Of a stretch of 64,000 bases of DNA, positions 1-64,000 are shown piece after piece. The position numbers and the translations under genes were made by a program. Source of the DNA: Bacillota bacterium (GTDB lineage Bacteria; Bacillota_E; Sulfobacillia; Sulfobacillales; JAIMBI01); NCBI GenBank assembly GCA_021828405.1, contig JAKARZ010000004.1, positions 18,061 through 82,060 on the forward strand, in the 5' to 3' direction. The notes under the pieces were generated by a model. The model searched no databases. It had not been told where the DNA came from and saw nothing but the letters and a program-made list of their open reading frames with translations. Numbering within the stretch: position 1 is the first letter of the stretch; every line of letters starts with the position of its first letter.

Positions 1-40
1 TGGCGTTCGCCGAGCGCTGCGGGACGAATGGCGCCCGCTT

Positions 41-1312
41 CTACGTCACTCCGCGACAGTCTCTGGCAACAGGCTCCGGGCGGGACATCCCCACCAGCCC
101 GAGGGCGCTTACCGCCACCATGATCCCAGACACCAACAGCACGGTCGACAGCGACACCAGCGTCGCCGCGACACCCGCAGCGACGGCCCCGAGCGGACTG
201 GTCACGCCCGTGAGCGCGCCCACCGCTCCGATGCTGCGCCCGATCACCTCAGGGCTGACCATTTGCTGAAGGAGTACATTGAGCGCTGTCGATTGGACCG
301 CTAGCGCGGTGCCCAGGATGAACATGAGTGGAAGATTTACCGCGAGAACTGGAATCCGGGATAGCGCCACGATAGACAGGCCGCCCAGGACCAACGGCAC
401 GATCGTCAGCGTCGCGGCAGTGAATCGGTCCTGGAGTCTACCAGAAGCTAGGCCGCCGGCGACTCCACCGACTCCCGCTGCCACCCAGAACCCTGCGAAT
501 GCTAACGGCCCCCCGTGCAGCACTTGACGCACCCACGCCACGTCCAGGACAAAGACGGCTATGGAGAAAAAACCCATTATCATTCCTAGCGGGACGAGAC
601 GGCGTAGAAATCGGTTCCGCCACAGGTCCTGCTGGCCGTCTACCACTTCGCGCCACAAACTCCGGCCGCGACGCTCCTGGACCGGTGGATCGGGACGCCC
701 CCGGCCAATGCGGGCCAGCGTGCCTACTGACGCCACAAAGGTGAGCGCGTCCAGGAAAAAAAGGGACGCGGGACCCAGAGCACTCAGAAGGGCTCCGGCG
801 AGCAATTGTCCCACGATACCGGCGGATGTTCGCGTGCTGGACAGAAGCCCCGTGGCCCGCGGCAGCCGTGCCTTCTCCACGAGCTGCTGCATGAACGCAA
901 ACGCCGCCGGCGTGAAAAAACTTCCCGCTACGCGACTCACGATAACGATGACGACGATGAGGCCGAGGTCCAAGTGGTGCGTGGCCGCTAAGGCAAACAG
1001 CGCGAAAGCCATTGCGGCGCGAACCATGTCGGTCGTCACAAGCGTCCGCCGGTGTCGCCATCGGTCCACGTAGACGCCGGCAAAGATCATGGCCAGACCC
1101 GATGCCTCTCCCGCGGCGGCCACCAAACCCAGTGCCGCGCGACTGTGAGTGAGCGAGAGGACCAGCCACACCAACGCAAGCCCGGTGAGTTGGTTGCCAA
1201 CCGTGGACACCCACTGTCCAGCGACGAGAATACCGAACGCGGGGTTGTCGCGTACCAAAGCCGTCAGGGAGACAGACTGAGGCGCCACGCTCCCCGATGA
1301 TTCGGTGCTCAT
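41..1312 (-). CDS. MFS transporter, probable lanthipeptide-cluster exporter
   Basis: A major facilitator superfamily efflux protein of about 423 residues and roughly 12 hydrophobic segments. It resembles the drug/siderophore exporter group: an early segment followed by DRWRHRR, the typical loop 2-3 basic motif. The ATG at 1312 is preferred over the ATG at 1331-1333 because a purine-rich GGAGAGGA lies about 10 bases before it. It follows the LanKC gene by 66 bases on the same strand, so the two are probably co-transcribed. That makes export of the modified peptide, or self-protection, a reasonable inference. Class III lanthipeptide clusters more often carry ABC exporters, so the substrate is not proven. 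Base composition matches the lower-GC island rather than the host. Confidence 0.8.
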   Translation of the reverse strand: MSTESSGSVAPQSVSLTALVRDNPAFGILVAGQWVSTVGNQLTGLALVWLVLSLTHSRAALGLVAAAGEASGLAMIFAGVYVDRWRHRRTLVTTDMVRAAMAFALFALAATHHLDLGLIVVIVIVSRVAGSFFTPAAFAFMQQLVEKARLPRATGLLSSTRTSAGIVGQLLAGALLSALGPASLFFLDALTFVASVGTLARIGRGRPDPPVQERRGRSLWREVVDGQQDLWRNRFLRRLVPLGMIMGFFSIAVFVLDVAWVRQVLHGGPLAFAGFWVAAGVGGVAGGLASGRLQDRFTAATLTIVPLVLGGLSIVALSRIPVLAVNLPLMFILGTALAVQSTALNVLLQQMVSPEVIGRSIGAVGALTGVTSPLGAVAAGVAATLVSLSTVLLVSGIMVAVSALGLVGMSRPEPVARDCRGVT

Positions 1313-1378
1313 TGCTGGGCCGTCCTCTCCCATCTATTTCTCAATCCAGCCGCAGCCGACGATTCAGACTCGACCACA

Positions 1379-4102
1379 TCACCCGACGGGGTGTCGCAGA
1401 GAGACCGGGGGGTTGCCTGCGGTGTGCAAGAGACCATCTGGCACAAAGTTGGAGTTGGAGACCCCCGTCAAGAGTCGATGGAGGAACAGCGCAATGCCTG
1501 CGGAGCCGGTGCCAAGGTCCATGGAAAGGCGAAACGAAAATTCGCCCGGAAAGTATGTGCCACTGTCCCGTCGCACTGCCTGCAACAGAATCCCGCGTGC
1601 CACGCTCCACGCCACTGCGCCACACTCCTGATCTCCCAAAATGTGAGATGCGTCCAGCAACGCATTTCCTAGCCCCGCAAGCCCGGAGAACAGACCAGGA
1701 AATTTTGTATACTTGCGTTGGATGTCCGGCAGGATTAGGCGGAATTGATTCATCAGGTCGGGGTCCTTGGTGATCGCGACATAACGGATGAGCGCGGTGA
1801 GCACTCCGGCCGAGCCGAAACGCCAATACGGTTCCCCTAGGCTGCTCGTCGGTTCTTCGCCAAACGATCGGTACCCCCCGGGCTGAGTCAGAGCTGCGTC
1901 TAGGTCAGATTGTAAGGCTATCCGCCCGATGTCTAAGAAATCCTCTCGTCGCGTGGCCAGGTAGAGGTAAAGGAAGAATAGACGGGCGCCGGCGGCACCA
2001 CGCGTATATCCCAGATAGCGCACACCCTCTGGAGTCGACCACGCGGCGTTAGCCCCACTATTCACCCGTTCTGATAAACCGTCACCTATCGCCACAGCCT
2101 CATTTAGGTATCGGGCCTCTGCCGTTTGCTGAAACAAATAGAGGCTTGCGAGACCGATGCCCGCCGCGCCGTCTTCGACGAACAGATCCGACCACCGAAG
2201 CGGATGGCTGACCGCAATTTCCCAAGATGCACGTGCCTCGTCATATTGTCTCAAATCCCATAGAGCCCACGCGATCCCTGACAGTCCGTGGTATAGGCCA
2301 GGAGGGTACTCGTGTGGGCTCAGTCTGTGAGACAGCACCCAATCTAGGTGGTGGTCAGCCACTGACCCGGTCACCCGGTTCACCACGCGCAACACGCCCA
2401 ACGCACCGTGAGACACCTCAAGCGGGTTTCGTTGGGCTGGGTCCGCTGGAAACAGGCGGTCACGACGGTCGAGGGTGGCGGAGGCCATGATCGCCGAGAT
2501 GATTTGGGGCAGGACGCTTCGTACCTCGTCCGAGGTAGCCGCACGAAACACCGGCGGCGCATCCGCGACCAGGGTGGCCGCCAGAATCGTAGGCTGGTCG
2601 AATGGCGGATCGTCGTCAGGAGGCGTCAACCCCAACAAGGGCCGAATGCGGGGGGCCCAAGGAAATTGAAGTCCATAATCCGACTCTAGTTCGCGTAGAA
2701 ACCGTTCCGGCGGTATCCCCCAAGACATCAACTCCGTCATGGGGTAGCTGAGCGTCATCAGGAGGCAGCCGAGCGCATAGCGGTCATCTTCGGGTGTTGC
2801 GCGGGGCTTGCGGTTTGGTCGCTGAAAGCCATGGGTGAACAGGGGAATCGCCCGCTCGCTGTCCGCGAACGTGGCAGCATCCAAGTCGATGAACATCACG
2901 CGCCCGTCGCCGGTGATAAGTATGTTCGTCGGCGACAGGTCCCCGAGGACAATCCCGTGATCGTGAACAGTTTCCACAGCGCGTATTAGTGCCTCCGCAA
3001 CCGTAGTATTCGCTACCCAGCGGCCCCGGATCGTAGTGTACTCTTCGGCCGCTGCCAAGCCCGGAGGCGGCGGCACCGGAGTCAGTTGTGATAGCGGCTG
3101 CCCTCCCACGAACTCCCGGACCAGGAAATAGTGCTCCCACTCTTGAAAAAATTCCACACCCTCTGGAACCAACGCGGTACGTGTGAGATGACGTAGCACC
3201 TTCCATTCATTTTTCCGAAGCGTGATGGCGTCGTTTCCAAAAGGATCATCGTCGACGTGCGGCCGTGCTTCTTTGATCACCACATCAGTGTCGCGGGAAC
3301 GGTCGTGTGCTAGGTACACTCCGCCGGAACTGGAAAAGTGACGTGGTCTGAGTATCCGATAACGACCATGGTTCAGCGTGAGTGACCCGGCCTTTTCACT
3401 GGCGGTCGGGCTCTCTGACCTGTCCGGGTCTAAGAACGGGTCTGCTGTGACCCACGGTGGCATTTGAAATCGTGGCAGGCGTCGGTCCTCCCACTCGGAC
3501 CCATCAGGTGCGACCAGAACAGGGACTCGACGGCCGTCGTAGGAAAGCCGAAAGCGAGGCCTCATGCCACCGTAGCGGTAAAAAACCGTCTTGGCATCCC
3601 GGAACCGACGGTCCGATAGTACGTAGGGGCCGCAGGCTCCTGTCAGTCTCCGCGCTAATTGGGCCAACAATGTCCCACACTGGGCCGAATCGACGAGGTA
3701 AATTGTGATGAACTTTCCGGAGCCACCGCGGTCCCATTCCCGTGAGTTAACCATCCTGAGAAAGGTCGGGTCGGCAGCAAACTTGGCAGCGACCCCCGCG
3801 GTCGCAACCAAGGGCACCACGGCTGTCAGCGTGCGCGGCGCATCAGCCAAAACACTGGACACATGGATTTTCCATCCATACGGTGGTACACGGTTTCTCG
3901 GTGGGACCATGTGCAACCAGATGGAGTCTCTCACCAGCTGCCAGTCCGTAGGCAACAGGGACCGTACGATTTCCTCATAATCGTCATTGATGGGTCGTCG
4001 TTCGACTGGCTCATAGAACGATCCGCCTGCGAGGCTGTGCAACCTCAGTTCCTCAAGACGCTTCATTTGTCGATACGCACGGCGCAAGTCGGCCTCTGAC
4101 AT
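1379..4102 (-). CDS. lanKC: Class III lanthionine synthetase (LanKC)
   Basis: A three-domain enzyme of about 907 residues that phosphorylates Ser/Thr of a precursor peptide, eliminates phosphate to dehydro residues and cyclises them with Cys. Residues 1-230 match the lyase region typical of LanKC (GKFITIY and GPYVLSDRRFRDAK blocks). Residues ~245-510 are the kinase, with GRYRIL, VVIKEA (lysine), LGDLSPTN (catalytic Asp, ~386) and FIDLDAA (metal Asp). Residues ~550-907 are a LanC-like cyclase with GLYHGLSGIA and GAAGIGLA repeats. At the places where LanC and class IV enzymes carry Cys-Cys-His zinc ligands the sequence reads YTRGAAGA and FPGLFSGLAG, so the zinc site is absent, as in class III. 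The start at 4102 has a strong GGAAGGAG eight bases upstream; the reading frame continues 25 codons further up without such a site. The precursor candidate ends 62 bases upstream. Confidence 0.92.
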   Translation of the reverse strand: MSEADLRRAYRQMKRLEELRLHSLAGGSFYEPVERRPINDDYEEIVRSLLPTDWQLVRDSIWLHMVPPRNRVPPYGWKIHVSSVLADAPRTLTAVVPLVATAGVAAKFAADPTFLRMVNSREWDRGGSGKFITIYLVDSAQCGTLLAQLARRLTGACGPYVLSDRRFRDAKTVFYRYGGMRPRFRLSYDGRRVPVLVAPDGSEWEDRRLPRFQMPPWVTADPFLDPDRSESPTASEKAGSLTLNHGRYRILRPRHFSSSGGVYLAHDRSRDTDVVIKEARPHVDDDPFGNDAITLRKNEWKVLRHLTRTALVPEGVEFFQEWEHYFLVREFVGGQPLSQLTPVPPPPGLAAAEEYTTIRGRWVANTTVAEALIRAVETVHDHGIVLGDLSPTNILITGDGRVMFIDLDAATFADSERAIPLFTHGFQRPNRKPRATPEDDRYALGCLLMTLSYPMTELMSWGIPPERFLRELESDYGLQFPWAPRIRPLLGLTPPDDDPPFDQPTILAATLVADAPPVFRAATSDEVRSVLPQIISAIMASATLDRRDRLFPADPAQRNPLEVSHGALGVLRVVNRVTGSVADHHLDWVLSHRLSPHEYPPGLYHGLSGIAWALWDLRQYDEARASWEIAVSHPLRWSDLFVEDGAAGIGLASLYLFQQTAEARYLNEAVAIGDGLSERVNSGANAAWSTPEGVRYLGYTRGAAGARLFFLYLYLATRREDFLDIGRIALQSDLDAALTQPGGYRSFGEEPTSSLGEPYWRFGSAGVLTALIRYVAITKDPDLMNQFRLILPDIQRKYTKFPGLFSGLAGLGNALLDASHILGDQECGAVAWSVARGILLQAVRRDSGTYFPGEFSFRLSMDLGTGSAGIALFLHRLLTGVSNSNFVPDGLLHTAGNPPVSLRHPVG

Positions 4103-4164
4103 CCTGGTCGCTCCTTCCTTCCCAACATGCGGTGATACGCCTGACCACCGCGCCGTGCACTCTC

Positions 4165-4386
4165 TTAGCAACTGCAAACGATGCTAATGGCGCTGGAGAG
4201 AGAGACGCTTTCGAAGTTCAGGCAGTCGTCAGCCGCTGTGGAGAGTGCCTCAGTAGAGGAGCGTGAGATACGCGACGCATCAGGCGCATCGCTTTCGAGG
4301 TTCGTCGCGCGTCCTCCGTTTTCCTTCTTCGGGAGAATCTTTCTGGTGAAAGTGCCGTGATGTGGGTGGCCGGGCGACAGGAACAC
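4165..4386 (-). CDS. lanA: Candidate class III lanthipeptide precursor peptide
   Basis: A small gene 62 bases ahead of lanKC. The frame ends in a Ser/Cys-rich tail: LSTAADDC, a linker, then SVSLSSAISIVCSC and stop. The tail contains Ser-x2-Ser-x2-Cys (SAISIVC) and Ser-x2-Ser-x5-Cys, the patterns LanKC enzymes turn into labionin or lanthionine. The only standard start in frame is GTG at 4384-4386 (73 residues), and I see no ribosome site before it. An in-frame ACG at 4303-4305 is preceded at six bases by GGAGGA and would give 46 residues, the normal size of class III precursors (RamS/LabA-like, about 40-45); its N-terminus would read (M)NLESDAPDAS. The usual leader LxxLQ motif is not obvious. 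The gene is easily missed because of its size and start. The call rests on position, composition and core motif. Confidence 0.72.
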   Translation of the reverse strand: MFLSPGHPHHGTFTRKILPKKENGGRATNLESDAPDASRISRSSTEALSTAADDCLNFESVSLSSAISIVCSC

Positions 4387-4668
4387 TTGCCCGACGGACG
4401 TTTTGGATCCTCACCCAGGTCGAGGGTACGTGCCAGCGGGCGGCTCTAAACACACAGTTGAGCCGACATCTGCCCCACACCGGGGGTATGACCGGTGGTC
4501 CCAAGACGCCGCTAAAATTCCGCTCGGGGCCGTCGACAGTACGGGGGTAGCCGGGGGCAGGGAAGGCCAACACAAGAAAACGGGCCGGGCAGGAACATGC
4601 GGCGCCGCTGGCGAACCAATCGCACAGGCACGGCCATCACAGCAATGTGGAGACGGGAGGTGGGGCGC

Positions 4669-4920
4669 GTGCCGTACCGTCCCCGCAACCCGTCCGGCTT
4701 TGTCCGCAAGCACCCCGACACGGCGACGGAGCGCTGGCAGGGCATCGTGAAATATTGGGATGTCACTGAGGAACGCTGGCGGCCACGCTCGAAAACCTTT
4801 GCCAGTCGGGCAGAGGCAAATGCGTGGGTTGACGCCGCCAAGATGGAACATCGGAAGAACCCCGGCTATCGTCCCCCCGCCGATGAAAACCCTGGCCGCG
4901 TACCTGACGCGATGGTTGGA
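4669..4920 (+). pseudogene. N-terminal arm-binding part of tyrosine integrase (separate frame)
   Basis: The GTG at 4669 has GGGAGG eight bases upstream and opens a frame encoding the N-terminal DNA-binding (AP2/arm-type) region of a phage/ICE integrase: RWQGIVKYWD, then KTFASRAEANAWVDAAK. The frame stops at 4918-4920, while the rest of the integrase continues in the +1-related frame from about 4883. The switch lies near a run of six C at 4873-4878. Either the integrase is broken by an indel in that run, or the two parts are made separately or by frameshifting. The overlap of an ATG with the first frame's end would allow translational restart. Confidence 0.7.
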
Positions 4921-5905
4921 TGACACCGTGACGGGCCGGCGACGGGCCAACACCGTGGATCGGTATCGACTGGCCGTGCGCCACATCGTGCGGCACCTCG
5001 GGTCGGTGCCGCTGTCGCACCTCAGTCCCCAGGATGTCCAACACCTGGATACCCTGCTCCTCGCCGATGGACTCGCCCCCGCCACCGTGAAACTAACGCA
5101 TACGGTGTTGCACGCGGCGTGCGAGGACGCGGTGACGGTGAACCTTCTGCTACGCAATCCGACGCGCGGCGTCCGGCCCCCGGCCCCCCGACGGCGAGAA
5201 CCCACGGTCCCGACGATTGCGGAAGCGCGGACGTTTCTCGCAGCGGCCGAATCCGACCGCCTGCGGGCCCTTTGGATCACGCTCGCGCTGACTGGCATGC
5301 GCCGGGGGGAGGCGCTGACGTTGCGATGGTCCGACGTGCATTGGGAGGATCAGACCATTGTGGTGGAGCGCACGCTCAGTCGCTACGGGGCCAAGCGCAC
5401 GCTGGAAGACACGAAAAGGCGTGCGGGCGGGCGTACGGTCGCCCTGTCCCCCTATCTGATCCGAGTGCTGCGCGATCAGCAAGCCCATCAGGCCGAGTTA
5501 CGGGCCGCGGCGGGGGATCGCTGGCAGGAGCACAATTGGATCTTTACCACGCGGAATGGCACGTGGATCGCCGGCGGCCATGCCTACGACGCCTTCAAGG
5601 CCCTTCGCCAGCGCGCAGGACTGCCGGACCGTATCCGCCCGCATGACCTCCGGCATGCCATGGCCACCCACTGGCTCGCGAGCGGCGTCCCGGTCAAGGT
5701 GGTGACGGAGCGGTTGGGGCATTCCAGTGTTGCGATCACGTTGGAGTTGTATGGTCACGTGCTGCCGACGATGCAAGCCACCGCGGCGGCCCAAATGGAA
5801 GCCGCCTTGGTGGACGGCGTCACCACGGCGTCACCACGAGCCGAGAGAAACCAGGTTTCTGAGGAGACGCAAGAGACAACCACTACCCCAGAAACCCTAT
5901 CATAA
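4883..5905 (+). CDS. Tyrosine site-specific integrase, core-binding and catalytic domains
   Basis: A site-specific recombinase of the lambda-integrase family that would integrate and excise the island. From the ATG at 4883, residues ~1-95 form the SAM-like core-binding domain (KTLAAYLTRWL onward). The catalytic domain follows, with TGMRRGEAL (Arg I), a lysine-containing beta hairpin, HDLRHAMATHWL (His-x-x-Arg) and LGHSSVAITLELYGHV (His and nucleophile Tyr). All catalytic residues appear present. The frame can be read upstream to 4760, but that stretch is a shadow of the N-terminal domain, which is encoded in another frame. The C-terminal tail (~35 residues, rich in Thr/Glu) is unremarkable. 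It lies next to the attachment-like site at 5953-5982, the usual arrangement. Confidence 0.85.
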   Translation: MKTLAAYLTRWLDDTVTGRRRANTVDRYRLAVRHIVRHLGSVPLSHLSPQDVQHLDTLLLADGLAPATVKLTHTVLHAACEDAVTVNLLLRNPTRGVRPPAPRRREPTVPTIAEARTFLAAAESDRLRALWITLALTGMRRGEALTLRWSDVHWEDQTIVVERTLSRYGAKRTLEDTKRRAGGRTVALSPYLIRVLRDQQAHQAELRAAAGDRWQEHNWIFTTRNGTWIAGGHAYDAFKALRQRAGLPDRIRPHDLRHAMATHWLASGVPVKVVTERLGHSSVAITLELYGHVLPTMQATAAAQMEAALVDGVTTASPRAERNQVSEETQETTTTPETLS

Positions 5906-5952
5906 CGCCACTTCAGAGGCGTTTGGCACATGGAGAGACATGCTGGGTGAGA

Positions 5953-5982
5953 ACAGAGGTTTGAGTCCCTTCGGGCGCACCA
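5953..5982 (+). other. Probable island attachment site: 3' end of a tRNA gene
   Basis: The sequence GGTTTGAGTCC resembles a T-arm and loop and is followed by CTT, then CGGGCGC, A and CCA. This is the 3' acceptor strand, discriminator and encoded CCA of a tRNA whose 5' strand would start GCGCCCG (often tRNA-Arg). No matching 5' half, D-arm or anticodon arm lies upstream. It is therefore a 3' fragment, as regenerated when an integrase uses a tRNA 3' end as its attachment site. It sits 48 bases after the integrase stop and just before an intrinsic terminator. The intact tRNA and the other boundary should lie left of this window. Confidence 0.6.
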
Positions 5983-5991
5983 AGAGTTTGA

Positions 5992-6024
5992 AACCCGCAT
6001 TCCGCTAGGGATTGCGGGTTTTTT
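5992..6024 (+). terminator. Intrinsic terminator after the tRNA fragment
   Basis: AACCCGCATTCC, a four-base loop, GGGATTGCGGG and then a run of six T. It probably came along as the original terminator of the tRNA gene and now insulates the island end. Confidence 0.8.
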
Positions 6025-6182
6025 CATGCGACATCCCCGGCGTCGCCAAGAGAGGTGGCAGAGAATGGCGGGCATCCGTGCGGCGCCGCCGGGTGCAGTA
6101 GGATCACTGCCAAAAGGGGGAGGCAGACGGTGGATATGACGGGCGCCTGGGATCGGCTGCGGCACACCCGTGCGCGCGCGAC

Positions 6183-6395
6183 CTGGGCGACATCCGGTGT
6201 GAGGGCGGCTGGGTGGAGCTGCTGGATTCTTGCTTCATGGCGCGGCTAACGCTCCATGCGGACAATGGGGCGGCGATGGCGTCCCAGCCGGGGGCCGCCC
6301 TGCTGGAGGAATTGGGCGTCACCAAGAGCCATTCCCGGCGGCACACATCCAACGACAATCCCTTCTCGGAACGCAGTTCAAGACACTCAAGTACC
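6183..6395 (+). pseudogene. Remnant of an IS3-type transposase (DDE/rve core)
   Basis: The frame around 6240-6375 encodes LTLHADNGAAMASQP, then ELGVTKSHSRRHTSNDNPFS. This matches the conserved integrase-core stretch of IS3-family transposases, where HADRGxxM and HVSNDNPFSE surround the second catalytic Asp. The expected continuation QFKTLKYP appears in a different frame after 6373, so the copy is frameshifted. The N-terminal domain, the orfA partner and recognisable terminal repeats are missing. It directly abuts the truncated phosphotransferase remnant on the other strand, suggesting that insertion destroyed that gene. Confidence 0.7.
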
Positions 6396-6763
6396 CTCAC
6401 CCGACACCCAGGGAAACACGGCGCAGCTGCAGTTCGGCCCGATTCGGACCGCGGGGCTTCCATCCAGGGAGGGGACCGGGGCCACCACGAAATCCAGGCG
6501 CGCCTCGTCGCGCAGGGCCACGGTCGTCGCGAAGGTCGTGGAGAGACCAGCAAAGGCACTGGCCGGATCTGCGCCCAGCCAGTCCTTATGGCGAAGGTCA
6601 TCCACTGTCACGAAATAGCGGCGGCCCTAGTCTGCCTCCGCCATCCAGTGATAACGCCGAAGCCCGTGGGTACGTAGGTCTGGCGCGAGGGACCAAGGCC
6701 CCAGGCCAATGCCAGGGCGCTGCGGACGTCGTTCGCGTCCAGATCGCCTGGCAAATCGTTCAT
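6396..6763 (-). pseudogene. Truncated aminoglycoside-phosphotransferase-like gene
   Basis: The minus-strand reading starts at ATG 6763 (MNDLPGDLDANDVRSALALAWGL, given here only as the start of the frame). It loses frame near GFG about 6650, meets a stop, and resumes as GRRYFVTVDDLRHKDWLG, then LDFVVAPVPSLDG, RIGPNCSCAVFPWVSGEG. This is the N-lobe of a kinase-fold phosphotransferase common in high-GC bacteria. The catalytic HGD loop and the C-lobe are absent because the coding sequence ends at the IS remnant. It cannot be functional. Confidence 0.65.
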
Positions 6764-6966
6764 GGGGTGAGCTTAGCACGCACGCGCTCCACTATCAGGT
6801 TCCGCCGACGGGTGCCCTGGTCGCGCGTGGGTCCCGCAAGCACGAAGCCCCAACCAGACCACCGCCTACGCCACAGAAAGAGCGGACGAACTGCCACGGC
6901 CAGCGAATCGCGGCCTCGCGTACGCGCTGTCGCGGTGTTATAGTGCGGTCATGCGGGAGGGGTTTT

Positions 6967-7389
6967 GTGCCAGACCCAGACGTTCGATGGCAGCAGCGGC
7001 TGCACCACTGCCAGCGTGCTCTACTCCAACTGGCGGCTGGCGTGCGCCTCGCCGCCGAGCGCACGCTCAGCCCCCTAGAGGAACAGGGTCTCATCAAAGC
7101 TTTTGAATACACGTACGAACTCTCGTGGAACGTCCTCAAGGACTTTCTGGAGAGCCAAGGTGCCGGCCCCCTCTATGGATCGCGGGACACTATCCGGTCC
7201 GCGTTCAGGGCTGGACTCCTTGAAGACGGCGAGGGCTGGATGGAGATGGTGGAGAGTCGGAATCTCACGGCTCACAGCTACGATGAGGCAACCGCGGCGC
7301 GCATTGTTGCTGATGTCCGCACGCGGTACGTTGCCCTCATCACCACGATGGTGGATGCCATGTCCGCGCGGGAAGCGACCTCGCCATGA
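6967..7389 (+). CDS. hepT: HepT-like HEPN protein (nucleotidyltransferase substrate-binding/toxin)
   Basis: A helical HEPN-fold protein of 140 residues from the HI0074/HepT group. Near residue 100 it carries RNLTAHSY, the Arg-x4-His-x-Tyr motif of HepT ribonuclease toxins, whose Tyr is the known AMPylation target of MntA. The GTG at 6967 has GGGAGG six bases before it. The frame can be read further upstream to 6709, but that part resembles nothing. Its stop overlaps the start of the nucleotidyltransferase gene (ATGA at 7386-7389), the standard toxin-antitoxin arrangement. Its location beside the island boundary among broken genes fits a mobile addiction module. Confidence 0.85.
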   Translation: MPDPDVRWQQRLHHCQRALLQLAAGVRLAAERTLSPLEEQGLIKAFEYTYELSWNVLKDFLESQGAGPLYGSRDTIRSAFRAGLLEDGEGWMEMVESRNLTAHSYDEATAARIVADVRTRYVALITTMVDAMSAREATSP

Positions 7390-7709
7390 CGTTCGGGCTC
7401 TCCGACCGCTCGGTTCGGACGGTGCAATCCATCCTTCAGCAGGAGCCTGCGGTAGAGCGGGCGATCCTGTTTGGGTCGCGCGCCAAAGGGACCCACCGCC
7501 CAGGCTCCGACATTGATCTTGCGCTTGTAGGCCCTGAATTGCAGCACACCGCGCTCCTTCGCCTCATGCGCGCTTTTGCGGACTCTTCGCTCCCCTACAC
7601 GGTGGATCTTGCTGTCTGGCATCTCATAGAAGACCCCGAGCTCAGGAGCCACATTGACAGACGCGGAGTGCCGTTCTACGAGCGCGATTTGGGCCGGGTC
7701 CGGCTGTAG
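7386..7709 (+). CDS. mntA: MntA-like minimal nucleotidyltransferase (antitoxin)
   Basis: A minimal nucleotidyltransferase of 107 residues with the signature GSRAKGTHRPGSDIDLAL (Gly-Ser-x10-Asp-x-Asp) at about residues 29-46 and a third acidic position in TVDLAV near 76. In characterised HepT/MntA pairs this protein adds AMP to the toxin tyrosine and silences it. It overlaps the HepT gene by four bases and is therefore translationally coupled. The three catalytic acidic residues are intact, so the module looks functional. Confidence 0.87.
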   Translation: MTFGLSDRSVRTVQSILQQEPAVERAILFGSRAKGTHRPGSDIDLALVGPELQHTALLRLMRAFADSSLPYTVDLAVWHLIEDPELRSHIDRRGVPFYERDLGRVRL

Positions 7710-7824
7710 GCGCGACCCGAGGCCAGCCAGACCCTTGGTAGGACGCTTCAGACCGAGGTGGCGTTTGTGGAGCGGGTGTCGATGAGGGCGCGCTCCACGG
7801 CTCACACCCGTCGCTACCGCGCGC

Positions 7825-8886
7825 TCAAGCGATGATGGTGCCGAACTGCATCAGGCTGTCGGACGCATCGGGCCATGCGCGGCCGGCGACGCAGCGCGTG
7901 TGCTCGGCCGGGGTGATGGGGCCCCAGGTGCTTTCAAACAGCGCCACGAGCTTTTGGGGGTCGTCCGTGCGCCAGGACGGGTCCAGGGCGCCCCACAGGC
8001 GAAACTCGTCTTTGTTGGAGCCCACCAGCAGGGGGACCTTCATTATCTATCCCTTCGCGACGGCCTCCCAGAGCGTTTGCGGCAGCGTGGTGCCGTCGAC
8101 GATGGGCCACGCCACCCCGCTCTGGTAGGCCGACAGCAAGGTTTCGACGGGCACCGCCTGTAGGGCGGACAGGATGTCGCCCCGAATGGCCAGGCGGGCC
8201 AAACAGGCTTGAGTCTCCCGGCCCGCCTGCGTGCGATCCCGATACACGGGGATGAAGCTTTCCAGGATGGCCTGGTGAAACAGACCGCGGGCCGCCGACA
8301 TGCACAGCAGCGTGGCTATAGACAGGGCGCCGGCCGATTCTTTTGCCACGGTCACGCGGGCGGGATCACCACCCAGGGCCCGAATGTTTCGCTTGTTCCA
8401 CAAGAGCGCTGCCACTTGGTCCAGCAGGCCGAGGTTTCCTGAGCCGTCCGCCGCTTCGCCGAGATGCAGAAAGCCCAGGGGCTCCAGGCGATAGTTGAGC
8501 GTGACCAGGACGACGCCGTGGCGGGCAAACGACGTCCCGTCGTATGTGGGGCGCCGCCCACTGCCGGTCACCCGCTCCGCCGTGCATCCACACCAGCACC
8601 GGGTGCGGCCCGGGGGACGTTGGGGCCCATACGTTCAGCGTGAGGCAGTCTTCGCTCTGGAGGCCGTTTTCCGCCAGGAGCGGGTGGGAGGACTGCGGTG
8701 CCACCGCGCCAAATTTCGTGACGTCGCGCACGCCAGCCCAGGACTCCGGGAGCACCGGGGGCCGAAACCGCAGCGCGCCCACGGGCGGGCGCGTAAGGCA
8801 CGCCGCGCCAAACGTTGACGTCTTCCGCGTGCTCACCCTCGAGCAGCCCGCGTCGGTGAGGGCGTGGGCTGCGAGATGGTACTCAT
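7825..8886 (-). pseudogene. Carboxylesterase type B, multiply frameshifted
   Basis: Pieces of one alpha/beta-hydrolase (para-nitrobenzyl-esterase type) lie in order on the minus strand in at least three frames. These are an N-terminal [12 protein letters not shown] and [11 protein letters not shown], then [12 protein letters not shown] and VLVWMHGGA (oxyanion strand). [18 protein letters not shown] and [12 protein letters not shown] follow, and finally PLLVGSNKDEF. The nucleophile elbow reads KESAGA instead of GESAGA, so even the catalytic region has drifted. The ATG at 8884-8886 is the likely old start, and the C-terminal third is missing. The type B family is normally about 500 residues. 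Confidence 0.8.
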
Positions 8887-9021
8887 CCTGACTAGCCCCT
8901 TGTGCCTAGTGTGACTCCGCGTGAACTCCGTCATCACAGGGGTGGGGCACGGGGCGACACTCGGCGGCATGATAGCATAGGACCAACCTGTGTGGCGGTC
9001 GCTCCGGAGAGGTGGAATCGC

Positions 9022-11073
9022 ATGCCGTTGGCGGCTCGGCGACCCTGGGTGGCGATTTTGTTGTGGCTGGTGGTGCTGCTGGTCGCGGTGCCGCTGGTAC
9101 CCTCCGTGGCCAGGCACCTCAGTGCGGGCGGGTTTTCGGCGCCGCACAGTGCGGCTCAGGCGGCCGACGCGACCACGGCGCATCTGCACACGGCGGGCTC
9201 GGTCCCGGCAACGCTGGTGCAGGGGCTGTCCCTCAGCCATGTGCGGACCCTGGCTGGCGCAGCGGGCCTGGGGCCTCGGGGCCTCACGGCCAGTGGGCCC
9301 GACGCGGTGGTGCTGCTGCCCGGGGCGCCCAGCGCGGCGGCCCAGCGCTTCTTTGGCGCGGCGCGGGCCACCGGGGCCCGAATCACCCGCATTGACTCGT
9401 CCACCGAGAGCCAGGCGGTCAGCGGCCAGGCGATTGCCGCGCTGAAAGCTAGCACGGTGGTGGCCGTGCCTGCCCTGGTGGTTTTACTGGCCCTTGTGTT
9501 TGGCGCCTTGGTCCCGGCCATGCTTCCTCTGGTGGCGGCAGGCGTGGGCGCGGCGCTCACCCTGGCCGTGGTGTCGGTGCTGGAGCGCTTTGTGCCCCTG
9601 TCGGTGTACCTGCTCCAGATCGTTACGTTCCTGGCGCTGGGTGTCGGGGTGGACTATGTGCTGTTTGTCACCAGCCGCTTTCGCGCCGAGCTGGACGACG
9701 GCGCGCCGGTGGACGGGGCGCTGACCACCGCCATGCACACGGGCGGGCGATCGGTGTTGTTTTCCGGGGTCGCGGTGTCGCTGGCGCTGGCGGCGCTGCT
9801 GCTGGGCGGCACCTCCTACTGGACCGGCATGGCATTGGGTGGCGCGCTGGCCGTGGCGTCCGTGCTCCTGGTGACGCATACGCTGCTGCCGGCCCTGCTG
9901 CGCCTGCTGGGCCATCGCATTCACCGGGGCCGCATCCGGTGGGCCATGCCGGACTGGCCGCTCTGGGGGCGACTGGCGACCTGGGCGACGTCGCGCCCGG
10001 CTTGGGCACTCGGGCTCGGACTGGTGGCCCTGGGGGGGCTGGCATGGGCGGCACCCACCCTCAGCGCCAGCGTGCCGGCCAACGTGGCGCGCATGCTCCC
10101 CGTCCAGAACCCCTTAGCCCAAGCCTCCCGGGTGCTCCAGCGGATCGAGGGGCCAGGCAGCGTCGCACCGGTGGTGGTGGCGCTCCGACTGGGCCCCTCG
10201 CTGGCAGACCCCGCCAGCTGGGCCACCGTGGGGCGTGTGACCGCCCAACTGCGCGGATTAGGGGATGTGGCCCGGGTGTCGTCGCCAACGAGCTACGCGT
10301 CACCCCAGGCGCTGGCTGGCCTCGCTGCCCATCGGGCCGGCGCGCTTTCGGCCTTTGTGGCCGGAAACCACCGGGTCGATCTGTTTGTCACGGCGCAATC
10401 CGGCCCCGACACCGCGCGCACGGCGGCGCTGCTGCAGCAGATCGTGTCCCGAGTCGGCCGCGATGCGGGTGTCGAGGTGCAGGTCGGAGGCGCCTCCGCC
10501 GTGATGCACGGGTTTGACCACTATCTGGCCGGGCGGCTTCCCTGGATGGGTGCCGCCGTGGTGCTGGTGGCGCTGGCAGTGCTGTGGGTGGCCACCGGAT
10601 CCGCGCTCCAGGCGCTCCTGGGAGTGAGCATCAATGCGCTGGTGATGCTGGCCACCGCAGGGGTCCTGGTGATGACGATCCAGCGGGGGGCGTTCGGCAT
10701 CGTACCCAATCCCTTAAACCTGGCTGTGCTGCCGCTGGTATTTGTCATGTTGTTCGGCTTATCGATGGACTATCAGGTGATTCTCCTGCATCGTATCCAG
10801 GAGCAGCTGGCGCGGGGACTCGCGCCGCGCGTGGCGGCACGGCAGGCCGTGGCCACCACGGGCGGCCTCATCACGGGGGCTGGCCTCATCATGGTGGCCG
10901 TGGTCGCGGCGCTGGTCGGGAGCCCGTTTGAAGTGCTGCAGGCGCTGGGGATTGGACTCGCGACGGCGGTGCTTTTGGACACCCTGGTGGTGCGCACCTG
11001 CATGGTACCCGCCCTGGTGACGCTGCTGGGGCCGCGGGCGTTTTGGCCGCGGCGGTCCGTCGCCAGCGCGTGA
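9022..11073 (+). CDS. MMPL/RND-family membrane transporter
   Basis: A 683-residue membrane protein with the MMPL layout: one N-terminal transmembrane helix, a large extracellular domain, five helices, a second extracellular domain and six more. Signature segments are GVGVDYVLFVTSRFRAEL (~residues 208-225) and GLSMDYQVILLHRIQEQL (~580), the paired GxxxDY blocks that carry proton-relay Asp residues. The ATG at 9022 follows GGAGAGGTGG; the frame is open upstream to 8902 without a better site. MMPL proteins use the proton gradient to export lipids, siderophores or drugs; the substrate cannot be told. It appears to be transcribed alone. Confidence 0.88.
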   Translation: MPLAARRPWVAILLWLVVLLVAVPLVPSVARHLSAGGFSAPHSAAQAADATTAHLHTAGSVPATLVQGLSLSHVRTLAGAAGLGPRGLTASGPDAVVLLPGAPSAAAQRFFGAARATGARITRIDSSTESQAVSGQAIAALKASTVVAVPALVVLLALVFGALVPAMLPLVAAGVGAALTLAVVSVLERFVPLSVYLLQIVTFLALGVGVDYVLFVTSRFRAELDDGAPVDGALTTAMHTGGRSVLFSGVAVSLALAALLLGGTSYWTGMALGGALAVASVLLVTHTLLPALLRLLGHRIHRGRIRWAMPDWPLWGRLATWATSRPAWALGLGLVALGGLAWAAPTLSASVPANVARMLPVQNPLAQASRVLQRIEGPGSVAPVVVALRLGPSLADPASWATVGRVTAQLRGLGDVARVSSPTSYASPQALAGLAAHRAGALSAFVAGNHRVDLFVTAQSGPDTARTAALLQQIVSRVGRDAGVEVQVGGASAVMHGFDHYLAGRLPWMGAAVVLVALAVLWVATGSALQALLGVSINALVMLATAGVLVMTIQRGAFGIVPNPLNLAVLPLVFVMLFGLSMDYQVILLHRIQEQLARGLAPRVAARQAVATTGGLITGAGLIMVAVVAALVGSPFEVLQALGIGLATAVLLDTLVVRTCMVPALVTLLGPRAFWPRRSVASA

Positions 11074-11162
11074 GGCGGGGGCCGTTGTGTTGCCGGTCGT
11101 GGTATTCTGGTGGCGCCGTGTGTGCACAATATTGAGCACACGGCAACGCGAGGAGGGTTGCC

Positions 11163-12287
11163 ATGGCGCGCCAGTTTGCCTTTCTGATGCATCCGCTGCG
11201 ATTTGACGATTTCGCGCGCAAGTATCCGTTCACACAGCGCCTCCCGGAACGCTGGGTGGAATCGCTGTTTCGCCATGTGCCGCCCATGCGGGTCGGCCAT
11301 GTGACCGGCGTCGTGTCGCCCACCGGCGCCGAACTCGAAGGATGGCTCCTGGCCCTGGCCATGACGCCGCGGGTGCTGCTGGATACGCCCTATCCCGTGG
11401 TCCTGCGAGCCCTGGAGAAGGCGGGCCGGCTGGCCGAGAGCCTGGGCGCAGAGATTTTCGGGCTGGGCGCGTTCACCAAAATCGCGGGAGACCGCGGCGT
11501 GACGCTGGCTAGTCGCTTGAACATTGCGGTCACCACCGGCAACTCGTACACGACCGCGACCGCAGTGACCGGGGCGCTTGCGGCCGCGCGCCGAATGGAG
11601 ATCGACGTGGCCACGGCTCACGTGGCGGTGATCGGGGCCACGGGATCGATTGGGGCGGCGTGCTGCCACCTGCTGGCGTGCGAGGTGGCGGAAATCACGG
11701 TGGTGGCGCGGGGGCGCAAGCGGCTGGAGGAGCTCGCGGCCACGCTCGGCGCGGCCCATCCGGGCTTGGTCGTGCACGTGGAAACCAACATCTCCGCCGC
11801 CGCCCGGGCCGCAGACATTCTCATCGCCGTCTCGTCGTCGCCGGATGCGCTGGTGGAGCCCGAGGACTTGAAGCCTGGGGCCGTCGTCTGTGACGTGGCG
11901 CGGCCGCGCAACCTGTCTCGCATCGTGACCGAGCGGCGCCCCGACGTGCTGGTGATTGACGGGGGGGTTATCGAGGTGCCGGGCGCGCACGCCGACCTCG
12001 GTTTTGACTTTGGCTTTCCCCCGCGCATGGTGGAGGCGTGCATGGCGGAAACCATGGCGCTGGCGCTGGACGGGCGCTTGGAGAACTTCACCCTGGGCCC
12101 GTCGGTGGATCCGGCCAAGGTGGGGGAGATTGCCGCGATTGCAGACCGGCATGGCTTTAAGATGTCTGGATTTCGCCGCTTTGAGCGGGCCATTCCGGAC
12201 GCGGAGGTGGAGCAGATCCGCGAGCGGGCGCACGCCCAGCTTCGATCGTCGGCCACCACCCCGGCGGTGGCGGCCAGGTCTCGCTGA
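11163..12287 (+). CDS. Long-chain acyl-ACP reductase-like oxidoreductase
   Basis: A 374-residue protein resembling cyanobacterial acyl-ACP reductase (AAR), which reduces fatty acyl-ACP to fatty aldehyde with NADPH. Shared features are GLGAFTKIA near 107, TTGNSYTTATAV near 128, the Rossmann loop VAVIGATGSIGAACCHLLA near 158, and EACMAETMALALDGR near 298. The Cys of that last block aligns with the catalytic Cys of AAR. The ATG at 11163 has GGAGGG five bases upstream. The cyanobacterial partner, aldehyde-deformylating oxygenase, is not in this window. A role in aldehyde or wax/alkane chemistry, or in another acyl-thioester reduction, is inference. Confidence 0.75.
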   Translation: MARQFAFLMHPLRFDDFARKYPFTQRLPERWVESLFRHVPPMRVGHVTGVVSPTGAELEGWLLALAMTPRVLLDTPYPVVLRALEKAGRLAESLGAEIFGLGAFTKIAGDRGVTLASRLNIAVTTGNSYTTATAVTGALAAARRMEIDVATAHVAVIGATGSIGAACCHLLACEVAEITVVARGRKRLEELAATLGAAHPGLVVHVETNISAAARAADILIAVSSSPDALVEPEDLKPGAVVCDVARPRNLSRIVTERRPDVLVIDGGVIEVPGAHADLGFDFGFPPRMVEACMAETMALALDGRLENFTLGPSVDPAKVGEIAAIADRHGFKMSGFRRFERAIPDAEVEQIRERAHAQLRSSATTPAVAARSR

Positions 12288-12381
12288 GGTAAGGCGGCCC
12301 GTTCAAGCATCCGATCCGTGTTCGTGATGGCGAGGGTCGCTCCCGTGGCCTGGGCGGACTCACGGCCGCTCGCTCTTGGGT

Positions 12382-12420
12382 GGTGGGTGTGACCGCGTGA
12401 CAGACAGCGGTCGCCCACCG
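12382..12420 (+). terminator. Stem-loop after the acyl-ACP-reductase gene
   Basis: GGTGGG..ACCGC, a ten-base loop, GCGGT..CCCACC. No T run follows. The rest of the 285 bases between 12288 and 12572 shows nothing else I recognise. Confidence 0.45.
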
Positions 12421-12572
12421 CCTGATCATGGATTTCCTGCCTCAAAGCCGCGTGCAAACCGACGAGATAGGGGTCGCATGGCCGCTCGGCGTAGCCTCTG
12501 GGCGGAGCCAGGACAATTTGGCATGATGGAGGGACGGCGGGCAGAGAGGCGGCGGCCGGCGGGGAGGGTCAC

Positions 12573-13886
12573 GTGGACACAGGCAGTCGAGATTTGGTGG
12601 AGAGGGCGCACCAGGCGGGGGTGCAGTTGGTGCGCCTGCAGTTCACCGACATTTTGGGTGTGGTCAAGAACGTCGTCATCCCGGCGGGGGCCCTGGCCGA
12701 CGCGCTGGGGGGCCATGTGCTGTTTGACGGGTCGGCGGTGCTGGGGTTTGTGCGCAGCGAAGAGGCCGACGTGTACCTGCTGCCCGACCCGGATACCTTC
12801 CGTGTGGATCCGCCCGCGGGTGCCGACCCGCCGGTGGCGCGCATGGTGTGCGACATCGTCAACCCCGATGCCTCCCCTTTTCCCGGGTGCCCGCGATCCG
12901 CCCTAAAGCGGGTGCTGGCCGAAGCCCTGGCCATGGGGTTTCGCATCGAGGTGGCACCCGAAGTGGAGTTTTTTGTTTTTGAGCGCGACCGCGTCGGCCG
13001 GGCCACGGTGCGGACGGAGGACCAGGCGGGCTATTTTGATCTGGCGCCGGGTGACATGGGGGAGGATGTGCGCCGGGCGGCGGTGGCGGAGCTGCTGGCC
13101 ATGGGCTTTCCGGTGGCCGCCAGCCACCACGAGGTGGCGCCGGGGCAGCACGAGATCGACCTAGCGCCGGTCGATGCCCTGCAGGCGGCGGACCTGCTGG
13201 TGACGCTGCGCGTCGTCGTGCGCGAGGTGGCGCGGCGCCACGGCGGGCATGCGACCTTCCTGCCCAAGCCGGTGACGGGCATCAACGGGTCGGGGCTGCA
13301 CTTGCATCAGCAGGTGTGGGCGAACGGCCAGAACGCCCTGGCCAACGCCGGCCAATTGTCGGAAACCGGCCGCCAGTACTTGGCGGGCCTCCTGCAGCAT
13401 GCGCCGGGCTACACGGCCGTGACCAATCCCCTGGTCAACTCCTACAAGCGGCTGGTGGCGGGCTACGAGGCCCCGATCTACGTGGGGTGGTCCGATTCCA
13501 GCCGGAGCCCCCTCGTGCGGGTCGTGAATGCGCCCCCGAACCGGCTGCACCTGGAGCTCCGATCTCCCGACCCCGCGGCCAACCCGTATCTGGCGTGGGC
13601 GGTGACCATCCGCGCCGGCCTGGACGGGGTGGCGCGCCACCTAGCGTTGCCGAAGCCGCAGCCCCGCCACATGCCGGCCGACGCCGACGCGGAGCGGCTG
13701 GGGCTGGTCCGCCTGCCGGACAGCCTGGCCAGCGCCTTGGACGCGTTTCGCCGCGACGCCCTGATGCGCGACGCCTTGGGTGAGCACATCGCCGAGCGCT
13801 TCGTGGAGGCCAAGCGCATCGAGTGGAATGTGTACGCCGAAGAGGTGCACGCCTGGGAAATCGACCAGTACCTGAACGTGTACTGA
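12573..13886 (+). CDS. glnA: Glutamine synthetase, type I
   Basis: Condenses glutamate and ammonia with ATP hydrolysis to make glutamine. It has 437 residues, the length of GSI-alpha enzymes of Bacillota, with the N-terminal beta-grasp domain (RLQFTDILGVVKNV) and the catalytic barrel. Visible active-site blocks are APEVEFFVF (metal Glu), HHEVAPGQHEID, NGSGLHLHQ (ATP/Glu-binding His), NSYKRL and VGWSDSSRSPLVRV (substrate Arg). It lacks the extra adenylylation segment of the enteric type. GTG at 12573 with GGGAGGG four bases upstream is the start. No GlnR-like operator or glnR gene is seen upstream. It ends before a long hairpin shared with the convergent gene. Confidence 0.95.
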   Translation: MDTGSRDLVERAHQAGVQLVRLQFTDILGVVKNVVIPAGALADALGGHVLFDGSAVLGFVRSEEADVYLLPDPDTFRVDPPAGADPPVARMVCDIVNPDASPFPGCPRSALKRVLAEALAMGFRIEVAPEVEFFVFERDRVGRATVRTEDQAGYFDLAPGDMGEDVRRAAVAELLAMGFPVAASHHEVAPGQHEIDLAPVDALQAADLLVTLRVVVREVARRHGGHATFLPKPVTGINGSGLHLHQQVWANGQNALANAGQLSETGRQYLAGLLQHAPGYTAVTNPLVNSYKRLVAGYEAPIYVGWSDSSRSPLVRVVNAPPNRLHLELRSPDPAANPYLAWAVTIRAGLDGVARHLALPKPQPRHMPADADAERLGLVRLPDSLASALDAFRRDALMRDALGEHIAERFVEAKRIEWNVYAEEVHAWEIDQYLNVY

Positions 13887-13944
13887 TTCCGGAGGCTGTC
13901 TTTTGGCCGCGCCGGTCACCAGACCGCCATCCGACCCGCGGGCC

Positions 13945-13987
13945 GCCAAGCGAGGCCGGAGGCGGCACGCCTCCGGCCTCGCTTGGC
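13945..13987. terminator. 19-bp perfect inverted repeat between convergent genes
   Basis: Arms GCCAAGCGAGGCCGGAGGC and its exact complement, separated by five bases, between glnA (+) and the gene at 14020 (-). It lies where a bidirectional terminator is needed. There is no T run on either side. Confidence 0.7.
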
Positions 13988-14019
13988 GGGGACCCCAGAT
14001 CCCGCGCGGATGCGGCGCT

Positions 14020-14661
14020 TTAGAACTTGCGGTTCATGACGTTGGGCAGCATGCGGGCCGCCGCCTTTTCAATGCGCGCCTGGCGGGCGCTCGACATCTT
14101 GCCGGCGGCCACGAGCTTGGACAACCGGGCGCTGACCGCGTTTTGGAGCGCCTGTTGCAGCGCCGCCGAGCTACTGCCGTGCTGGGTGGCCAGTTGCGAG
14201 AGCGTGGTGCCCCCTTTGAGCGCGGCCCGCACGGCACTGGGCGTCATGTGCAGGGTCGTGGCGGTTGTGCTGAGCATCAGGGGCCGGAAGGCCCGGGCCC
14301 ACCACCGATGCAGGGCCACCACGCGCCACTGGGCATGCGCGATGCGGTGCATCCCCCGGGCTGTCTGCTGACTGGTCAGATGATGCGCCTGCGCGTACTT
14401 CTGAAACTGGCTGGACTTGACACTGGCCACATCGCTCTTGAGCGTGGTGACCGAGATGCCCAGCTTGCCGGCCAGCTGCGCCCAGAACCCGGAGGACGCG
14501 CTCGACGAGCTGGCGGCAAAAACCGCCCCACCGACGGCGATGGCGGCGGCGGTGCCGACGCCCACGGCCACCAGGGCCCACCGGCGGCGAAACGCCGCGA
14601 GGGCGCGCTGGACAGGGTTCGCCGGGGGCGGGCGGCGGTCGGGTTCGTTCGAATGCTGCAA
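14020..14661 (-). CDS. Membrane-anchored or exported protein of unknown function
   Basis: A 213-residue protein I do not recognise. A basic, Pro-rich N-terminus is followed by one hydrophobic segment (WALVAVGVGTAAAIAVGG, ~29-46) that could be a signal anchor. The rest is alpha-helical with two similar modules, GISVTTLKSDVASVK.. and HMTPSAVRAALKGG.., ending in Ala/Arg-rich helices. The start is TTG at 14661, with GGAGGTGA seven to eight bases before it. It lies directly downstream of the sensor kinase, on the same strand. The 70-base gap contains CTTAA-type repeats, so it is a likely target of that two-component system. Confidence 0.65.
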   Translation of the reverse strand: MQHSNEPDRRPPPANPVQRALAAFRRRWALVAVGVGTAAAIAVGGAVFAASSSSASSGFWAQLAGKLGISVTTLKSDVASVKSSQFQKYAQAHHLTSQQTARGMHRIAHAQWRVVALHRWWARAFRPLMLSTTATTLHMTPSAVRAALKGGTTLSQLATQHGSSSAALQQALQNAVSARLSKLVAAGKMSSARQARIEKAAARMLPNVMNRKF

Positions 14662-14698
14662 ACCGTGTCACCTCCACACGCATGGTGCCCCGCACGGA

Positions 14699-14742
14699 TT
14701 AAGATATTGTCAAGCAATGCTAAAGCGCCCGTTAAGATTTTG
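14699..14742 (-). promoter_or_regulatory. Repeated CTTAA elements, possible response-regulator site
   Basis: The minus strand reads ATCTTAACGGG..CTTTAGC..TTGACAATATCTTAATCC. CTTAA occurs twice, with a CTTTA between, at roughly regular spacing, and CTTAAC also occurs upstream of the response-regulator gene near 16890. OmpR-type regulators bind such direct repeats. The assignment is inference. Confidence 0.4.
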
Positions 14743-16129
14743 TGGGAGTGGCGCCACCGGGTGGCCGGGTCGGGGGGTGGCCCAGCGGCGCCTCCGGCAG
14801 CACCACGAAAAATGTGGCGCCCTGGCCAGGCACCGACTCAACCCAGATGCGACCGCCGTGCAGGTCCACCAGCTCTTTGGCAATAGCCAGGCCGAGGCCA
14901 AATCCGCCGGTGCCGCGGCTGCGCGAGGAGTCCACCCGATACAGGCGGTCAAACACATGCGCTTGGTGTTCCGGGGCAATACCCGGCCCGTTGTCGGCCA
15001 CGGTGAGGCGCACCCCCCGGCTGTCGGGGTCGGGCTCGACGCGAACGGTGACGCGGCCGCCGTCCGGGGTGTACTTCACGGCGTTGCCCACCAGGTTGCT
15101 GAGCACTTGGCGCAGGCGCCGGGCGTCACCCCACACCAGGGGAACCGGGACCTGGTCCATCGTGAGCTCGATGCGTCGCTGGTCCGCGGACCGGCGCCAC
15201 TCCGTGCCCACTTCCACCGCCAGGCGGGCCACGTCCACTTCGGCTCGCTGCAGGTCCAACTGATGGGCATCCGCCAGCGCCATGTCCTGCAGCTCATCCA
15301 CCAGTTGCGAGACGATCCGGGCCTGCTGCTGGGCCACCGCCAGCGGGTCCGCGCCGGGAATGTCTACCCCTTCGCGCCACGCCTCCAGGTACCCCTCCAA
15401 GATGGCCAGCGGCGTGCGCAGTTCGTGCGCGACGTCCGCCATGAGGCGCTGGCGGTCGTTCTCTCCGGATTCCAGGGCGCCGGCCATGCGGTTGAAGTCG
15501 TCCGCCAGCGCGCGCACCTCCGCCGGGCCCTCGGGCGCCACGCGGTAGCTCCATTCCCCCGCGCCCAGCCGCCGGGCGCCCTGCGCAATGTGCTGCAGCT
15601 GCCGCACGATGCGATCCCCGACCAGGCTCGAGAGCAGCAGCGAGGCGAGAAACCCCACGAGCGATGCCACCAACAGCGAGGACAGCAGGCTTCGGATCAC
15701 GGGGGACAGCCGGGGCCCGAGGCTCGGCAGGTGAGACAGCACGACGCGGATGCGAGGCCCGAGCGGATACAGGGAGACGGTGGAGGCCACGGTGGAGCCG
15801 CCGGGGCGCACGCCGGTCAGTGGCCGGCTCTGATAAAAAACGTGGCCTGACGCCGTTTCGATAGTGATGACGCTGCTCAGCAGCGTGGCATAGTGTGTGG
15901 CGGCGGCCTGGAGACCGGGCTCCCCCTGGCGGCGGTACTGCTCCGCCAGGGCGGCGCCCACACGATGCACGAGCGCGAGGCTGCGGCGGTGGTTGTAGGC
16001 GGTCAGCTGGCTTGCCGTCGCATGCTGGACGAACAGCCCCACCACGCCCAGCGCCACCGCGGTCGATGCCATGGCCGCCAGAAACAATTGCGTCCACAAC
16101 GACAGGCGGCGGGGACGCGGCCGCGTCAT
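14732..16129 (-). CDS. Sensor histidine kinase
   Basis: A 465-residue membrane kinase. It has an N-terminal helix (~10-35), an extracytoplasmic sensor region (~36-155), a second helix (~157-180), HAMP (~181-235), HisKA with MADVAHELRTPL (phospho-His ~247) and a HATPase domain. The HATPase shows NAVKYTPDGG (N box), VADNGPGIAP (G1), FDRLYRVDSSRSRGTGG (F) and GLGLAIAKELV (G2). It overlaps the response regulator gene by four bases (ATGA), so the pair is one operon with the regulator first. The signal is unknown. The overall layout is like BaeS/ResE-type envelope sensors. Confidence 0.92.
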   Translation of the reverse strand: MTRPRPRRLSLWTQLFLAAMASTAVALGVVGLFVQHATASQLTAYNHRRSLALVHRVGAALAEQYRRQGEPGLQAAATHYATLLSSVITIETASGHVFYQSRPLTGVRPGGSTVASTVSLYPLGPRIRVVLSHLPSLGPRLSPVIRSLLSSLLVASLVGFLASLLLSSLVGDRIVRQLQHIAQGARRLGAGEWSYRVAPEGPAEVRALADDFNRMAGALESGENDRQRLMADVAHELRTPLAILEGYLEAWREGVDIPGADPLAVAQQQARIVSQLVDELQDMALADAHQLDLQRAEVDVARLAVEVGTEWRRSADQRRIELTMDQVPVPLVWGDARRLRQVLSNLVGNAVKYTPDGGRVTVRVEPDPDSRGVRLTVADNGPGIAPEHQAHVFDRLYRVDSSRSRGTGGFGLGLAIAKELVDLHGGRIWVESVPGQGATFFVVLPEAPLGHPPTRPPGGATPTKS

Positions 16130-16845
16130 GACGGTGGGGGGTCCGCCCCGCCGCTGTCGTCAGGCGGCTCGAAGCGATAGCCGACGCCGTACACCGTGCG
16201 GATGGGGCTCGGGCGGAGCCCGAGCTTCTTGCGGAGGTTCGCCACGTGCACGTCCACGTTGCGGTCGTAGCCCAAGAAATCGGTCCCCACGGCGCCGTCC
16301 AGCAGCTGCTGGCGCGTGAGGGTCCAGCCCGGGCGGTTAATCAACAAGGTCAAGAGGCGAAACTCGGTGGGGGTGAGGGTGATGGGCAGATTCGCCACCT
16401 CCACCAAATGGCGGTCTTCGTCCACCGTGATGCCGGCCACCGTCCGGGTGCGGGGGGTAGGCGGGCCGCTGCGCACCCGCCGCAGGATGGCCTCCACGCG
16501 CAGCACCACCTCGGCGGGGGAAAAGGGCTTGGTCACGTAGTCGTCCGCGCCAAGCTGCAGGCCCCGGAGCCGGTCGGCCTCGGTGCTTTTGGCGGTCAGC
16601 AACAGCACGGGGGGCGCCGTGCCGTCGTTTTGCAGCCGCTCCAGCACCGCGAAGCCATCCAGCTTGGGAAGCAGGACATCCAAAATGACCAGCGCCGGCG
16701 CGGATTCGCGAACCCCCGCCAGCGCACTGGCGCCATCCTCGTACAGTTCCACGGCAAAGCCGGCCCGCTGCAGGTAGGCCGCCAGCAATTGCCTCAATGC
16801 GGGCTCATCCTCGACGATGGCGACAACGGCCTTCGCAGTGCTCAT
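16126..16845 (-). CDS. OmpR/PhoB-family response regulator
   Basis: A 239-residue two-domain transcription factor. The receiver domain (~6-120) has EDE, LVILDVLLPKLDG (phospho-Asp ~53), LLTAKST (Thr) and DDYVTKPFSP (Lys ~106). The winged-helix effector (~140-230) has LTPTEFRLLTLLINRPG and DVHVANLRKKLG. It leads the operon with the kinase. Upstream on the minus strand are CTTAAC, TTGACG and TATACT, but the two promoter-like hexamers are about 20 bases apart, so the promoter call is weak. Autoregulation through the CTTAA element is plausible. Confidence 0.92.
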   Translation of the reverse strand: MSTAKAVVAIVEDEPALRQLLAAYLQRAGFAVELYEDGASALAGVRESAPALVILDVLLPKLDGFAVLERLQNDGTAPPVLLLTAKSTEADRLRGLQLGADDYVTKPFSPAEVVLRVEAILRRVRSGPPTPRTRTVAGITVDEDRHLVEVANLPITLTPTEFRLLTLLINRPGWTLTRQQLLDGAVGTDFLGYDRNVDVHVANLRKKLGLRPSPIRTVYGVGYRFEPPDDSGGADPPPS

Positions 16846-16967
16846 AACAGGAGTATAGTCGCTGGCGGCGCCCCTGCCGTCAACGGAATGTTAAGCTGAG
16901 TGTGCAATGTCGGCCTCACAGAGCGCTCGCGGGCGGCGTGGGACCGGGGGCAGTAGGGAGGGGTGCC

Positions 16968-17348
16968 GTGAAGTTGGCATATGCCGTGGTGCGCGTCCGC
17001 GACTTGGCGCACATGGCGGCTTGGTATGAAGGGCTCCTGGGCCAGCCGCCCGATCGGCGGCGCACGGCGCCGGAGCTGGCGCGCGACCCGTGGGTGCAGT
17101 TTACCTTCGAGGGCGGGGCCGCCCTGGCGCTGCAGGGGGTGGACGCCCTAGCGGAGGTGGCGTTTGGCGGCGCGTGGGACCGGGGTGCCGTGTACCTGGA
17201 GTGTCCGGTGATGGACGTGGTCGCCCGCCTGCGCGCGGCGGATGAGCGGGTGGAGGGGCCCTTGGTGGATGGCTCGCTCCTGCAGGCCGTGGTGGTGGAC
17301 CCGGAGGGCAACCGAGTGCGCCTCATGGAGTGGTGCACCGCGCCATAG
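16968..17348 (+). CDS. VOC-superfamily (glyoxalase/dioxygenase fold) protein
   Basis: A 126-residue single vicinal-oxygen-chelate module pair: LAYAVVRVRDLAHMAAWYEGLLG at the N-terminus and AVVVDPEGNRVRLMEW at the C-terminus, the classic end of such domains. The final Glu-containing strand could donate a metal ligand, but a full metal triad is not evident. GTG at 16968 follows GGGAGGGG; the frame extends upstream without a better start. VOC proteins include lyases, dioxygenases and resistance proteins, so the reaction cannot be named. Confidence 0.75.
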   Translation: MKLAYAVVRVRDLAHMAAWYEGLLGQPPDRRRTAPELARDPWVQFTFEGGAALALQGVDALAEVAFGGAWDRGAVYLECPVMDVVARLRAADERVEGPLVDGSLLQAVVVDPEGNRVRLMEWCTAP

Positions 17349-17487
17349 ATCCGCGTACGCGAGTCCCTGCCACCAGCCCAAGTTGTGGGCGGCAGGCGGT
17401 TGACGGCGCTCTCGCGCTGGCCCACGATGCAAGAGGCGGGCCGCCGGTGTGGATGGCGGCCGATATTATCGGGGGAGGTTGTGCGCG

Positions 17488-18213
17488 ATGGCCAACGCAG
17501 AGGGCATCGCCCTAAATGGGACACGCATCACGTGGCTCGGGCATGCCGCATTTCTGATCGAGACGTCTCGGGGTCGGCGGCTGGTGATGGACCCGTTCTT
17601 GACCCATAATCCCATGTGTCCGGCCGCTCTCAAGCGCGTGGAGGCGGCGGACGTCGTCACGGTGTCCCATGGACACTCGGACCATATGGAAGACGCGGCC
17701 GACATCGCCAAGCGCACGGGTGCGCCCATCGTGGCCAACTATGAAATTGCCAGCTACCTGCGCGACAAGGAGGGGGTCCCCTCCACGATTGGCATGAACA
17801 AGGGCGGAACCGTCGAGGTGGCGGGCCTGCGCCTCACGATGGTGGACGCGGTGCACTCCAGCGGCATCGCGGCCCCGGAGGGCCAGCAGTACGGCGGGGA
17901 GGCCGCGGGATTCGTGGTGGAGCTGGAAGATGGGCTCACCCTGTATCACGCGGGGGACACCAATGTGTTTTCCGACATGCGCCTGATCCACGACCTGTAT
18001 GCCCCGGCGATTGCACTGCTGCCCATCGGCGGCCACTTTACCATGGCTCCCAAGGAAGCGGCGTATGCGGTTCGGCTGCTTGAACCCCAAATCGTGATTC
18101 CCATGCACTACGGAACGTTTCCGCCACTGACCGGGACGCCCGCCGCGCTGGCGGATCTGGTGGGCGACCGGACGCGGGTCGTGGCGCTCAGGCCGGGAGA
18201 GTCATACGCCTGA
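17488..18213 (+). CDS. UPF0173-type metallo-beta-lactamase-fold hydrolase
   Basis: A 241-residue metal-dependent hydrolase. It has ITWLGHAAFLIE near the start, VSHGHSDHMED (His-x-His-x-Asp-His, ~61-71), AVHSSG, LYHAGDTNVFSDM (metal Asp) and IPMHYGTFP (final His). All metal ligands of the two-zinc MBL fold are present. It resembles the YtkL/UPF0173 family, whose substrates are undefined. ATG 17488 has GGGGGAGG nine bases upstream. The following nuclease-like gene starts close behind and may be co-transcribed. Confidence 0.9.
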   Translation: MANAEGIALNGTRITWLGHAAFLIETSRGRRLVMDPFLTHNPMCPAALKRVEAADVVTVSHGHSDHMEDAADIAKRTGAPIVANYEIASYLRDKEGVPSTIGMNKGGTVEVAGLRLTMVDAVHSSGIAAPEGQQYGGEAAGFVVELEDGLTLYHAGDTNVFSDMRLIHDLYAPAIALLPIGGHFTMAPKEAAYAVRLLEPQIVIPMHYGTFPPLTGTPAALADLVGDRTRVVALRPGESYA

Positions 18214-18286
18214 GGCAGCGAGGGGCCGGCGCCGGCCGCGGCCGCTGGCGGCGTCTTACGCGGGGGGGTGCCTGCGCTACGCCACC

Positions 18287-18922
18287 ATGGGCCTTTTGGG
18301 GTTTGGGCGCCGGCTGGATGACGCCACCCGGGCGCGCATGGCCGAGGGGGTGGCCCTGCACCGCCAGTTTCAGCAGGAGCTGGGGGATCGGGGGCTGTTG
18401 GTGAGAGCCGAAGTGTCGATTCGCGACCCGGACCACCTGATGTCGGGGCGCATTGACGCCCTGATCCATGAGGGGGCCGAGGCGGTGCCGCTGGAGTACA
18501 AGACCGTCAACCCGGCGCGTTTTGCCGAAATGCGCCAGAAAGGCCCGGCGGTGTCCCACTGGGCCCAGCTGGCGCTGTATCTGGCATGCCCGCCCCGTCC
18601 GTTCTCGCATGGGATTCTGGTGGTGGACGAGCGGGCGCCGGCGGGGGGGCGACTGGTGGCGCGTCAGTCCGTCGGAACGCCCTTTTCGGACTGGGTGGTG
18701 AACCGGGTGCAGCAGGCATGGCGCTGGGCCGAGGAAGGCACCCTGCCCCCGCGGGAGCCGGCCCGCCACTGCCTGGACTGCGACCGGTGGGCGCGGTGCT
18801 ATCGGACAGAAGACGACCGCTTGGCGGCGGTGGCAGTGCATCCGGACTGGGAGCCGATGCCCACGATGCCGTCGGAACCGATTGTTTGGGAACGCCAACA
18901 CGAATTGTTAAAGGAGCGGTGA
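18287..18922 (+). CDS. Cas4-like PD-(D/E)XK nuclease-family protein
   Basis: From the first ATG, 211 residues. The nuclease core is GRIDALIHEG (motif Asp) and VPLEYKTV (Glu-x-Lys), followed by HWAQLALYL. Near the C-terminus is CLDCDRWARC, a Cys-x2-Cys-x5-Cys cluster identical in spacing to the iron-sulfur cysteines of Cas4/AddB-type nucleases. The fourth cysteine of such clusters is N-terminal, and in-frame codons before the ATG do encode SYAGGCLRY (Cys codon at 18269). The true protein therefore probably starts earlier, but only CTG (18245) or other non-standard codons are available, or a run of seven G (18262-18268) hides an indel. No CRISPR array or cas gene is near, so a DNA-repair role is more likely than adaptation. 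Confidence 0.72.
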   Translation: MGLLGFGRRLDDATRARMAEGVALHRQFQQELGDRGLLVRAEVSIRDPDHLMSGRIDALIHEGAEAVPLEYKTVNPARFAEMRQKGPAVSHWAQLALYLACPPRPFSHGILVVDERAPAGGRLVARQSVGTPFSDWVVNRVQQAWRWAEEGTLPPREPARHCLDCDRWARCYRTEDDRLAAVAVHPDWEPMPTMPSEPIVWERQHELLKER

Positions 18923-18925
18923 GGA

Positions 18926-19354
18926 ATGGCCAAGGCACAGGTGACGTGGCTTTCCGGTATGGCCCTGGAAGGTACGGCGGAATCAGGGCACCGGCTGGTG
19001 ATGGATTCGGCCCCCGACGTCGGAGGAGAGAACCGGGGCTTTCGACCTACCGAACTGACGCTGATTTCGCTCATGGGATGCACCGGCATCGATGTGCTGT
19101 CGATTCTGGAGAAGATGCGGGTGAAGGTTGAGGCGTTCAACATGGACGCCGACGCGGACCGCCGGGAGACCCATCCCAAGATTTTCGAGCATGTGACGGT
19201 GAACTATCGGCTCACGTCGCCCGACTGCACGCCGGCGCAACTCGAGCGCGCCGTCACGCTGTCCGCGGAGCGCTACTGCACCGTCTCGGCGATGCTGGAG
19301 CCACCCGTGGAGATTCGGCGCGTTGTATATCTGAATGGGCAGCAGCTCGCGTGA
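18926..19354 (+). CDS. OsmC/Ohr-family peroxide-reducing protein
   Basis: A 142-residue protein with the two conserved cysteines of the OsmC fold, in LISLMGCTGIDVLSIL (~51) and ERYCTVSAML (~115). These pair as the redox couple that reduces organic hydroperoxides. GFRPTELTL before the first Cys is also family-typical. It starts three bases after the nuclease-like gene with GGAGCGGTGAGGA upstream, so the two are probably co-transcribed. Role: detoxification of lipid or organic peroxides in the cytosol. It could equally be one of the YhfA-like OsmC members with an unknown substrate. Confidence 0.88.
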   Translation: MAKAQVTWLSGMALEGTAESGHRLVMDSAPDVGGENRGFRPTELTLISLMGCTGIDVLSILEKMRVKVEAFNMDADADRRETHPKIFEHVTVNYRLTSPDCTPAQLERAVTLSAERYCTVSAMLEPPVEIRRVVYLNGQQLA

Positions 19355-19376
19355 CCTCGCCCGACTTGGGCGCCCG

Positions 19377-19957
19377 CTACTCCAGCGGGGCGCCCAGGGA
19401 CGACGCGAGAAGCAACGCTTGGGCCACGTCGATGCGCACGCCGCGCCCATCGAGCTGCGCGAGCGCGACCCCGGTGAGGTTGGCGCCCCGGAGGTCAGCG
19501 CCGGCCCACGTGGCGCCCGTAAGCGTCGCCCGCTCCAAGTTGGCGTCGCGAAGCTCGGTGCGCTCGAGATGCGCCCCGGTGAGGTCAAATCCTGTCCACG
19601 CTCCGTTGCGGAGCGCCGTGTAGGACCCGTCGCCGCGAACAATGGCGGCAGCCGTCCACCTCGCCTCCTCGAAGCGCGAGCCGGTGAGCTGGCAGTCACG
19701 AAAGGTGGCCGCAAAGAGGTTCCCGCCCCGAAAGCGGCCGTTGATAAACGCGGTGTTGTCGTGCATCGACGCGTTCCACGTGATATCGGTAAAGTCGCAG
19801 TCGACAAACCGGCCGTGGGCGGTTGATCACTCGACCCGTCTCGAGGGCCGAAGCGGCAGCCGAAAAACAGAGCGCCCGTGATGACGCCATCAGGAAACAG
19901 CGCAGCGGCGTCGGGCATGGCCTGGTCTTGGAAGCGTCTTATCGCCTCGTTACCCAC
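19377..19957 (-). pseudogene. Pentapeptide-repeat protein with an internal frameshift
   Basis: The GTG at 19957 has GGGAGG seven bases upstream and opens a frame with PDGVITGALFFGCRFGPR. The frame then switches near 19820-19840, and the pentapeptide pattern resumes as FVDCDFTDITWNASM and runs to the stop at 19377. Its repeats include FRGGNLFAATFRDCQLTG and HLERTELRDANLERATLTGA. Such right-handed quadrilateral beta helices mimic DNA or form scaffolds. An isolated ATG at 19766 could still produce the last 129 residues. The switch is either a real mutation or an assembly error. Confidence 0.7.
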
Positions 19958-20087
19958 GGAGCGTCCTCCCGCCGCGTGGGCTGGATCCCCGAGGGCAATT
20001 CAGTGCAATTGTCGCCGCGCTGTCAAGATGTACCCGGGGAAGGCCGCCTTGGCCGGGGGACACTAGCTGCGTGAGGAGGGAGACGCG

Positions 20088-20252
20088 ATGGCCAAACACA
20101 CGCTGAAACCGTTCACCGCCGAGCGGTTTCAGCAGGAAGTGGCGCAGGAGTTGGGCATCGATCTGAGCCAATCCGACCGACCGGCGCGTGCCCGGCGCGA
20201 GCCCCAGCGCGAGCCCGCCCAGGTGCCCAAGCAACCGGACCGACAGGAGTAA
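20088..20252 (+). CDS. Small protein resembling alpha/beta-type spore proteins (SASP)
   Basis: A 54-residue protein with a strong GAGGAGGG ribosome site seven bases before ATG. The central FQQEVAQELGIDL resembles the first conserved helix of alpha/beta small acid-soluble spore proteins (MKYEIAxEFGVNL). The C-terminal half is Arg/Pro/Gln-rich and lacks the second SASP signature (GGEITKRLV). It could bind DNA in spores, or it may be a divergent or truncated relative. It is short enough to be missed by gene callers. Confidence 0.55.
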   Translation: MAKHTLKPFTAERFQQEVAQELGIDLSQSDRPARARREPQREPAQVPKQPDRQE

Positions 20253-20281
20253 AGCGCCGGCTCGCCCCGCGGGGCGCCGCC

Positions 20282-21556
20282 TCACGGGGCGAGCCGATGG
20301 ACATCGCGGGGAAACAGGCACACCTCGCGCACATTGGCCGCCCCCACAAGTTTTTGCACCACGCGCTCCAGCCCGATGGCAAAGCCGCCGTGGGGCGGCA
20401 TGCCCGTCCGAAAGGCCTCTAGATAGCTTGCGTAGGGCGCGGGATCCCAGCCGCGCTGGGCCAGCGCCGCGAGGTAGTCCGCGTGACGGTGGAGGCGCTG
20501 ACCTCCCGTCACGATCTCCTGCCCGCGAAACAGCAGGTCAAACCCGGCCGAGTACCCCGGCCGGTCCGGGTCGGGATGGGTGTAGAACGGGCGGTGGGCC
20601 AGGGGATACCCCACGACCAGCAGAAATGCCGACCCGAATTCGCGCTCCGCCCACTCGGACAGCCACCGCTCATGGGCGGGCGCCAAGTCGGGCTCCCGCG
20701 CAAGATTGGCCCCGAGGGCCGCCCCCAGCATGGTCAGCGCGTCCGCAAAGTGCACGGCGGGGAGGGGATCGGGCACGGGCGGGACCGACAAAGCGGGATC
20801 CGCCGCGTGCGCGTGCGCCATCATGGCAGCCACCGTCCACCGGAGCACGGCGGCGACGTCGCGCCAACTTTCGATAAAGCCGAGCTCGACATCCAGCGAG
20901 GTGTACTGCGCGAGGTGTCGTGCGGTGTCGTGCGGTTCGGCGCGGAAAACCGGCCCCACTTCGTAGACCCGCTCCAGGGCCCCCACCAGCATTTGCTTGT
21001 AGAACTGTGGACTCTGCGCCAGAAATGCCGGGCGTCCGAAGTAATCGAGCTGGAAGACGTCCGCGCCCCCCTCGGTGGCGGTGCCCAAGATTTTCGGGGT
21101 GAAAACCTCCACAAACCCCTCGGCCTGGAGCGCGGATCGAAAGCCCTGCACCAGCGCCGAGGACAGCCGCGCGGCCACTTGCCGGGAAGCATGCCGCAGC
21201 GAGGTGGGAGCATGGTCCAGGACAAACGGCAGTGAGGCCGCCAGGTCCGGCTTGGCGAGGTCCAAGGGTGGGGGAGCTGCCGCCGCCGTTGCCACCGACA
21301 GCACCGGGGAGTGCAGTTCGACCCCCAGCGGAGCACGGGCGTCCGCGGCCACCACGGCTTGAACGCTCAGAACGCTCTCGGCCGGCGGCAAGCTGGCGAG
21401 GTCTTCGCGCGGCGTCAGGATCTGCACGACACCGGTGCGGTCGCGCAACAGCACAAAGTTGGTGCGCCCCAAAGCCCGCGTCGCATAGAGCCACCCCTGG
21501 ATGCGCACCGCGTCTCCCACATGGCGGGGAAGGTCGGCAATTAAAGTCCGCTCCAC
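20282..21556 (-). CDS. aspS: Aspartyl-tRNA synthetase, archaeal/nondiscriminating type
   Basis: A class II synthetase that charges tRNA with aspartate. At 424 residues it is much shorter than the ~590-residue bacterial AspRS and lacks the GAD insertion. It has the OB-fold anticodon domain (VRIQGWLYATRALGRTNFVLLRDRTG, ~17-42). The catalytic core shows motif 1 (FVEVFTPKILGTATEGGADVF), motif 2 (YEVGPVFRAE) and motif 3 (GGFAIGLERVVQKLVG). The archaeal-type enzyme often also charges tRNA-Asn, with GatCAB making Asn; that gene set is not in the window. The start is GTG at 21556. A T-box leader with an Asp (GAC) specifier precedes it, supporting the amino-acid assignment. Confidence 0.9.
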   Translation of the reverse strand: MERTLIADLPRHVGDAVRIQGWLYATRALGRTNFVLLRDRTGVVQILTPREDLASLPPAESVLSVQAVVAADARAPLGVELHSPVLSVATAAAAPPPLDLAKPDLAASLPFVLDHAPTSLRHASRQVAARLSSALVQGFRSALQAEGFVEVFTPKILGTATEGGADVFQLDYFGRPAFLAQSPQFYKQMLVGALERVYEVGPVFRAEPHDTARHLAQYTSLDVELGFIESWRDVAAVLRWTVAAMMAHAHAADPALSVPPVPDPLPAVHFADALTMLGAALGANLAREPDLAPAHERWLSEWAEREFGSAFLLVVGYPLAHRPFYTHPDPDRPGYSAGFDLLFRGQEIVTGGQRLHRHADYLAALAQRGWDPAPYASYLEAFRTGMPPHGGFAIGLERVVQKLVGAANVREVCLFPRDVHRLAP

Positions 21557-21565
21557 AGCAACACC

Positions 21566-21762
21566 CCCAGCATATCCTCGGGGTGCGGACGAGGAGGCTC
21601 CCGTGGTGCCACCGCACTTCGCCCGCGGACGCGGGCCTCAAACCCCTGGTCGTGGGGCGCTGCCGCTCCAGAGTGTCTTCGCCAAAGGTTCGTGCCGCCA
21701 TCGCACGACAGGCGGCTCTCTGGGACGAACGGCGCTTGGCTACTGGTCTTCTTCATAGCGGC
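21566..21762 (-). promoter_or_regulatory. T-box leader with Asp (GAC) specifier
   Basis: Read on the minus strand: AGTA of the specifier-loop E motif (21744-21741), a stem GCCAAG pairing with TTTGGC, and the AG-bulge box AGAGAGCC (21721-21714). Then comes GAA followed by specifier GAC and A (specifier 21677-21675). Finally the T-box bulge GCGGTGGCACCACGGGAG, where TGGC (21611-21608) would pair with the GCCA end of uncharged tRNA; discriminator G fits tRNA-Asp. The distal part can form a TCCTCG/CGAGGA stem (about 21576-21597) without a T run. Control may therefore be translational (sequestering AGGA) rather than by transcription termination. A ten-codon reading frame (ATG at ~21572) overlaps the synthetase start. 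Confidence 0.82.
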
Positions 21763-21807
21763 GTATGAAGGTCAGGATACCACAGCGAGGTAGCCGGCGC
21801 CAGCACC

Positions 21808-21836
21808 TTGACGGCATCACGGGGCCCGCTTATTCT
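21808..21836 (+). promoter_or_regulatory. Promoter of the first S9/BNR cassette
   Basis: TTGACG, a 17-base spacer, TATTCT: a good vegetative-type promoter. It lies ten bases before the operator palindrome and about 100 bases before the peptidase start. Confidence 0.65.
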
Positions 21837-21845
21837 TTCCGGGGT

Positions 21846-21860
21846 TAGACAAATTGTCTA
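21846..21860. promoter_or_regulatory. Operator-like palindrome TAGACA-AAT-TGTCTA (copy 1)
   Basis: Perfect six-base arms, flanked by GT and CG. It overlaps the expected transcription start of the promoter at 21808-21836, a position that suits a repressor. Copies occur at 34904-34918 (perfect), 33182-33196 (one half intact) and 22607-22621 (one mismatch, inside a gene). Confidence 0.65.
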
Positions 21861-21933
21861 CGAGGCGCATACATCCGGGTGACGGCCGCGGCCGTCACCG
21901 GCGAGCCTCTCCCTAACTCGAAGGAGGCCAGCC

Positions 21934-23895
21934 ATGAACAGCAGTGGCCGGCGGCTCGTCGCCGCCGAGGATATTTTCTCGTTGTGGTCTCTCGGGGACG
22001 CGGTGGTGCAGCCGGGGACCGAGAGCGTGGCGTTTTCGGCCTCGATCCCGGTTCACGGCCAGCGAGAGTCTGCATCAAACATATTTGTCACCCGCCCCGA
22101 CTTGCCCGAGCCCTATCCCTGGACCACCGCGGGATTCAACCGCCGGCCGCGCTGGTCGCCCGACGGGCGGTGGCTGGGCTTTCTATCCCGACGCGGCGGG
22201 CTGCCTCCCCAGGTATATGTCATGGCATCGTCTGGGGGTGAAGCGCGGCCGGTCACGCGGCTCAGTCGCGGCGTGGACGATTTCGCCTGGGCTCCGGACG
22301 GAGAGTCCGTGGTGGTCGTGGCGGCCTCGGGCGATCCCTGGACCCCCGGGGACGACCGGCAACCCAAGCCGGCCCGCGTCATTGACCGCATGCCGTATCG
22401 CCTGAATGGGGCGGGCTACACCTACGACCGGCGGTTTCATCTCTTCCGCGTGGACCTGACCTCGGGCGAGGTCGTGGCTCTGACGGACGGCCCCTACAGC
22501 GACACCCAGCCCGCGTGGTCGCCGGATGGGGCAGAGATCGTTTTCGTTTCGGCCCGCCATGACACCCGGGACCACGATGTGGGGCAGGATGTCTTTGCCG
22601 TGCGATTAGACGATTTGTCTATCCGCCAACTTACGGCCACCGAGGGTGGCGCGCACGAGCCGACGTGGTGCCCGGACGGCTGCCACATCGCCTACGTCGG
22701 CACCACGCGGCGCGACAGCACCCCTTCACATGGCCGCGTGTTTGTGATGAATCGCGATGGCGGCGATCGCCGCCGTCTGGCATCTTCCTGGGACCGCCGC
22801 GTCATCGGACGTCCCCAATGGGCGCCGGAACACCAGGGAATCTATGTCCTTGTCGAGGACGATGGCACCACGGACCTGTGGCGGGTTGCCGCAGGGAGTG
22901 GCGAGGACACACGGGCGCCCAAGCGGGTCGGCTCCGGCCACCGCCAGGTTTCGGCGTTTGACGTTGCGCCAGACGGAAGCTGGGCGGTCACCGTTAGCGC
23001 CACCCCGACGCGGCCCCCGGAGGTTTACCGCGAAGCGCTGCGTCCCGACGCCCCGCCGGCGGCGTTGAGCCATCTGCACGATGCCTGGCGTGCGGAGGTG
23101 GCGCTGGCCGATATGGAGCCCTACACAGCCACCAGCGCGGATGGAGCGCTCGTCTCGTGTTGGCTGATGCGGCCGCCAGCGCCCGCTGTCGCCGACGGGG
23201 AAACCCATCCGGGACTGCTCAAGTTGCATGGCGGGCCCTTTGCCCAGTATGGCTACGGCTTTTCCCACGAGATGCAGTATTGGTGTGCCCAGGGTTACAC
23301 CGTGTTCATGGCGAATCCCCGGGGTAGCTCCGGGCGCGACGAGGACTGGGCGCGCTCGCTCGGCATGGCTCGGGGCGTCGCGGACTACGAAGACGTACTG
23401 GCGGCCGTGGATGCCGGACTGACACGGGACGCGGCGGTCGACCCCGATCGGCTGGCGGTCAACGGGGGGAGCTACGGCGGTTACCTCACCAGCTGGATTG
23501 TGGGGCACACCAACCGGTTTCGCGCGGCTTGCGCCGAGGCGGCGCCCAACAATCTCTATTCGATGAGTGGGACCGGCGACATGGCGGGGAAAAACCGCCG
23601 GTTGCAGTATGGGTTCACGGCCCAGGAGAACCCCGAGTTCTTCTGGAAGGCGTCGCCCATCGCGTACGCGCTGGACATCAACACCCCGGTGCTGATCATT
23701 CACGGGGAAAATGACTACCGCGTGCCCATTGAGCAGGCAGAGCAGTTGTTTGCGGCCCTGTACTTTCAGGGGAAGCCCACACGCCTGGTGCGCTTTCCGG
23801 GCGAGCATCATGGCCTCGCGCGGGGTGGGCACCCGGCGCACCGCATTGAGCGTCTGAACCTCATGCGCGAATGGTTTGCTGACCATGGGGCCTAG
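21934..23895 (+). CDS. S9-family prolyl-oligopeptidase-type peptidase
   Basis: A 653-residue serine peptidase of the acylaminoacyl-peptidase/dipeptidyl-peptidase type, cutting short peptides. The N-terminal two thirds (~20-390) form a WD40-like beta propeller (repeated WSPDG motifs such as PRWSPDGRWLGFLSRR and PAWSPDGAEIVFVSAR) that restricts access to small substrates. The hydrolase domain has NGGSYGGYLTSW (nucleophile Ser ~511), IHGENDYRVP (Asp ~596) and GEHHGLARG (His ~629). There is no signal peptide, so it is cytosolic. ATG 21934 has AAGGAGG seven bases upstream. It overlaps the next gene by 11 bases. Promoter and operator precede it. Confidence 0.92.
   Translation: MNSSGRRLVAAEDIFSLWSLGDAVVQPGTESVAFSASIPVHGQRESASNIFVTRPDLPEPYPWTTAGFNRRPRWSPDGRWLGFLSRRGGLPPQVYVMASSGGEARPVTRLSRGVDDFAWAPDGESVVVVAASGDPWTPGDDRQPKPARVIDRMPYRLNGAGYTYDRRFHLFRVDLTSGEVVALTDGPYSDTQPAWSPDGAEIVFVSARHDTRDHDVGQDVFAVRLDDLSIRQLTATEGGAHEPTWCPDGCHIAYVGTTRRDSTPSHGRVFVMNRDGGDRRRLASSWDRRVIGRPQWAPEHQGIYVLVEDDGTTDLWRVAAGSGEDTRAPKRVGSGHRQVSAFDVAPDGSWAVTVSATPTRPPEVYREALRPDAPPAALSHLHDAWRAEVALADMEPYTATSADGALVSCWLMRPPAPAVADGETHPGLLKLHGGPFAQYGYGFSHEMQYWCAQGYTVFMANPRGSSGRDEDWARSLGMARGVADYEDVLAAVDAGLTRDAAVDPDRLAVNGGSYGGYLTSWIVGHTNRFRAACAEAAPNNLYSMSGTGDMAGKNRRLQYGFTAQENPEFFWKASPIAYALDINTPVLIIHGENDYRVPIEQAEQLFAALYFQGKPTRLVRFPGEHHGLARGGHPAHRIERLNLMREWFADHGA
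22607..22621. promoter_or_regulatory. Intragenic operator-like palindrome, one mismatch
   Basis: TAGACG-ATT-TGTCTA lies about 670 bases into the first S9 peptidase gene (around codon 225, encoding RLDDLSI). A secondary downstream operator is possible; chance similarity cannot be excluded. Confidence 0.35.
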
Positions 23896-26800
23896 GGCGG
23901 GAGACACGCCGGCTTCGCCCCCCCTGCCGTGGCGCCTCGTGGGGCCGCACCGGGGAGGCCGGGTGACGGCCGTGGTCGGCCATCCCACCGACCGACTGAC
24001 GTTTTTCTTCGGGGCGGCGGCCGGCGGGGTGTGGGCCACCCACAACGGGGGAGTGTCGTGGCGCAATCTGACGGATGATGTCTTCCGGCGCCCGTCGGTG
24101 GGGGCCCTGGTGCTCGCGCCAGCGGACCCCGCGACGATGTACGTGGGGCTGGGAGAAGCGTGTGTGCGCAACGACGTGGTTCCGGGAGACGGTATGTGGC
24201 GCTCGGACGACGCCGGGGCCCACTGGGTGCATCTCGGCTTGGTCGACACGCAGCACATCGGGCGTATCTTGGTGCACCCGACCGATCCCCACACGCTCTA
24301 CGTGGCGGCTTTGGGTCATGCCTTTGGACCCAACGCCGCTCGTGGGGTGTATCGGTCGCGGGACGGGGGGCACCACTGGGAACATGCGCTGTACCTCGGG
24401 CCAGACGTCGGGGCGGTGGACCTCGCCATGGACCCGGCCGATCCCCGGATCTTGTACGCCGCCCTGTGGGAAGTGCGACGGTGGCCGTGGACCTTTGTCA
24501 GCGGGGGCCCGGGGTCGGGCTTGTATCGATCCGAGGATGGCGGGGACCACTGGGTCGACATCACCACGGCCGAGGGGCTTCCCGGGGGCGTGTGGGGCCG
24601 AGTGGGGCTGGCCACCACGCCGGCCCGCCCCGGCCGGGTCTGGGCCGTGGTCGAAGCGCGCGACGGCGGAATCTTTGTGTCCGATGACCAGGGAGCTCAC
24701 TGGGGGAAAACCAACGAGGATCTCGCCCTCAGAAGGCGCCCCTGGTACTATAACCATATCGTGGCCGACCCCGTCGATCCCGACACCGTGTACGTGATGG
24801 ACCTCGAGTGTCGGCGCTCGCGCGATGGGGGGCGCACCTTCACCACCGTGGCCACCCCGCATGGGGACCACCACGCGCTGTGGATCGATCCCGAGGACCC
24901 TCGGCGCCTCATCAACGGCCACGACGGAGGCGCGGCGGTGTCCTTCGACGGCGGCATTTCGTGGTCGTCCACCTTCAACCAGCCCACGGCCCAGTTCTAT
25001 CACCTCACCACGGACAGCCGCGTGCCTTACCGGCTGTACGGCGCCCAGCAGGACAACACCACGCTCAGTGTGCCCAGCCAAAGTCGTTGGGGGGCCGTCA
25101 CCGCATCGGAGTGGACCGACGTGGGTGGGGGAGAGAGTGGCGCCATTGCCGTGCGTCCCGACCGCCCCACGATTGTCTATGCGGGCAGTTATAACACCCT
25201 CACGCGGTACGACCAAGCGACGGGAGAGCTCCGCTCGATTCATCCCTGGCCCGAGCTGACGGCGGGACGACCCGCGGCGGCGGTTCGCCATCGCTTTCCC
25301 TGGACGTTCCCCGTGGTGCTATCGCCCCATGATCCTGAGACGCTGTACACGGCGTCAGAGGTGGTGTTTCGCACGCGGGATGAGGGCGCCCGCTGGGTCA
25401 TCATCAGTCCGGACCTGACCCGCCAGGACGAGAGCAAGATGGGGCCGTCGGGAGGACCCATCACCGGCCAGGCCATGAATGCCGAGTACTACGGCACGGT
25501 GTCCGCCCTGGCCGAGTCGCCCTGCCGTCCGGGCCTGCTGTGGGCGGGCACGGACGACGGACTCGTCCACGTGTCGGCGGATGGGGGCGCGCACTGGCAG
25601 AACACGACCCCCGATGGGCTGCCGGCGGACAGCTACGTCTCGGTGGTGGAACCCTCGGCGCACGATGCCGACGCCGCCTATGTGGCCGCGCACCGGTACA
25701 AGCTCGACGACCCGGCGCCCTATCTCTTTCGCACCGCGGATCGCGGGCGCCACTGGACAGCCATGACGGCGGGCCTGCCGCCCGATGAATGGGTGCGCGT
25801 CGTCCGCCAGGATCCCAAGTCGCCCGCGCTGCTCTACTGCGGAACGGAGACGGGCGTGTACGTCTCCATCGACGGGGGCGACTCCTGGCAGCGCGCCAAC
25901 GCCAATCTCCCGGCCGTGCCCATATACGACCTGGCGGTCCATGGCGACGACTTAGTTGCCGCCACCCACGGGCGGTCGTTTTGGATCGTGGACGATGTGT
26001 CGCCGTGGCGCGCGCGGGCCGCCGGCCGCGCGGGAGATGCACCATATCTCTACCGTCCCGCCGATGCCCTGCGCTGGATGCCGCGGCCGGGCGGCGCGGG
26101 CCGCCGCGGCGCGGAGGACGCGGGGTATCGGTCCCTTCCCACAACGTCTGCGCGTTGGGAGCGCAGCCAAGGTGGTGAGCCCAAGTGGGTCGAGAGCGGC
26201 GAAAATCCTGCCGGCGCCCTCTTCCTGGCCTTCGAGTTGGCCGAGCCAGCCCAGGCGCTGGAGCTTTTGGTCGAGGACGACGCCGGAATGCCCGTGCGCG
26301 TGGTGGCTCGCGGGCCCCATGCTGCCGGGTTTCATCGGGCCGCGTGGGACCTGAGGACCGAGGCCACCGCTGGGCTGCCCTCGGCGACCCGCCGCACGGC
26401 CGGCATCCCGGGCCTCCCTGTGTTGCCGGGCGCCTATCGGGCCGTCCTCACGGTGGATGGCCAATCGTGGGTTCAGCCATTTGCCGTGAAGCTTCCGCCC
26501 GGGGAAGGCGTGGATCTTGCCGCCCTCATGGCCCAGCGCCGGCTTCACGAGACGATTCGCGCCACGTTCCGCCACCTGATTGATCTGGTGGTGACCACGC
26601 GCGCGTGGATGCCGCGGCTTTTCGACGCGATGGCGGCGACGCTGGGCGAGAGTGGCGGAGAGGCTGAAGGCGATCCCGAGGTGGCCAGCCGCTGCGAACA
26701 GATTGTGGCCATCCTCGCGGCGCTGGCCGGCGAAGAAAATCCCGGCGCGGACTCCCTGCGCGCCCACCCCGCGCCGCTGAGCGTTCAGTTGTCGGCGCTG

Positions 26801-26995
26801 GCCGAGGTGGTGGCGCTCGGCGACCAAGCGCCGACGATGCAGGCACGGGAAGTGTTCCGCCAGTTGCGGCGCCGGTTCGCTGACGAGCGGCAGGCCGTCG
26901 TTGGGCTGGTGCACGCCATCCAGGAGATCGTGAACCACCGGCGTGCGCGGTTAGGGTTGCCCCGTCTTCCCCTGCCGAAGTGGTCCGAAGCATGA
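23885..26995 (+). CDS. BNR/Asp-box (VPS10/sortilin-like) propeller protein
   Basis: About 1,036 residues from the ATG at 23885, which overlaps the upstream stop by 11 bases and implies coupled translation. It contains many Asp-box motifs (Ser-x-Asp-x-Gly-x-x-Trp), e.g. SRDGGHHW, SEDGGDHW, SFDGGISW, SADGGAHW and SIDGGDSW, forming a large beta propeller like sortilin/VPS10 or BNR glycosidase-like proteins. The first blade is preceded by GPHRGGRVTAVVGHP and FFGAAAGGVW, which are repeated in the paralogue at 28089-31115. The C-terminal ~150 residues are helical. Glycosidase catalytic residues are not evident, and there is no signal peptide. VPS10 propellers bind peptides, so a role handing peptides to the S9 peptidase is a guess. 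Confidence 0.82.
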   Translation: MGPRAGDTPASPPLPWRLVGPHRGGRVTAVVGHPTDRLTFFFGAAAGGVWATHNGGVSWRNLTDDVFRRPSVGALVLAPADPATMYVGLGEACVRNDVVPGDGMWRSDDAGAHWVHLGLVDTQHIGRILVHPTDPHTLYVAALGHAFGPNAARGVYRSRDGGHHWEHALYLGPDVGAVDLAMDPADPRILYAALWEVRRWPWTFVSGGPGSGLYRSEDGGDHWVDITTAEGLPGGVWGRVGLATTPARPGRVWAVVEARDGGIFVSDDQGAHWGKTNEDLALRRRPWYYNHIVADPVDPDTVYVMDLECRRSRDGGRTFTTVATPHGDHHALWIDPEDPRRLINGHDGGAAVSFDGGISWSSTFNQPTAQFYHLTTDSRVPYRLYGAQQDNTTLSVPSQSRWGAVTASEWTDVGGGESGAIAVRPDRPTIVYAGSYNTLTRYDQATGELRSIHPWPELTAGRPAAAVRHRFPWTFPVVLSPHDPETLYTASEVVFRTRDEGARWVIISPDLTRQDESKMGPSGGPITGQAMNAEYYGTVSALAESPCRPGLLWAGTDDGLVHVSADGGAHWQNTTPDGLPADSYVSVVEPSAHDADAAYVAAHRYKLDDPAPYLFRTADRGRHWTAMTAGLPPDEWVRVVRQDPKSPALLYCGTETGVYVSIDGGDSWQRANANLPAVPIYDLAVHGDDLVAATHGRSFWIVDDVSPWRARAAGRAGDAPYLYRPADALRWMPRPGGAGRRGAEDAGYRSLPTTSARWERSQGGEPKWVESGENPAGALFLAFELAEPAQALELLVEDDAGMPVRVVARGPHAAGFHRAAWDLRTEATAGLPSATRRTAGIPGLPVLPGAYRAVLTVDGQSWVQPFAVKLPPGEGVDLAALMAQRRLHETIRATFRHLIDLVVTTRAWMPRLFDAMAATLGESGGEAEGDPEVASRCEQIVAILAALAGEENPGADSLRAHPAPLSVQLSALAEVVALGDQAPTMQAREVFRQLRRRFADERQAVVGLVHAIQEIVNHRRARLGLPRLPLPKWSEA

Positions 26996-27294
26996 TGTAG
27001 CAGCGAAGCCTGTGTGGCGGGCGGGATGCCCGCCCGCCAGGCTGTCGCTTAGCCATGGGGCCTCGTCCGGCCGCACGGCCAAAGCGGAGCAATCCCGCTG
27101 ACGGCAATACGCGCCAACGCACACCAAGCCCGCGTGGGCTCGATCTGCTGGTCGCGGCCGCGCACGGATGGCTCACCAAGTTGCCGTCCGACAGGCGCTG
27201 CAGCTAACCCTTTCGGCCCCGGGTCGTCAGCGTGTGGGCACCCACCTCTCCAATGGCTTGGCCTTCGGCCTCACGACCGGGATGGGCCCCCGGG
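26996..27294. other. 299-base gap with the terminator of the + strand cassette
   Basis: Only the GC-rich stem-loop at 27002-27050 stands out. The remaining sequence to 27294 shows no gene or conserved element that I recognise. Confidence 0.5.
27002..27050 (+). terminator. Stem-loop after the first BNR gene
   Basis: GGCGGGCGGG-ATG-CCCGCCCGCC, extended by AGCGA/TCGCT and CCTG/CAGG with small bulges. It is strong, but has no T run. Confidence 0.6.
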
Positions 27295-27693
27295 TTAGTG
27301 CGCCAGCGGGGGCGCGCTGCAACTTCTGACGCGTCGCACGCGCTCTAGGCGCCAGACGACCAGCAGCGGGGCGATCAGAGACACGACCCCAATGCCCATC
27401 ACCCAGGGCTCAGGCAGCACGGCCACGTGGGTGACGCAGGATAGGGCATGCGAGCCCGTGCCGCTGGGGAACCCCGTGCATATGGTGTGGGTGAGAATCA
27501 AGCCGACGACGATCGCGGTTGTCGCCAGGCCACCCGGCCACAGCATCGTAGCCATCCATCGGCAGCGCCGCTGCCAAGTTGGGGAGGTCCACAACCACAC
27601 GATCCCAATGACCCACCCGACCACGAAGAAAATTCCGCCAAACAGCAGAAGCCAGGGAACCAAAGGATCTTGCCAGCGCTCTCCCGCATTCAT
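27295..27693 (-). CDS. Small integral membrane protein, unknown
   Basis: About 132 residues from the ATG at 27693, preceded at nine bases by GGGAG; an ATG nine bases earlier (27702) has no good site. Three hydrophobic stretches are seen: VPWLLLFGGIFFVVGWVIGI, a second around LATTAIVVGLILTHTI, and a third around WVMGIGVVSLIAPLLVV. Two cysteines lie between the second and third. I do not recognise the family. It sits between the two convergent peptidase cassettes and is itself on the minus strand, downstream of the second. Confidence 0.5.
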   Translation of the reverse strand: MNAGERWQDPLVPWLLLFGGIFFVVGWVIGIVWLWTSPTWQRRCRWMATMLWPGGLATTAIVVGLILTHTICTGFPSGTGSHALSCVTHVAVLPEPWVMGIGVVSLIAPLLVVWRLERVRRVRSCSAPPLAH

Positions 27694-27810
27694 AACACCC
27701 ATCTCCCTTCGCTCACGTGCGACAGCCAGAAGATTCCCGCGATTCGCCGCGCAATCTCACCTTGGATCGCGGCCCGGACTCTAGAGCCTACCGGCCACCC
27801 GGTGACGAGC

Positions 27811-27847
27811 GCTCCACATCCGCTGGCCCCGCGAGAGGATGTGGAGC
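27811..27847. repeat. 11-bp inverted repeat GCTCCACATCC
   Basis: Arms GCTCCACATCC and GGATGTGGAGC, separated by 15 bases. It may be a terminator for the minus-strand cassette or an operator; there is no T run. Confidence 0.45.
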
Positions 27848-27966
27848 GTTCCCGGCTGAGGCACCTTTTGGCCATTGTACTCCGCCAAGAGCCAAGAGAT
27901 CCCCTGCCAGCCGCGATTTTCCTCCGGCAAGCGCTTCGGGCACTCTGCCTACGTCTCTCAAAAGTG

Positions 27967-28012
27967 GCGGGTCCCCGTCCCGCGCCGCTGTGGGCGCCGG
28001 ACGGGGACCCGC
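27967..28012 (-). terminator. 14-bp stem-loop after the second BNR gene
   Basis: GCGGGTCCCCGTCC and its exact complement flank an 18-base loop, starting about 75 bases after the minus-strand BNR stop. Probable terminator or mRNA-protecting hairpin. Confidence 0.55.
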
Positions 28013-28088
28013 CTGGCGGCGGAATCCTCACCCGAGCTTCGGTCCGCCGCCGGTCGCCGCCAGCTTGGTCGGCAGGATCTTGGGGACC

Positions 28089-31000
28089 CTACGCACTGGG
28101 ACCAGGCGGCACGGCCCGGTCCGCTAGGTCGGGCCACCGCGGCCGAATGTGCGCCTCGACCACGTCCCAGACTTCCGCGATGCCCTCATTCGCCAGGGCA
28201 GCGAGGTGCGCGTACACGGACCGCACGCCCGACGTGGGCGGGCCGTCCCCCCGATCGAGGGCGCCCAGGAGCGCGGCCAGCTTCACGTTGAGCCCCGGGG
28301 GGAACTTCAGATAGTCGAGCGCAACGCGAGCGCGCGGCTCGACGAAGGCCGTCTCAACCCGCGCCAGACGCTCCTGGAGGGTCGGGTCGAGGGCCTCGCG
28401 CCCCTCTCTGGGGATCCGGTCCCGAATCGCCCGAATCACCGCGGCGGTTTCGTGCACCCGGCTCAGGGTGGCTACCAGTTCGCGGTGAAACGCAAACTGG
28501 CTCGCCAGCCCCGCGCCATCGGTCGGCGCGCCGCCATCCGCCTCAACCTGCAGCGTGGCCCGGGCCGTCTGGGGCCCGGCGGTGAGACACACGTCATAGG
28601 CCCCGGGCGGCGCAACGGGGCCCTGCGTGGTGCCCCCGCGCAGCACGGCCCCCGGGAGGGGGGTGGCGCCTGGGTACCGCATGTTCCAGTACACGCGGTG
28701 AGTGCCCGGGGTGCCCGGCAGGTCCGGCCCGGTCCACGTGTGGAGCCGCTCCCCGGCGGCATCCCGAATGGTGAGGGCGGCGCTGTCGGGCAAAGCCTCC
28801 GGCAGGCGGTAGGTGATGGCCGCCCCCCCGGGCGGATTCGTCCCGGCGTCGACAAGCCGGACACCCTCCGCACCTCGTTGCCAGTGGACCACCGCCACCG
28901 CCACCGAGGGGTACCCGTGGGTCAGGTTGGCCGGAAAAGGGGGGGCGCCCCGGGCACGCTCGCGTGCTGTGGGTCGCGGAGGCGCAACGATCGCGCGGCT
29001 GGTCTCGTCGGTAAACGCGGGATGACGCAGCGCGGTCATGTCGTCCAGGATCCAGAAGGACCGCCCGTGGGTGGCTACCACGACGTCGCCGTCTGCGAGC
29101 GCGATGTCGTAGATCGGCACCCGCGGCAGGTTCTGCTGCAGCCGGTGCCAGGCGGCGCCGTCGGTCACCGAGTAATACACGCCCGACTCGGTGCCCAGAA
29201 ACAGAAGTCCCGGCCGCTCGGGATCCGCGCGAATGACGCGCGCAAAGTCATCGGCGGCCACGCCGTCCGCCACCGCCGTCCATGTCAGTCCGAAGTTGTC
29301 TGTGCGCAGGACATACGGAGTCAGGTCATCCCACTGGTAGCGATGCGCCGCCACGTATGCCACCGCGGGATCATGGGGGGAGGGCTCCACCACGCCGATG
29401 TGGGCCGAGTCGGGCAGGAGTGTCGGCGATCGGTCCTGCCATGTGCGCCCCCCGTCGCGGGTGACGTGGATCCGGCCATCATCCGAGCCGGTCCACAGTA
29501 CCAGGGGGTCCAGCGGCGATTCCGCGATCGTGGAGAGGGTGGCGTAAAGTTCGGCGTGCCCGTTGTCCCCGGTGATGATCCCGCCCGACGGCCCCAGCGT
29601 AGCTGGATCGTGCCGGGTGAGGTCCGGGCTGATGACGTCCCAGTCCTGCCCCTCGTTTCGGGATCGAAACACCACGTTGGCGCCCACGTACAGGGTGTTG
29701 GGGTCGTGGGGTGACAGCAAAACCGGGAAGCTCCACGCGAACCGATAGGTCAGGTCTCGGCCGGGGGTTCCCCGCACCTCCTCGGGCCATGGCGTGATCA
29801 CCCGGTGCTGGCGGGTGGCATGGTTGTATCGGGTCAGCTGGGAGCCGTTGCTGCCCGCGAACACGATGTCAGGATTGTCGGGCCGCACCGCGATGGCGCC
29901 GCTCTCGCCGCCCCCCACGCTGTAGCACTCGGCCAGCGGGATCCCTGGCCCCGTGGTGCGGCTGGGGCACGACAGGGTGGTGTTGTCCTGCTGCGCGCCA
30001 TAGACGCGGTACGGCCGCTGCCGGTCGGTGGTGGCATGGTAGAACTGGCCCGTGGGCTGATTGAGCGTCGTCGACCATGAGGCGCCGCCATCATAGGAAA
30101 TGGCGGCGCCGCCGTCGTGCCCACTCACGAGGTGGCGCGGATCCCCGGGGTCGATCCACAGGTCGTGGTGGTCCGCGTGCGCCGTGGGCAGCACCGCGAA
30201 CGTGCGGCCCCCATCCAGGGAGCGATGCAGTTGCAGGCTGAGCGCATAAACCGTGTCGCCCGCGGCGGCGAGGCGGCTGAAGTACCAGGGACGGATGGCC
30301 AGGGCCGCGTCCTGGCTCACGCCCTCCCACGAATCGCCACCGTCGGCGGACCGAAACAGCCCGCCCTCATGGGCCTCCACGAGCGCCCAGAGATACGGCG
30401 TGGCGGCGGAGCGCGCCAAGCCGATGCGCCCCCAGGGGCCTTTGGGCAGGCCGGGCCGGGTGGCCAGATTCACCCACGTGGCCCCCGCGTCGTCGCTCCG
30501 ATAGAGTCCGCTGCCCTCGCCCCCGCTCTCCAGGCTGTAGGGCGTGCGCCTGACGTCCCACAGCGCCGCGTAAAGCACGCGCGGGTTGTCGGGATCCAAG
30601 ACCACGTCGATGGCGCCGGTGCGGCCGGCGGCGGCCAGGACGGGCTCCCAGGTTTGCCCCCCATTGCGCGTGCGGTAGAGGCCCCGCTCGCCCCCGGGCC
30701 CATAGATGTGGCCCAGGGCGGCCGCGTAGACGAGCTCGGGATCGTCGGGGTGGACAACCAAGCGCGCCAGATGGCGCGACTCACCGAGGCCCCGCGGCTC
30801 CCAGGTTTGCCCGCCGTCGACGGACCGGTAAACGCCCGACCCGTGGGCCACATCGGTCCGGATGTTCGCCTCGCCGGTTCCGGCGTACACGATCGCGGGG
30901 TCAGCCCTCGATACAGCGAGCGCCCCGATGGCCGGGGTGCTGAGGAACCCATCGGACACGTTGTGCCAGGATAGACCCCCGTCGGCTGTCTTCCACACCC

Positions 31001-31115
31001 CACCCGCCGCCGCGCCGAAATAGCTAATCAGCGGATGATGGGGATCGCCGGCCACTGCGGATACGCGCCCACCCCGGAACGGCCCGATGGGCCGCCATGC
31101 AAATGCGTCGGACAT
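28089..31115 (-). CDS. BNR/Asp-box (VPS10/sortilin-like) propeller protein, paralogue
   Basis: About 1,008 residues from the ATG at 31115, which has GGGGAGG seven bases upstream; the frame is open further upstream into the peptidase gene but without a start signal. It has the same architecture as the protein at 23885-26995. It opens with RPIGPFRGGRVSAVAGDP and YFGAAAGGVWKT, then many Asp boxes (SVDGGQTW, RNGGQTW, SADGGDSW, SYDGGASW, TRDGGRTW). Near the middle are QPTGQFYHATTD and YGAQQDNTTLS, almost identical in the paralogue. A beta-sandwich-like and helical C-terminus follows. It lies 34 bases after the S9 peptidase. No signal peptide; function unproven. Confidence 0.82.
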   Translation of the reverse strand: MSDAFAWRPIGPFRGGRVSAVAGDPHHPLISYFGAAAGGVWKTADGGLSWHNVSDGFLSTPAIGALAVSRADPAIVYAGTGEANIRTDVAHGSGVYRSVDGGQTWEPRGLGESRHLARLVVHPDDPELVYAAALGHIYGPGGERGLYRTRNGGQTWEPVLAAAGRTGAIDVVLDPDNPRVLYAALWDVRRTPYSLESGGEGSGLYRSDDAGATWVNLATRPGLPKGPWGRIGLARSAATPYLWALVEAHEGGLFRSADGGDSWEGVSQDAALAIRPWYFSRLAAAGDTVYALSLQLHRSLDGGRTFAVLPTAHADHHDLWIDPGDPRHLVSGHDGGAAISYDGGASWSTTLNQPTGQFYHATTDRQRPYRVYGAQQDNTTLSCPSRTTGPGIPLAECYSVGGGESGAIAVRPDNPDIVFAGSNGSQLTRYNHATRQHRVITPWPEEVRGTPGRDLTYRFAWSFPVLLSPHDPNTLYVGANVVFRSRNEGQDWDVISPDLTRHDPATLGPSGGIITGDNGHAELYATLSTIAESPLDPLVLWTGSDDGRIHVTRDGGRTWQDRSPTLLPDSAHIGVVEPSPHDPAVAYVAAHRYQWDDLTPYVLRTDNFGLTWTAVADGVAADDFARVIRADPERPGLLFLGTESGVYYSVTDGAAWHRLQQNLPRVPIYDIALADGDVVVATHGRSFWILDDMTALRHPAFTDETSRAIVAPPRPTARERARGAPPFPANLTHGYPSVAVAVVHWQRGAEGVRLVDAGTNPPGGAAITYRLPEALPDSAALTIRDAAGERLHTWTGPDLPGTPGTHRVYWNMRYPGATPLPGAVLRGGTTQGPVAPPGAYDVCLTAGPQTARATLQVEADGGAPTDGAGLASQFAFHRELVATLSRVHETAAVIRAIRDRIPREGREALDPTLQERLARVETAFVEPRARVALDYLKFPPGLNVKLAALLGALDRGDGPPTSGVRSVYAHLAALANEGIAEVWDVVEAHIRPRWPDLADRAVPPGPSA

Positions 31116-31149
31116 TCGTCGCCTCCCCCTGTTCTTTCGGCCCCTGATG

Positions 31150-33081
31150 CTACAGGCGACCGCCAAACCACCGCGCGATGCGCCACAGGCGGTCGACGCG
31201 GTGATGCGGCTGGCCCGCGCGCGACAACTCATGGCTCTCCCCGGGATACCGCACCAGCTCCACCTCGCGCCCCAGCATCTTGAGCGCCTGGAACAATTGC
31301 TCCGCTTGCTCGATGGGGCAGCGCCAATCCTCTTCCGAATGCAGGAGCAAGAGAGGCGTGGTGATGCGGTCGGCGAAAGCCAGGGGGGAGCTGTCCCGAT
31401 AGTGCTCCGGATGCTCCCACGGGCCCCCGTATTCCTCCATCCCGCGAAAGCCCATGTCGCTGGTGCCGACGAAACTGTAGCGGTTGGAGACGCTGCGCTG
31501 CGCGATGGCCGCCCGGAAGCGCTCGGTCTTGGTCAAAATCCAGTTGGTGAGATAGCCCCCGAAGCTTCCCCCGGTGATGCCGAGGCGCGCCGGGTCCATC
31601 CACGGATACCGCGCCAGGGCGGCATCGAGGACGGCTAGCACGTCGTGCGACGTATCCACGCCCCAGTGGTCCATCACCGGGGTGCAGTGGGCTTGCCCAT
31701 AGCCCGTGGATCCGCGGGGATTGGAGTACACGACCCCGATGCCCAGGCCCGCGAGCATCTGAAATTCGAACATGAAGGCTTCTCCGTACGCGGCGTGCGG
31801 GCCACCGTGAATCTCCAGCACCGCGGGCCCGGGCGTGGCCGTCCTTGGGGGCAGGGCCCACGCCTCGACCTCCAGCCCGTCAGGGCTCACGGTGAGAAAT
31901 GCCTCGGGCGTCGACAGCCAGACGTTGGCCAGCCAGGGGTTGGCGTCGGTGATCTGCGCTATCTCGCCATCGAGGCGCCCCGCATAAATCTCGCCGGGAG
32001 AGCGGGCGGTCGCGGCCGCGAGGGCCGCCTCGCCCGTTGCCGTGTCGACGCTGAGCCCGTACACCGTGCGTCCGGCGGCCAGTAGCCGCCGGACGGGGCC
32101 TCCGCTCCGGGGAACGCCGTAGACCACGGTGGCGCCGCCGTCGTCCGCCGCGACCCAGAGTTCGCGACTGTCCGGCGTCCACAGGGGCCCCGGGAGCGAG
32201 GCGGCGCCGCGCGAGTCCGAAAGCACATGGCTGCCCGGCTCTCGGTCCCATGCCGGCGCCACCACTCGGGCTGCCGCACGGCCGTCGGCCGGCACTTCCC
32301 ACAGCGTCGCGCACGTTGCGCGGCCGAAGCGGCCGTCATGCGCGTAAAAGGCCAGCGTGCTGCCGTCCGGGGACCAACTGGGAAGCTGAACGGCGAGGTC
32401 TTGGGTGAGGCAGGTCCAGCGCCGGTCACTGACGTCGAGGCGCCACAGGTCGCGAAAAAGGCTGCCGTCGGCGTCGGGCGCGCGCCGGGACACCACGGCG
32501 AGGCTCTGCCCGTCGGGCGACCAGGTTGGCGATGCGTAACTGTAGTCATCCTCACTCAGTTTGGTGAGGCCCCGCTCGGTGTCCAATATGTACAGGGCGA
32601 GATGCCGCTCCTCGTGGAGCTTTTCGCCGTTGGTGCGGTAGTGCCGGCGGCGAATAGCGAGCACGTCGTCTGCGTAGCCGGGGAGCAGCGGCTCCGCCAG
32701 CGATTCGGCGACGGTGAAAGCGAGGCGCCGCGAGTCGGGCGCCCACACCACCCCGCTCGGTGGAAATGGCAACGTCGTGAGTTGCCGGGCCTCCCCGCCG
32801 GTGAGCGGCAGCAGCCACAATTGCGCCGAGCCGCCGCGGTCGGACAGGAACGCGAGCGCACGCCCATCCGGCGCCATCTGCGGGGCCCAACTGCTGCCCA
32901 CCGGCGTGGAGAGCGCGCGCGCCCCCTCGGGAGACCATATCCAGAGCTGCCGGTCGTAGCCTCGGTGGTCGGATCGCACCTTCCGCTCAACGTAGACCAC
33001 CTCGTGGGTTCCCGGACGCCGCACCGGGGTCTCGGGCCAAATCATCCGGTACAGGTCTTCCGGCACCAATCCCTCAGCCAT
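31150..33081 (-). CDS. S9-family prolyl-oligopeptidase-type peptidase, paralogue
   Basis: 643 residues. The N-terminal propeller carries WSPDG-type repeats (SPTWSPDGQSLAVVSR, LPSWSPDGSTLAFYAH). The C-terminal hydrolase has ITGGSFGGYLTNW (Ser ~506), HSEEDWRCPIEQAEQLF (Asp ~590) and PGESHELSRAG (His ~620). It differs clearly from the first cassette peptidase, so the two are old paralogues and probably have different specificity. ATG 33081 has GGAGGTG seven to nine bases upstream. It is the first gene of the minus-strand cassette. The half-conserved operator lies about 100 bases upstream. Confidence 0.92.
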   Translation of the reverse strand: MAEGLVPEDLYRMIWPETPVRRPGTHEVVYVERKVRSDHRGYDRQLWIWSPEGARALSTPVGSSWAPQMAPDGRALAFLSDRGGSAQLWLLPLTGGEARQLTTLPFPPSGVVWAPDSRRLAFTVAESLAEPLLPGYADDVLAIRRRHYRTNGEKLHEERHLALYILDTERGLTKLSEDDYSYASPTWSPDGQSLAVVSRRAPDADGSLFRDLWRLDVSDRRWTCLTQDLAVQLPSWSPDGSTLAFYAHDGRFGRATCATLWEVPADGRAAARVVAPAWDREPGSHVLSDSRGAASLPGPLWTPDSRELWVAADDGGATVVYGVPRSGGPVRRLLAAGRTVYGLSVDTATGEAALAAATARSPGEIYAGRLDGEIAQITDANPWLANVWLSTPEAFLTVSPDGLEVEAWALPPRTATPGPAVLEIHGGPHAAYGEAFMFEFQMLAGLGIGVVYSNPRGSTGYGQAHCTPVMDHWGVDTSHDVLAVLDAALARYPWMDPARLGITGGSFGGYLTNWILTKTERFRAAIAQRSVSNRYSFVGTSDMGFRGMEEYGGPWEHPEHYRDSSPLAFADRITTPLLLLHSEEDWRCPIEQAEQLFQALKMLGREVELVRYPGESHELSRAGQPHHRVDRLWRIARWFGGRL

Positions 33082-33181
33082 GGTGGGACACCTCCTACTG
33101 TAGTTGCTTCCCTAACTGTGCCGCTTTCTGAGTATTTATCTGACTGTTCTTCACGCACCACCGCGGGCGCGGCCGTGCTCT

Positions 33182-33196
33182 TTGAAAATTTGTCTA
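33182..33196. promoter_or_regulatory. Operator-like site (copy 2), one arm degenerate
   Basis: On the minus strand GTTAGACAAAT is identical to copy 1; the other arm is TTTCAA instead of TGTCTA. It lies about 100 bases before the second S9 peptidase. I see no convincing promoter hexamers at fixed spacing here. Confidence 0.45.
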
Positions 33197-33231
33197 ACGA
33201 GCGCCATGATAGCGTATCGGGGTGGGGGAGG

Positions 33232-33957
33232 CTATCGGACCGGGCGGCCAAATCGGCGGAGCACGGCCAGCACCAGCTCATCCGTGGCATCGAAGAGGCG
33301 TGGGTGGGCGGGCCGGGCGGAGTGGGCATACACGGCCGGCAGTTCGGTACAGCCCAGCAGCACCGCGTCCGCCCCGTCGGCCCAGCCCCCGCCCGCAAGC
33401 GCGGTGAGCTGGTGCTGGGAGGCTTCGCGGTCGTGCCCCGCCTTGATCTCATGGATAACCGCCATCAGGCGGGTTTGCGTGGCGGGGTCGGGTGTGACGA
33501 TCGTGACCGCCGCCTCTTGTGCGGGTTTGAGATACAGGCCCAACTGCACGGTCGGCGTGGTGGCCATGAGCGCAACGCGGCGCACGCCCCCCGCGGCCAC
33601 CGCCTCCATGACCAGCGTGGGCAAGTGCAGAATCGGTGCGGCGATCTCCCGGGCGATGTCATCGTAGTAGGCGTGGCAGGTCGCGGAGGGTATCACCAAC
33701 AGGTCCGCTCCCGCCTCGGTCAGGGTGCGGGCGGCACGGATCAGGTGGGGGAGCGGTGTTGGGCCGCGTCCGGTCAGGTGCCGCAGCCGGCTCGGCGCGG
33801 ACGGCTCCGTCACCATGACGACCGGGAGGTGATCCCCATCATTGGCGGCCGGGGTCAGGGCGACCAGCCGATAGTAGAAGTGGGCGGTGGCCAAACTGCC
33901 GAACCCGCCGAGAATGCCCAGCCGCGTGGGTCGGGTCGACGCTCTGTCAGATGCCAT
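33232..33957 (-). CDS. Aspartate/glutamate racemase family protein
   Basis: A 241-residue PLP-independent racemase of the two-cysteine Asp/Glu racemase fold. It begins LGILGGFGSLATAHFYYRL, has PSATCHAYYDD (first catalytic Cys ~101) and VLLGCTELPAVY (second Cys ~206). Both cysteines and the following Thr-Glu are kept. It is closest in layout to broad-specificity amino-acid racemases of the YgeA/RacX type. It is transcribed divergently from the PAS/HTH regulator, a family that includes DauR, which controls D-amino-acid catabolism. A role in using D-amino acids released from peptides is inference. Confidence 0.85.
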   Translation of the reverse strand: MASDRASTRPTRLGILGGFGSLATAHFYYRLVALTPAANDGDHLPVVMVTEPSAPSRLRHLTGRGPTPLPHLIRAARTLTEAGADLLVIPSATCHAYYDDIAREIAAPILHLPTLVMEAVAAGGVRRVALMATTPTVQLGLYLKPAQEAAVTIVTPDPATQTRLMAVIHEIKAGHDREASQHQLTALAGGGWADGADAVLLGCTELPAVYAHSARPAHPRLFDATDELVLAVLRRFGRPVR

Positions 33958-34099
33958 GGAGCACCTCCTGGACGCACAAGGTATCAGCCCCGACGGGCTG
34001 CCGCAAGGAAGCGAGCGGATCGGCCGCGGGCGGAATGGGTGCGTCCGACTCGCAACCGCGCTATATTACGGGAGTATGCTGGCATAGGAGGCGAACTGG

Positions 34100-34771
34100 T
34101 TGGCGTTAAAGGCGTGGGAGCTGGACAATTTTCGTCGCTTGGCAGAGAACCTGTCCGCATTGCTGGGGCCGTCGGCGGAAGTGGTGATCCATGATCTGGA
34201 TGATCTGCATCACTCGATCGTGTGCCTAGCGGGGGATGTCACCCATCGCCAGCCAGGACAGCCCATGACCACGGTGGGGCTGGAGGCGCTGCGGCGGGGC
34301 ACGGAAATCTCGTCGCTGCAGGGGAGCTATCGATCGGTGCTGCCCGACGGCCGCGTGCTGAAATGTTCCTCTACGTTCCTGCGAAACGCGGCGGGGCGGT
34401 CCGTGGTGGCCCTGTGCATTAACATTGACGTGACGCAGTGGAATCAGGCCGCCGATCTGCTATTGGACTACGCGAGCGTCGGCGCCCGCGAGGACCTGCA
34501 GGAGGACTACGTGCACTCGGTTCCCGACATGATCGCCACGTTGGTGAACGGAGCCCTGGACACGATGGGCAAGCATCCCGAGGACATGGACGGGATGGAG
34601 CGGCTCGAGGTGGTGCGCGCGCTGGACGATCGGGGGGTGTTTCTCATCAAAGGAGCCGCGGGGTATGTCTCCAAGATGTTGGGGGTGTCTCGCGCCACCC
34701 TCTACAATTATCTGCAGCGCATCCGCACCGAGCAGGTGTTTGTGCACGCCGAATCGTCGAAGCTTTCGTAG
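34100..34771 (+). CDS. YheO/DauR-type transcriptional regulator (PAS + HTH)
   Basis: 223 residues starting at TTG (34100), with TAGGAGG eight to ten bases upstream. The N-terminal YheO-like PAS domain (~10-120) shows GPSAEVVIHDLDD and CSSTFLRNAAGRSVVALCINIDVT. The C-terminal helix-turn-helix (~165-215) shows VVRALDDRGVFLIKGAAGYVSKMLGVSRATLYNYL in the family order. Such proteins sense small metabolites and act on amino-acid or peptide catabolic genes. It lies between the minus-strand peptidase/racemase block and the transporter operon, so it is the best candidate to bind the TAGACA-N3-TGTCTA palindromes. Confidence 0.87.
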   Translation: MALKAWELDNFRRLAENLSALLGPSAEVVIHDLDDLHHSIVCLAGDVTHRQPGQPMTTVGLEALRRGTEISSLQGSYRSVLPDGRVLKCSSTFLRNAAGRSVVALCINIDVTQWNQAADLLLDYASVGAREDLQEDYVHSVPDMIATLVNGALDTMGKHPEDMDGMERLEVVRALDDRGVFLIKGAAGYVSKMLGVSRATLYNYLQRIRTEQVFVHAESSKLS

Positions 34772-34858
34772 AGGGGTTGGGGAGCGGAGGCCGGTCGCAC
34801 GCGCGGCTCTGATTCTTGCCCTGGCCTCGACACGAGATGACGGAATTTCCCCGGGGGC

Positions 34859-34887
34859 TTGACATGCGCGGAGTAGCTGAGTACGCT
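34859..34887 (+). promoter_or_regulatory. Promoter of the peptide-uptake operon
   Basis: TTGACA, a 17-base spacer, TACGCT: perfect -35, moderate -10. It lies 17 bases before the operator palindrome. Confidence 0.65.
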
Positions 34888-34903
34888 CCCTCTGATGCCC
34901 AGT

Positions 34904-34918
34904 TAGACAAAATGTCTA
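34904..34918. promoter_or_regulatory. Operator-like palindrome TAGACA-AAA-TGTCTA (copy 3)
   Basis: Perfect six-base arms with the same GT flank as copy 1, just downstream of the expected transcription start, 65 bases before the solute-binding protein gene. A bound protein here would block initiation or early elongation. Confidence 0.65.
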
Positions 34919-34982
34919 CCAACAGCCAGCATCACGGTCTCAAGGCACTACTTCAGGACCCTCAGGAGGAGCGTGACGACAG

Positions 34983-36722
34983 ATGTTTCCCGTCTCGCGA
35001 CAACAAAGTATCCGCAGACGATTTGCGTGGGGGAGCATGGCGGCCGCGGTGTTGCTGGTGGCCGCCGCCTGCGGGCCAAGCACCGCGTCGAGCCCCAAGC
35101 CGAGCTCCACAGCCCTCACGCCGCACGCCGGCGGCACCGTGGTTGATGCGCTGGGTCCGGTGACCGGCTTCGACTGGTATCTGCCGCTGATGGCCGTCGC
35201 TTACAACAGCACCACGAACGCGACGGCACAGTCCCTCCAGTACCTGGGACTTTACGTGACGGGCAGCAATGGGTTGCCTGACTATGCGCGGAGCATTGCC
35301 AGCGACATCACGTGGAACAAGGCGGGTACCGTCTATACGGTCAAGATGAACCCCAAATGGCACTGGTCCAACGGTGCTCCGGTCACGGCGTCGGACGTTC
35401 AATTTGAGTGGCACATGATCCAGGCGGCCAGCGCCTCCAATGCGCCGGCACCGTGGCCATGGACGGGCGCGGGTCCCACCGGGATCAACGTCACCGTCAA
35501 GTCGTTCAAGGTTGTCAATCCTTACGAGTTTCAGGTAACCACCGTGGCGCCCGAGAACCAGTTGTGGTATCTCGGCCAACTGGGGAACTTTATGCCGTTT
35601 CCCAAAGCCTCGTGGGACAAGTACCCCGGGCAGCACGCCAAAGAACTGGCCTATCTCACCCAGAACGGAAGCAATCCTTCGTTCTTCTCGGTGATTGACG
35701 GCCCGTTCAAGCTGATTCAGGCCGTGCCCGAACAGTCTTGGACCTTTGCGCCCAACACCCACTACGACGGCCACAAGCCGTATTTGCACCGGCTCATCTT
35801 CCAGTACGAGACCACCGACACGTCGGAGGTCAGCGGGCTTCAGACCGGCGCAATTCAGGTGGGCTACCTGCCCGGGACCGACTATGCGATTCGGAACACG
35901 TTCACGCTGCAGCGGTTTGTGGCTCAGCCCCCCGCAGCGTTTGCGCGCATTCTGCTGAACTTCAAAAATCCCCAGGTGGGATCCATTCTCAAGCAGGTGG
36001 TGGTGCGGCAGGCGATGCAGATGGGGATCGACCAGCCAACCATCATTTCGGCCATCTTCAACGGGCTGGGGGTGGAAAGCACCACGGCCGTGGTGTCCAT
36101 GTCGCCCTATCTCGATCCGGCCTTGAAGAAGGGGCCGGTGTTTCCGTACGACCCGACCGCTGGCGTGAAACTGTTGGAGGCCAACGGCTGGCATCTCTCG
36201 AACGGGGTCATGACCAACGCTTCGGGTCAGAAGCTTGAGTTCCAGATGAGCTATCCCACGGGCAGCAGCTCCATCCTGGCGATGGTGCAACTGCTGGCGC
36301 AGGACTGGGCCAAGGAAGGGATCAAGGTCACGCTGAACGCGGTGCCGTTCCCGACCATGTTGCAAAATCACCGCCAGCCCACCACGTGGCAGATTCAAGG
36401 CGGATTGGAGCTCACCGGCGGCATCGGGTACGGGGTTGACAACACGGTGTTTGGAACCAACGGCCCCTTGAATTTCGTCGGGTACTCCAACACGACGCTT
36501 GACAATCTGATGACGGCGGCTTTGGCGCCTCAGCCCAACACGCAGGCAGGTCTTCAGAAACTCTACGCCTACCAGGAGTTCCTGGCTCACCACCTGCCGA
36601 ATCTGTGGATGCCGGTGGGTGACAGCTACTCGATGGTCGCAAAGAACTTGCATGGGGTGTTCAGCTCTGTGCCGGTGAAAGGTAGTTTCGCAATATACCC
36701 CCAGTATTGGTGGTTGAGTTAA
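34983..36722 (+). CDS. ABC transporter peptide-binding lipoprotein (family 5)
   Basis: A 579-residue extracellular solute-binding protein (OppA/DppA type). The lipoprotein signal ends with lipobox LVAAAC (Cys ~31), followed by a Ser/Thr/Pro linker. The SBP_bac_5 fold is shown by YTVKMNPKWHWSNGAPVTASDVQFEW (~115-140) and, later, VRQAMQMGIDQPTI. It captures oligopeptides outside the membrane for the permeases at 39649-41528. It is the first gene of the operon and is followed by a stable stem-loop (36745-36777), which usually gives binding proteins higher expression than the downstream genes. GGAGGAG about 11 bases upstream of ATG is the ribosome site. Confidence 0.93.
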   Translation: MFPVSRQQSIRRRFAWGSMAAAVLLVAAACGPSTASSPKPSSTALTPHAGGTVVDALGPVTGFDWYLPLMAVAYNSTTNATAQSLQYLGLYVTGSNGLPDYARSIASDITWNKAGTVYTVKMNPKWHWSNGAPVTASDVQFEWHMIQAASASNAPAPWPWTGAGPTGINVTVKSFKVVNPYEFQVTTVAPENQLWYLGQLGNFMPFPKASWDKYPGQHAKELAYLTQNGSNPSFFSVIDGPFKLIQAVPEQSWTFAPNTHYDGHKPYLHRLIFQYETTDTSEVSGLQTGAIQVGYLPGTDYAIRNTFTLQRFVAQPPAAFARILLNFKNPQVGSILKQVVVRQAMQMGIDQPTIISAIFNGLGVESTTAVVSMSPYLDPALKKGPVFPYDPTAGVKLLEANGWHLSNGVMTNASGQKLEFQMSYPTGSSSILAMVQLLAQDWAKEGIKVTLNAVPFPTMLQNHRQPTTWQIQGGLELTGGIGYGVDNTVFGTNGPLNFVGYSNTTLDNLMTAALAPQPNTQAGLQKLYAYQEFLAHHLPNLWMPVGDSYSMVAKNLHGVFSSVPVKGSFAIYPQYWWLS

Positions 36723-36744
36723 GCGGTCCAGATCCGGGGCATCG

Positions 36745-36777
36745 CGGACGGGCGGGCGCGCCATGCCCGCCCGTCCG
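36745..36777 (+). terminator. Stem-loop after the binding-protein gene
   Basis: A 13-bp perfect stem (CGGACGGGCGGGC) with a seven-base loop and no T run. It probably acts as partial terminator or mRNA stabiliser, giving excess binding protein over the rest of the operon. Confidence 0.6.
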
Positions 36778-36819
36778 GTCGATGTGCCCCAGAACACCTT
36801 GAGAAACGGGGGAGACAGC

Positions 36820-38235
36820 GTGGCCGGTGGTACGGTGACAACCTGGGACGTGGGCCTTGAGGACACGCTTCGCCAGCTGCTGGGTCGTCAGCCAGTGGAT
36901 TACGTCGAGCTGCGGCTCGAAGTCAACGAAGCCACCGTCATTGAGTTGGTGGGGACGACCCCGCAGCGGGTGGACCACCAGTTGGATGTGGGCGGCAACG
37001 TCCGGGCCGTGTCCGGCGGCTACGCCGGATTTGTGCACTTTGATGGCTGGCATCAGGTGGAGGCGCGTGTCCGCGAGGCGGTGCAGCTTGCGCAGTGGGG
37101 CGCGGCGGCCAGCCTGGGCCCGCGCGACAATTGGGCTCCCAGCCAGGTAGTGCAGTTGCGCGCGCGCGTTCCCTATAAAGAAGATCCGCGCAGCGTATCG
37201 GTGGAGGACAAGGTGGCGTTGCTGCAGGGATATGCCGACCTTGGCCTGTCGTCCTCTTCGGCGATCCAGAGCGTCCAGAGCCGATATTTTGACCGGTATC
37301 GGCATCTGCTGTTCCTGAACAGCCGCGGCAGCGTGGTGGAGCAGGAAAAGATGGATCTTGGGGGCACGGTGCTGATGGTGGCGCGCCGTCAGGGTTCGGT
37401 CGCACAGCGCGGCGTGAGTTTCGGATCGTCCAATGACTTCGGCGCGGTGCGTGGCTTGGAGGATGAAGTGCGCGACGCGGCCCGGCGGGCCGTGCTGCTG
37501 CTGGAGGCGCCGGAAATTGTTGGCGGCGAGTATACTGTGGTGGTGGATCCCCACCTCGCGGGAGTGTTTGCCCACGAGGCGTTTGGTCATCTCAGCGAGG
37601 CGGATGGGCAGGTGGACGACGCCGGGCTCCTGCAGGCGATGCGGCTGGGTCGGCGGTTCGGGCCCAAAAATCTCCACATTTACGACACGGGGCGGGATGA
37701 GGGGAGCCGGGGATATATGCCGGTGGACGACGAAGGCGTGGAGGCCCGCGACGTCGACCTCATCAAAGATGGGGTGCTGGTGGGGCGCCTTCACTCCAGC
37801 CGAACGGCCGGCAGTCTCGGCGAAGAGCCCACAGGCAATGCCCGCGCCCTGCACTACCGTTTTGCCCCCATTGTGCGCATGCGCAATACGGTCATCGCTC
37901 CCGGGGAGACGCCGGTGGAGGCGCTTTTCCAGGGCATCAAGCGCGGGATTTACGCCACGGGCAGCGCGGGTGGCCAAACCAACGGGGAAGTGTTCGCGTT
38001 TCGGGCAGCCGAAGCGTATCTCATCGAAGACGGCCGCGTCACCCGGCCTCTGCGAAACGCGGTGCTGACGGGCAACGTCTTTTCCACGCTCAACAACATT
38101 ACGGCCATCGGCAACGACTTTACGCGCTACGAGGGGGGAGGCGGGTGTGGCAAGGCAGGGCAGATGCCGCTGCCCGTCAGCCACCATGCCCCATCTCTGC
38201 GCATTGAGCGCTGTCTCGTGGGAGGTGTGCGATGA
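36820..38235 (+). CDS. tldD: TldD-like zinc metalloprotease
   Basis: 471 residues from GTG 36820 (GGGGGAGA upstream; the frame is open to 36763 without a site). The catalytic signature is HEAFGHLSEAD (His-Glu-x3-His, ~257-267), with further conserved GRDEGSRGYMPVDDEGVEA and SAGGQTNGEVF regions. TldD with TldE forms a heterodimer that degrades unfolded or small peptides and, in some bacteria, trims RiPP leaders. Here it overlaps tldE by four bases inside a peptide-uptake operon, so breakdown of imported peptides is the simplest role. Confidence 0.92.
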   Translation: MAGGTVTTWDVGLEDTLRQLLGRQPVDYVELRLEVNEATVIELVGTTPQRVDHQLDVGGNVRAVSGGYAGFVHFDGWHQVEARVREAVQLAQWGAAASLGPRDNWAPSQVVQLRARVPYKEDPRSVSVEDKVALLQGYADLGLSSSSAIQSVQSRYFDRYRHLLFLNSRGSVVEQEKMDLGGTVLMVARRQGSVAQRGVSFGSSNDFGAVRGLEDEVRDAARRAVLLLEAPEIVGGEYTVVVDPHLAGVFAHEAFGHLSEADGQVDDAGLLQAMRLGRRFGPKNLHIYDTGRDEGSRGYMPVDDEGVEARDVDLIKDGVLVGRLHSSRTAGSLGEEPTGNARALHYRFAPIVRMRNTVIAPGETPVEALFQGIKRGIYATGSAGGQTNGEVFAFRAAEAYLIEDGRVTRPLRNAVLTGNVFSTLNNITAIGNDFTRYEGGGGCGKAGQMPLPVSHHAPSLRIERCLVGGVR

Positions 38236-39575
38236 CCGCCACGGATCCCTTTCGGCAGCGCCTGACGAAGCCCCGGCAGGCTGGGGAGCAGGTGCTTTTG
38301 ACCGAGGTTCATCGGGAGCACATCACGGCGCGGGTTCGCGGCGGCCGCTTGGAAGGAATCGATGAGGGGCACGAGCATCACCATGCGGTCCGTGTGCTGT
38401 CGGACGGGCGCCTGGGGTATCAGGGCTCGCGCGCGGCCGACTGGGACGAGTTGCTGGAGGGGGCTCGCGCCGGGGCCCGTGGCAGCGCGTTAGATTCGTT
38501 TTCGCTGAGCGGTCTCGGCGAAGCCGCCTCGTCCGCCTTCGGGCCCGAGGAGGCTGTCGGCGAGCCCGATCCCACCGAGTTGGCGCGCATGGCGCTGGAG
38601 ATGGGTCGGGCGCTGTCGGCCGAGGCTCCTGAGGTGGTGCCCCAGGCGCAGGTTCAGTGGGTGCGCCAGTGGACGCGGATGGTGGATGGCGACGGCGTGG
38701 AGCGGCGGTGGGTGCGCACGGAAGGTCGGGCGGCACTGAGCGGGCGGGTGGTGCGCGACGGGGACTTCATGACCGTCGGCACCAATCGTTGGCAGGCGGC
38801 GGGCTTGCCCGAGCCGGGGCCGCTTTTGGACCATGTGAAAGAACGGCTCGCTTGGGGTGAGCGAATCGTGGCGCTGGACGGGGACGTCCTGCCGGTCGTC
38901 TTCATGCCGGCGGTGGGCTTCAGCCTGCTGGCCCCGGTGCTGGCGCGACTGTCCGCCCCGGCCGTGACGGCGAAAACCAGCCCGTGGTCGGATGCCCTCG
39001 ACACGCGGGTGGCGCATCCGGAGGTATCGCTGATGAGCGATCCAGGGATTGCCGACGGTCCGCGCAGTGTCCCGTGGGATGACGAAGGGACCGCGACGCG
39101 ACCCGTGCCCCTCATCGACCGCGGCGTTCTCCGCCACTGGATTCTGGACCGGCGGGCGGCTCATCAGCTGGGACAGCCGGCGCTGGGATTCGGGTTTGGT
39201 GGAGACTTGGGTAGTCCGCCGACCCCCCGGCCCAGCAACGTCACGGTGAACGTCGGTACGACGCCGTGGGATGACCTGTTGCAGTCGCACCCCCGCCTGC
39301 TGATCCTGGAGGGATGGGTGGGAGGCCGGCCGGTGAACCCGCTCCGCGGTGAGATGGCGGGCACCGCCACAGGCCTGTACCTCGTGGATCACGGGACCGT
39401 CGTCGGCCGTGTCAAGAATGTGGTGGTGTCTGTCAACGCGCTGGAGGCATGGGGCACGCGCCTGTCGCGGCTCGGGGATGAACGCCACTGGGTGGGCGGC
39501 GGCATGATGCAGTTGGCACCCGCCTGCCTGCCCCCGATCCTGGTTCAAGACGTTGCGGTGGCGGCCAAGTCGTGA
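38232..39575 (+). CDS. tldE: TldE/PmbA-like partner subunit
   Basis: 447 residues, the non-catalytic-type partner of TldD; it lacks the HExxxH signature. Family-typical parts are HHAVRVLSDGRLGYQGSR near the N-terminus and, in the C-terminal half, DTRVAHPEVSLMSDPGI, GVLRHWILDRRAAHQLG and GEMAGTATGLYLVDHG. ATG 38232 overlaps the tldD stop (ATGA), so the subunits are made in a coupled way. It completes the TldDE protease, whose cleavage chamber only admits unfolded peptides. Confidence 0.9.
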   Translation: MTATDPFRQRLTKPRQAGEQVLLTEVHREHITARVRGGRLEGIDEGHEHHHAVRVLSDGRLGYQGSRAADWDELLEGARAGARGSALDSFSLSGLGEAASSAFGPEEAVGEPDPTELARMALEMGRALSAEAPEVVPQAQVQWVRQWTRMVDGDGVERRWVRTEGRAALSGRVVRDGDFMTVGTNRWQAAGLPEPGPLLDHVKERLAWGERIVALDGDVLPVVFMPAVGFSLLAPVLARLSAPAVTAKTSPWSDALDTRVAHPEVSLMSDPGIADGPRSVPWDDEGTATRPVPLIDRGVLRHWILDRRAAHQLGQPALGFGFGGDLGSPPTPRPSNVTVNVGTTPWDDLLQSHPRLLILEGWVGGRPVNPLRGEMAGTATGLYLVDHGTVVGRVKNVVVSVNALEAWGTRLSRLGDERHWVGGGMMQLAPACLPPILVQDVAVAAKS

Positions 39576-39648
39576 AGCAAGGGACCGAGCGCCAACAGAC
39601 AGCGGCGAAGCAGCTGCCTGCGGCCATTGATAAAGAAAGGAGGCACCG

Positions 39649-40572
39649 ATGAGCACCACTGAGAGCACCGAGGCGCTGGCGGTGAGAAGTGCCGCGAACG
39701 ACGACGCGTGGATGCCCAAAAGCAGTTCACGCACGGAGCGGGTATGGCAGCATCCGCTGGCGCGTTGGGGCATTATCGTGCTGCTTCTCATTATAGGGTT
39801 CTCGTTTGTGGGTCCGACCCTGTATCGTGCCAGTGCCTACACCTTGCACATGACGTCTCTCCTGCAGCCGCCCAGCGCGCGATTTCCCTTAGGGACGAAC
39901 AACTTGGGGCGCAACATGCTGGCGCGTCTCATGCTGGGGGGGCAAACCTCGCTGGAAGTGGGGTTTGCCGCCGCGATCGCGGGGATGACCATCGGGGTAG
40001 TGTACGGCTTGATCGCGGGGTACTCCGGCGGATTCGTCGACGCGGTCATGATGCGTATCGTGGACATGCTCCGTGCGATTCCCGGGCTGTTTCTGTTGCT
40101 GTTCGTCGACGCGATCGTGAAGCCCAGCCCGCTCACTCTGGTTTTCCTGATTGCGGGTATTTCCTGGCATGGGGTGAGCCGTTTGGTGCGCGGAGAGGTG
40201 TTGCGCATCCGGACGGAAGGGTATGTGGAAGCGGCAGTGGCGGCGGGCGCCTCCAAAGGGCTCATCATGAAGCAGTACCTGTTTCCGAACGCCATCGGTG
40301 TGATCATTGTGGCCACCACCTTCCACATCGCGGATGCCATCCTGGCCGTGGCGGGCCTGAGTTTTCTGGGCCTCGGACTGCCGCCCCCGCTGCCCAACTG
40401 GGGCGCGATGTTGGCCGACTCGATGGCCTATCTGCCGCAGAACGCGTGGTGGCTGGTCTATCCTCCCGGATTCATGATTCTGCTCACGGTGTTGTCGATT
40501 AATTTCATCGGTGACGGCGTGCGGGGGGCCTTTGGGCGCAACGCGCGGCGCGCGGCGGGGAGGGGAGCCTGA
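39649..40572 (+). CDS. Peptide ABC transporter permease (DppC/OppC type)
   Basis: 307 residues with an N-terminal cytoplasmic tail, a first helix (WGIIVLLLIIGFSFVGPTLY), and five more in the BPD_transp_1 domain. The N-terminal Opp/Dpp-C segment FPLGTNNLGRNMLARLMLGGQTSLEVG is typical. The EAA loop is EAAVAAGASKGLIMKQYLFPNAIGVI (coupling helix contacting the ATPase). ATG 39649 has AAAGGAGG upstream. It precedes the DppB-type gene, the reverse of the usual B-C order. No ATPase (DppD/DppF) gene lies in the window. Confidence 0.92.
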   Translation: MSTTESTEALAVRSAANDDAWMPKSSSRTERVWQHPLARWGIIVLLLIIGFSFVGPTLYRASAYTLHMTSLLQPPSARFPLGTNNLGRNMLARLMLGGQTSLEVGFAAAIAGMTIGVVYGLIAGYSGGFVDAVMMRIVDMLRAIPGLFLLLFVDAIVKPSPLTLVFLIAGISWHGVSRLVRGEVLRIRTEGYVEAAVAAGASKGLIMKQYLFPNAIGVIIVATTFHIADAILAVAGLSFLGLGLPPPLPNWGAMLADSMAYLPQNAWWLVYPPGFMILLTVLSINFIGDGVRGAFGRNARRAAGRGA

Positions 40573-41528
40573 TGGCGCGGGTGGTATTGCAACGGGTGTT
40601 GCAGTCTTTGCCGACGCTGTTCTTTCTCACGTTCTTGAGTTTCGGTCTCATGCAGATCGTCCCAGGAGGACCGGCGGTGATCATGCTAGGCAATAACGCA
40701 ACCCCGCAGCTGATTGCGCAGCTCAACCGCTCGATGGGGCTCAACAAGCCCATCTGGGTGCAGTACATGATTTGGCTGGGGCGTTTGCTGCACGGGAATC
40801 TGGGATACGCCTACACTCAGCACGCGTCAGTGCTGAGCCTCATTGGCGAGAACCTGCCCCGCACCCTGATCCTGGTCTTGACCGCCATCCTGCTGTCGCA
40901 CGCCATCTCGATTTGGCTCGGCGTCCTGCAGGCGACGCGCCACTCGACGCGCCGCGATCACGTCATCTCGGTCGGGACGTATTTCTTCTACTGCATGCCC
41001 GTGTTCTGGCTGGGCATCATGGTGGTGGCGGTATTTGCCGTGGACCTTCGGTGGTTTCCCGCCGGGGGAATCTCCAACCCCTTGAGTACGGGGTCGCCGG
41101 TCGCTGGCTATATTGATCACATGTTCCTGCCGGTGGTCGTGCTGGTGATTGGCACCGTGGCGGGGTGGACCCGATTCGTACGCGGCTCCATGGTGGAGAC
41201 CCTGGAGCAAGACTACGTCCGCACCGCCCGGGCCAAGGGCATCTCGGAACTGCGCGTCTTCTACGTGCACGCCCTGCGCAATTCTGTTATTCCGCTCGTG
41301 ACGCTGGCGGGGATGTCCCTGCCCGGGTTGTTCAGTGGCGCGCTCATCATCGAGATGATCTTCAACTATCCCGGCATGGGTCTCCTGTTTTGGAATGCTG
41401 CGCAGCAGCGCGATTATCCAGTGCTCATGGCCGTCGTCCTAATGGTGGGGGTGCTTGGGATCCTCGGCAACCTGCTGGCCGATCTGCTCTACGCCATGGT
41501 GGATCCGCGGATTCGCTACAGCCGATGA
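40572..41528 (+). CDS. Peptide ABC transporter permease (DppB/OppB type)
   Basis: 318 residues, six transmembrane helices. It starts ARVVLQRVLQSLPTLFFLTFLSFGLMQIVPGGPA, the DppB N-terminal pattern. The EAA loop is YVRTARAKGISELRVFYVHALRNSVIPLVT. The ATG shares a base with the upstream stop (TGATG), so the two permeases are translationally coupled and presumably form one heterodimeric channel. ATP-binding subunits must be supplied from elsewhere in the genome. Confidence 0.92.
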   Translation: MARVVLQRVLQSLPTLFFLTFLSFGLMQIVPGGPAVIMLGNNATPQLIAQLNRSMGLNKPIWVQYMIWLGRLLHGNLGYAYTQHASVLSLIGENLPRTLILVLTAILLSHAISIWLGVLQATRHSTRRDHVISVGTYFFYCMPVFWLGIMVVAVFAVDLRWFPAGGISNPLSTGSPVAGYIDHMFLPVVVLVIGTVAGWTRFVRGSMVETLEQDYVRTARAKGISELRVFYVHALRNSVIPLVTLAGMSLPGLFSGALIIEMIFNYPGMGLLFWNAAQQRDYPVLMAVVLMVGVLGILGNLLADLLYAMVDPRIRYSR

Positions 41529-41555
41529 GGCCCCACGTATTCAGGAGGCGATAAG

Positions 41556-43475
41556 ATGCAGTGGCCAACGAAGGTTCTGATGACGGCGGCGCTGATGATG
41601 ACCGCCATGGGCGGGGGGCTGGGGAGCGCCTCGGCCGCCCCGGCGCCCGCGGCGGGGTCCCATGGGGCGCCCGCCGGGGCGACGGTGCTGGGTAGCACGG
41701 GCGCCAGCACCTCGGTGACGGTGAGCATCATCTTCAAGGTGAACCACGCCCAGCAGTTGACTCAGCGCATCGCGGCGGTGTCGACGCCGGGGCCGCTGTT
41801 CCGGCACTATCTGACCGTGGCGCAGTTCGCGGCCGACTACGGCCGCAGCACGCAGACGATTGACCGGCTGACGCAATACCTGGCGCGGTTCGGCATCACG
41901 AGCGTCGTGATGCCGAACAACCTGGTGGTGAACGCCCAGGGCACCGCGGGACAGTTCGACCAGGCGTTTCGTGTCCGCATTGAGAACCAGGAGTACGACG
42001 GCAAGACGTTTCACGCCCCCCAGGGCGCCCCCACGATCCCGGATGGCATGGCGGGCAAGGTGCTGGCAGTGCTCGGGCTCAGCAACTACGGGCAAGCCGT
42101 GAGCCAGCTCGCCACGCCGGTGGGGATGACTCAACCCAGCACCAACTCGAACACGCCTCCGGCGGGTATGCGCACGCCGGAGACCGTGATTCAACAGTAC
42201 AATGTACAGCCGCTCTACAACGCGGGGTTGGAGGGCCAGGGCCAAACCATCGGCATCGTAACGCTGGCGGCGCTGAATCCCCAGGACGCATACACGTTCT
42301 GGGCCGACAACAAGCTCTCGGTGCTGTCGAATCGGATTACGCTGGTCAACGTAAACGGAGGCCCGGGTCCCGTGTCCACGGCATCGGGCTCCATCGAAAC
42401 CACGGTGGACGTGGAGCAGTCGGGCGCGCTGGCGCCCCAGGCGCGGATCATCGTGTATCAGGCGCCGAACGGTGGGGGTACGGGCTTCGTGGATGCGTAC
42501 TTCACAGCGGTGACGCAAAACCTGGCGGGATCGGTCTCCTCCAGCTGGGGCACCACCGAAACGGCAGTCATGAAAGGCATTGGCCTCGGCTTCGTGTCTC
42601 CCGGCTATCCCCAGGCATTTAACGAGGCGTACATGGAGGGGGCCGTCCAGGGCATATCGATGTTTGCCGCGGCCGGCGACGCGGGGGCGTACGCGGCGTC
42701 GCGCGCCACCGGGGTGCCGACGAACCTCTCGGTCGGCATGCCGTCCGACAGTCCGTACGTGACCTCCGCTGGGGGCACCACGCTGCCCGGCACGCAGACC
42801 TACGTCACCAAATCCGGAACCTGCTCGGTAACCGTGCCTCAGCAACGGACCTGGGGTCGCGATTACCTGTTCCCGCTGTGGGCGTGTTTCGGGTTCCCGT
42901 CGGAGGCGGCCTGGGCCACGCTCAAGGCGGTCGGCGGCGGCGGGGGATACAGCCTGCTGTATCCGACGCCCTCGTATCAGAAGGGCGTGTCCGGGGTCAA
43001 CACCTTCAGTGCGGTGCCGTGGCTGACGCCCATCAACAACAACACCGCGTGGCTGTTCAATCCCAACCCGAGCGTCGTGGTGGGGACCGCGTCCGGGCGC
43101 AACATTCCTGACCTGGCCATGAACGCGGACCCGCAGACGGGCTATGCGGTGTACAGCAGCACCCTCTTCAACACGAAATCTCGCTCGACCGACTGGGCCC
43201 GGGTCGGGGGGACCAGCTTCGTAGCTCCCCAACTGGCCGGGCTCACCGCGCTCATCAACGGGGACGTGGGGGCGCGCGTCGGGTTCTGGAACCCGCAGAT
43301 CTACCGGTTTGCGGCGGGAGGGTCGTCGCCGTTCCAGCCGCTGGACACGACCGGCACGAGCAACGACAACCTCTATTACACGGGGACGGCGGGCACCATC
43401 TACAACCCGGCCAGCGGACTCGGAACCCCCAACATCAGCGCGCTCGCCAGCGCGTTCCAGGGGTCGGGTAGCTGA
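41556..43475 (+). CDS. Secreted S53 (sedolisin/kumamolisin) acid protease
   Basis: A 639-residue preproprotein with a signal peptide (~1-27, ending SASA), an activation prodomain (~50-190, with LTVAQFAADYGRS and VVNAQGTAGQFDQAFRV) and the catalytic domain. The sedolisin residues are visible: IETTVDVEQ (Glu and Asp four apart, ~275-279), FAAAGDAGAYA (oxyanion Asp) and VGGTSFVAPQLAGL (nucleophile Ser ~552). The C-terminal calcium region reads NPASGLGTPN, with Asn where Asp is common. The family works at acid pH, often hot. As last gene of the uptake operon, it would supply peptides from extracellular protein. Confidence 0.92.
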   Translation: MQWPTKVLMTAALMMTAMGGGLGSASAAPAPAAGSHGAPAGATVLGSTGASTSVTVSIIFKVNHAQQLTQRIAAVSTPGPLFRHYLTVAQFAADYGRSTQTIDRLTQYLARFGITSVVMPNNLVVNAQGTAGQFDQAFRVRIENQEYDGKTFHAPQGAPTIPDGMAGKVLAVLGLSNYGQAVSQLATPVGMTQPSTNSNTPPAGMRTPETVIQQYNVQPLYNAGLEGQGQTIGIVTLAALNPQDAYTFWADNKLSVLSNRITLVNVNGGPGPVSTASGSIETTVDVEQSGALAPQARIIVYQAPNGGGTGFVDAYFTAVTQNLAGSVSSSWGTTETAVMKGIGLGFVSPGYPQAFNEAYMEGAVQGISMFAAAGDAGAYAASRATGVPTNLSVGMPSDSPYVTSAGGTTLPGTQTYVTKSGTCSVTVPQQRTWGRDYLFPLWACFGFPSEAAWATLKAVGGGGGYSLLYPTPSYQKGVSGVNTFSAVPWLTPINNNTAWLFNPNPSVVVGTASGRNIPDLAMNADPQTGYAVYSSTLFNTKSRSTDWARVGGTSFVAPQLAGLTALINGDVGARVGFWNPQIYRFAAGGSSPFQPLDTTGTSNDNLYYTGTAGTIYNPASGLGTPNISALASAFQGSGS

Positions 43476-43505
43476 TCCCCGTCGGGTGACCGGCAGACGT
43501 CTCAC

Positions 43506-43545
43506 GCAGAGCCGCCGGATGTCTTCGGACATCCGGCGGCTCTGC
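43506..43545. terminator. 18-bp bidirectional hairpin with TTCG loop
   Basis: A perfect stem closed by TTCG between the convergent S53 protease and nitrilase genes; its last bases touch the nitrilase stop codon. Very stable, without a T run. Confidence 0.75.
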
Positions 43546-44495
43546 TAGTGGCGCACCACGTTGTGGCGAGGCTGCTCGTTGACGTGGAGCGTGAACACGT
43601 CAGGGCGCGCGTAGTGGCCGGTGACGTCAAAGTCAAACCGCGCCTGTTCCAGTTCGGTCAGGTTCAGCGTCGCGACCAAGAGGCCCGCCTCATGATAGAG
43701 CGGGCCGCGCACATACTGCCCCAAGGGACCGACGATGGCACTGCCGCCGCGGCACAGCTCCTCGGGGGCGTCGGCCAGATCGCCCGCGCAGGCCAAGTCC
43801 TCGGGATACATCGACTTGGTGACGTACTGGTTAGCTCCTAGCACGAAGCAGCGGCCCTCGCAGGCAATGTGCTGGAGGGTGGCCTGCCAGGTGTCGCGGG
43901 CGTCGGCCGTTGGCGCGACGTACAGAGCCACGCCCTTGTCGTACATGGCCGCCCGTGCCAGCGGCATGTAGTTTTCCCAGCAGATGAGGCCCCCGACAGG
44001 GCCGAACGGGGTGTCAACCACGGTCAGCGTGCTGCCGTCGCCCTCGCCCCAGATGAGCCGCTCCGAGCCGGTGGGCTTCAACTTGCGGTGACGGCCGAGA
44101 AGCTGGCCCTCGGGGCCAAAATAGAGCGTCGTGCCGTAGAGCGTGCCCTGGCCGCCATGGTCGGCGCGCTCGATCACGCCCAGGACCACATACGTGTGGG
44201 CCTGCGCAATCGCCGCGGCCAGCCGGTCGATCGCCGGGGAGGGCACGGCCACCGCCGACCGCCAGTACCGGCCCCAGTCGAGGCGGCCCTGGGGCTGGCG
44301 ACTGCCGACGACAGCCCCAAACCCCAAGCCGCGCGGGTAGCCCGACAGAAACGCTTCCGGAAACACCACGAGTTCAGCGCCGTGGGCCGCCGCCTCCCCC
44401 AGCAGGTGGATCGCCTTGTCCACACTCCGCTCCAGATCCATCAGCACCGGGGCGTCCTGAACCACCGCCACGGTGACCGCATCCATCTGCCGCAT
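43545..44495 (-). CDS. Nitrilase-family aliphatic nitrilase
   Basis: 316 residues. It hydrolyses nitriles (or amides) using the Glu-Lys-Cys triad: VVFPEAFLSGYPRG (Glu ~46), GRHRKLKPTGSERLIWGEGDGS (Lys ~133) and GGLICWENYMPLARAAMY (Cys ~166). The motif CWENYMPL and the RKLKPTGSER block are those of true nitrilases rather than carbamoylases or amidases. ATG 44495 follows AAGGAAGGG. It is followed only by the hairpin shared with the S53 gene and lies head-to-head with the decayed paa remains. Confidence 0.9.
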   Translation of the reverse strand: MRQMDAVTVAVVQDAPVLMDLERSVDKAIHLLGEAAAHGAELVVFPEAFLSGYPRGLGFGAVVGSRQPQGRLDWGRYWRSAVAVPSPAIDRLAAAIAQAHTYVVLGVIERADHGGQGTLYGTTLYFGPEGQLLGRHRKLKPTGSERLIWGEGDGSTLTVVDTPFGPVGGLICWENYMPLARAAMYDKGVALYVAPTADARDTWQATLQHIACEGRCFVLGANQYVTKSMYPEDLACAGDLADAPEELCRGGSAIVGPLGQYVRGPLYHEAGLLVATLNLTELEQARFDFDVTGHYARPDVFTLHVNEQPRHNVVRH

Positions 44496-44639
44496 GGTCG
44501 CCCTTCCTTCCGGAGCTCCCTGCCACCCGTCCTGGAGGCCGAGGGATCCGCTCCGGCAACATGGTGCTCCGAGACGCGGCCCGTGTCCACTGGGCGGGGG
44601 CGTCGAGAGACACCCATGGCCACCGTCACCCTCGGCGCA

Positions 44640-45225
44640 GCACCGCCCCGGGTAAGGAGAAGTTCAAGACGAAGGGCCACGGCTAGCTCCTGATTCGCGT
44701 CGCGGAAGACTTGATGGCGCCGGGAGAGCAGAACCGCGAGCACATCATGGAGGACCTGTTTTCTGGCCGCCAGAAAGTCCCCAGCGTCTTCCATTTGCTC
44801 GTGCCCACGTGGGCCGACGCCGGACTCATGGGGTGGCTGGTGGCTGGTGCCGCGATCATTACGGAGGGCATGCGGCGGGGGGCCTGTGCCCCATACACCC
44901 GGGCTCCGGCGGATTGTTGAGGAGGAGGCGTTCCACATCCAGCATGGCGAGAGTGTCTGCATGGCCCGCGCTGATGATGTTCTTCGGCCCGCCGGAGCCG
45001 GGCGAGGCCCCATCGCAAGCCCGAGGGACAACCATGTCGTCCCATCAGGCAGCGAACCTGCGCTTTCGGATCCGCACCAAGAGCAACGAGGAGCTGCGGC
45101 AGCGCCACCTCAGCAAGTATGTGCCGCGCATTCGCTCGCTGGGGCTTGCGATCTCGGATCCCACCGTGCGGCAAGACCCGACCACGAAGGAGTGGATCTA
45201 CCAGCCGCCCGACTGGAAGCGCTGA
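44640..45225 (+). pseudogene. paaA: paaA remnant (phenylacetyl-CoA epoxidase large subunit)
   Basis: Broken pieces in order in several frames: PGEQNREHIMEDLFSGRQK and FHLLVPTWADAGLMGWLVAGAA, then EEEAFHIQHGESVC (the iron-ligand Glu..His stretch), AWPALMMFFGPPE and, at the end, NEELRQRHLSKYVPRI..LGLAISDP..W. These match PaaA, the catalytic di-iron subunit (normally ~310 residues). The N-terminal half, with the first iron ligands, is mostly lost and there are at least two frameshifts, so it is not functional. Confidence 0.75.
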
Positions 45226-45395
45226 CGCCATCATCACCAACCACGGGCCGTGTTCCGCGTCGCGATTGAACCTGCGCCGGATGTCGTACGCGGAAGGCCG
45301 ATGGGTTCGCGACGTGATGGTGCCCACCCGAAAGCCGGTGTGACGAAACGGGTTTTGTCTCCGACCAGCCGGCGCTGACGGGCCAGGGCGATCTC

Positions 45396-45755
45396 GCCGT
45401 GTATGAGGTATGTGCCCAAACCATCGAGCGAGGCACCGTGGAGTGGCAAGCCAGCGTGTTGGCGGGATCGCCGGCGATGGCCCTCATGCTGGCGCGAGAG
45501 AGCTTCCTCCGCCGCCGGGAGATTTTCGTTCTGTGGGTGGTGCCCGGCGACGCAATCGCCCGGGCGGAGCGGACAGATAAGCTGTTTCGCCTGGCCAAGA
45601 CGTATCGCGAGGTGTCGGACTACCTGTATCTCGTTGCGAAGTGGCGGCAGTACCACCAGCAGGCCATGACACCCGAGACCATGGCCGAGCACGAGCCAGG
45701 GAGGGATAGACAGTGGATGCCGACCGCAACCACATGGCGCTCGGTGCGCTTTTGA
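45396..45755 (+). CDS. paaB: PaaB-like subunit, possibly still intact
   Basis: A continuous frame of about 119 residues from GTG 45396: VYEVCAQTIERGTVEWQASVLAGSP, then ALMLARESFLRRREIFVLWVVP and FRLAKTYREVSDYLYLVAKWRQY. This matches PaaB, the bridging subunit of phenylacetyl-CoA epoxidase, in its longer Gram-positive form. The gene body is uninterrupted, but the ribosome site is poor and its partners on both sides are broken. It is probably a fossil that has not yet picked up a lesion. The last ~20 residues overlap the paaC remnant. Confidence 0.6.
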   Translation, partial: AVYEVCAQTIERGTVEWQASVLAGSPAMALMLARESFLRRREIFVLWVVPGDAIARAERTDKLFRLAKTYREVSDYLYLVAKWRQYHQQAMTPETMAEHEPGRDRQWMPTATTWRSVRF

Positions 45756-46129
45756 TGCAGTCGGCGGACGACGACCTGGTGGTGGCTGCGCGCGCGAGCG
45801 AGTGGCTCGGGCTGGGCCTCCAGCTGGAGGAGGACGTGGCGTTTTCGTCCATTGCCCAGAATGAAATGGGACACGCGGCCACCTCCTACGGACTGCCGGC
45901 CGCTGGCGGAGGCGGCCGCCAAGATTCGCCGGGAGGAGCGCTATCACGATCAGCACCATGCGATATATCTGGCGCACGGGGGCCCGACGGCGTCCGGCGG
46001 ATGCAGGTTGCGCTGGGCCGGGCGGCCGACCTGGCCAGCAGCGGCCCGATGGCGGCCGAGATCGAGGCGTTGAACCTCCTGCCCGACGCGTCGCATCTGG
46101 CTGATGACTGGCGCGCCCGCGTGGTGTAA
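45713..46129 (+). pseudogene. paaC: paaC remnant
   Basis: It starts well (LLMQSADDDLVVAARASEWLGLGLQLEEDVAFSSIAQNEMGH). The frame then changes: AAAKIRREERYHDQHHAIYL lies in a neighbouring frame, and RRMQVALGRAADL back in the first. This is the order of PaaC, the structural di-iron-fold subunit (normally ~250 residues). Deletions have shortened it to about half. Non-functional. Confidence 0.72.
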
Positions 46130-46189
46130 GCGCTAGCCCCCTTGGGCTGGTCGCTGCCCCCGGGGATGGGGCACGCTGAATGGGCGCCA

Positions 46190-46549
46190 CGGTGAGCACT
46201 TCCCCGACCTCGCGCTGCTGCTGCGGGATCCGAGCGAAGTGGACCGGTCGGCTCCAGGGGCGTCGTGGTAGCCGCCCCGGGACCGCGTGCGCAGCAGGTG
46301 GCGGCGGCGCTGGAGCAGGTGTCGTGGCGCTGGGCATGGTGCACGATGTCGCCCTGGACCGCGAGCGCGTCCGCATCACCCTGTTGCCCACATTTGTCGG
46401 CGGTCCGGCGCTGGAAATGATGCGCGCCAATGCGATCCGCGAGGTGAGCCGAGCCACGGCCCGAGGGGGTGTTTGGCCCCGCGACGTGCCGCTCCATCTA
46501 CTACGGCCGCACCTGCCGCAACCCATTTGAAGCCATGAAGCCGGTTTGA
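46190..46549 (+). pseudogene. paaD: paaD remnant (MIP18/DUF59 family)
   Basis: VVALGMVHDVALDRERVRITLLPTFVGGPALEMMRA corresponds to the DUF59 core of PaaD, but the conserved Cys of the TxxGCP motif is Gly here. The C-terminal zinc-ribbon end appears in another frame as YYGRTCRNPFEAMKPV, with stop at 46547-46549. At least one frameshift and a missing N-terminus make it a pseudogene. No paaE reductase remnant follows. Confidence 0.7.
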
Positions 46550-46582
46550 CGCGGGGAGAACACCGCGCGCTGTCCGGCCGTG

Positions 46583-47791
46583 CTACGCGGGGGGCGCCGC
46601 CGCCGATGCGGTCCGCTCCGTCGAGACCCGTGACCACACCCGTGCACTGGCGAGCGGGATGAGCGTGCAGCCGAGTCCCACGCCCAGCCACTGGAAAGCC
46701 GGGCCCATGCCGTTGAGTTGGCTCACGACGCCAAATATTAGGGGCACCAGGAGCATGCCGACCGACCAAAATACGCTCGCGACGGCAATGGCGGATGCCC
46801 GGTCGACATTGGCCACCGCCCCCACCACCAACGTCAGATACAGCACCGCGACCGGCGCGGACAGGAATCCCGTCGCGATCAGGGCCGCCGAGACGAGCCA
46901 CGGCACGGTCGTAGCCCCCGTCAGGAAAATCCCCGCCGCCATGCCGCCCACCCCGATCAGGGCCCCCGTGCGTTGGCCGGTCCAGCGCAGGATGCGGCCC
47001 GCCATAAAGCTACCTAAGATGGTGCCGACGTTCCGCAGCGCGGTGACCAAGCTCGCCATCGTCGTGGAGTGGGTGAGGTGTAGCACCCAGAGCGGATAAA
47101 ACGACTGCACCAGCGCCTGCGGGAAAGCTGCCAACAGGGCAATGCCTCCCGCCACCCACACCGTGGAGTAGCGAAATAGAGAAGGCAGTCGGCGCAGCGC
47201 CCGCAGCACCTGCTCATGCCGCCGGTCGGCCGCCAGGGACACCAGACCCACGGTGAGCAGCAGCGCAGCGGCCTGGACCCCGGTGATGAGGCCGAAGATC
47301 GCGCGATAGCCCACCACCGCGACCAGCGGCCCGGTGACCACGATGCCAATAAGGCCGCCCAGGTTGGCGCCCCCGGTAAAGTGCCCGAGCCGCGTGGCGA
47401 TATCGCCAGGAAGCCGCGTGATGTAAGACTGGGCCGATGTCCAGAACAGCCCGCGCATGGCGCCGCTGAAAACTTGGGCGGCCACCAGCCCGACCAGGCT
47501 GGTGTACCCCACGAACGGAGCCAGGCCAGCGAGCACGGCCAGCCCGAGGGACACTCTCAGGATGCGGACCTCGCCAAATACGGCGGTAAACGGCCCGCTG
47601 AGCACGCGCTGCAATATCAGGAAGACGCCCGGGAGCGCCGTCAGCAAAGCGATCGTAAAAATTGAAAAGTGTCGACTGGCAGCATACAATGGAATGGCGA
47701 ATGAAAGCATTAGATATCCTACGTTAAATACCCATCCGATCGCGGTCACTTGCTTGGCGGACCGCGACACGGACGGCGGTGGAAATACCAC
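46583..47791 (-). CDS. MFS transporter
   Basis: 402 residues from GTG 47791, which has AAGGAGG about eight bases upstream; the frame is open far upstream (to 48202) but without start signals. Around 12 hydrophobic helices are present, with a C-terminal half repeating the N-terminal pattern (PLWVLHLTHSTTMASLVTALRNVGTILGSFMAGRILRW, quoted here as the helix 7-8 region in pieces). Sugar or drug antiporter-like; the substrate is unknown. It has no gene partner on its strand. Confidence 0.82.
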   Translation of the reverse strand: MVFPPPSVSRSAKQVTAIGWVFNVGYLMLSFAIPLYAASRHFSIFTIALLTALPGVFLILQRVLSGPFTAVFGEVRILRVSLGLAVLAGLAPFVGYTSLVGLVAAQVFSGAMRGLFWTSAQSYITRLPGDIATRLGHFTGGANLGGLIGIVVTGPLVAVVGYRAIFGLITGVQAAALLLTVGLVSLAADRRHEQVLRALRRLPSLFRYSTVWVAGGIALLAAFPQALVQSFYPLWVLHLTHSTTMASLVTALRNVGTILGSFMAGRILRWTGQRTGALIGVGGMAAGIFLTGATTVPWLVSAALIATGFLSAPVAVLYLTLVVGAVANVDRASAIAVASVFWSVGMLLVPLIFGVVSQLNGMGPAFQWLGVGLGCTLIPLASARVWSRVSTERTASAAAPPA

Positions 47792-48240
47792 GTTGCGCTC
47801 CTCCTTGTTCCGGATGGGTCGGTCCTCCCCACACATGCTTTTGCGCAAACCACGGAAGGGCTGGACCGGCCGCGGCGCAAGCACCGGCGCACAAGTCAGT
47901 ACCCCGGGGTGATGCTTCCCTGGATTGCACCGCTCCGACAATAACCTCGGCGGGTGGCACGCTGAACTCGACCTATCGGTTAAAGGATACCGCGGCGAGC
48001 CCACGACGCCAAGATGGCCACGGGTAGCGTCAAACCACGTCGTGTTTGCGTCCGTTGCTATAGGTCCGCACCGCGTTCGCTCCGCGCCCGGCATCCCAAG
48101 TGTCTGCGCGGTATAACCCGGAGGGCAAAGACCGTCCCCGCGGGCAATTGCCTGTCTGCGTGGTGCGAAGTGCGCTAAACTGCGTGCGGGTGGACAGACC
48201 ACCCACCATGCAAGGAGGCGGGCCCGTGGGAGGCGTAACC
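47792..48240. other. 449-base divergent intergenic region
   Basis: It separates the MFS gene (-) from the M24 peptidase (+). I see a small hairpin GGGTGG-ACAGA-CCACCC at about 48189-48205 just before the peptidase ribosome site, and no clear promoter pair, riboswitch or small gene. Reading frames running through it are extensions of the flanking genes. Confidence 0.45.
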
Positions 48241-49386
48241 ATGCCGTCGGGAGAGTATCGTGAGCGACACGACAAATTGTCGGCGGCCGTGGCGGCCGAG
48301 GGACTGGACGGGTTGCTGGCGTTTAGCGGATACATGGAGCGGGAAGGGCACGTGCTCTACCTGACGGGTCATCGGATTGTCTTCCCGCCGTGGGCGTCCG
48401 ACGAACGGCGCAACGGCGCCGGGTTCTCCGGCTGCCTGGTGGTGCCGGGTCAGGCCATCCGCCTGTTTGCGGCATTTCAGACGGATCGCGCGGTGCTTGC
48501 CGACACCGTGGGGGACATCGTGGAGACCATGGATCTGAACAGCGCGCTCATAGCCTCTCTGCGCCGAGTCTATGGTCTCAGCGGCCCCACGCGGCTGGGC
48601 ATCGCGGGCTCGGACGTGGTGAACCTGAAAACGTACAGTGGTTTGCGCGACGCCTTTCCTCGTACCGAATGGGTCATGGCCGATCACCTCGTGGTATCGC
48701 TCCGGATGATCAAGTCGGACTACGAACAGCAGTGCCTCCGGGCGGCGGCGCGGGCCGCCGACGCCGGGATCCGGGCGGCGTGGGACGCCACAGTGGCCGG
48801 CGCGGCGGAAGCCACGGTGGCGCGGGCGGTGGCGGCAGCGTGCCAAGAGGCCGGCGCCGATCATGTGGCGCGCATTCGCCTGCGGGCCGGTGATGCCGTC
48901 CTGGCGTCCGGCCGCTGGCCACTGGCCACCGGCCGGGTGATCGCGCCCGGCGATCTGGTTTACATGGACCTGCTGGGATGGGTGGGCCACTACGCGTTCG
49001 ATGTGGCGCGCACCTGGAGCGCGGGGCCCACCGATACGGTGCGCCAGGAACTGCTCACCCAGTCCGTGGATCTGCTGGAGCGCACCATCCACGCCATTCG
49101 GCCTGGGGCCACCGGCGATCAGGTGGCCCACGCCGTGGGGGCGGCTTACGAAGGCACGCCTTGGTTCGAGCGGTACGAGCCGATGGGCCACGGGATCGGG
49201 ATCGAGTGCGTGGAGAATCCTTGGATCATGCCGGGCAGCCACATCCCGCTGGAGCCGGGGATGGTGCTGTCGCTGGAGCCCGAATTCGTGATCCCGGGCG
49301 TAACCAAGGGCCAGCAGGAGGACATGGTGCTCGTGACTGCCGCCGGGTGCGAACGTTTGACCGCGGCCCCATGGCTGCCTTCATGA
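48241..49386 (+). CDS. M24-family metallopeptidase (Xaa-Pro aminopeptidase/prolidase type)
   Basis: 381 residues from ATG 48241 (GGGAGG seven bases upstream). A GTG at 48226 also has a good site (GGAGG seven bases upstream), so five extra residues are possible. The N-terminal creatinase-like domain (~1-150) is followed by the pita-bread domain. The two-metal ligands are kept: MDLLGWVGHYAFDVARTW (two Asp), GHGIGIE (His), LEPEF (Glu) and QEDMVLVT (Glu). It cleaves N-terminal residues before proline or Xaa-Pro dipeptides, fitting a peptide-eating organism. Confidence 0.88.
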   Translation: MPSGEYRERHDKLSAAVAAEGLDGLLAFSGYMEREGHVLYLTGHRIVFPPWASDERRNGAGFSGCLVVPGQAIRLFAAFQTDRAVLADTVGDIVETMDLNSALIASLRRVYGLSGPTRLGIAGSDVVNLKTYSGLRDAFPRTEWVMADHLVVSLRMIKSDYEQQCLRAAARAADAGIRAAWDATVAGAAEATVARAVAAACQEAGADHVARIRLRAGDAVLASGRWPLATGRVIAPGDLVYMDLLGWVGHYAFDVARTWSAGPTDTVRQELLTQSVDLLERTIHAIRPGATGDQVAHAVGAAYEGTPWFERYEPMGHGIGIECVENPWIMPGSHIPLEPGMVLSLEPEFVIPGVTKGQQEDMVLVTAAGCERLTAAPWLPS

Positions 49387-49400
49387 CAAGCGGCCTGGGA

Positions 49401-49571
49401 TCAGGACTTTGGCGGCGGGCGTCGGGGGCGCGCGGGCCGGGTCACCCCGTGCCACACGATGAGGACGAGGCCCAGTGCCAGGGCCGCGTACGTGAGGCCC
49501 GCCGCCACATGAAAAATTAGGGTGCCCACGATCCACCCCACCACCAGCACGATGCCCACCGTCAACAGCAC
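49401..49571 (-). CDS. Small two-helix membrane protein
   Basis: 56 residues from GTG 49571, with GGGAGG six bases upstream. Two hydrophobic segments, LLTVGIVLVVGWIVGTLIF and LTYAALALGLVLIVW, are separated by HVAAG, with a basic Pro/Arg tail. The pattern resembles the DUF5670-type small membrane proteins. It lies just downstream of the larger membrane protein on the same strand. Function unknown. Confidence 0.55.
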   Translation of the reverse strand: MLLTVGIVLVVGWIVGTLIFHVAAGLTYAALALGLVLIVWHGVTRPARPRRPPPKS

Positions 49572-49611
49572 AGCGCGCCTCCCGCGCTTAGGATGCAGCG
49601 CCGCGCGCCGG

Positions 49612-50649
49612 CTATGCGCCGCGGCCGAATCGGCCCACGTGATACGCGTAGCTGACCAGCAGGAGCATCATCGGCGCGCCGCTGTTGGGATCGGTGCCCA
49701 TGCCGCCCAACATGCCAAAATCTTGGCCGAGCCACCACGTCGCGCTCACGATGGCCGCCGTCACCCACCAGACGGAGCCAGCCCAGCGGCCCCGGGCGGT
49801 GGCCCACAGCACCGCGACGCCGAGAAAGATGACCACCAGCGCACCATTCCACACCACCGGGTGCTGGAGGGCCGAGGCGGCCCAGGCCCGGATGGGCCCG
49901 GAAATGATGGCGGGCTGGGGCATGGCGGCCATGGCGGCGAGGTAGCGGCCGAGCTGTCCCGACCACCAGCCCGACGGAGGCCAGCCCTGCAGCACGGCCG
50001 CCAGCAGAAACGTGCCGCCGACAACCCGCCACCACACGGCGCGCATGCGGGGACCCGTCCACCATGCGACCGGGGCCAGCAGCATGAGGCTCATCACGGC
50101 GTACAGCAGCGCCGCCCCGGGGCTCCCGACGAGCCAACTGCCGTGGGCGAACAGACTCCCGGCGCCTTCGCCCGCCACAAACACCACCAGTCCCCACCCG
50201 AGAGACAGCCAGAGCCCGGCGCGCCGCCACCGGGACTCGCCGCCCAGCAGGATCAGGAGACCGATGGCCACCTGCAGCCAGGCGGCCACCAGGTTGGCGG
50301 CAACCGGGGAGAGTCCCCACAGATACATGCCCGCGGAGATGCTCTGCGCAATCACGGCAGGCTGACCCTGCAGCAGTGGCGCCAGCAGGCGCGGCAGGAA
50401 CTGGGTCACCATCAGCGGCTGAAGCTGCAATATGCCGTCCAAGAGCCACAGCGATCCCAGACCCACGGTCAGCACCCGGCGGCCGGGAATCGGCGGCGAC
50501 GGGGGCCCGGGAAAGCGGTGGTGCTCCCAGAGCCACAGCAGGTAGCGGCCGCCCACCAGCACCACCAGCGTGACAATCGCCACGTTGATGACGTAAAACA
50601 GCAGGAGCGGCGTGAAATGGGCGCCGGGCGGCGGAGGTGGCAGGTTCAT
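49612..50649 (-). CDS. Polytopic membrane protein, unknown
   Basis: 345 residues from ATG 50649, about 10 hydrophobic helices. A Pro-rich N-terminus is followed by LLLFYVINVAIVTLVVLV, a Trp-rich middle (WLLDGILQLQP, AWWTGPRMRAVWWRV) and a C-terminal GQDFGMLGGMGTDPNSG loop. I do not recognise the family. The internal pattern of paired helices with LQVAIGLLILLG is vaguely like DoxX-type proteins, but this is weak. An open frame continues upstream to 50760 without a start signal. It is divergent from the kinase-fold gene. Confidence 0.6.
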   Translation of the reverse strand: MNLPPPPPGAHFTPLLLFYVINVAIVTLVVLVGGRYLLWLWEHHRFPGPPSPPIPGRRVLTVGLGSLWLLDGILQLQPLMVTQFLPRLLAPLLQGQPAVIAQSISAGMYLWGLSPVAANLVAAWLQVAIGLLILLGGESRWRRAGLWLSLGWGLVVFVAGEGAGSLFAHGSWLVGSPGAALLYAVMSLMLLAPVAWWTGPRMRAVWWRVVGGTFLLAAVLQGWPPSGWWSGQLGRYLAAMAAMPQPAIISGPIRAWAASALQHPVVWNGALVVIFLGVAVLWATARGRWAGSVWWVTAAIVSATWWLGQDFGMLGGMGTDPNSGAPMMLLLVSYAYHVGRFGRGA

Positions 50650-50740
50650 TCGCACCGACCCTCGCCTCCCTTCGGGCACCAGCATAGCGCGTCTGTGCTT
50701 GTGCGAATATGGTGGGCGGAAAACGACAGGGAGGCGCGGG

Positions 50741-51598
50741 ATGACAGCGGATGAGGTCACAGCGCTTGCCCGCCGCTCCTGGCCGGATTGGCCCCTTCAC
50801 ACGATCACGCTGTTTTCCGATGATGGCTGGGATTGCCAGGTGTTTATCGTGGATGACGGCTGGTTGCTGCGCGTGCCACGGACGCCCCGAGCCCGGACGC
50901 ACCTGGGCTGGGAGATGCGCATGCTGGACCGGCTGGCGCCGCGACTGCCCGTCTTGGTTCCGCGGTATGTCTGGCGCGCCCCGTGGGGCGGCGTGTACCG
51001 GAGGTTGCCCGGGGCCGGGGACATCGCCCTCGGCGCGGAGGCCGGGGGCCGCGTGGGCCGGTTCCTTGCCGCCCTGCACGCCACCGCGCCCGATGCGGGC
51101 CACCTGGAGCGGCGACGGCGCGCGTGGCGGCGGCGCTTCGCCAGGCTCGGCCTCGAATTGGAGCGCCATATCTGGCCGCGGCTCGGCGCCGCGGCGTCCC
51201 AGCGCGCTCGCGCTTGGTACAGAGCCGCCCTCGCCCGCTGGGACGCCGGGGGTCCGGCCGTGGCGCTCATTCACGGCGACCTCGCGCCCGAGCACCTGCT
51301 GGCAGAGGCCGGGGAGGTGGTCGCGGTCATTGATTTTGGCGACATGACCTGGGGCGACCCCATGCTGGACTTCGCCGGGCTCGGGGCATTGGGGGCCGGG
51401 GCGCGGGCAGCCTACCCCCGGCCGGTCGATGAGGCTGCCGTCGCGTTTTACCAGCAACTGGCTCCGATCCACGGCGTGTTGCGGGCGCTTCGCCGCGGAG
51501 AACCCGCGGGCGTAGTGGACGCGAGCTTGGCCGCGTGGCCCCAACCCTCGGGTGAAGCGGGCGTGCTACCATCGGGCGGGGGGACGACGTGGACGTAG
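50741..51598 (+). CDS. Aminoglycoside-phosphotransferase-family (APH/kinase-fold) protein
   Basis: 285 residues from ATG 50741 (GGGAGG six bases upstream). The kinase-like fold has HGDLAPEHLLAE (catalytic Asp ~180) and VIDFGDMTWGDPMLDFAG (metal Asp ~196). The N-lobe nucleotide region has VDDGWLLRVPR (Arg where Lys is common). APH-fold proteins phosphorylate antibiotics, choline, homoserine or sugars, and the substrate here cannot be named. Its end overlaps the ychF start by ten bases, implying an operon. Confidence 0.83.
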   Translation: MTADEVTALARRSWPDWPLHTITLFSDDGWDCQVFIVDDGWLLRVPRTPRARTHLGWEMRMLDRLAPRLPVLVPRYVWRAPWGGVYRRLPGAGDIALGAEAGGRVGRFLAALHATAPDAGHLERRRRAWRRRFARLGLELERHIWPRLGAAASQRARAWYRAALARWDAGGPAVALIHGDLAPEHLLAEAGEVVAVIDFGDMTWGDPMLDFAGLGALGAGARAAYPRPVDEAAVAFYQQLAPIHGVLRALRRGEPAGVVDASLAAWPQPSGEAGVLPSGGGTTWT

Positions 51599-52656
51599 GC
51601 TTGGTGGGACTGCCCGGATCGGGCAAGACAACGGTATTCAACCTGCTGACGGGCCAAAAGGCGTCGGTGGCGGAATTTGGCGGGGGTCGGCCGGAATCGC
51701 ACCGGGCGCAGGCCCGGGTGCCGGACGACCGGCTCAGTGCGCTGGCCGACCTGTATCACCCGAAGAAGGTTACGCCGGCGACCATTCAGGTTGTCGACAT
51801 TCCCGGGCAGGCGCCGGGCGACGGCGACGGCCCCAACCGGCTCTTGGCCGATGTGCGGCCGGTGGACGCGCTGGTGCACATCATACGGGGATTTCCGAGC
51901 GCGCTGCGCGAGGCGCCCGATCCCGCCGCGGCGGCGGCGGACATGGAGCTGGAGCTGGCCCTGGCCGACTTGGACCTGCTGGAGCGCCGCCGCGAGCGGC
52001 TGACCCAAGGCAGGAAGGTGACCGCCGAAGCCAGGGCGGAGCTGCCGCTGGTGGAGCGTCTCATCGCGGTGCTCGAAGACGGGGGCCGCCTGGGCCAGGC
52101 ATCGCTCACGCCGCAGGAAGTGGCCGGAATGCGGGGATATCAATTCCTGACCCTGAAGCCGATGCTGTGGGTGGTGAATCTGTCCGACAAAGACCTGAAG
52201 AACCACGACTGGCCGGGACGCGACGCGCTGGTGGCCCTGGCGTCGAGCAAAGGGGTGGCGCTGGTGGAGATGGCGGGCCAGTTCGAATGGGAGCTTTCCG
52301 AGCTGGACCCCGAGGAGCAGGCGCTCTTTCTCGCGGAAGTGGGCCTTGAGGCTTCGGGCATGGCCCGCCTGGCGCAGGCCATCTACCGACAATTGGGCCT
52401 GGTGTCTTTCTTGACCGCCGGCGAGGACGAGGTGCGGGCGTGGCCGATTCCCGCAGGGACCACGGCCCGGGCCGCCGCCGGCAAGATTCACTCGGATATT
52501 GAGCGGGGCTTCATACGGGCCGAGGTGGTGCCATTTGTGGCGCTGGGTGAGCATCGGTCGCTGGCGGCGGCCCGGGAGCACGGGCTGGTGCGGATGGAGG
52601 GGCGCGATTACGTGATGGCGGATGGAGACGTGGTGAACTTTCGATTCAACGTGTAG
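51589..52656 (+). CDS. ychF: YchF-family translation-associated ATPase
   Basis: 355 residues, an Obg-related P-loop NTPase that binds ribosomes and prefers ATP. It has GLPGSGKTTVFNLLTG (Walker A, ~5-20), VVDIPGQAPG (switch II/G3), VVNLSDKD in place of the GTP-specific NKxD (as expected for ATP use), a coiled helical insert (~130-200) and a C-terminal TGS-like domain (FLTAGEDEVRAWPI to MADGDVVNFRFNV). GTG 51589 overlaps the previous gene. It is a conserved housekeeping gene, sometimes linked to oxidative-stress control. Confidence 0.93.
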   Translation: MDVGLVGLPGSGKTTVFNLLTGQKASVAEFGGGRPESHRAQARVPDDRLSALADLYHPKKVTPATIQVVDIPGQAPGDGDGPNRLLADVRPVDALVHIIRGFPSALREAPDPAAAAADMELELALADLDLLERRRERLTQGRKVTAEARAELPLVERLIAVLEDGGRLGQASLTPQEVAGMRGYQFLTLKPMLWVVNLSDKDLKNHDWPGRDALVALASSKGVALVEMAGQFEWELSELDPEEQALFLAEVGLEASGMARLAQAIYRQLGLVSFLTAGEDEVRAWPIPAGTTARAAAGKIHSDIERGFIRAEVVPFVALGEHRSLAAAREHGLVRMEGRDYVMADGDVVNFRFNV

Positions 52657-52688
52657 ATCCTGTGCAGAGGCGGGAGGCGGTTGGGGAC

Positions 52689-53999
52689 GTGACGAAGAAC
52701 GTGGTTATCACGGAGGGGGTACCGTATGCGGACGACCCCTGGGGCACCCGGGCGCGCGCTCTGATGCCGGGTGGGGTCTCGAGCCCGGTGCGATCGTTTC
52801 GGGGTGTGGGGGGCGAGCCGTTTTTCGTCGATCGGGGTGAGGGGCCTTATCTGGTGGACGTGGGAGGCCGCCGGCTCATCGATTTGGTGATGAGCTACGG
52901 CCCCCTGATTTTAGGGCATGCCGCGGCTCCGGTGGTGGCGGCCGCCACGCGGGCCGTGGCCCACGGCCTCTCGTTCGGTGCCCCGTCGCCGCGGGAGGTG
53001 TTGCTGGCGGAGCGCATCACGGGGGCCATGCCCGCGGTCGAAAAGCTTCGCTTCGTCAATTCGGGCACCGAAGCCACCATGTCGGCCCTGCGCGTGGCCC
53101 GGGCGGCCACCGGCCGCCGACTGGTCGTGAAGTTCAGTGGTTGCTACCACGGCCATCACGACTCGCTGCTGATCCGGGCGGGGTCGGGCGCGGCCGCCCT
53201 GGGCGTGCCCGACTCCGCGGGCGTGCCGGCGGAGTGGGCGGCTCTCACGGTGTCGGTGCCCTACAATGACACCGACGCCGTCACGCAATTGTTTCACGAT
53301 CGCGGGTCGGAGATTGCCGCGGTGATCGTGGAGCCGGTGGCGGGGAACATGGGGACCGTGCTGCCGGTGCCGGGGTTTTTGGAGGCCCTGCGCTCGCTCA
53401 CCCAGGCGGCTGGGGCGCTGCTGGTGTTTGACGAGGTGATGACCGGTTTCCGCGTGGGGTGGGGCGGTGCGCAGGGATGGGGGGACATCACCCCGGACCT
53501 GACCTGCCTGGCCAAGGTGATTGGCGCCGGGATGCCCGTGGGCGCGTACGGCGGCCGCCGCGAGCTCATGAACCTGGTGGCGCCTGAGGGGCCGGTGTAC
53601 CAGGCCGGCACCTTATCGGGGAACCCGGTGGCGATGGCGGCGGGGCTGGCTCAGCTGGACACCATCGGCGGGCCAGCCTTTTACGAGGATCTGGCGGCCA
53701 GCACGGCATCCCTCGCCAAGGGACTTGAGGCTCGGGCGGCCCGACGCCGCGTGCCCGCAGTGGCGCCGCACGTGGGCGGCATGATGACGCTGTTTTTTGC
53801 CGCGCGGGCGCCGCGCAGCATGGCCGAGAGCGAGGCGGCGGACCGCGACCGGTTTCGCCGTTTCTTCCACGGCATGCTGGCGGAAGGCGTGTTCTGGCCG
53901 CCGTCGCCTTTCGAGACCGCGTTTGTGTCCCAGGCGCACACCGCGGACGTTATCGACCGGGTGCTCGCGGCGGCGGACCGGGTGCTGGCCGGGCTGTAG
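52689..53999 (+). CDS. hemL: Glutamate-1-semialdehyde 2,1-aminomutase
   Basis: About 436 residues from GTG 52689 (an upstream GTG at 52662 is possible). A class III PLP aminotransferase that makes 5-aminolevulinate for heme from glutamate semialdehyde. Typical parts are PGGVSSPVRSF near the start, FVNSGTEATMSALRVARAATGR (~105-126), YHGHHDSLLI, VFDEVMTGFRV (PLP Asp) and TCLAKVIGAGMPVGAYGG (PLP lysine ~268). The length is family-normal. The other heme genes are not in this window. Its end overlaps the convergent L,D-transpeptidase tail by 50 bases. Confidence 0.94.
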   Translation: MTKNVVITEGVPYADDPWGTRARALMPGGVSSPVRSFRGVGGEPFFVDRGEGPYLVDVGGRRLIDLVMSYGPLILGHAAAPVVAAATRAVAHGLSFGAPSPREVLLAERITGAMPAVEKLRFVNSGTEATMSALRVARAATGRRLVVKFSGCYHGHHDSLLIRAGSGAAALGVPDSAGVPAEWAALTVSVPYNDTDAVTQLFHDRGSEIAAVIVEPVAGNMGTVLPVPGFLEALRSLTQAAGALLVFDEVMTGFRVGWGGAQGWGDITPDLTCLAKVIGAGMPVGAYGGRRELMNLVAPEGPVYQAGTLSGNPVAMAAGLAQLDTIGGPAFYEDLAASTASLAKGLEARAARRRVPAVAPHVGGMMTLFFAARAPRSMAESEAADRDRFRRFFHGMLAEGVFWPPSPFETAFVSQAHTADVIDRVLAAADRVLAGL

Positions 54000-54867
54000 C
54001 ATCGGAGGCCGGCAGCCCGCGCGGCGGTCGGGGGTAGCGCAGGAGCCGCGTGTGGGGCGGTGTGGTGCCCTCGATGATGACCGGGGTGCCAAGGTGCGCA
54101 AAGTTCCACAGCCAGCCCGCATCCTCGGGTACGCCGGCGGGGTGGGGATTGCCGACGCGGGTGGAAAGCTGGATGCAGCCGTGGCTGTGGGGCACGCCAA
54201 ACTGATGTGCCCAGTAGGCGCCATGAATCGCGACGCCCCGGTAGACGTACTGCGCATACGGGACGTGCGCCACATGGTAGGCGCCGGGCTCACCGGGCCG
54301 CCCGTCGCTCATGTCGCCGAGGCGGACGCGCCGCCAGATGTAAAAGTGGCCCGTGGGCGTGGGATACTCCGGGGTGACCCCGCTGGAAATGGGCAGTGTG
54401 GCCACCAGGCGGCTTCCCTCGTACGCCTGGAGCACCTGGAGGGTGAGGTTCACGACCACCGTGCGGCTGTCGTCGGTTCGGATGGCATCGGTGGCGGTGG
54501 CCACCACCGGCAGGCCGGGAAAGAGTTGGGCAACTTGGACGTGCACGGCGATGCGCGCGCGGCCGGGCCACTGGGTGGCCGGGTGAATCTGATACACGTC
54601 TTGGCTGAGGCGGGTGAGGTGCCAGGGCACCGTGGGGCTAACGCGCACCGCGCGGTAAACCTGGCGCGGCCTTGCCGGCCAGGGCAGCGTGAGCGTGATG
54701 GGTTCATCCACGCCCACGACGCCCCGGGACTGTGGCGCGAGGTGCACCACGGCGGGGCCGGGCGCCGGGGACCGACCGATGGCCGGCAGCTGCCGCCAGA
54801 ACAGCCAGGCCGCCACGAGCGAGAGCGCCAGGAAGAGCGTCCCGTGCCAGTACGTCCGAGTGCGCAT
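53950..54867 (-). CDS. L,D-transpeptidase (YkuD domain)
   Basis: 305 residues from ATG 54867 (GGAGG 11 bases upstream). An N-terminal signal-anchor (TLFLALSLVAAWLFW) leads to an extracytoplasmic beta domain, then the YkuD catalytic domain (~140-275). Its catalytic block is AIHGAYWAHQFGVPHSHGCIQL (His..Ser-His-Gly-Cys, nucleophile Cys ~247). It cross-links peptidoglycan at the third residue, giving lysozyme- or beta-lactam-tolerant wall. Its Pro/Ala-rich tail overlaps hemL antisense by 50 bases; both reading frames look real. Confidence 0.88.
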   Translation of the reverse strand: MRTRTYWHGTLFLALSLVAAWLFWRQLPAIGRSPAPGPAVVHLAPQSRGVVGVDEPITLTLPWPARPRQVYRAVRVSPTVPWHLTRLSQDVYQIHPATQWPGRARIAVHVQVAQLFPGLPVVATATDAIRTDDSRTVVVNLTLQVLQAYEGSRLVATLPISSGVTPEYPTPTGHFYIWRRVRLGDMSDGRPGEPGAYHVAHVPYAQYVYRGVAIHGAYWAHQFGVPHSHGCIQLSTRVGNPHPAGVPEDAGWLWNFAHLGTPVIIEGTTPPHTRLLRYPRPPRGLPASDATARPAPGPPPRAPGR

Positions 54868-54934
54868 GAATCTGTTATCCTCCAACCAGTTGCGCCACAA
54901 CGGCGGCTCGGCCGCCGACGGGAGGCTTTAAGGC

Positions 54935-55219
54935 ATGACGGAGCCACAGTCCCCTTTAGACCCGAGCAGTCCCGCGGACAGCATTCCCATCACCGTGCTA
55001 TTTTTCTCATTTGCCGCCGAGCGGGTGGGGGCGCACCGCGTTTCTCGTGCCGTGCCGCGCCACACCACCGTGGGCGCGCTGTTTGCGGAGTACGCGGCAC
55101 AATTGGGAGCCGGGGCGGACCGGTTCTTGTTTTCCGTGAACGAAGCGTGGGCGCCCCGGACGCGCGAGCTTGGGGCCGGTGACGTGGTGGCCATCATCCC
55201 CCCGGTGGCGGGAGGTTAG
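54935..55219 (+). CDS. moaD: Molybdopterin synthase small subunit
   Basis: 94 residues with the ubiquitin-like fold and the essential C-terminal Gly-Gly (VVAIIPPVAGG), which is thiocarboxylated to donate sulfur. The first strand ITVLFFSFAAERVGAHR is MoaD-like. It precedes moaE by four bases, so the two subunits are co-translated. The other molybdenum cofactor genes are elsewhere. Confidence 0.9.
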   Translation: MTEPQSPLDPSSPADSIPITVLFFSFAAERVGAHRVSRAVPRHTTVGALFAEYAAQLGAGADRFLFSVNEAWAPRTRELGAGDVVAIIPPVAGG

Positions 55220-55223
55220 CCCG

Positions 55224-55670
55224 ATGAGCGCCGAGGCGGCAGCGTGGTATCACGTGGGACCGGAGCCGATTCACGTGGCGGAACTGGTGGCGCGCCTGGC
55301 GGATCCCGCTGCCGGCGGCCAGGCCCTGTTCATCGGCGTGGTGCGCCAGGAATTAATGGGGCGGCCCGCCGTGGGCCTGGAGTATGAAGCCTACACGCCG
55401 CTCGCGCTGGCCGAGTTTCGGCGCATCGGGTCCGGGCTGCTGGAGGAATTCGGCCTTTGCCGGCTGGTAATCGTGCATCGCGTGGGGCGCCTCATGGTCG
55501 GCGAGGCCAGCGTGTTTGTCGGAGCGTCCGCGCCCCACCGGCCGGAGGCGTTTGATGCCTGCCGGGCGGGCATCGACCGGGTGAAATCCCGGTCGCCCAT
55601 CTTCAAGGCGGAGCTGTGGGCCGACGGGTCGCGCCGGTGGCATGGCGCGCCCGATGGGCCCGACGCTTAA
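55224..55670 (+). CDS. moaE: Molybdopterin synthase catalytic subunit
   Basis: 148 residues from ATG 55224 (GGAGG eight bases upstream). MoaE signatures are GQALFIGVVRQELMGRPAVGLEYEAY in pieces (the usual GVVR then LEYEAY), VHRVGRLMVGEASVFVG, and KSRSPIFKAELWADG with the catalytic lysines. Together with MoaD it inserts the dithiolene sulfurs into precursor Z. The stop codon lies inside a 20-base perfect palindrome. Confidence 0.92.
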   Translation: MSAEAAAWYHVGPEPIHVAELVARLADPAAGGQALFIGVVRQELMGRPAVGLEYEAYTPLALAEFRRIGSGLLEEFGLCRLVIVHRVGRLMVGEASVFVGASAPHRPEAFDACRAGIDRVKSRSPIFKAELWADGSRRWHGAPDGPDA

Positions 55671-55678
55671 GCGTCGGG
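55659..55678. repeat. 20-base perfect palindrome over the moaE stop
   Basis: CCCGACGCTTAAGCGTCGGG; the central TTAAG includes the stop codon. It may fold in the mRNA end. It lies 12 bases before the opposing terminator. Confidence 0.5.
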
Positions 55679-55689
55679 GCTCGGGCGCA

Positions 55690-55721
55690 TAAAAAAAACG
55701 GGAGGGAATGACCCCTCCCGC
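55690..55721 (-). terminator. Intrinsic terminator of the transglycosylase gene
   Basis: On the minus strand CGGGAGGG, a short loop, CCCTCCCG and then eight T: a canonical factor-independent terminator ten bases after the gene end. Confidence 0.88.
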
Positions 55722-55731
55722 AGTCGTCGGG

Positions 55732-56982
55732 TCAGGGAGCCCACTGTGAGTACTGCAGGTACAGCGCCTCGATGTTGGCCACATACTGATGGACCGAGGC
55801 ACCCCAGGACTGAGCGAAGAGCCCGGCCAGGCTTCCGTAAGCCGTGACACTGCCGGGCCCGGCGTTGTAGCCGGCCAGCGCCTCGCTGAGAAACGTGTTG
55901 CTGTTGCCCGGCGGCACGGCTAGTGAGGGATCGACGCGGGCCGAGGCGCCATAGCCGCCGAAATAGTCCAGCAGATACCGGAGTTCAAAGCACCCAATGA
56001 GCAGGTTGTCCTCGGCGTTGTACAGCGCCGAGGGCGCAAGGCCCAGCTCCGCTTCGATCGGGCCGGCCGTGCCCGGCTCCACCTGCATCAAGCCCACGGC
56101 GCCCGTGGGGCTCACCGCGTGCTGATTGCCGCCGGATTCCTCTGTAATGACGCCAATAACCAGGGCGGGCGGTATGCCGCCGCCGAGCTGGTTCGTGGCC
56201 GACTGCACCAGCGGGTAGAGCGCCGTGAAAAGCTGGTGCTGGCTCAGGTAGCCCCCCGTGAACTGCGCCAACAGCGCTTGAATCTGGTTGACGATGCTAG
56301 TGAGCTGGGCCTTCAGCTGGCTAATGTATGCTGCCTGCTGCTGCTCTTGGCTGTTGAGGCTGATGACCAAGGCCCCGGCGCTGGCCGCGGCCGCCTGCTC
56401 CGCGTTGGTGGCGACCACGGCCTGCTGCTGCAGCGCCATCAGGTCGTTTTTCTGGGAGACCAATTCGGCCTGCTTCTGGTGCATCAGCGCGTCTTGGGCC
56501 TTGATCTGGTCCACTAGGTTGCTGGCCATGGCGGCCACCTGGCTCAGCATGTAGAGACGGCTCAAAAAGTCGGAAAACGACTTGGCTCCCAAAATGACAT
56601 CCAGGTACCCCACCGCGCCATGCTCTTCCATCAAGCGCACCTGCGCTGTCAGGAGAGACGCTTCGTAATGCAGATGGCGATCGATGCTCATGATTTCGTT
56701 CTGCGTGGTGGTGAGCTGGGCTTGGGTGGACTGAATTTCGCCGTCGAGCGCTGCCACGCGCGCGCGATCCTGGGCCACCTGCTGGTTTATCTGCTGGATG
56801 CGGGACTGGGTCGCCAAAATGGAGTTCTGCGTCGCTTGCAACTGGCTCTGCTCCGAATTTAGCTGCTGCGACGTCAGGTGCTGCTGCTGCTCCAACTGCT
56901 GAAGCGTCGCCGCGTGCGCCGCCGCCAGTGGCCCAACCGCCAGCAACATCGCCGCGCACACTCCCGGCCAGAATCGATGCAT
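55732..56982 (-). CDS. PcsB-like coiled coil with C-terminal lytic transglycosylase (SLT) domain
   Basis: 416 residues from ATG 56982. The signal peptide (~1-24, ending AHAA) leads into a long Gln-rich coiled coil (~25-240) like that of PcsB/CwlO hydrolases, which are controlled through FtsEX. The SLT domain (~270-400) has ITEESGGNQHAVSPTGAVGLMQV (catalytic Glu) and LAGYNAGPGSV. It cleaves peptidoglycan glycan strands. PcsB-type coiled coils normally carry CHAP or NlpC/P60 peptidases, so the SLT pairing is less common. It is transcribed alone, with its own terminator. Confidence 0.87.
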   Translation of the reverse strand: MHRFWPGVCAAMLLAVGPLAAAHAATLQQLEQQQHLTSQQLNSEQSQLQATQNSILATQSRIQQINQQVAQDRARVAALDGEIQSTQAQLTTTQNEIMSIDRHLHYEASLLTAQVRLMEEHGAVGYLDVILGAKSFSDFLSRLYMLSQVAAMASNLVDQIKAQDALMHQKQAELVSQKNDLMALQQQAVVATNAEQAAAASAGALVISLNSQEQQQAAYISQLKAQLTSIVNQIQALLAQFTGGYLSQHQLFTALYPLVQSATNQLGGGIPPALVIGVITEESGGNQHAVSPTGAVGLMQVEPGTAGPIEAELGLAPSALYNAEDNLLIGCFELRYLLDYFGGYGASARVDPSLAVPPGNSNTFLSEALAGYNAGPGSVTAYGSLAGLFAQSWGASVHQYVANIEALYLQYSQWAP

Positions 56983-57203
56983 GCCACACCCCCGTTGTCG
57001 GACCGTCAGGCACGAACGGCTTACCAGGTTCGACATCGCACAGGAGATTCCTTGTATGGGACGCAAATTTGTGGTCGGGTAGGCGGAGAGCGGAGGCGCA
57101 TTGCGCGGGCGGCCGCCGGGGCAGGTGCCGCCTCTTGTGCGGCGCGCCGCCGCTCTGATAAAATAAACGGCGACTCACGCGGCGCATCGGAAGAGGTGAG
57201 AGG

Positions 57204-57407
57204 TTGAAGCCAGAAATTCATCCCAAGTATCAGCGCACCACCATCACGTGCTCCTGTGGCGCGGTGTACGAGGTAGGATCGACGCGGGAAAACCTGCGCA
57301 TCGAGGTTTGTGGCAAGTGTCATCCAGTCTATACGGGTGGCAGCCAGCGGCTGATCGATACGGGCGGGCGCGTAGAGCGCTTCAAGCGCAAATACGGCAT
57401 GAAGTAA
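57204..57407 (+). CDS. rpmE: Ribosomal protein L31 (zinc-binding form)
   Basis: 67 residues. The four zinc cysteines are present as [12 protein letters not shown] and [12 protein letters not shown] (CxC and CxxC), i.e. the C+ form. [21 protein letters not shown] is the standard C-terminal part. It starts with TTG at 57204 behind AGGTGAGAGG. It heads the conserved rpmE-prfA-prmC block and has its own terminator. Confidence 0.97.
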
Positions 57408-57430
57408 ACAGAGCCTCGGCTCTGTTTTTC
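57408..57430 (+). terminator. Intrinsic terminator after rpmE
   Basis: ACAGAGC-CTCG-GCTCTGT followed by TTTTTC, beginning right at the rpmE stop. Confidence 0.9.
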
Positions 57431-57534
57431 TTTCCGGTCCGGTGGTGCCGTGGAAATGGAGCAAGCATGAGACGCGAATGCACCGAGCGGCGGCAATTGG
57501 GACGGGGCGACCCGAGTAGCGGAGGGGCGAGGCG

Positions 57535-58611
57535 ATGGACAGCCGCATGACGGGGCGCCTGGAACAGCTGACGGCGCGCGGACACCATTTGGAGGTCGAA
57601 CTGTCCCGTCCGGAGGTGGTATCGGACCCGGCGATGGCGCGGCGCTTGGGCAAGGAGTTGGCCCGCCTGGCGCCCGTGCTGGCGCGGTTTGCCCAGTATC
57701 AGGAGGGCCGGCGGACCGAGGATGAACTGCGCCGCCTGATGCGGGAAGACCCCGAGCTCCGCGCGCTGGCGGAGGCGGAACTGGATACCGTGCGCAGTGA
57801 CTTAGCCCGGCTTGAGTCGCAGTTGGCGGACGATCTGCTCCCGCGCGACATCAACGACGACCGAAACGTCATCGTCGAGGTCCGAGCCGGCACGGGCGGC
57901 GACGAAGCCGCGCTGTTCGCGGCCGACCTATTGCGCATGTACCTTCGATTTGCCGAGCGGGAGGGCTGGCGGGTTGAGCTGCTGTCGGAGAGCCCGACGG
58001 ACATCGGGGGCTTCAAGGAGGTTGTTGTCCTCATCGAAGGGGAGGGCGCCTACAGCCGCCTCAAGTTTGAGAGTGGCGTGCACCGGGTGCAACGCGTGCC
58101 ATCCACTGAGGCCCAGGGGCGGATCCACACATCGGCGGCGACGGTCGCGGTGATGCCCGAGGCGGAAGAGGTGGATATGGCCATCGACCCCGAAGATTTG
58201 AAAATTGAAACCATGCGGGCTGGGGGTGCGGGCGGCCAGCACGTCAACAAGACCGAATCGGCGGTGCGCATCACACACCTTCCCACCGGACTTTCCGTGC
58301 ACGCCCAGGATGAGCGGTCCCAGCACAAAAATCGAGATAAGGCCATGCGGATTCTGCTCGCCCGTGTGCAGGATCTGCGCACCCAGGCCCAGGCCTCCGA
58401 GCAGGCGTCCGCGCGGCGGGCGCTGGTGGGGAGCGGGGACCGCTCGGAACGGATTCGCACCTATAATTTTCCGCAGAATCGCGTCACCGACCACCGCATC
58501 GGCCTCACCCTCCACCGCTTGGAGGCTGTGCTGGACGGGGACCTTACCGAGCTTTTGGCCGCATTGGCGGCAGCGGCGGACCAGGCGCGGCTGGCTCGGC
58601 CGGTGTCGTGA
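57535..58611 (+). CDS. prfA: Peptide chain release factor 1
   Basis: 358 residues, the usual RF1 length. It reads UAA/UAG; the tripeptide region appears as [23 protein letters not shown]. Domain 3 has [19 protein letters not shown], with the GGQ that triggers peptidyl-tRNA hydrolysis (~residues 231-233). ATG 57535 follows GGAGGGGCGAGG. Its stop overlaps the prmC start; PrmC methylates the Gln of this GGQ. Confidence 0.97.
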
Positions 58612-59441
58612 TGACCCTTGTGGATGCATGGGACGCCGTGCGCACGCAGTTGGCGCGGGCGGGGGTCCCCGACCCGGAGCGGGAGACGCCCCTGTTGCTG
58701 GCCGCCGCGCTGGGCATCCCGAAGGAAGCGCTGTACCGCGACCGGCCCGACGTCGACGCGGCCGCGTGGGCGCGCCTGGACGCGTGGGCCGCGAGGCGAG
58801 CGCAGCGGGAGCCGATGGCGTACGTTTTGGGCCACCAGGAGTTTTTTGGGCTGGACCTCGTGGTCACGCCTCGGGTGCTGGTGCCGCGGCCCGCCACCGA
58901 AACCCTGGTGGAGACAGCGCTCCGGGAGATTCCGGCCCGCGAGGGCCGCGTGGTGGACGTGGGGGTGGGCTCCGGGGCGGTGGCGGTGGCGCTGGCCCGC
59001 TATGGATTTGCTGGCTGGCGGGTGGAGGGCGTGGATTCGGACCTGCAGGCGCTGGCGCTGGCCAAAGCCAATCGGGAGCGGGTGGGCGTCAGTACCCGAT
59101 TCTACCCCTCGGATCTGCTGGCGCAGGTTGAGGGCGGGCTCTTGGCCGTGGTGGCGAACTTGCCCTACGTGGGCCAGGCCGACGCCGTGGACCCGGAGGT
59201 GCGCTTCGAACCTTCGCGGGCGGTGTTTGGGGGAGCCCGCGGGCCGGAACTCATCCTGCGCCTTGTGGGGCAACTCCAGGGTAAGCTGGCCCCCGGCGGG
59301 CATGCGCTGCTGGAGGTGGGGGCGGGCCAGGCCGTCGAGGTGGCCGAGGCCCTGGCCGAGGCCGGCCTCACGGTGGCGCCGCCCGTGTCCGACGCCAGCG
59401 GCATCGCGCGGGTGGTATGGGGGAGGTGGGGACGTGCATGA
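58608..59441 (+). CDS. prmC: Release factor glutamine methyltransferase
   Basis: 277 residues (GTG 58608 or ATG 58611), overlapping prfA. An N-terminal helical domain contains [32 protein letters not shown]; the SAM pocket is [19 protein letters not shown]. The substrate-binding motif reads NLPY (residues VVANLPYVG) instead of the standard NPPY, a conservative but notable change. It methylates the GGQ glutamine of release factors. Confidence 0.93.
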
Positions 59442-59790
59442 CGGGGCGCTCGCCCCGGACACCATCACGGTGCCCGAGGTGGTGGAGCGGCTCGGGCGCG
59501 GACTGCCTACGGTGCTGATTGACGTACGCTTTGCCAAGATCGGCGACGTGCCGGGTTCGGTGGCGGTGCCGGTCACGGATTTGGAGGATGACCCCCGAGA
59601 CTGGGACCCCCAGGCGCTCTTGATTGTCTTTTGCCAGCATGGGCACGGCGCCAGCGAGTACGCGCAGGAAGTGCTGCGCGAGCAGGGCTATGATCAGGTG
59701 GCGCGCCTGACGGGCGGCGTGGATGCCTGGCTGCAGTTTCACCACCGGCCCGTGGGGAAGGAGGCGGCGACCGACCCGGGGCGCCCATAA
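59434..59790 (+). CDS. Single-domain rhodanese-like protein
   Basis: 118 residues from GTG 59434, with GGAGG seven bases upstream, overlapping prmC by eight bases. The rhodanese fold has VLIDVRFAKIGDVPGSVAVPV and the active loop FCQHGHGASEYAQEVL (persulfide Cys ~66). The loop lacks the usual Arg at the end of CxxGxR. It is probably a sulfur carrier or transferase. It is embedded in the release-factor operon. Confidence 0.85.
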   Translation: MHDGALAPDTITVPEVVERLGRGLPTVLIDVRFAKIGDVPGSVAVPVTDLEDDPRDWDPQALLIVFCQHGHGASEYAQEVLREQGYDQVARLTGGVDAWLQFHHRPVGKEAATDPGRP

Positions 59791-59793
59791 TTC

Positions 59794-61041
59794 ATGCCTG
59801 AGGCCGCGCTGTGGTCCCTGCTGATCTTTGCGCTGTTGTACGTGATGCTGGTCGGAGAATGGGTCCATCGGGCGGCCGCCGCCATGGCGGCGGCGCTTGC
59901 GGCGGTGTTTGGCGGACTGCTGCCGCCCGGCCGCGTGGTGGCCGCCGTGAACTGGAACACCCTTTTGCTGTTGTTTGGCCTCATGGTGCTGGTGAGCCTG
60001 GGCGAAGAGGTGGGCCTGTTTCCGGCACTCGCCGCGTGGGTGCGTCGCGTGAGCGGCCCGTCCCCGTGGGGCACCATCCTGGGGTTCCTGTTGGTGGCGG
60101 CGGTGTTGTCCAGCGTCCTGCCCAACCTGTCCGTCATCCTGATTCTCGGCCCCGCGCTGTTCACGGCCGCCGAACACATGGACATGGATCCGGTGCCCTT
60201 GCTGGTGTTTGCCATCATGACGTCCAACCTGGCCGGGCTGGCGACCCTGGTCGGCGACCCCCCCAACATCCTGATCGGCACCGCGGCCGGCCTGTCCTTC
60301 ACGCAGTTCGTCATCCACCTGGGCCCCTTGGCCCTGGTGATGGTGCTGATGGTGCTGGGGTACGCGCGCCTGGCGCTGAAGGCGCCGGATCGCCCGGCGG
60401 CGCGCTGGCACCCGACCTCTATTCCCCACCCTCGCCGGGGCTGGGCGCTGGGACTGGTGATGGCCGCCACCTTGGTGGGCTTTGTGCTGCAGTCGGACCT
60501 GGGGCTGCCCGTGGGCCTCATCGCCGTCGCCGGCGCGACGCTGGCCCTGCTGCTGGTGGGCGGAGATGTGGAGCACCATCTCGCGGCCGTAGACTGGGGC
60601 ACGTTGGTTTTTTTCGGCGGCTTGTTCATCGTGGTGGGGGCGATGGTGCGCGCGGGAGTCATCCAGGCGGCCGGGACCTGGCTTTTGGCACAGCACCTGG
60701 GGGTTTGGCTGCCGCTGGTCCTTTTGGTGGCGGCCGCCGTCTGCTCGGCGGTGTTGGACAACATACCCATTGTGGCGGCCGCCATTCCCTTGGTGTCGGG
60801 CATTGTGGCGCAGGAGCCCCACTATGGCCTCGCGCTGTGGCTGGCGCTGGCGACGGGCGCGGCGGTGGGCGGCAATGCCACGCTGCTGGGGGCGTCGGCC
60901 AACCTGGTGGGGGTAAGCCTCGCCCGCACGCGCGGATACACGCTCAACTTTCGCACGTATCTGGCGTGGTCCCTGCCGCTGTCGGGCGCGACCCTGGGGG
61001 TGGCTGCGGCGTGGCTCTGGTGGGGTGGACTGCTGCACTAG
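59794..61041 (+). CDS. SLC13/ArsB-type anion permease
   Basis: 415 residues with 10-12 helices. It belongs to the ion-transporter superfamily of ArsB, NhaD and SLC13. Two half repeats each carry a hairpin: FAIMTSNLAGLATLVGDPPNILIGTAAGLSF in the first and NIPIVAAAIPLVSG to GGNATLLGASANLVG in the second. The GDPPNILIG loop is typical of ArsB/YbiR-like members. Substrate could be arsenite, sodium/proton or a dicarboxylate. It starts three bases after the rhodanese gene, so it is in the same operon. Confidence 0.85.
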   Translation: MPEAALWSLLIFALLYVMLVGEWVHRAAAAMAAALAAVFGGLLPPGRVVAAVNWNTLLLLFGLMVLVSLGEEVGLFPALAAWVRRVSGPSPWGTILGFLLVAAVLSSVLPNLSVILILGPALFTAAEHMDMDPVPLLVFAIMTSNLAGLATLVGDPPNILIGTAAGLSFTQFVIHLGPLALVMVLMVLGYARLALKAPDRPAARWHPTSIPHPRRGWALGLVMAATLVGFVLQSDLGLPVGLIAVAGATLALLLVGGDVEHHLAAVDWGTLVFFGGLFIVVGAMVRAGVIQAAGTWLLAQHLGVWLPLVLLVAAAVCSAVLDNIPIVAAAIPLVSGIVAQEPHYGLALWLALATGAAVGGNATLLGASANLVGVSLARTRGYTLNFRTYLAWSLPLSGATLGVAAAWLWWGGLLH

Positions 61042-61102
61042 CGCCCGCACTCGTGTGGTGTAATGGAGGCGGTAGAGAGCGTAGGCGGGGGGAGGACAGC
61101 AC

Positions 61103-62110
61103 ATGGCGGTGATGCGGCTCCCGGCCAGCGACGACGGCATCAGGCGGGCGGCGGCCGCGCTGGCGGCGGGGGAGCTGGTGGCCTTCCCCACGGAGACGGT
61201 GTACGGCCTGGGAGCCGACGGCACCAACCCGGGCGCTGTGGCCGCCATCTACCTCGTGAAGGGGCGTCCGCCCGACAACCCCCTGATCCTGCATGTGGTG
61301 GACGTGGCGGCGGCCCAGTCGGTGGCCAGCGCGTGGCCGGTGCACGCACGCCGCCTCGCGGAGCGATTTTGGCCCGGGCCGCTCACGCTGGTGGTGCCGG
61401 CGCGGCGCACCGTTCCCCGCGCCGTCCGGGGCGGGCTGGATACCGTGGCGGTTCGCAGCCCCAGCCATCCCGTGGCCCGCCACCTGCTGGCGGCCGCCGG
61501 CGTGCCCGTGGCGGCGCCGTCCGCCAACCGGTCGGGCCGACCCAGTCCCACCACCGCCGACGGCGTGGCTCAGGCGCTCGGGGGACCCGACGTCCCCCGC
61601 GTGACCGTGTGGCTCGTGGATGGCGGGCCGGCGACCATCGGCGTGGAGTCGACCGTGGTGGATGTCTCCGGGCCTCGACCCGTGCTGCTCCGGCCAGGAG
61701 GCCTTCCACGCGCGGCCATCGAAGAGGTGGTGGGGCGGCTCGACACCCCGGCCGAGGGCGGGCCCGCGCGGTCGCCCGGGATGCGGTACCGCCACTACGC
61801 GCCGGACCGGCCCCTGGTGCTGCTGGCCCTGGATCCCGAGGCCGCCGTCGAGACGCTTGGCCCGTGGCCCCGGGATCGGACAGGCCTCTTGGCGGAGGAG
61901 CGCGTGGTGCGCGCGCTGGGCTGGCCCGCGGCCATCAGCCTCGGCGCCACGCCGGAGGACGCCGCGGGGGTGCTGTTCGACGGCTTGATGACGTTGGATT
62001 GCTGGCCGGGGTTGGAACGGCTGGTGGCGGTGTGGAACAATCGAGAGGGACTGGGCTGGGCGGTGATGAACCGCCTGGAGCGTGCGGCGGCGGAGGTGAT
62101 GAGGGCGTGA
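61103..62110 (+). CDS. tsaC: L-threonylcarbamoyladenylate synthase (Sua5 type)
   Basis: 335 residues: the YrdC/TsaC domain (~1-200) plus the C-terminal Sua5 domain, as in Bacillus YwlC. It makes threonylcarbamoyl-AMP for tRNA t6A37. Visible are AFPTETVYGLGADG, YLVKGRPPDNPLILHV (KxR), AAPSANRSGRPSPT (SxN) and VDGGPATIGVESTVVDV. After the linker, RSPGMRYRHYAPDRPL begins the Sua5 part. ATG 61103 follows GGGGGGAGG. Confidence 0.94.
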   Translation: MAVMRLPASDDGIRRAAAALAAGELVAFPTETVYGLGADGTNPGAVAAIYLVKGRPPDNPLILHVVDVAAAQSVASAWPVHARRLAERFWPGPLTLVVPARRTVPRAVRGGLDTVAVRSPSHPVARHLLAAAGVPVAAPSANRSGRPSPTTADGVAQALGGPDVPRVTVWLVDGGPATIGVESTVVDVSGPRPVLLRPGGLPRAAIEEVVGRLDTPAEGGPARSPGMRYRHYAPDRPLVLLALDPEAAVETLGPWPRDRTGLLAEERVVRALGWPAAISLGATPEDAAGVLFDGLMTLDCWPGLERLVAVWNNREGLGWAVMNRLERAAAEVMRA

Positions 62111-62610
62111 GCGGGGGCGCGAGGGTGGAATCGACGGCCTCGGTGCTGTTTGTGTGCACGGGCAATACCTGCCGCAGTGCGCTGGCGGAGGCGTTTTGGC
62201 GGCTGTTGCAGCCGGACATCCCGGTGTCCTCTGCGGGCACGCAGGCTTGGCCAGGGGTGCCGGCGGCGGCCGAGGCGGTGCTGGTGGCGGCCAGCCGCGG
62301 CGGGAACTTGTCCGCCCACCGAGCCCGGTCCCTGGACGAGGTGTCGGGCGCCCCGGATCATGTTTATGTGATGACCGCCCGCCAGCGCGACGAGGTGCTG
62401 GCGCGGCGGCCGGACTGGGCCGGGCGCGTCAGCCTCTTGACGGAAGCGGTGGGTGAGACGGGCGACATCGAGGATCCGGCGGGTGGGAAGGCGACGGCCT
62501 ACGAACAGTTGGGTCGGCACCTGTGGTCCCTGGTCTCGCGTCTTGGGGATAACCTAGGGCCGGCGCCGCCGGAGGGCGGGGCCACGCGGCCGGAGCCTGG
62601 AGGGCAGTGA
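62107..62610 (+). CDS. ywlE: Low-molecular-weight protein phosphatase (YwlE type)
   Basis: 167 residues from GTG 62107, overlapping tsaC by four bases. The P-loop is LFVCTGNTCRSALAEAFW (Cys and Arg of CxGNxCRS, residues ~15-22). The general acid Asp lies in ETGDIEDPAGG. In Bacillus YwlE is a protein-arginine phosphatase opposing McsB; Thr at the P-loop position after Cys is the feature linked to phospho-Arg specificity, and it is present here. A ~25-residue Pro/Gly-rich tail is extra. Confidence 0.9.
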   Translation: MSGGARVESTASVLFVCTGNTCRSALAEAFWRLLQPDIPVSSAGTQAWPGVPAAAEAVLVAASRGGNLSAHRARSLDEVSGAPDHVYVMTARQRDEVLARRPDWAGRVSLLTEAVGETGDIEDPAGGKATAYEQLGRHLWSLVSRLGDNLGPAPPEGGATRPEPGGQ

Positions 62611-62652
62611 CGAACCCAGGGAGACCGAGGCGGACGGAGGAGGAGGCGGCAC

Positions 62653-63105
62653 ATGAGGATAGCAGTCGGCGCAGATCACGCCGGGGTGGATCTCAAAGCG
62701 GCCGTCGTGGATTGGCTGGTGGACCAGGGATACGACGTCCACGACGTTGGCACCTTCGACCACGAGTCGGTGGACTATCCGGATTATGCCGTGAAAGTGG
62801 CGCAGGCGGTGGCGCAGGGGGAAGCCACCTTCGGGCTGTTGTTCTGTGGTACGGGACTTGGGATGTGCATCACCGCGAACAAAGTGTCCGGCGTGCGGGC
62901 GGTGACATGCCACGAGCCGATGTCCGCGCGCCTGGCGCGGGCGCACAACGACGCCAATGTGCTCACGATGGGCGGGCGGCTGGTGGCGCCCGACTTGGCG
63001 CTGGACGTGATTGGTCATTTCCTGGCCGAGGGCTTTGCGGGGGGGCGCCACGCCAGCCGGGTCGACAAGATTGTCGAGGCGGAGCGGCGGGGCGGCGTCG
63101 GCTGA
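62653..63105 (+). CDS. rpiB: Ribose-5-phosphate isomerase B
   Basis: 150 residues. It interconverts ribose 5-phosphate and ribulose 5-phosphate. Family blocks are IAVGADHAGVDLK, VDYPDYA, GLLFCGTGLGMCITANK (catalytic Cys ~65) and AHNDANVLTMGGR. The start follows GGAGGAGGAGG. It is part of the conserved ywlC-ywlE-rpiB-upp order. Confidence 0.95.
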   Translation: MRIAVGADHAGVDLKAAVVDWLVDQGYDVHDVGTFDHESVDYPDYAVKVAQAVAQGEATFGLLFCGTGLGMCITANKVSGVRAVTCHEPMSARLARAHNDANVLTMGGRLVAPDLALDVIGHFLAEGFAGGRHASRVDKIVEAERRGGVG

Positions 63106-63142
63106 GTCGGCCGCACGATCGACAGTGGGTGGGGGGGTTGGT

Positions 63143-63763
63143 GTGCTGACGGTGCTCGACCATCCGCTGCTGGCCGTCCACCTGACCGCGCTTCGGGACC
63201 GGGAAACTGGCCCGGCCGCGTTTCGGCGCCATCTGGATGCCATCGGGCGGCTTATGGCCTACCCCGTGCTGGCAGGCCTGCCGGTGCGTGAAGTCGGGGT
63301 CGAGACGCCCATTGCCGCCGCACGCGGGGTGGTGCTGGCCACCGAGCCGGTGCTGATGCCCATCCTGCGCGCGGGCCTCGGCCTCGTCGACGCCTTCTGC
63401 GCGGCGGCTCCGGGTGCCTCGGTCTCGCACCTGGGCCTGTATCGCGATGACGCGGCGCACCGGCCGGTAGCGTACTTCGAAAACTTCCCGCCTGCGTGGG
63501 GCGGTCGGCCGGTGGTGATCCTGGACCCGATGCTCGCGACCGGCGGCTCACTGGCGGCGGCGTTGGGCAAACTGGCGCAGTGGGGGGCTCAGGATGTGGC
63601 GGTGGCGGCTATCCTGGCCGCCCCCGCCGGGATATGGCGGATCGAGCGCGAATTTCCGGCGGCTCGGCTGTTCGTGGTGGCTGTGGATGACGCCCTGGAT
63701 GAGCGCGATTTTATCGTGCCCGGACTTGGCGACGCTGGCGATCGGCAGTATGGCACGCCGTGA
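63143..63763 (+). CDS. upp: Uracil phosphoribosyltransferase
   Basis: 206 residues from GTG 63143. It salvages uracil with PRPP to UMP. It has LMPILRAGLGLVDAF, the PRPP loop VVILDPMLATGGSLAAAL (~128-145) and the C-terminal uracil-binding IVPGLGDAGDRQYGTP. The sequence is complete and of normal length. Confidence 0.96.
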   Translation: MLTVLDHPLLAVHLTALRDRETGPAAFRRHLDAIGRLMAYPVLAGLPVREVGVETPIAAARGVVLATEPVLMPILRAGLGLVDAFCAAAPGASVSHLGLYRDDAAHRPVAYFENFPPAWGGRPVVILDPMLATGGSLAAALGKLAQWGAQDVAVAAILAAPAGIWRIEREFPAARLFVVAVDDALDERDFIVPGLGDAGDRQYGTP

Positions 63764-63793
63764 CGCTGATCGTGCTTGTTCCCGCGGTCACTA

Positions 63794-63821
63794 TTGACGG
63801 GTGCGCGGGCTCCGGTATAAT
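63794..63821 (+). promoter_or_regulatory. Strong promoter downstream of upp
   Basis: TTGACG, a 16-base spacer and a perfect TATAAT. It is followed at once by the hairpin AAGCGG-CGGTA-CCGCTT (63822-63838) at the expected 5' end of the transcript. Confidence 0.75.
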
Positions 63822-63872
63822 AAGCGGCGGTACCGCTTGTCGATCCGGGGGGTCGGCGCGAGTCGACTGCAT

Positions 63873-63913
63873 CTGCCCACCGTCTTCCTGAGTGAGGAGC
63901 GATGGGGTTTTTT
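63873..63913 (+). terminator. Possible attenuator in the leader after the upp promoter
   Basis: CCCACCGTCTTCCT, a five-base loop, AGGAGCGATGGGG (imperfect stem) followed by six T. It lies ~50-85 bases after the predicted transcription start and before the next gene, so it may terminate a short leader RNA. The stem is imperfect and the call tentative. Confidence 0.4.
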
Positions 63914-63965
63914 GTGTCAACGCGGCGTCAGCCGTGGTTCGGGCAACAGCCGGTGAGGTGTAGCG

Positions 63966-64000
63966 ATGGCTTCGGAGGGCGGGGACGAGGGCCACGGTCG
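63966..64000 (+). CDS. Start of a gene cut by the window edge, possibly atpI
   Basis: ATG 63966 with GAGGTG five bases upstream begins MASEGGDEGHG and runs off the end. In Bacillota the gene after upp is commonly atpI, the ATP synthase accessory protein, but eleven residues cannot prove it. Another frame from ATG 63902 is also open to the edge. Confidence 0.35.
   Translation, partial: MASEGGDEGHG

Follow-up and report, generated by a model that had tools for sequence, protein, structure and literature searches.

The window, a stretch of 64,000 nucleotides, carries near its start a gene for a class III lanthionine synthetase, lanKC, which lies between an MFS transporter gene and a divergent tyrosine recombinase gene (Table 1). 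LanKC scores 696.9 bits against NF038151 (curated cut-off 575), upholding the initial annotation, which had taken this neighbour for a class III lanKC. Its domains follow the order lyase-kinase-cyclase (RamC_N, Pkinase, LANC_like), and among the catalytic residues scored, those of the lyase and the kinase, 7/8 (K108 is R) and 2/2, respectively, are kept. The closest protein, P0003, is 47% identical. The reading frames of lanKC and the MFS gene are intact, and the position of the latter suggests a possible role as exporter. Between the MFS stop codon and the window edge lie 40 bases, which contain no start codon. The G+C content is 59.5-65.3% over bases 1-8000, beside the recombinase gene; among 28 later 2-kb bins it is 66.5-72.6% in 24 and 61.8-64.2% in 4. 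Low G+C content and the adjoining recombinase gene indicate that positions 1-8000 are possibly an acquired island. As to the host, the aspartyl-tRNA synthetase gave no match at 1e-60 in 61 genomes of the Gemmatimonas phylum, an empty result that says little; among the best 120 of 7,992 matches, the first to carry an organism name is from Streptosporangiaceae (62%), and a Gemmatimonadales MAG follows lower in the list (59%).

Table 1. Features at the lanKC locus (positions in the window).
Feature	Position	Strand	Basis
MFS transporter 3' of lanKC, possible exporter	41..1333	-	Pfam MFS_1
lanKC, class III lanthionine synthetase, 907 aa, ATG start	1379..4102	-	NF038151, Pfam domains
Open frame holding the candidate precursor	4165..4386	-	read directly
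Candidate 46-residue reading from ACG (putative start)	4165..4305	-	read directly
Class III-type core tail SAISIVCSC (probable)	4168..4194	-	matrix tests
14-nt in-frame repeat GAAC(C/T)TCGAAAGCG	second copy 4206..4219, first 4303-4290	-	3/400 simulated sequences with comparable repeat
GGAGGA, six bases 5' of ACG	4312..4317	-	read directly
Tyrosine recombinase/integrase, divergent, upstream	4760..5905	+	Phage_integrase

The leader of class III precursors docks as a helix in a groove formed by the kinase and lyase domains of the synthetase. The andalusicin synthetase ThurKC (8sao) has its domains in the same order as the window LanKC and agrees with it in most catalytic residues and in the greater part of the leader site. 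At the ThurKC residues named as leader contacts in the available text of PMC10604976 (R112, Y148, F194, L225, I230, F236, Y243, E258, W302 and F306), the window LanKC is identical in 8/10, among them the three glutamine-binding residues; F194 is replaced by R and L225 by H. The alignment of L225 is doubtful because this residue adjoins gaps, and leucine occupies its position in 0/21 aligned LanKCs. Across this alignment, which consists of the window LanKC and its 20 best hits, R125, Y263, E278 and W322 never vary; they include the R, Y and E that bind the glutamine.

Upstream of lanKC, the open frame 4386-4165 (minus strand) runs from GTG to TAA and reads VFLSPGHPHHGTFTRKILPKKENGGRATNLESDAPDASRISRSSTEALSTAADDCLNFESVSLSSAISIVCSC*. 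Its stop (4167-4165) is separated by 62 bases from the lanKC ATG (4102-4100) on the same strand, a location next to lanKC as expected of a precursor gene. GTG 4386 is the sole ATG, GTG or TTG codon in the frame, and the SD scan found no Shine-Dalgarno (SD) word of at least 4 bases before it. Six bases separate GGAGGA (4317-4312) from an in-frame ACG (4305-4303), which would open a 46-residue peptide. The frame, its distance from lanKC, the GTG and the ACG site had been described in the initial annotation and are confirmed by direct reading and, for the GTG, by codon listing and the SD scan. Its further claim that the ACG is the probable start is better put as a possible one: this is one of several readings, and a second in-frame ACG (4401-4399), not mentioned there, follows a purine-rich GAGGA at spacing 6 and would open 78 residues.

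ACG is not a standard bacterial start. The pairing of a recognised start codon with a ribosome site that marks a precursor gene is therefore missing, the GTG having no SD and the SD preceding an ACG. Of 20,000 regions of 657 nt that were simulated, 3.7% contained an ACG that follows an SD and opens 30-80 codons, 18.6% an SD with any start of the set ATG, GTG, TTG, CTG, ATT, ATC, ATA and ACG, and 0.34% a start of this eight-codon set with an SD and a C-terminal S/T-x2-S/T-x2,3-C. Because of the first two chance rates, the ACG/SD site alone is weak evidence. In 4103-4759, a simple consensus scan, a weak method, detected nothing resembling a promoter. Literature listings, which are no proof of absence, did not point to any bacterial ACG start.

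In class III cores, phosphorylation of Ser and Thr precedes their elimination, and ring closure by Cys gives a lanthionine or labionin. The tail of the candidate has the pattern S/T-x2-S/T-x2,3-C that a precursor should have, which we scored with a six-column matrix trained on precursors beside other lanKC genes, the candidate being excluded. This matrix was devised after the candidate had been seen, so that its figures are guides and no formal probabilities. The candidate core scores 12.4, ranking first among 1082 stop-terminated window frames of at least 30 codons (runner-up 8.3), and 12.6 when the matrix is trained with one peptide fewer; none of the simulated frames reached its score (0/67,993 and 0/67,959, together 0/135,952). 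Trained on all 19 loci, the matrix gives 11.4, which was reached by 0/3,192 natural frames in these loci (3 reached 9, the best 10.7) after 44/3,236 frames had been dropped beforehand as precursors or precursor-like. When left out of training, 3/19 known precursors score as high as the candidate, which thus counts among the better members and not the average ones. With one locus left out at a time, the real precursor came first in 14/19 loci and second in 1, and was missed in 4.

By its sequence, the tail of the frame is probably a class III lanthipeptide core, as had been proposed for SAISIVC; STAADDC, put forward in the same annotation as a second substrate segment, does not match S/T-x2-S/T-x2,3-C. 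The core sequence SAISIVCSC is new, but its class III kind is already known: SapB/AmfS-type and other actinobacterial precursors likewise end, or nearly end, in S-x2-S-x2,3-C, and SAISYAC (L033), SALSIVYC (L039) and SSLSITTC (L035) resemble SAISIVC in having small or hydrophobic residues in between. Unlike the candidate, these precursors begin at ATG or GTG and carry a leader of the LxLQ type. Given a leader, the candidate core would behave like other class III substrates. The 14-nt in-frame repeat may reflect an internal duplication of the core, but the unit alignment was matched by 233/5000 shuffles.

Codon usage and homologue searches bear on whether the frame is non-coding, Ser-rich DNA whose end is core-like by chance. 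With a codon model of the island, 83/180 wrong-frame segments score at least as high as the candidate and 0/36 true segments as low; with a 12-gene model, these numbers are 273/675 and 3/135. The synonymous-codon score of the 46 codons, -3.4, is closer to the mean for random coding (-2.3, sd 2.6) than to the mean for island usage (2.1, sd 2.3). The candidate's codon usage resembles that of wrong frames, and coding is unsupported by two tests, both weak at 46 codons; a precursor peptide needs no codon bias. A search needing shared 5-residue words found no homologue among ~5.8 billion proteins, a search of plasmids gave none either, and in seven lanKC-bearing genomes the candidate matched only at E values of at least 0.698, in 2/7. 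None of these protein, plasmid and lanKC-genome searches gave a relative showing ATG or ACG at the candidate start position. Such short peptides diverge fast, which limits the meaning of empty searches. A chance origin is in line with both codon models, with the lack of homologues and with the 18.6% of simulations offering an SD and some near-cognate start; it is at odds with a core score that no simulated or natural frame reached and with a position directly before lanKC on its strand, and we regard it as quite unlikely.

Searches for lanKC loci gave one genome contig, no viral contigs, and 7/395 and 4/288 whole genomes (overlapping), at 34-38% identity. We compared the window with 20 lanKC loci (L001, L012-L014, L025-L030, L032-L041). 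In one scan, 16/20 showed an LxLQ small frame with ATG, GTG or TTG no more than 3.5 kb away; chance frames are returned as well, and credible peptides were picked by eye. The LxLQ peptides of L035, L036 and L037 escaped the scan rule and were found by eye, and L029 had none among the small frames scanned. The lanKC gene appears interrupted in L001, L029 and L030, with LxLQ peptides still present in L001 and L030; in L001 (8001-10623), from a Gemmatimonas MAG, LanKC lies in two pieces in different frames. By our tally, precursors are downstream of lanKC or on both sides in 14/19 comparators and only upstream in 5/19. L001 has two LxLQ precursors just after the ABC transporter gene (Pfam) that follows lanKC. 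In the Deinococcus clusters L012 and L013, whose LanKCs are 36-37% identical to that of the window, precursors lie upstream of lanKC on the same strand, like the candidate; they have MKRVLQLQ/MNKILKLQ leaders in several copies and an ABC transporter, whereas the window has an MFS transporter and no such leader. Six LxLQ precursor frames are present in L012 (2882-3753), two of which are listed in the incomplete PLSDB gene table, and on the Hoyosella plasmid L039 the LxLQ precursor ending in SALSIVYC, at +43 downstream of lanKC, has no gene in the incomplete PLSDB table. The available text of a large survey describes LxLQ as a motif frequently observed in class III, puts the unannotated share of class III precursors at about 55% and admits ATG, GTG and TTG starts only (PMC7268733).

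The candidate frame contains neither an LxLQ motif nor any glutamine, whereas 19/20 comparator loci have an LxLQ peptide with an ordinary start and LanKC keeps the Gln-binding residues. Its description as a typical precursor is thus not borne out. According to the available text of PMC10604976, the leader helix bound by ThurKC makes Leu and Gln contacts, which the candidate does not have. No class III precursor without LxLQ stood out in literature listings, which do not prove absence. A search for an LxLQ precursor elsewhere in the window listed few frames, all judged chance by eye and none credible beside lanKC, and RKIL (4344-4333), which has no LQ, start or SD, was likewise judged chance by eye. 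The three minus-strand frames of 4759-4103 were read for a leader hidden by a frameshift, a weak possibility. They give VRIQ (4414-4403), loosely leader-like, which begins at a GTG in another frame with no SD seen before it, and LSLQ (4204-4193), their only strict LxLQ, which lies inside the core stretch and soon hits a stop.

An assembly or sequencing error could have turned a true ATG start into ACG, one transition away at an SD-preceded site, or hidden the leader by an indel, which could join VRIQ to the core frame; the DNA may stem from a metagenome assembly (4 contigs share one LanKC sequence). However, an ATG at 4305 would still leave the peptide without LxLQ, VRIQ with its SD-less GTG is unlike the LxLQ of the comparators, LSLQ is placed in the core, and the LanKC and MFS frames are intact, so that we consider an error improbable.

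Alternatively, the frame may be a working precursor read from ACG 4305, with a leader independent of LxLQ, whose SAISIVCSC LanKC turns into a lanthionine or labionin ring. The well-spaced GGAGGA, the suitable length of 46 residues, the strong core matrix test and the location on the lanKC strand, 62 bases ahead of the gene, which recalls the upstream precursors of the Deinococcus loci, all argue for it. In the available text of PMC10604976, most single leader changes in ThurA1 stall rather than abolish modification, which also speaks in its favour. Set against this are the lack of LxLQ and Gln beside a conserved LanKC leader site, the LxLQ of 19/20 comparators, a non-standard start, unsupportive codon tests, the absence of homologues and the result of the promoter scan. 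We regard a working precursor from this ACG as unlikely, if less so than the other alternatives; that it is recognised without LxLQ and yields a new ring peptide from SAISIVCSC is a somewhat more doubtful proposition.

The best explanation, which we hold tentatively and at somewhat less than an even chance, is that the frame is a copy of a class III precursor whose 5' part has been lost or has degenerated, next to a lanKC that is intact, and that the functional LxLQ precursor lies elsewhere; this reading best accounts for a real core that lacks both an ordinary start and a leader. What the sequence shows directly is the core motif, an intact synthetase and the missing leader motif. The SAISIVC plus SC core would be, or descend from, a substrate of the adjacent LanKC; its 5' part, with no ordinary start and ribosome site and no LxLQ helix for the LanKC groove, appears unlike that of a working precursor, and the leader may have been lost or scrambled. 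One or more working LxLQ precursors plausibly lie past the MFS gene, outside the window. The window edge past this gene is a matching place, since the L001 precursors follow the transporter and 14/19 comparators have precursors downstream or on both sides. Against leader loss, the GGAGGA-ACG at a plausible length would be a coincidence (3.7% for ACG), the frame is uninterrupted by a stop, no working LxLQ precursor was seen within the window, and the 5/19 comparators with upstream precursors only are like the candidate. The weights among the four readings are our judgement; neither the VRIQ frame nor the Pfam identity of the L001 transporter changed them. Because the LxLQ leader and an ordinary start with ribosome site are missing, we file the candidate as a probable class III core and not as a confirmed precursor.

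If the candidate is a remnant, a core-like tail beside lanKC is insufficient to name the substrate, and the window edge is a place to look for the precursor. If it works, it would demonstrate class III modification that does without the leader motif found in 19/20 comparator loci, together with a natural ACG start, a case that mining by ATG/GTG/TTG and LxLQ would miss or mis-start.

Further along the window, a nucleotidyltransferase-substrate-binding protein (HepT-like, below cut-off) adjoins a Polbeta nucleotidyltransferase at 6709-7709 (plus strand), a pair that we take to resemble the HepT-MntA toxin-antitoxin pair. At 8047-8836 (minus strand), a carboxylesterase appears to be divided between two frames that overlap, as if the gene were broken.
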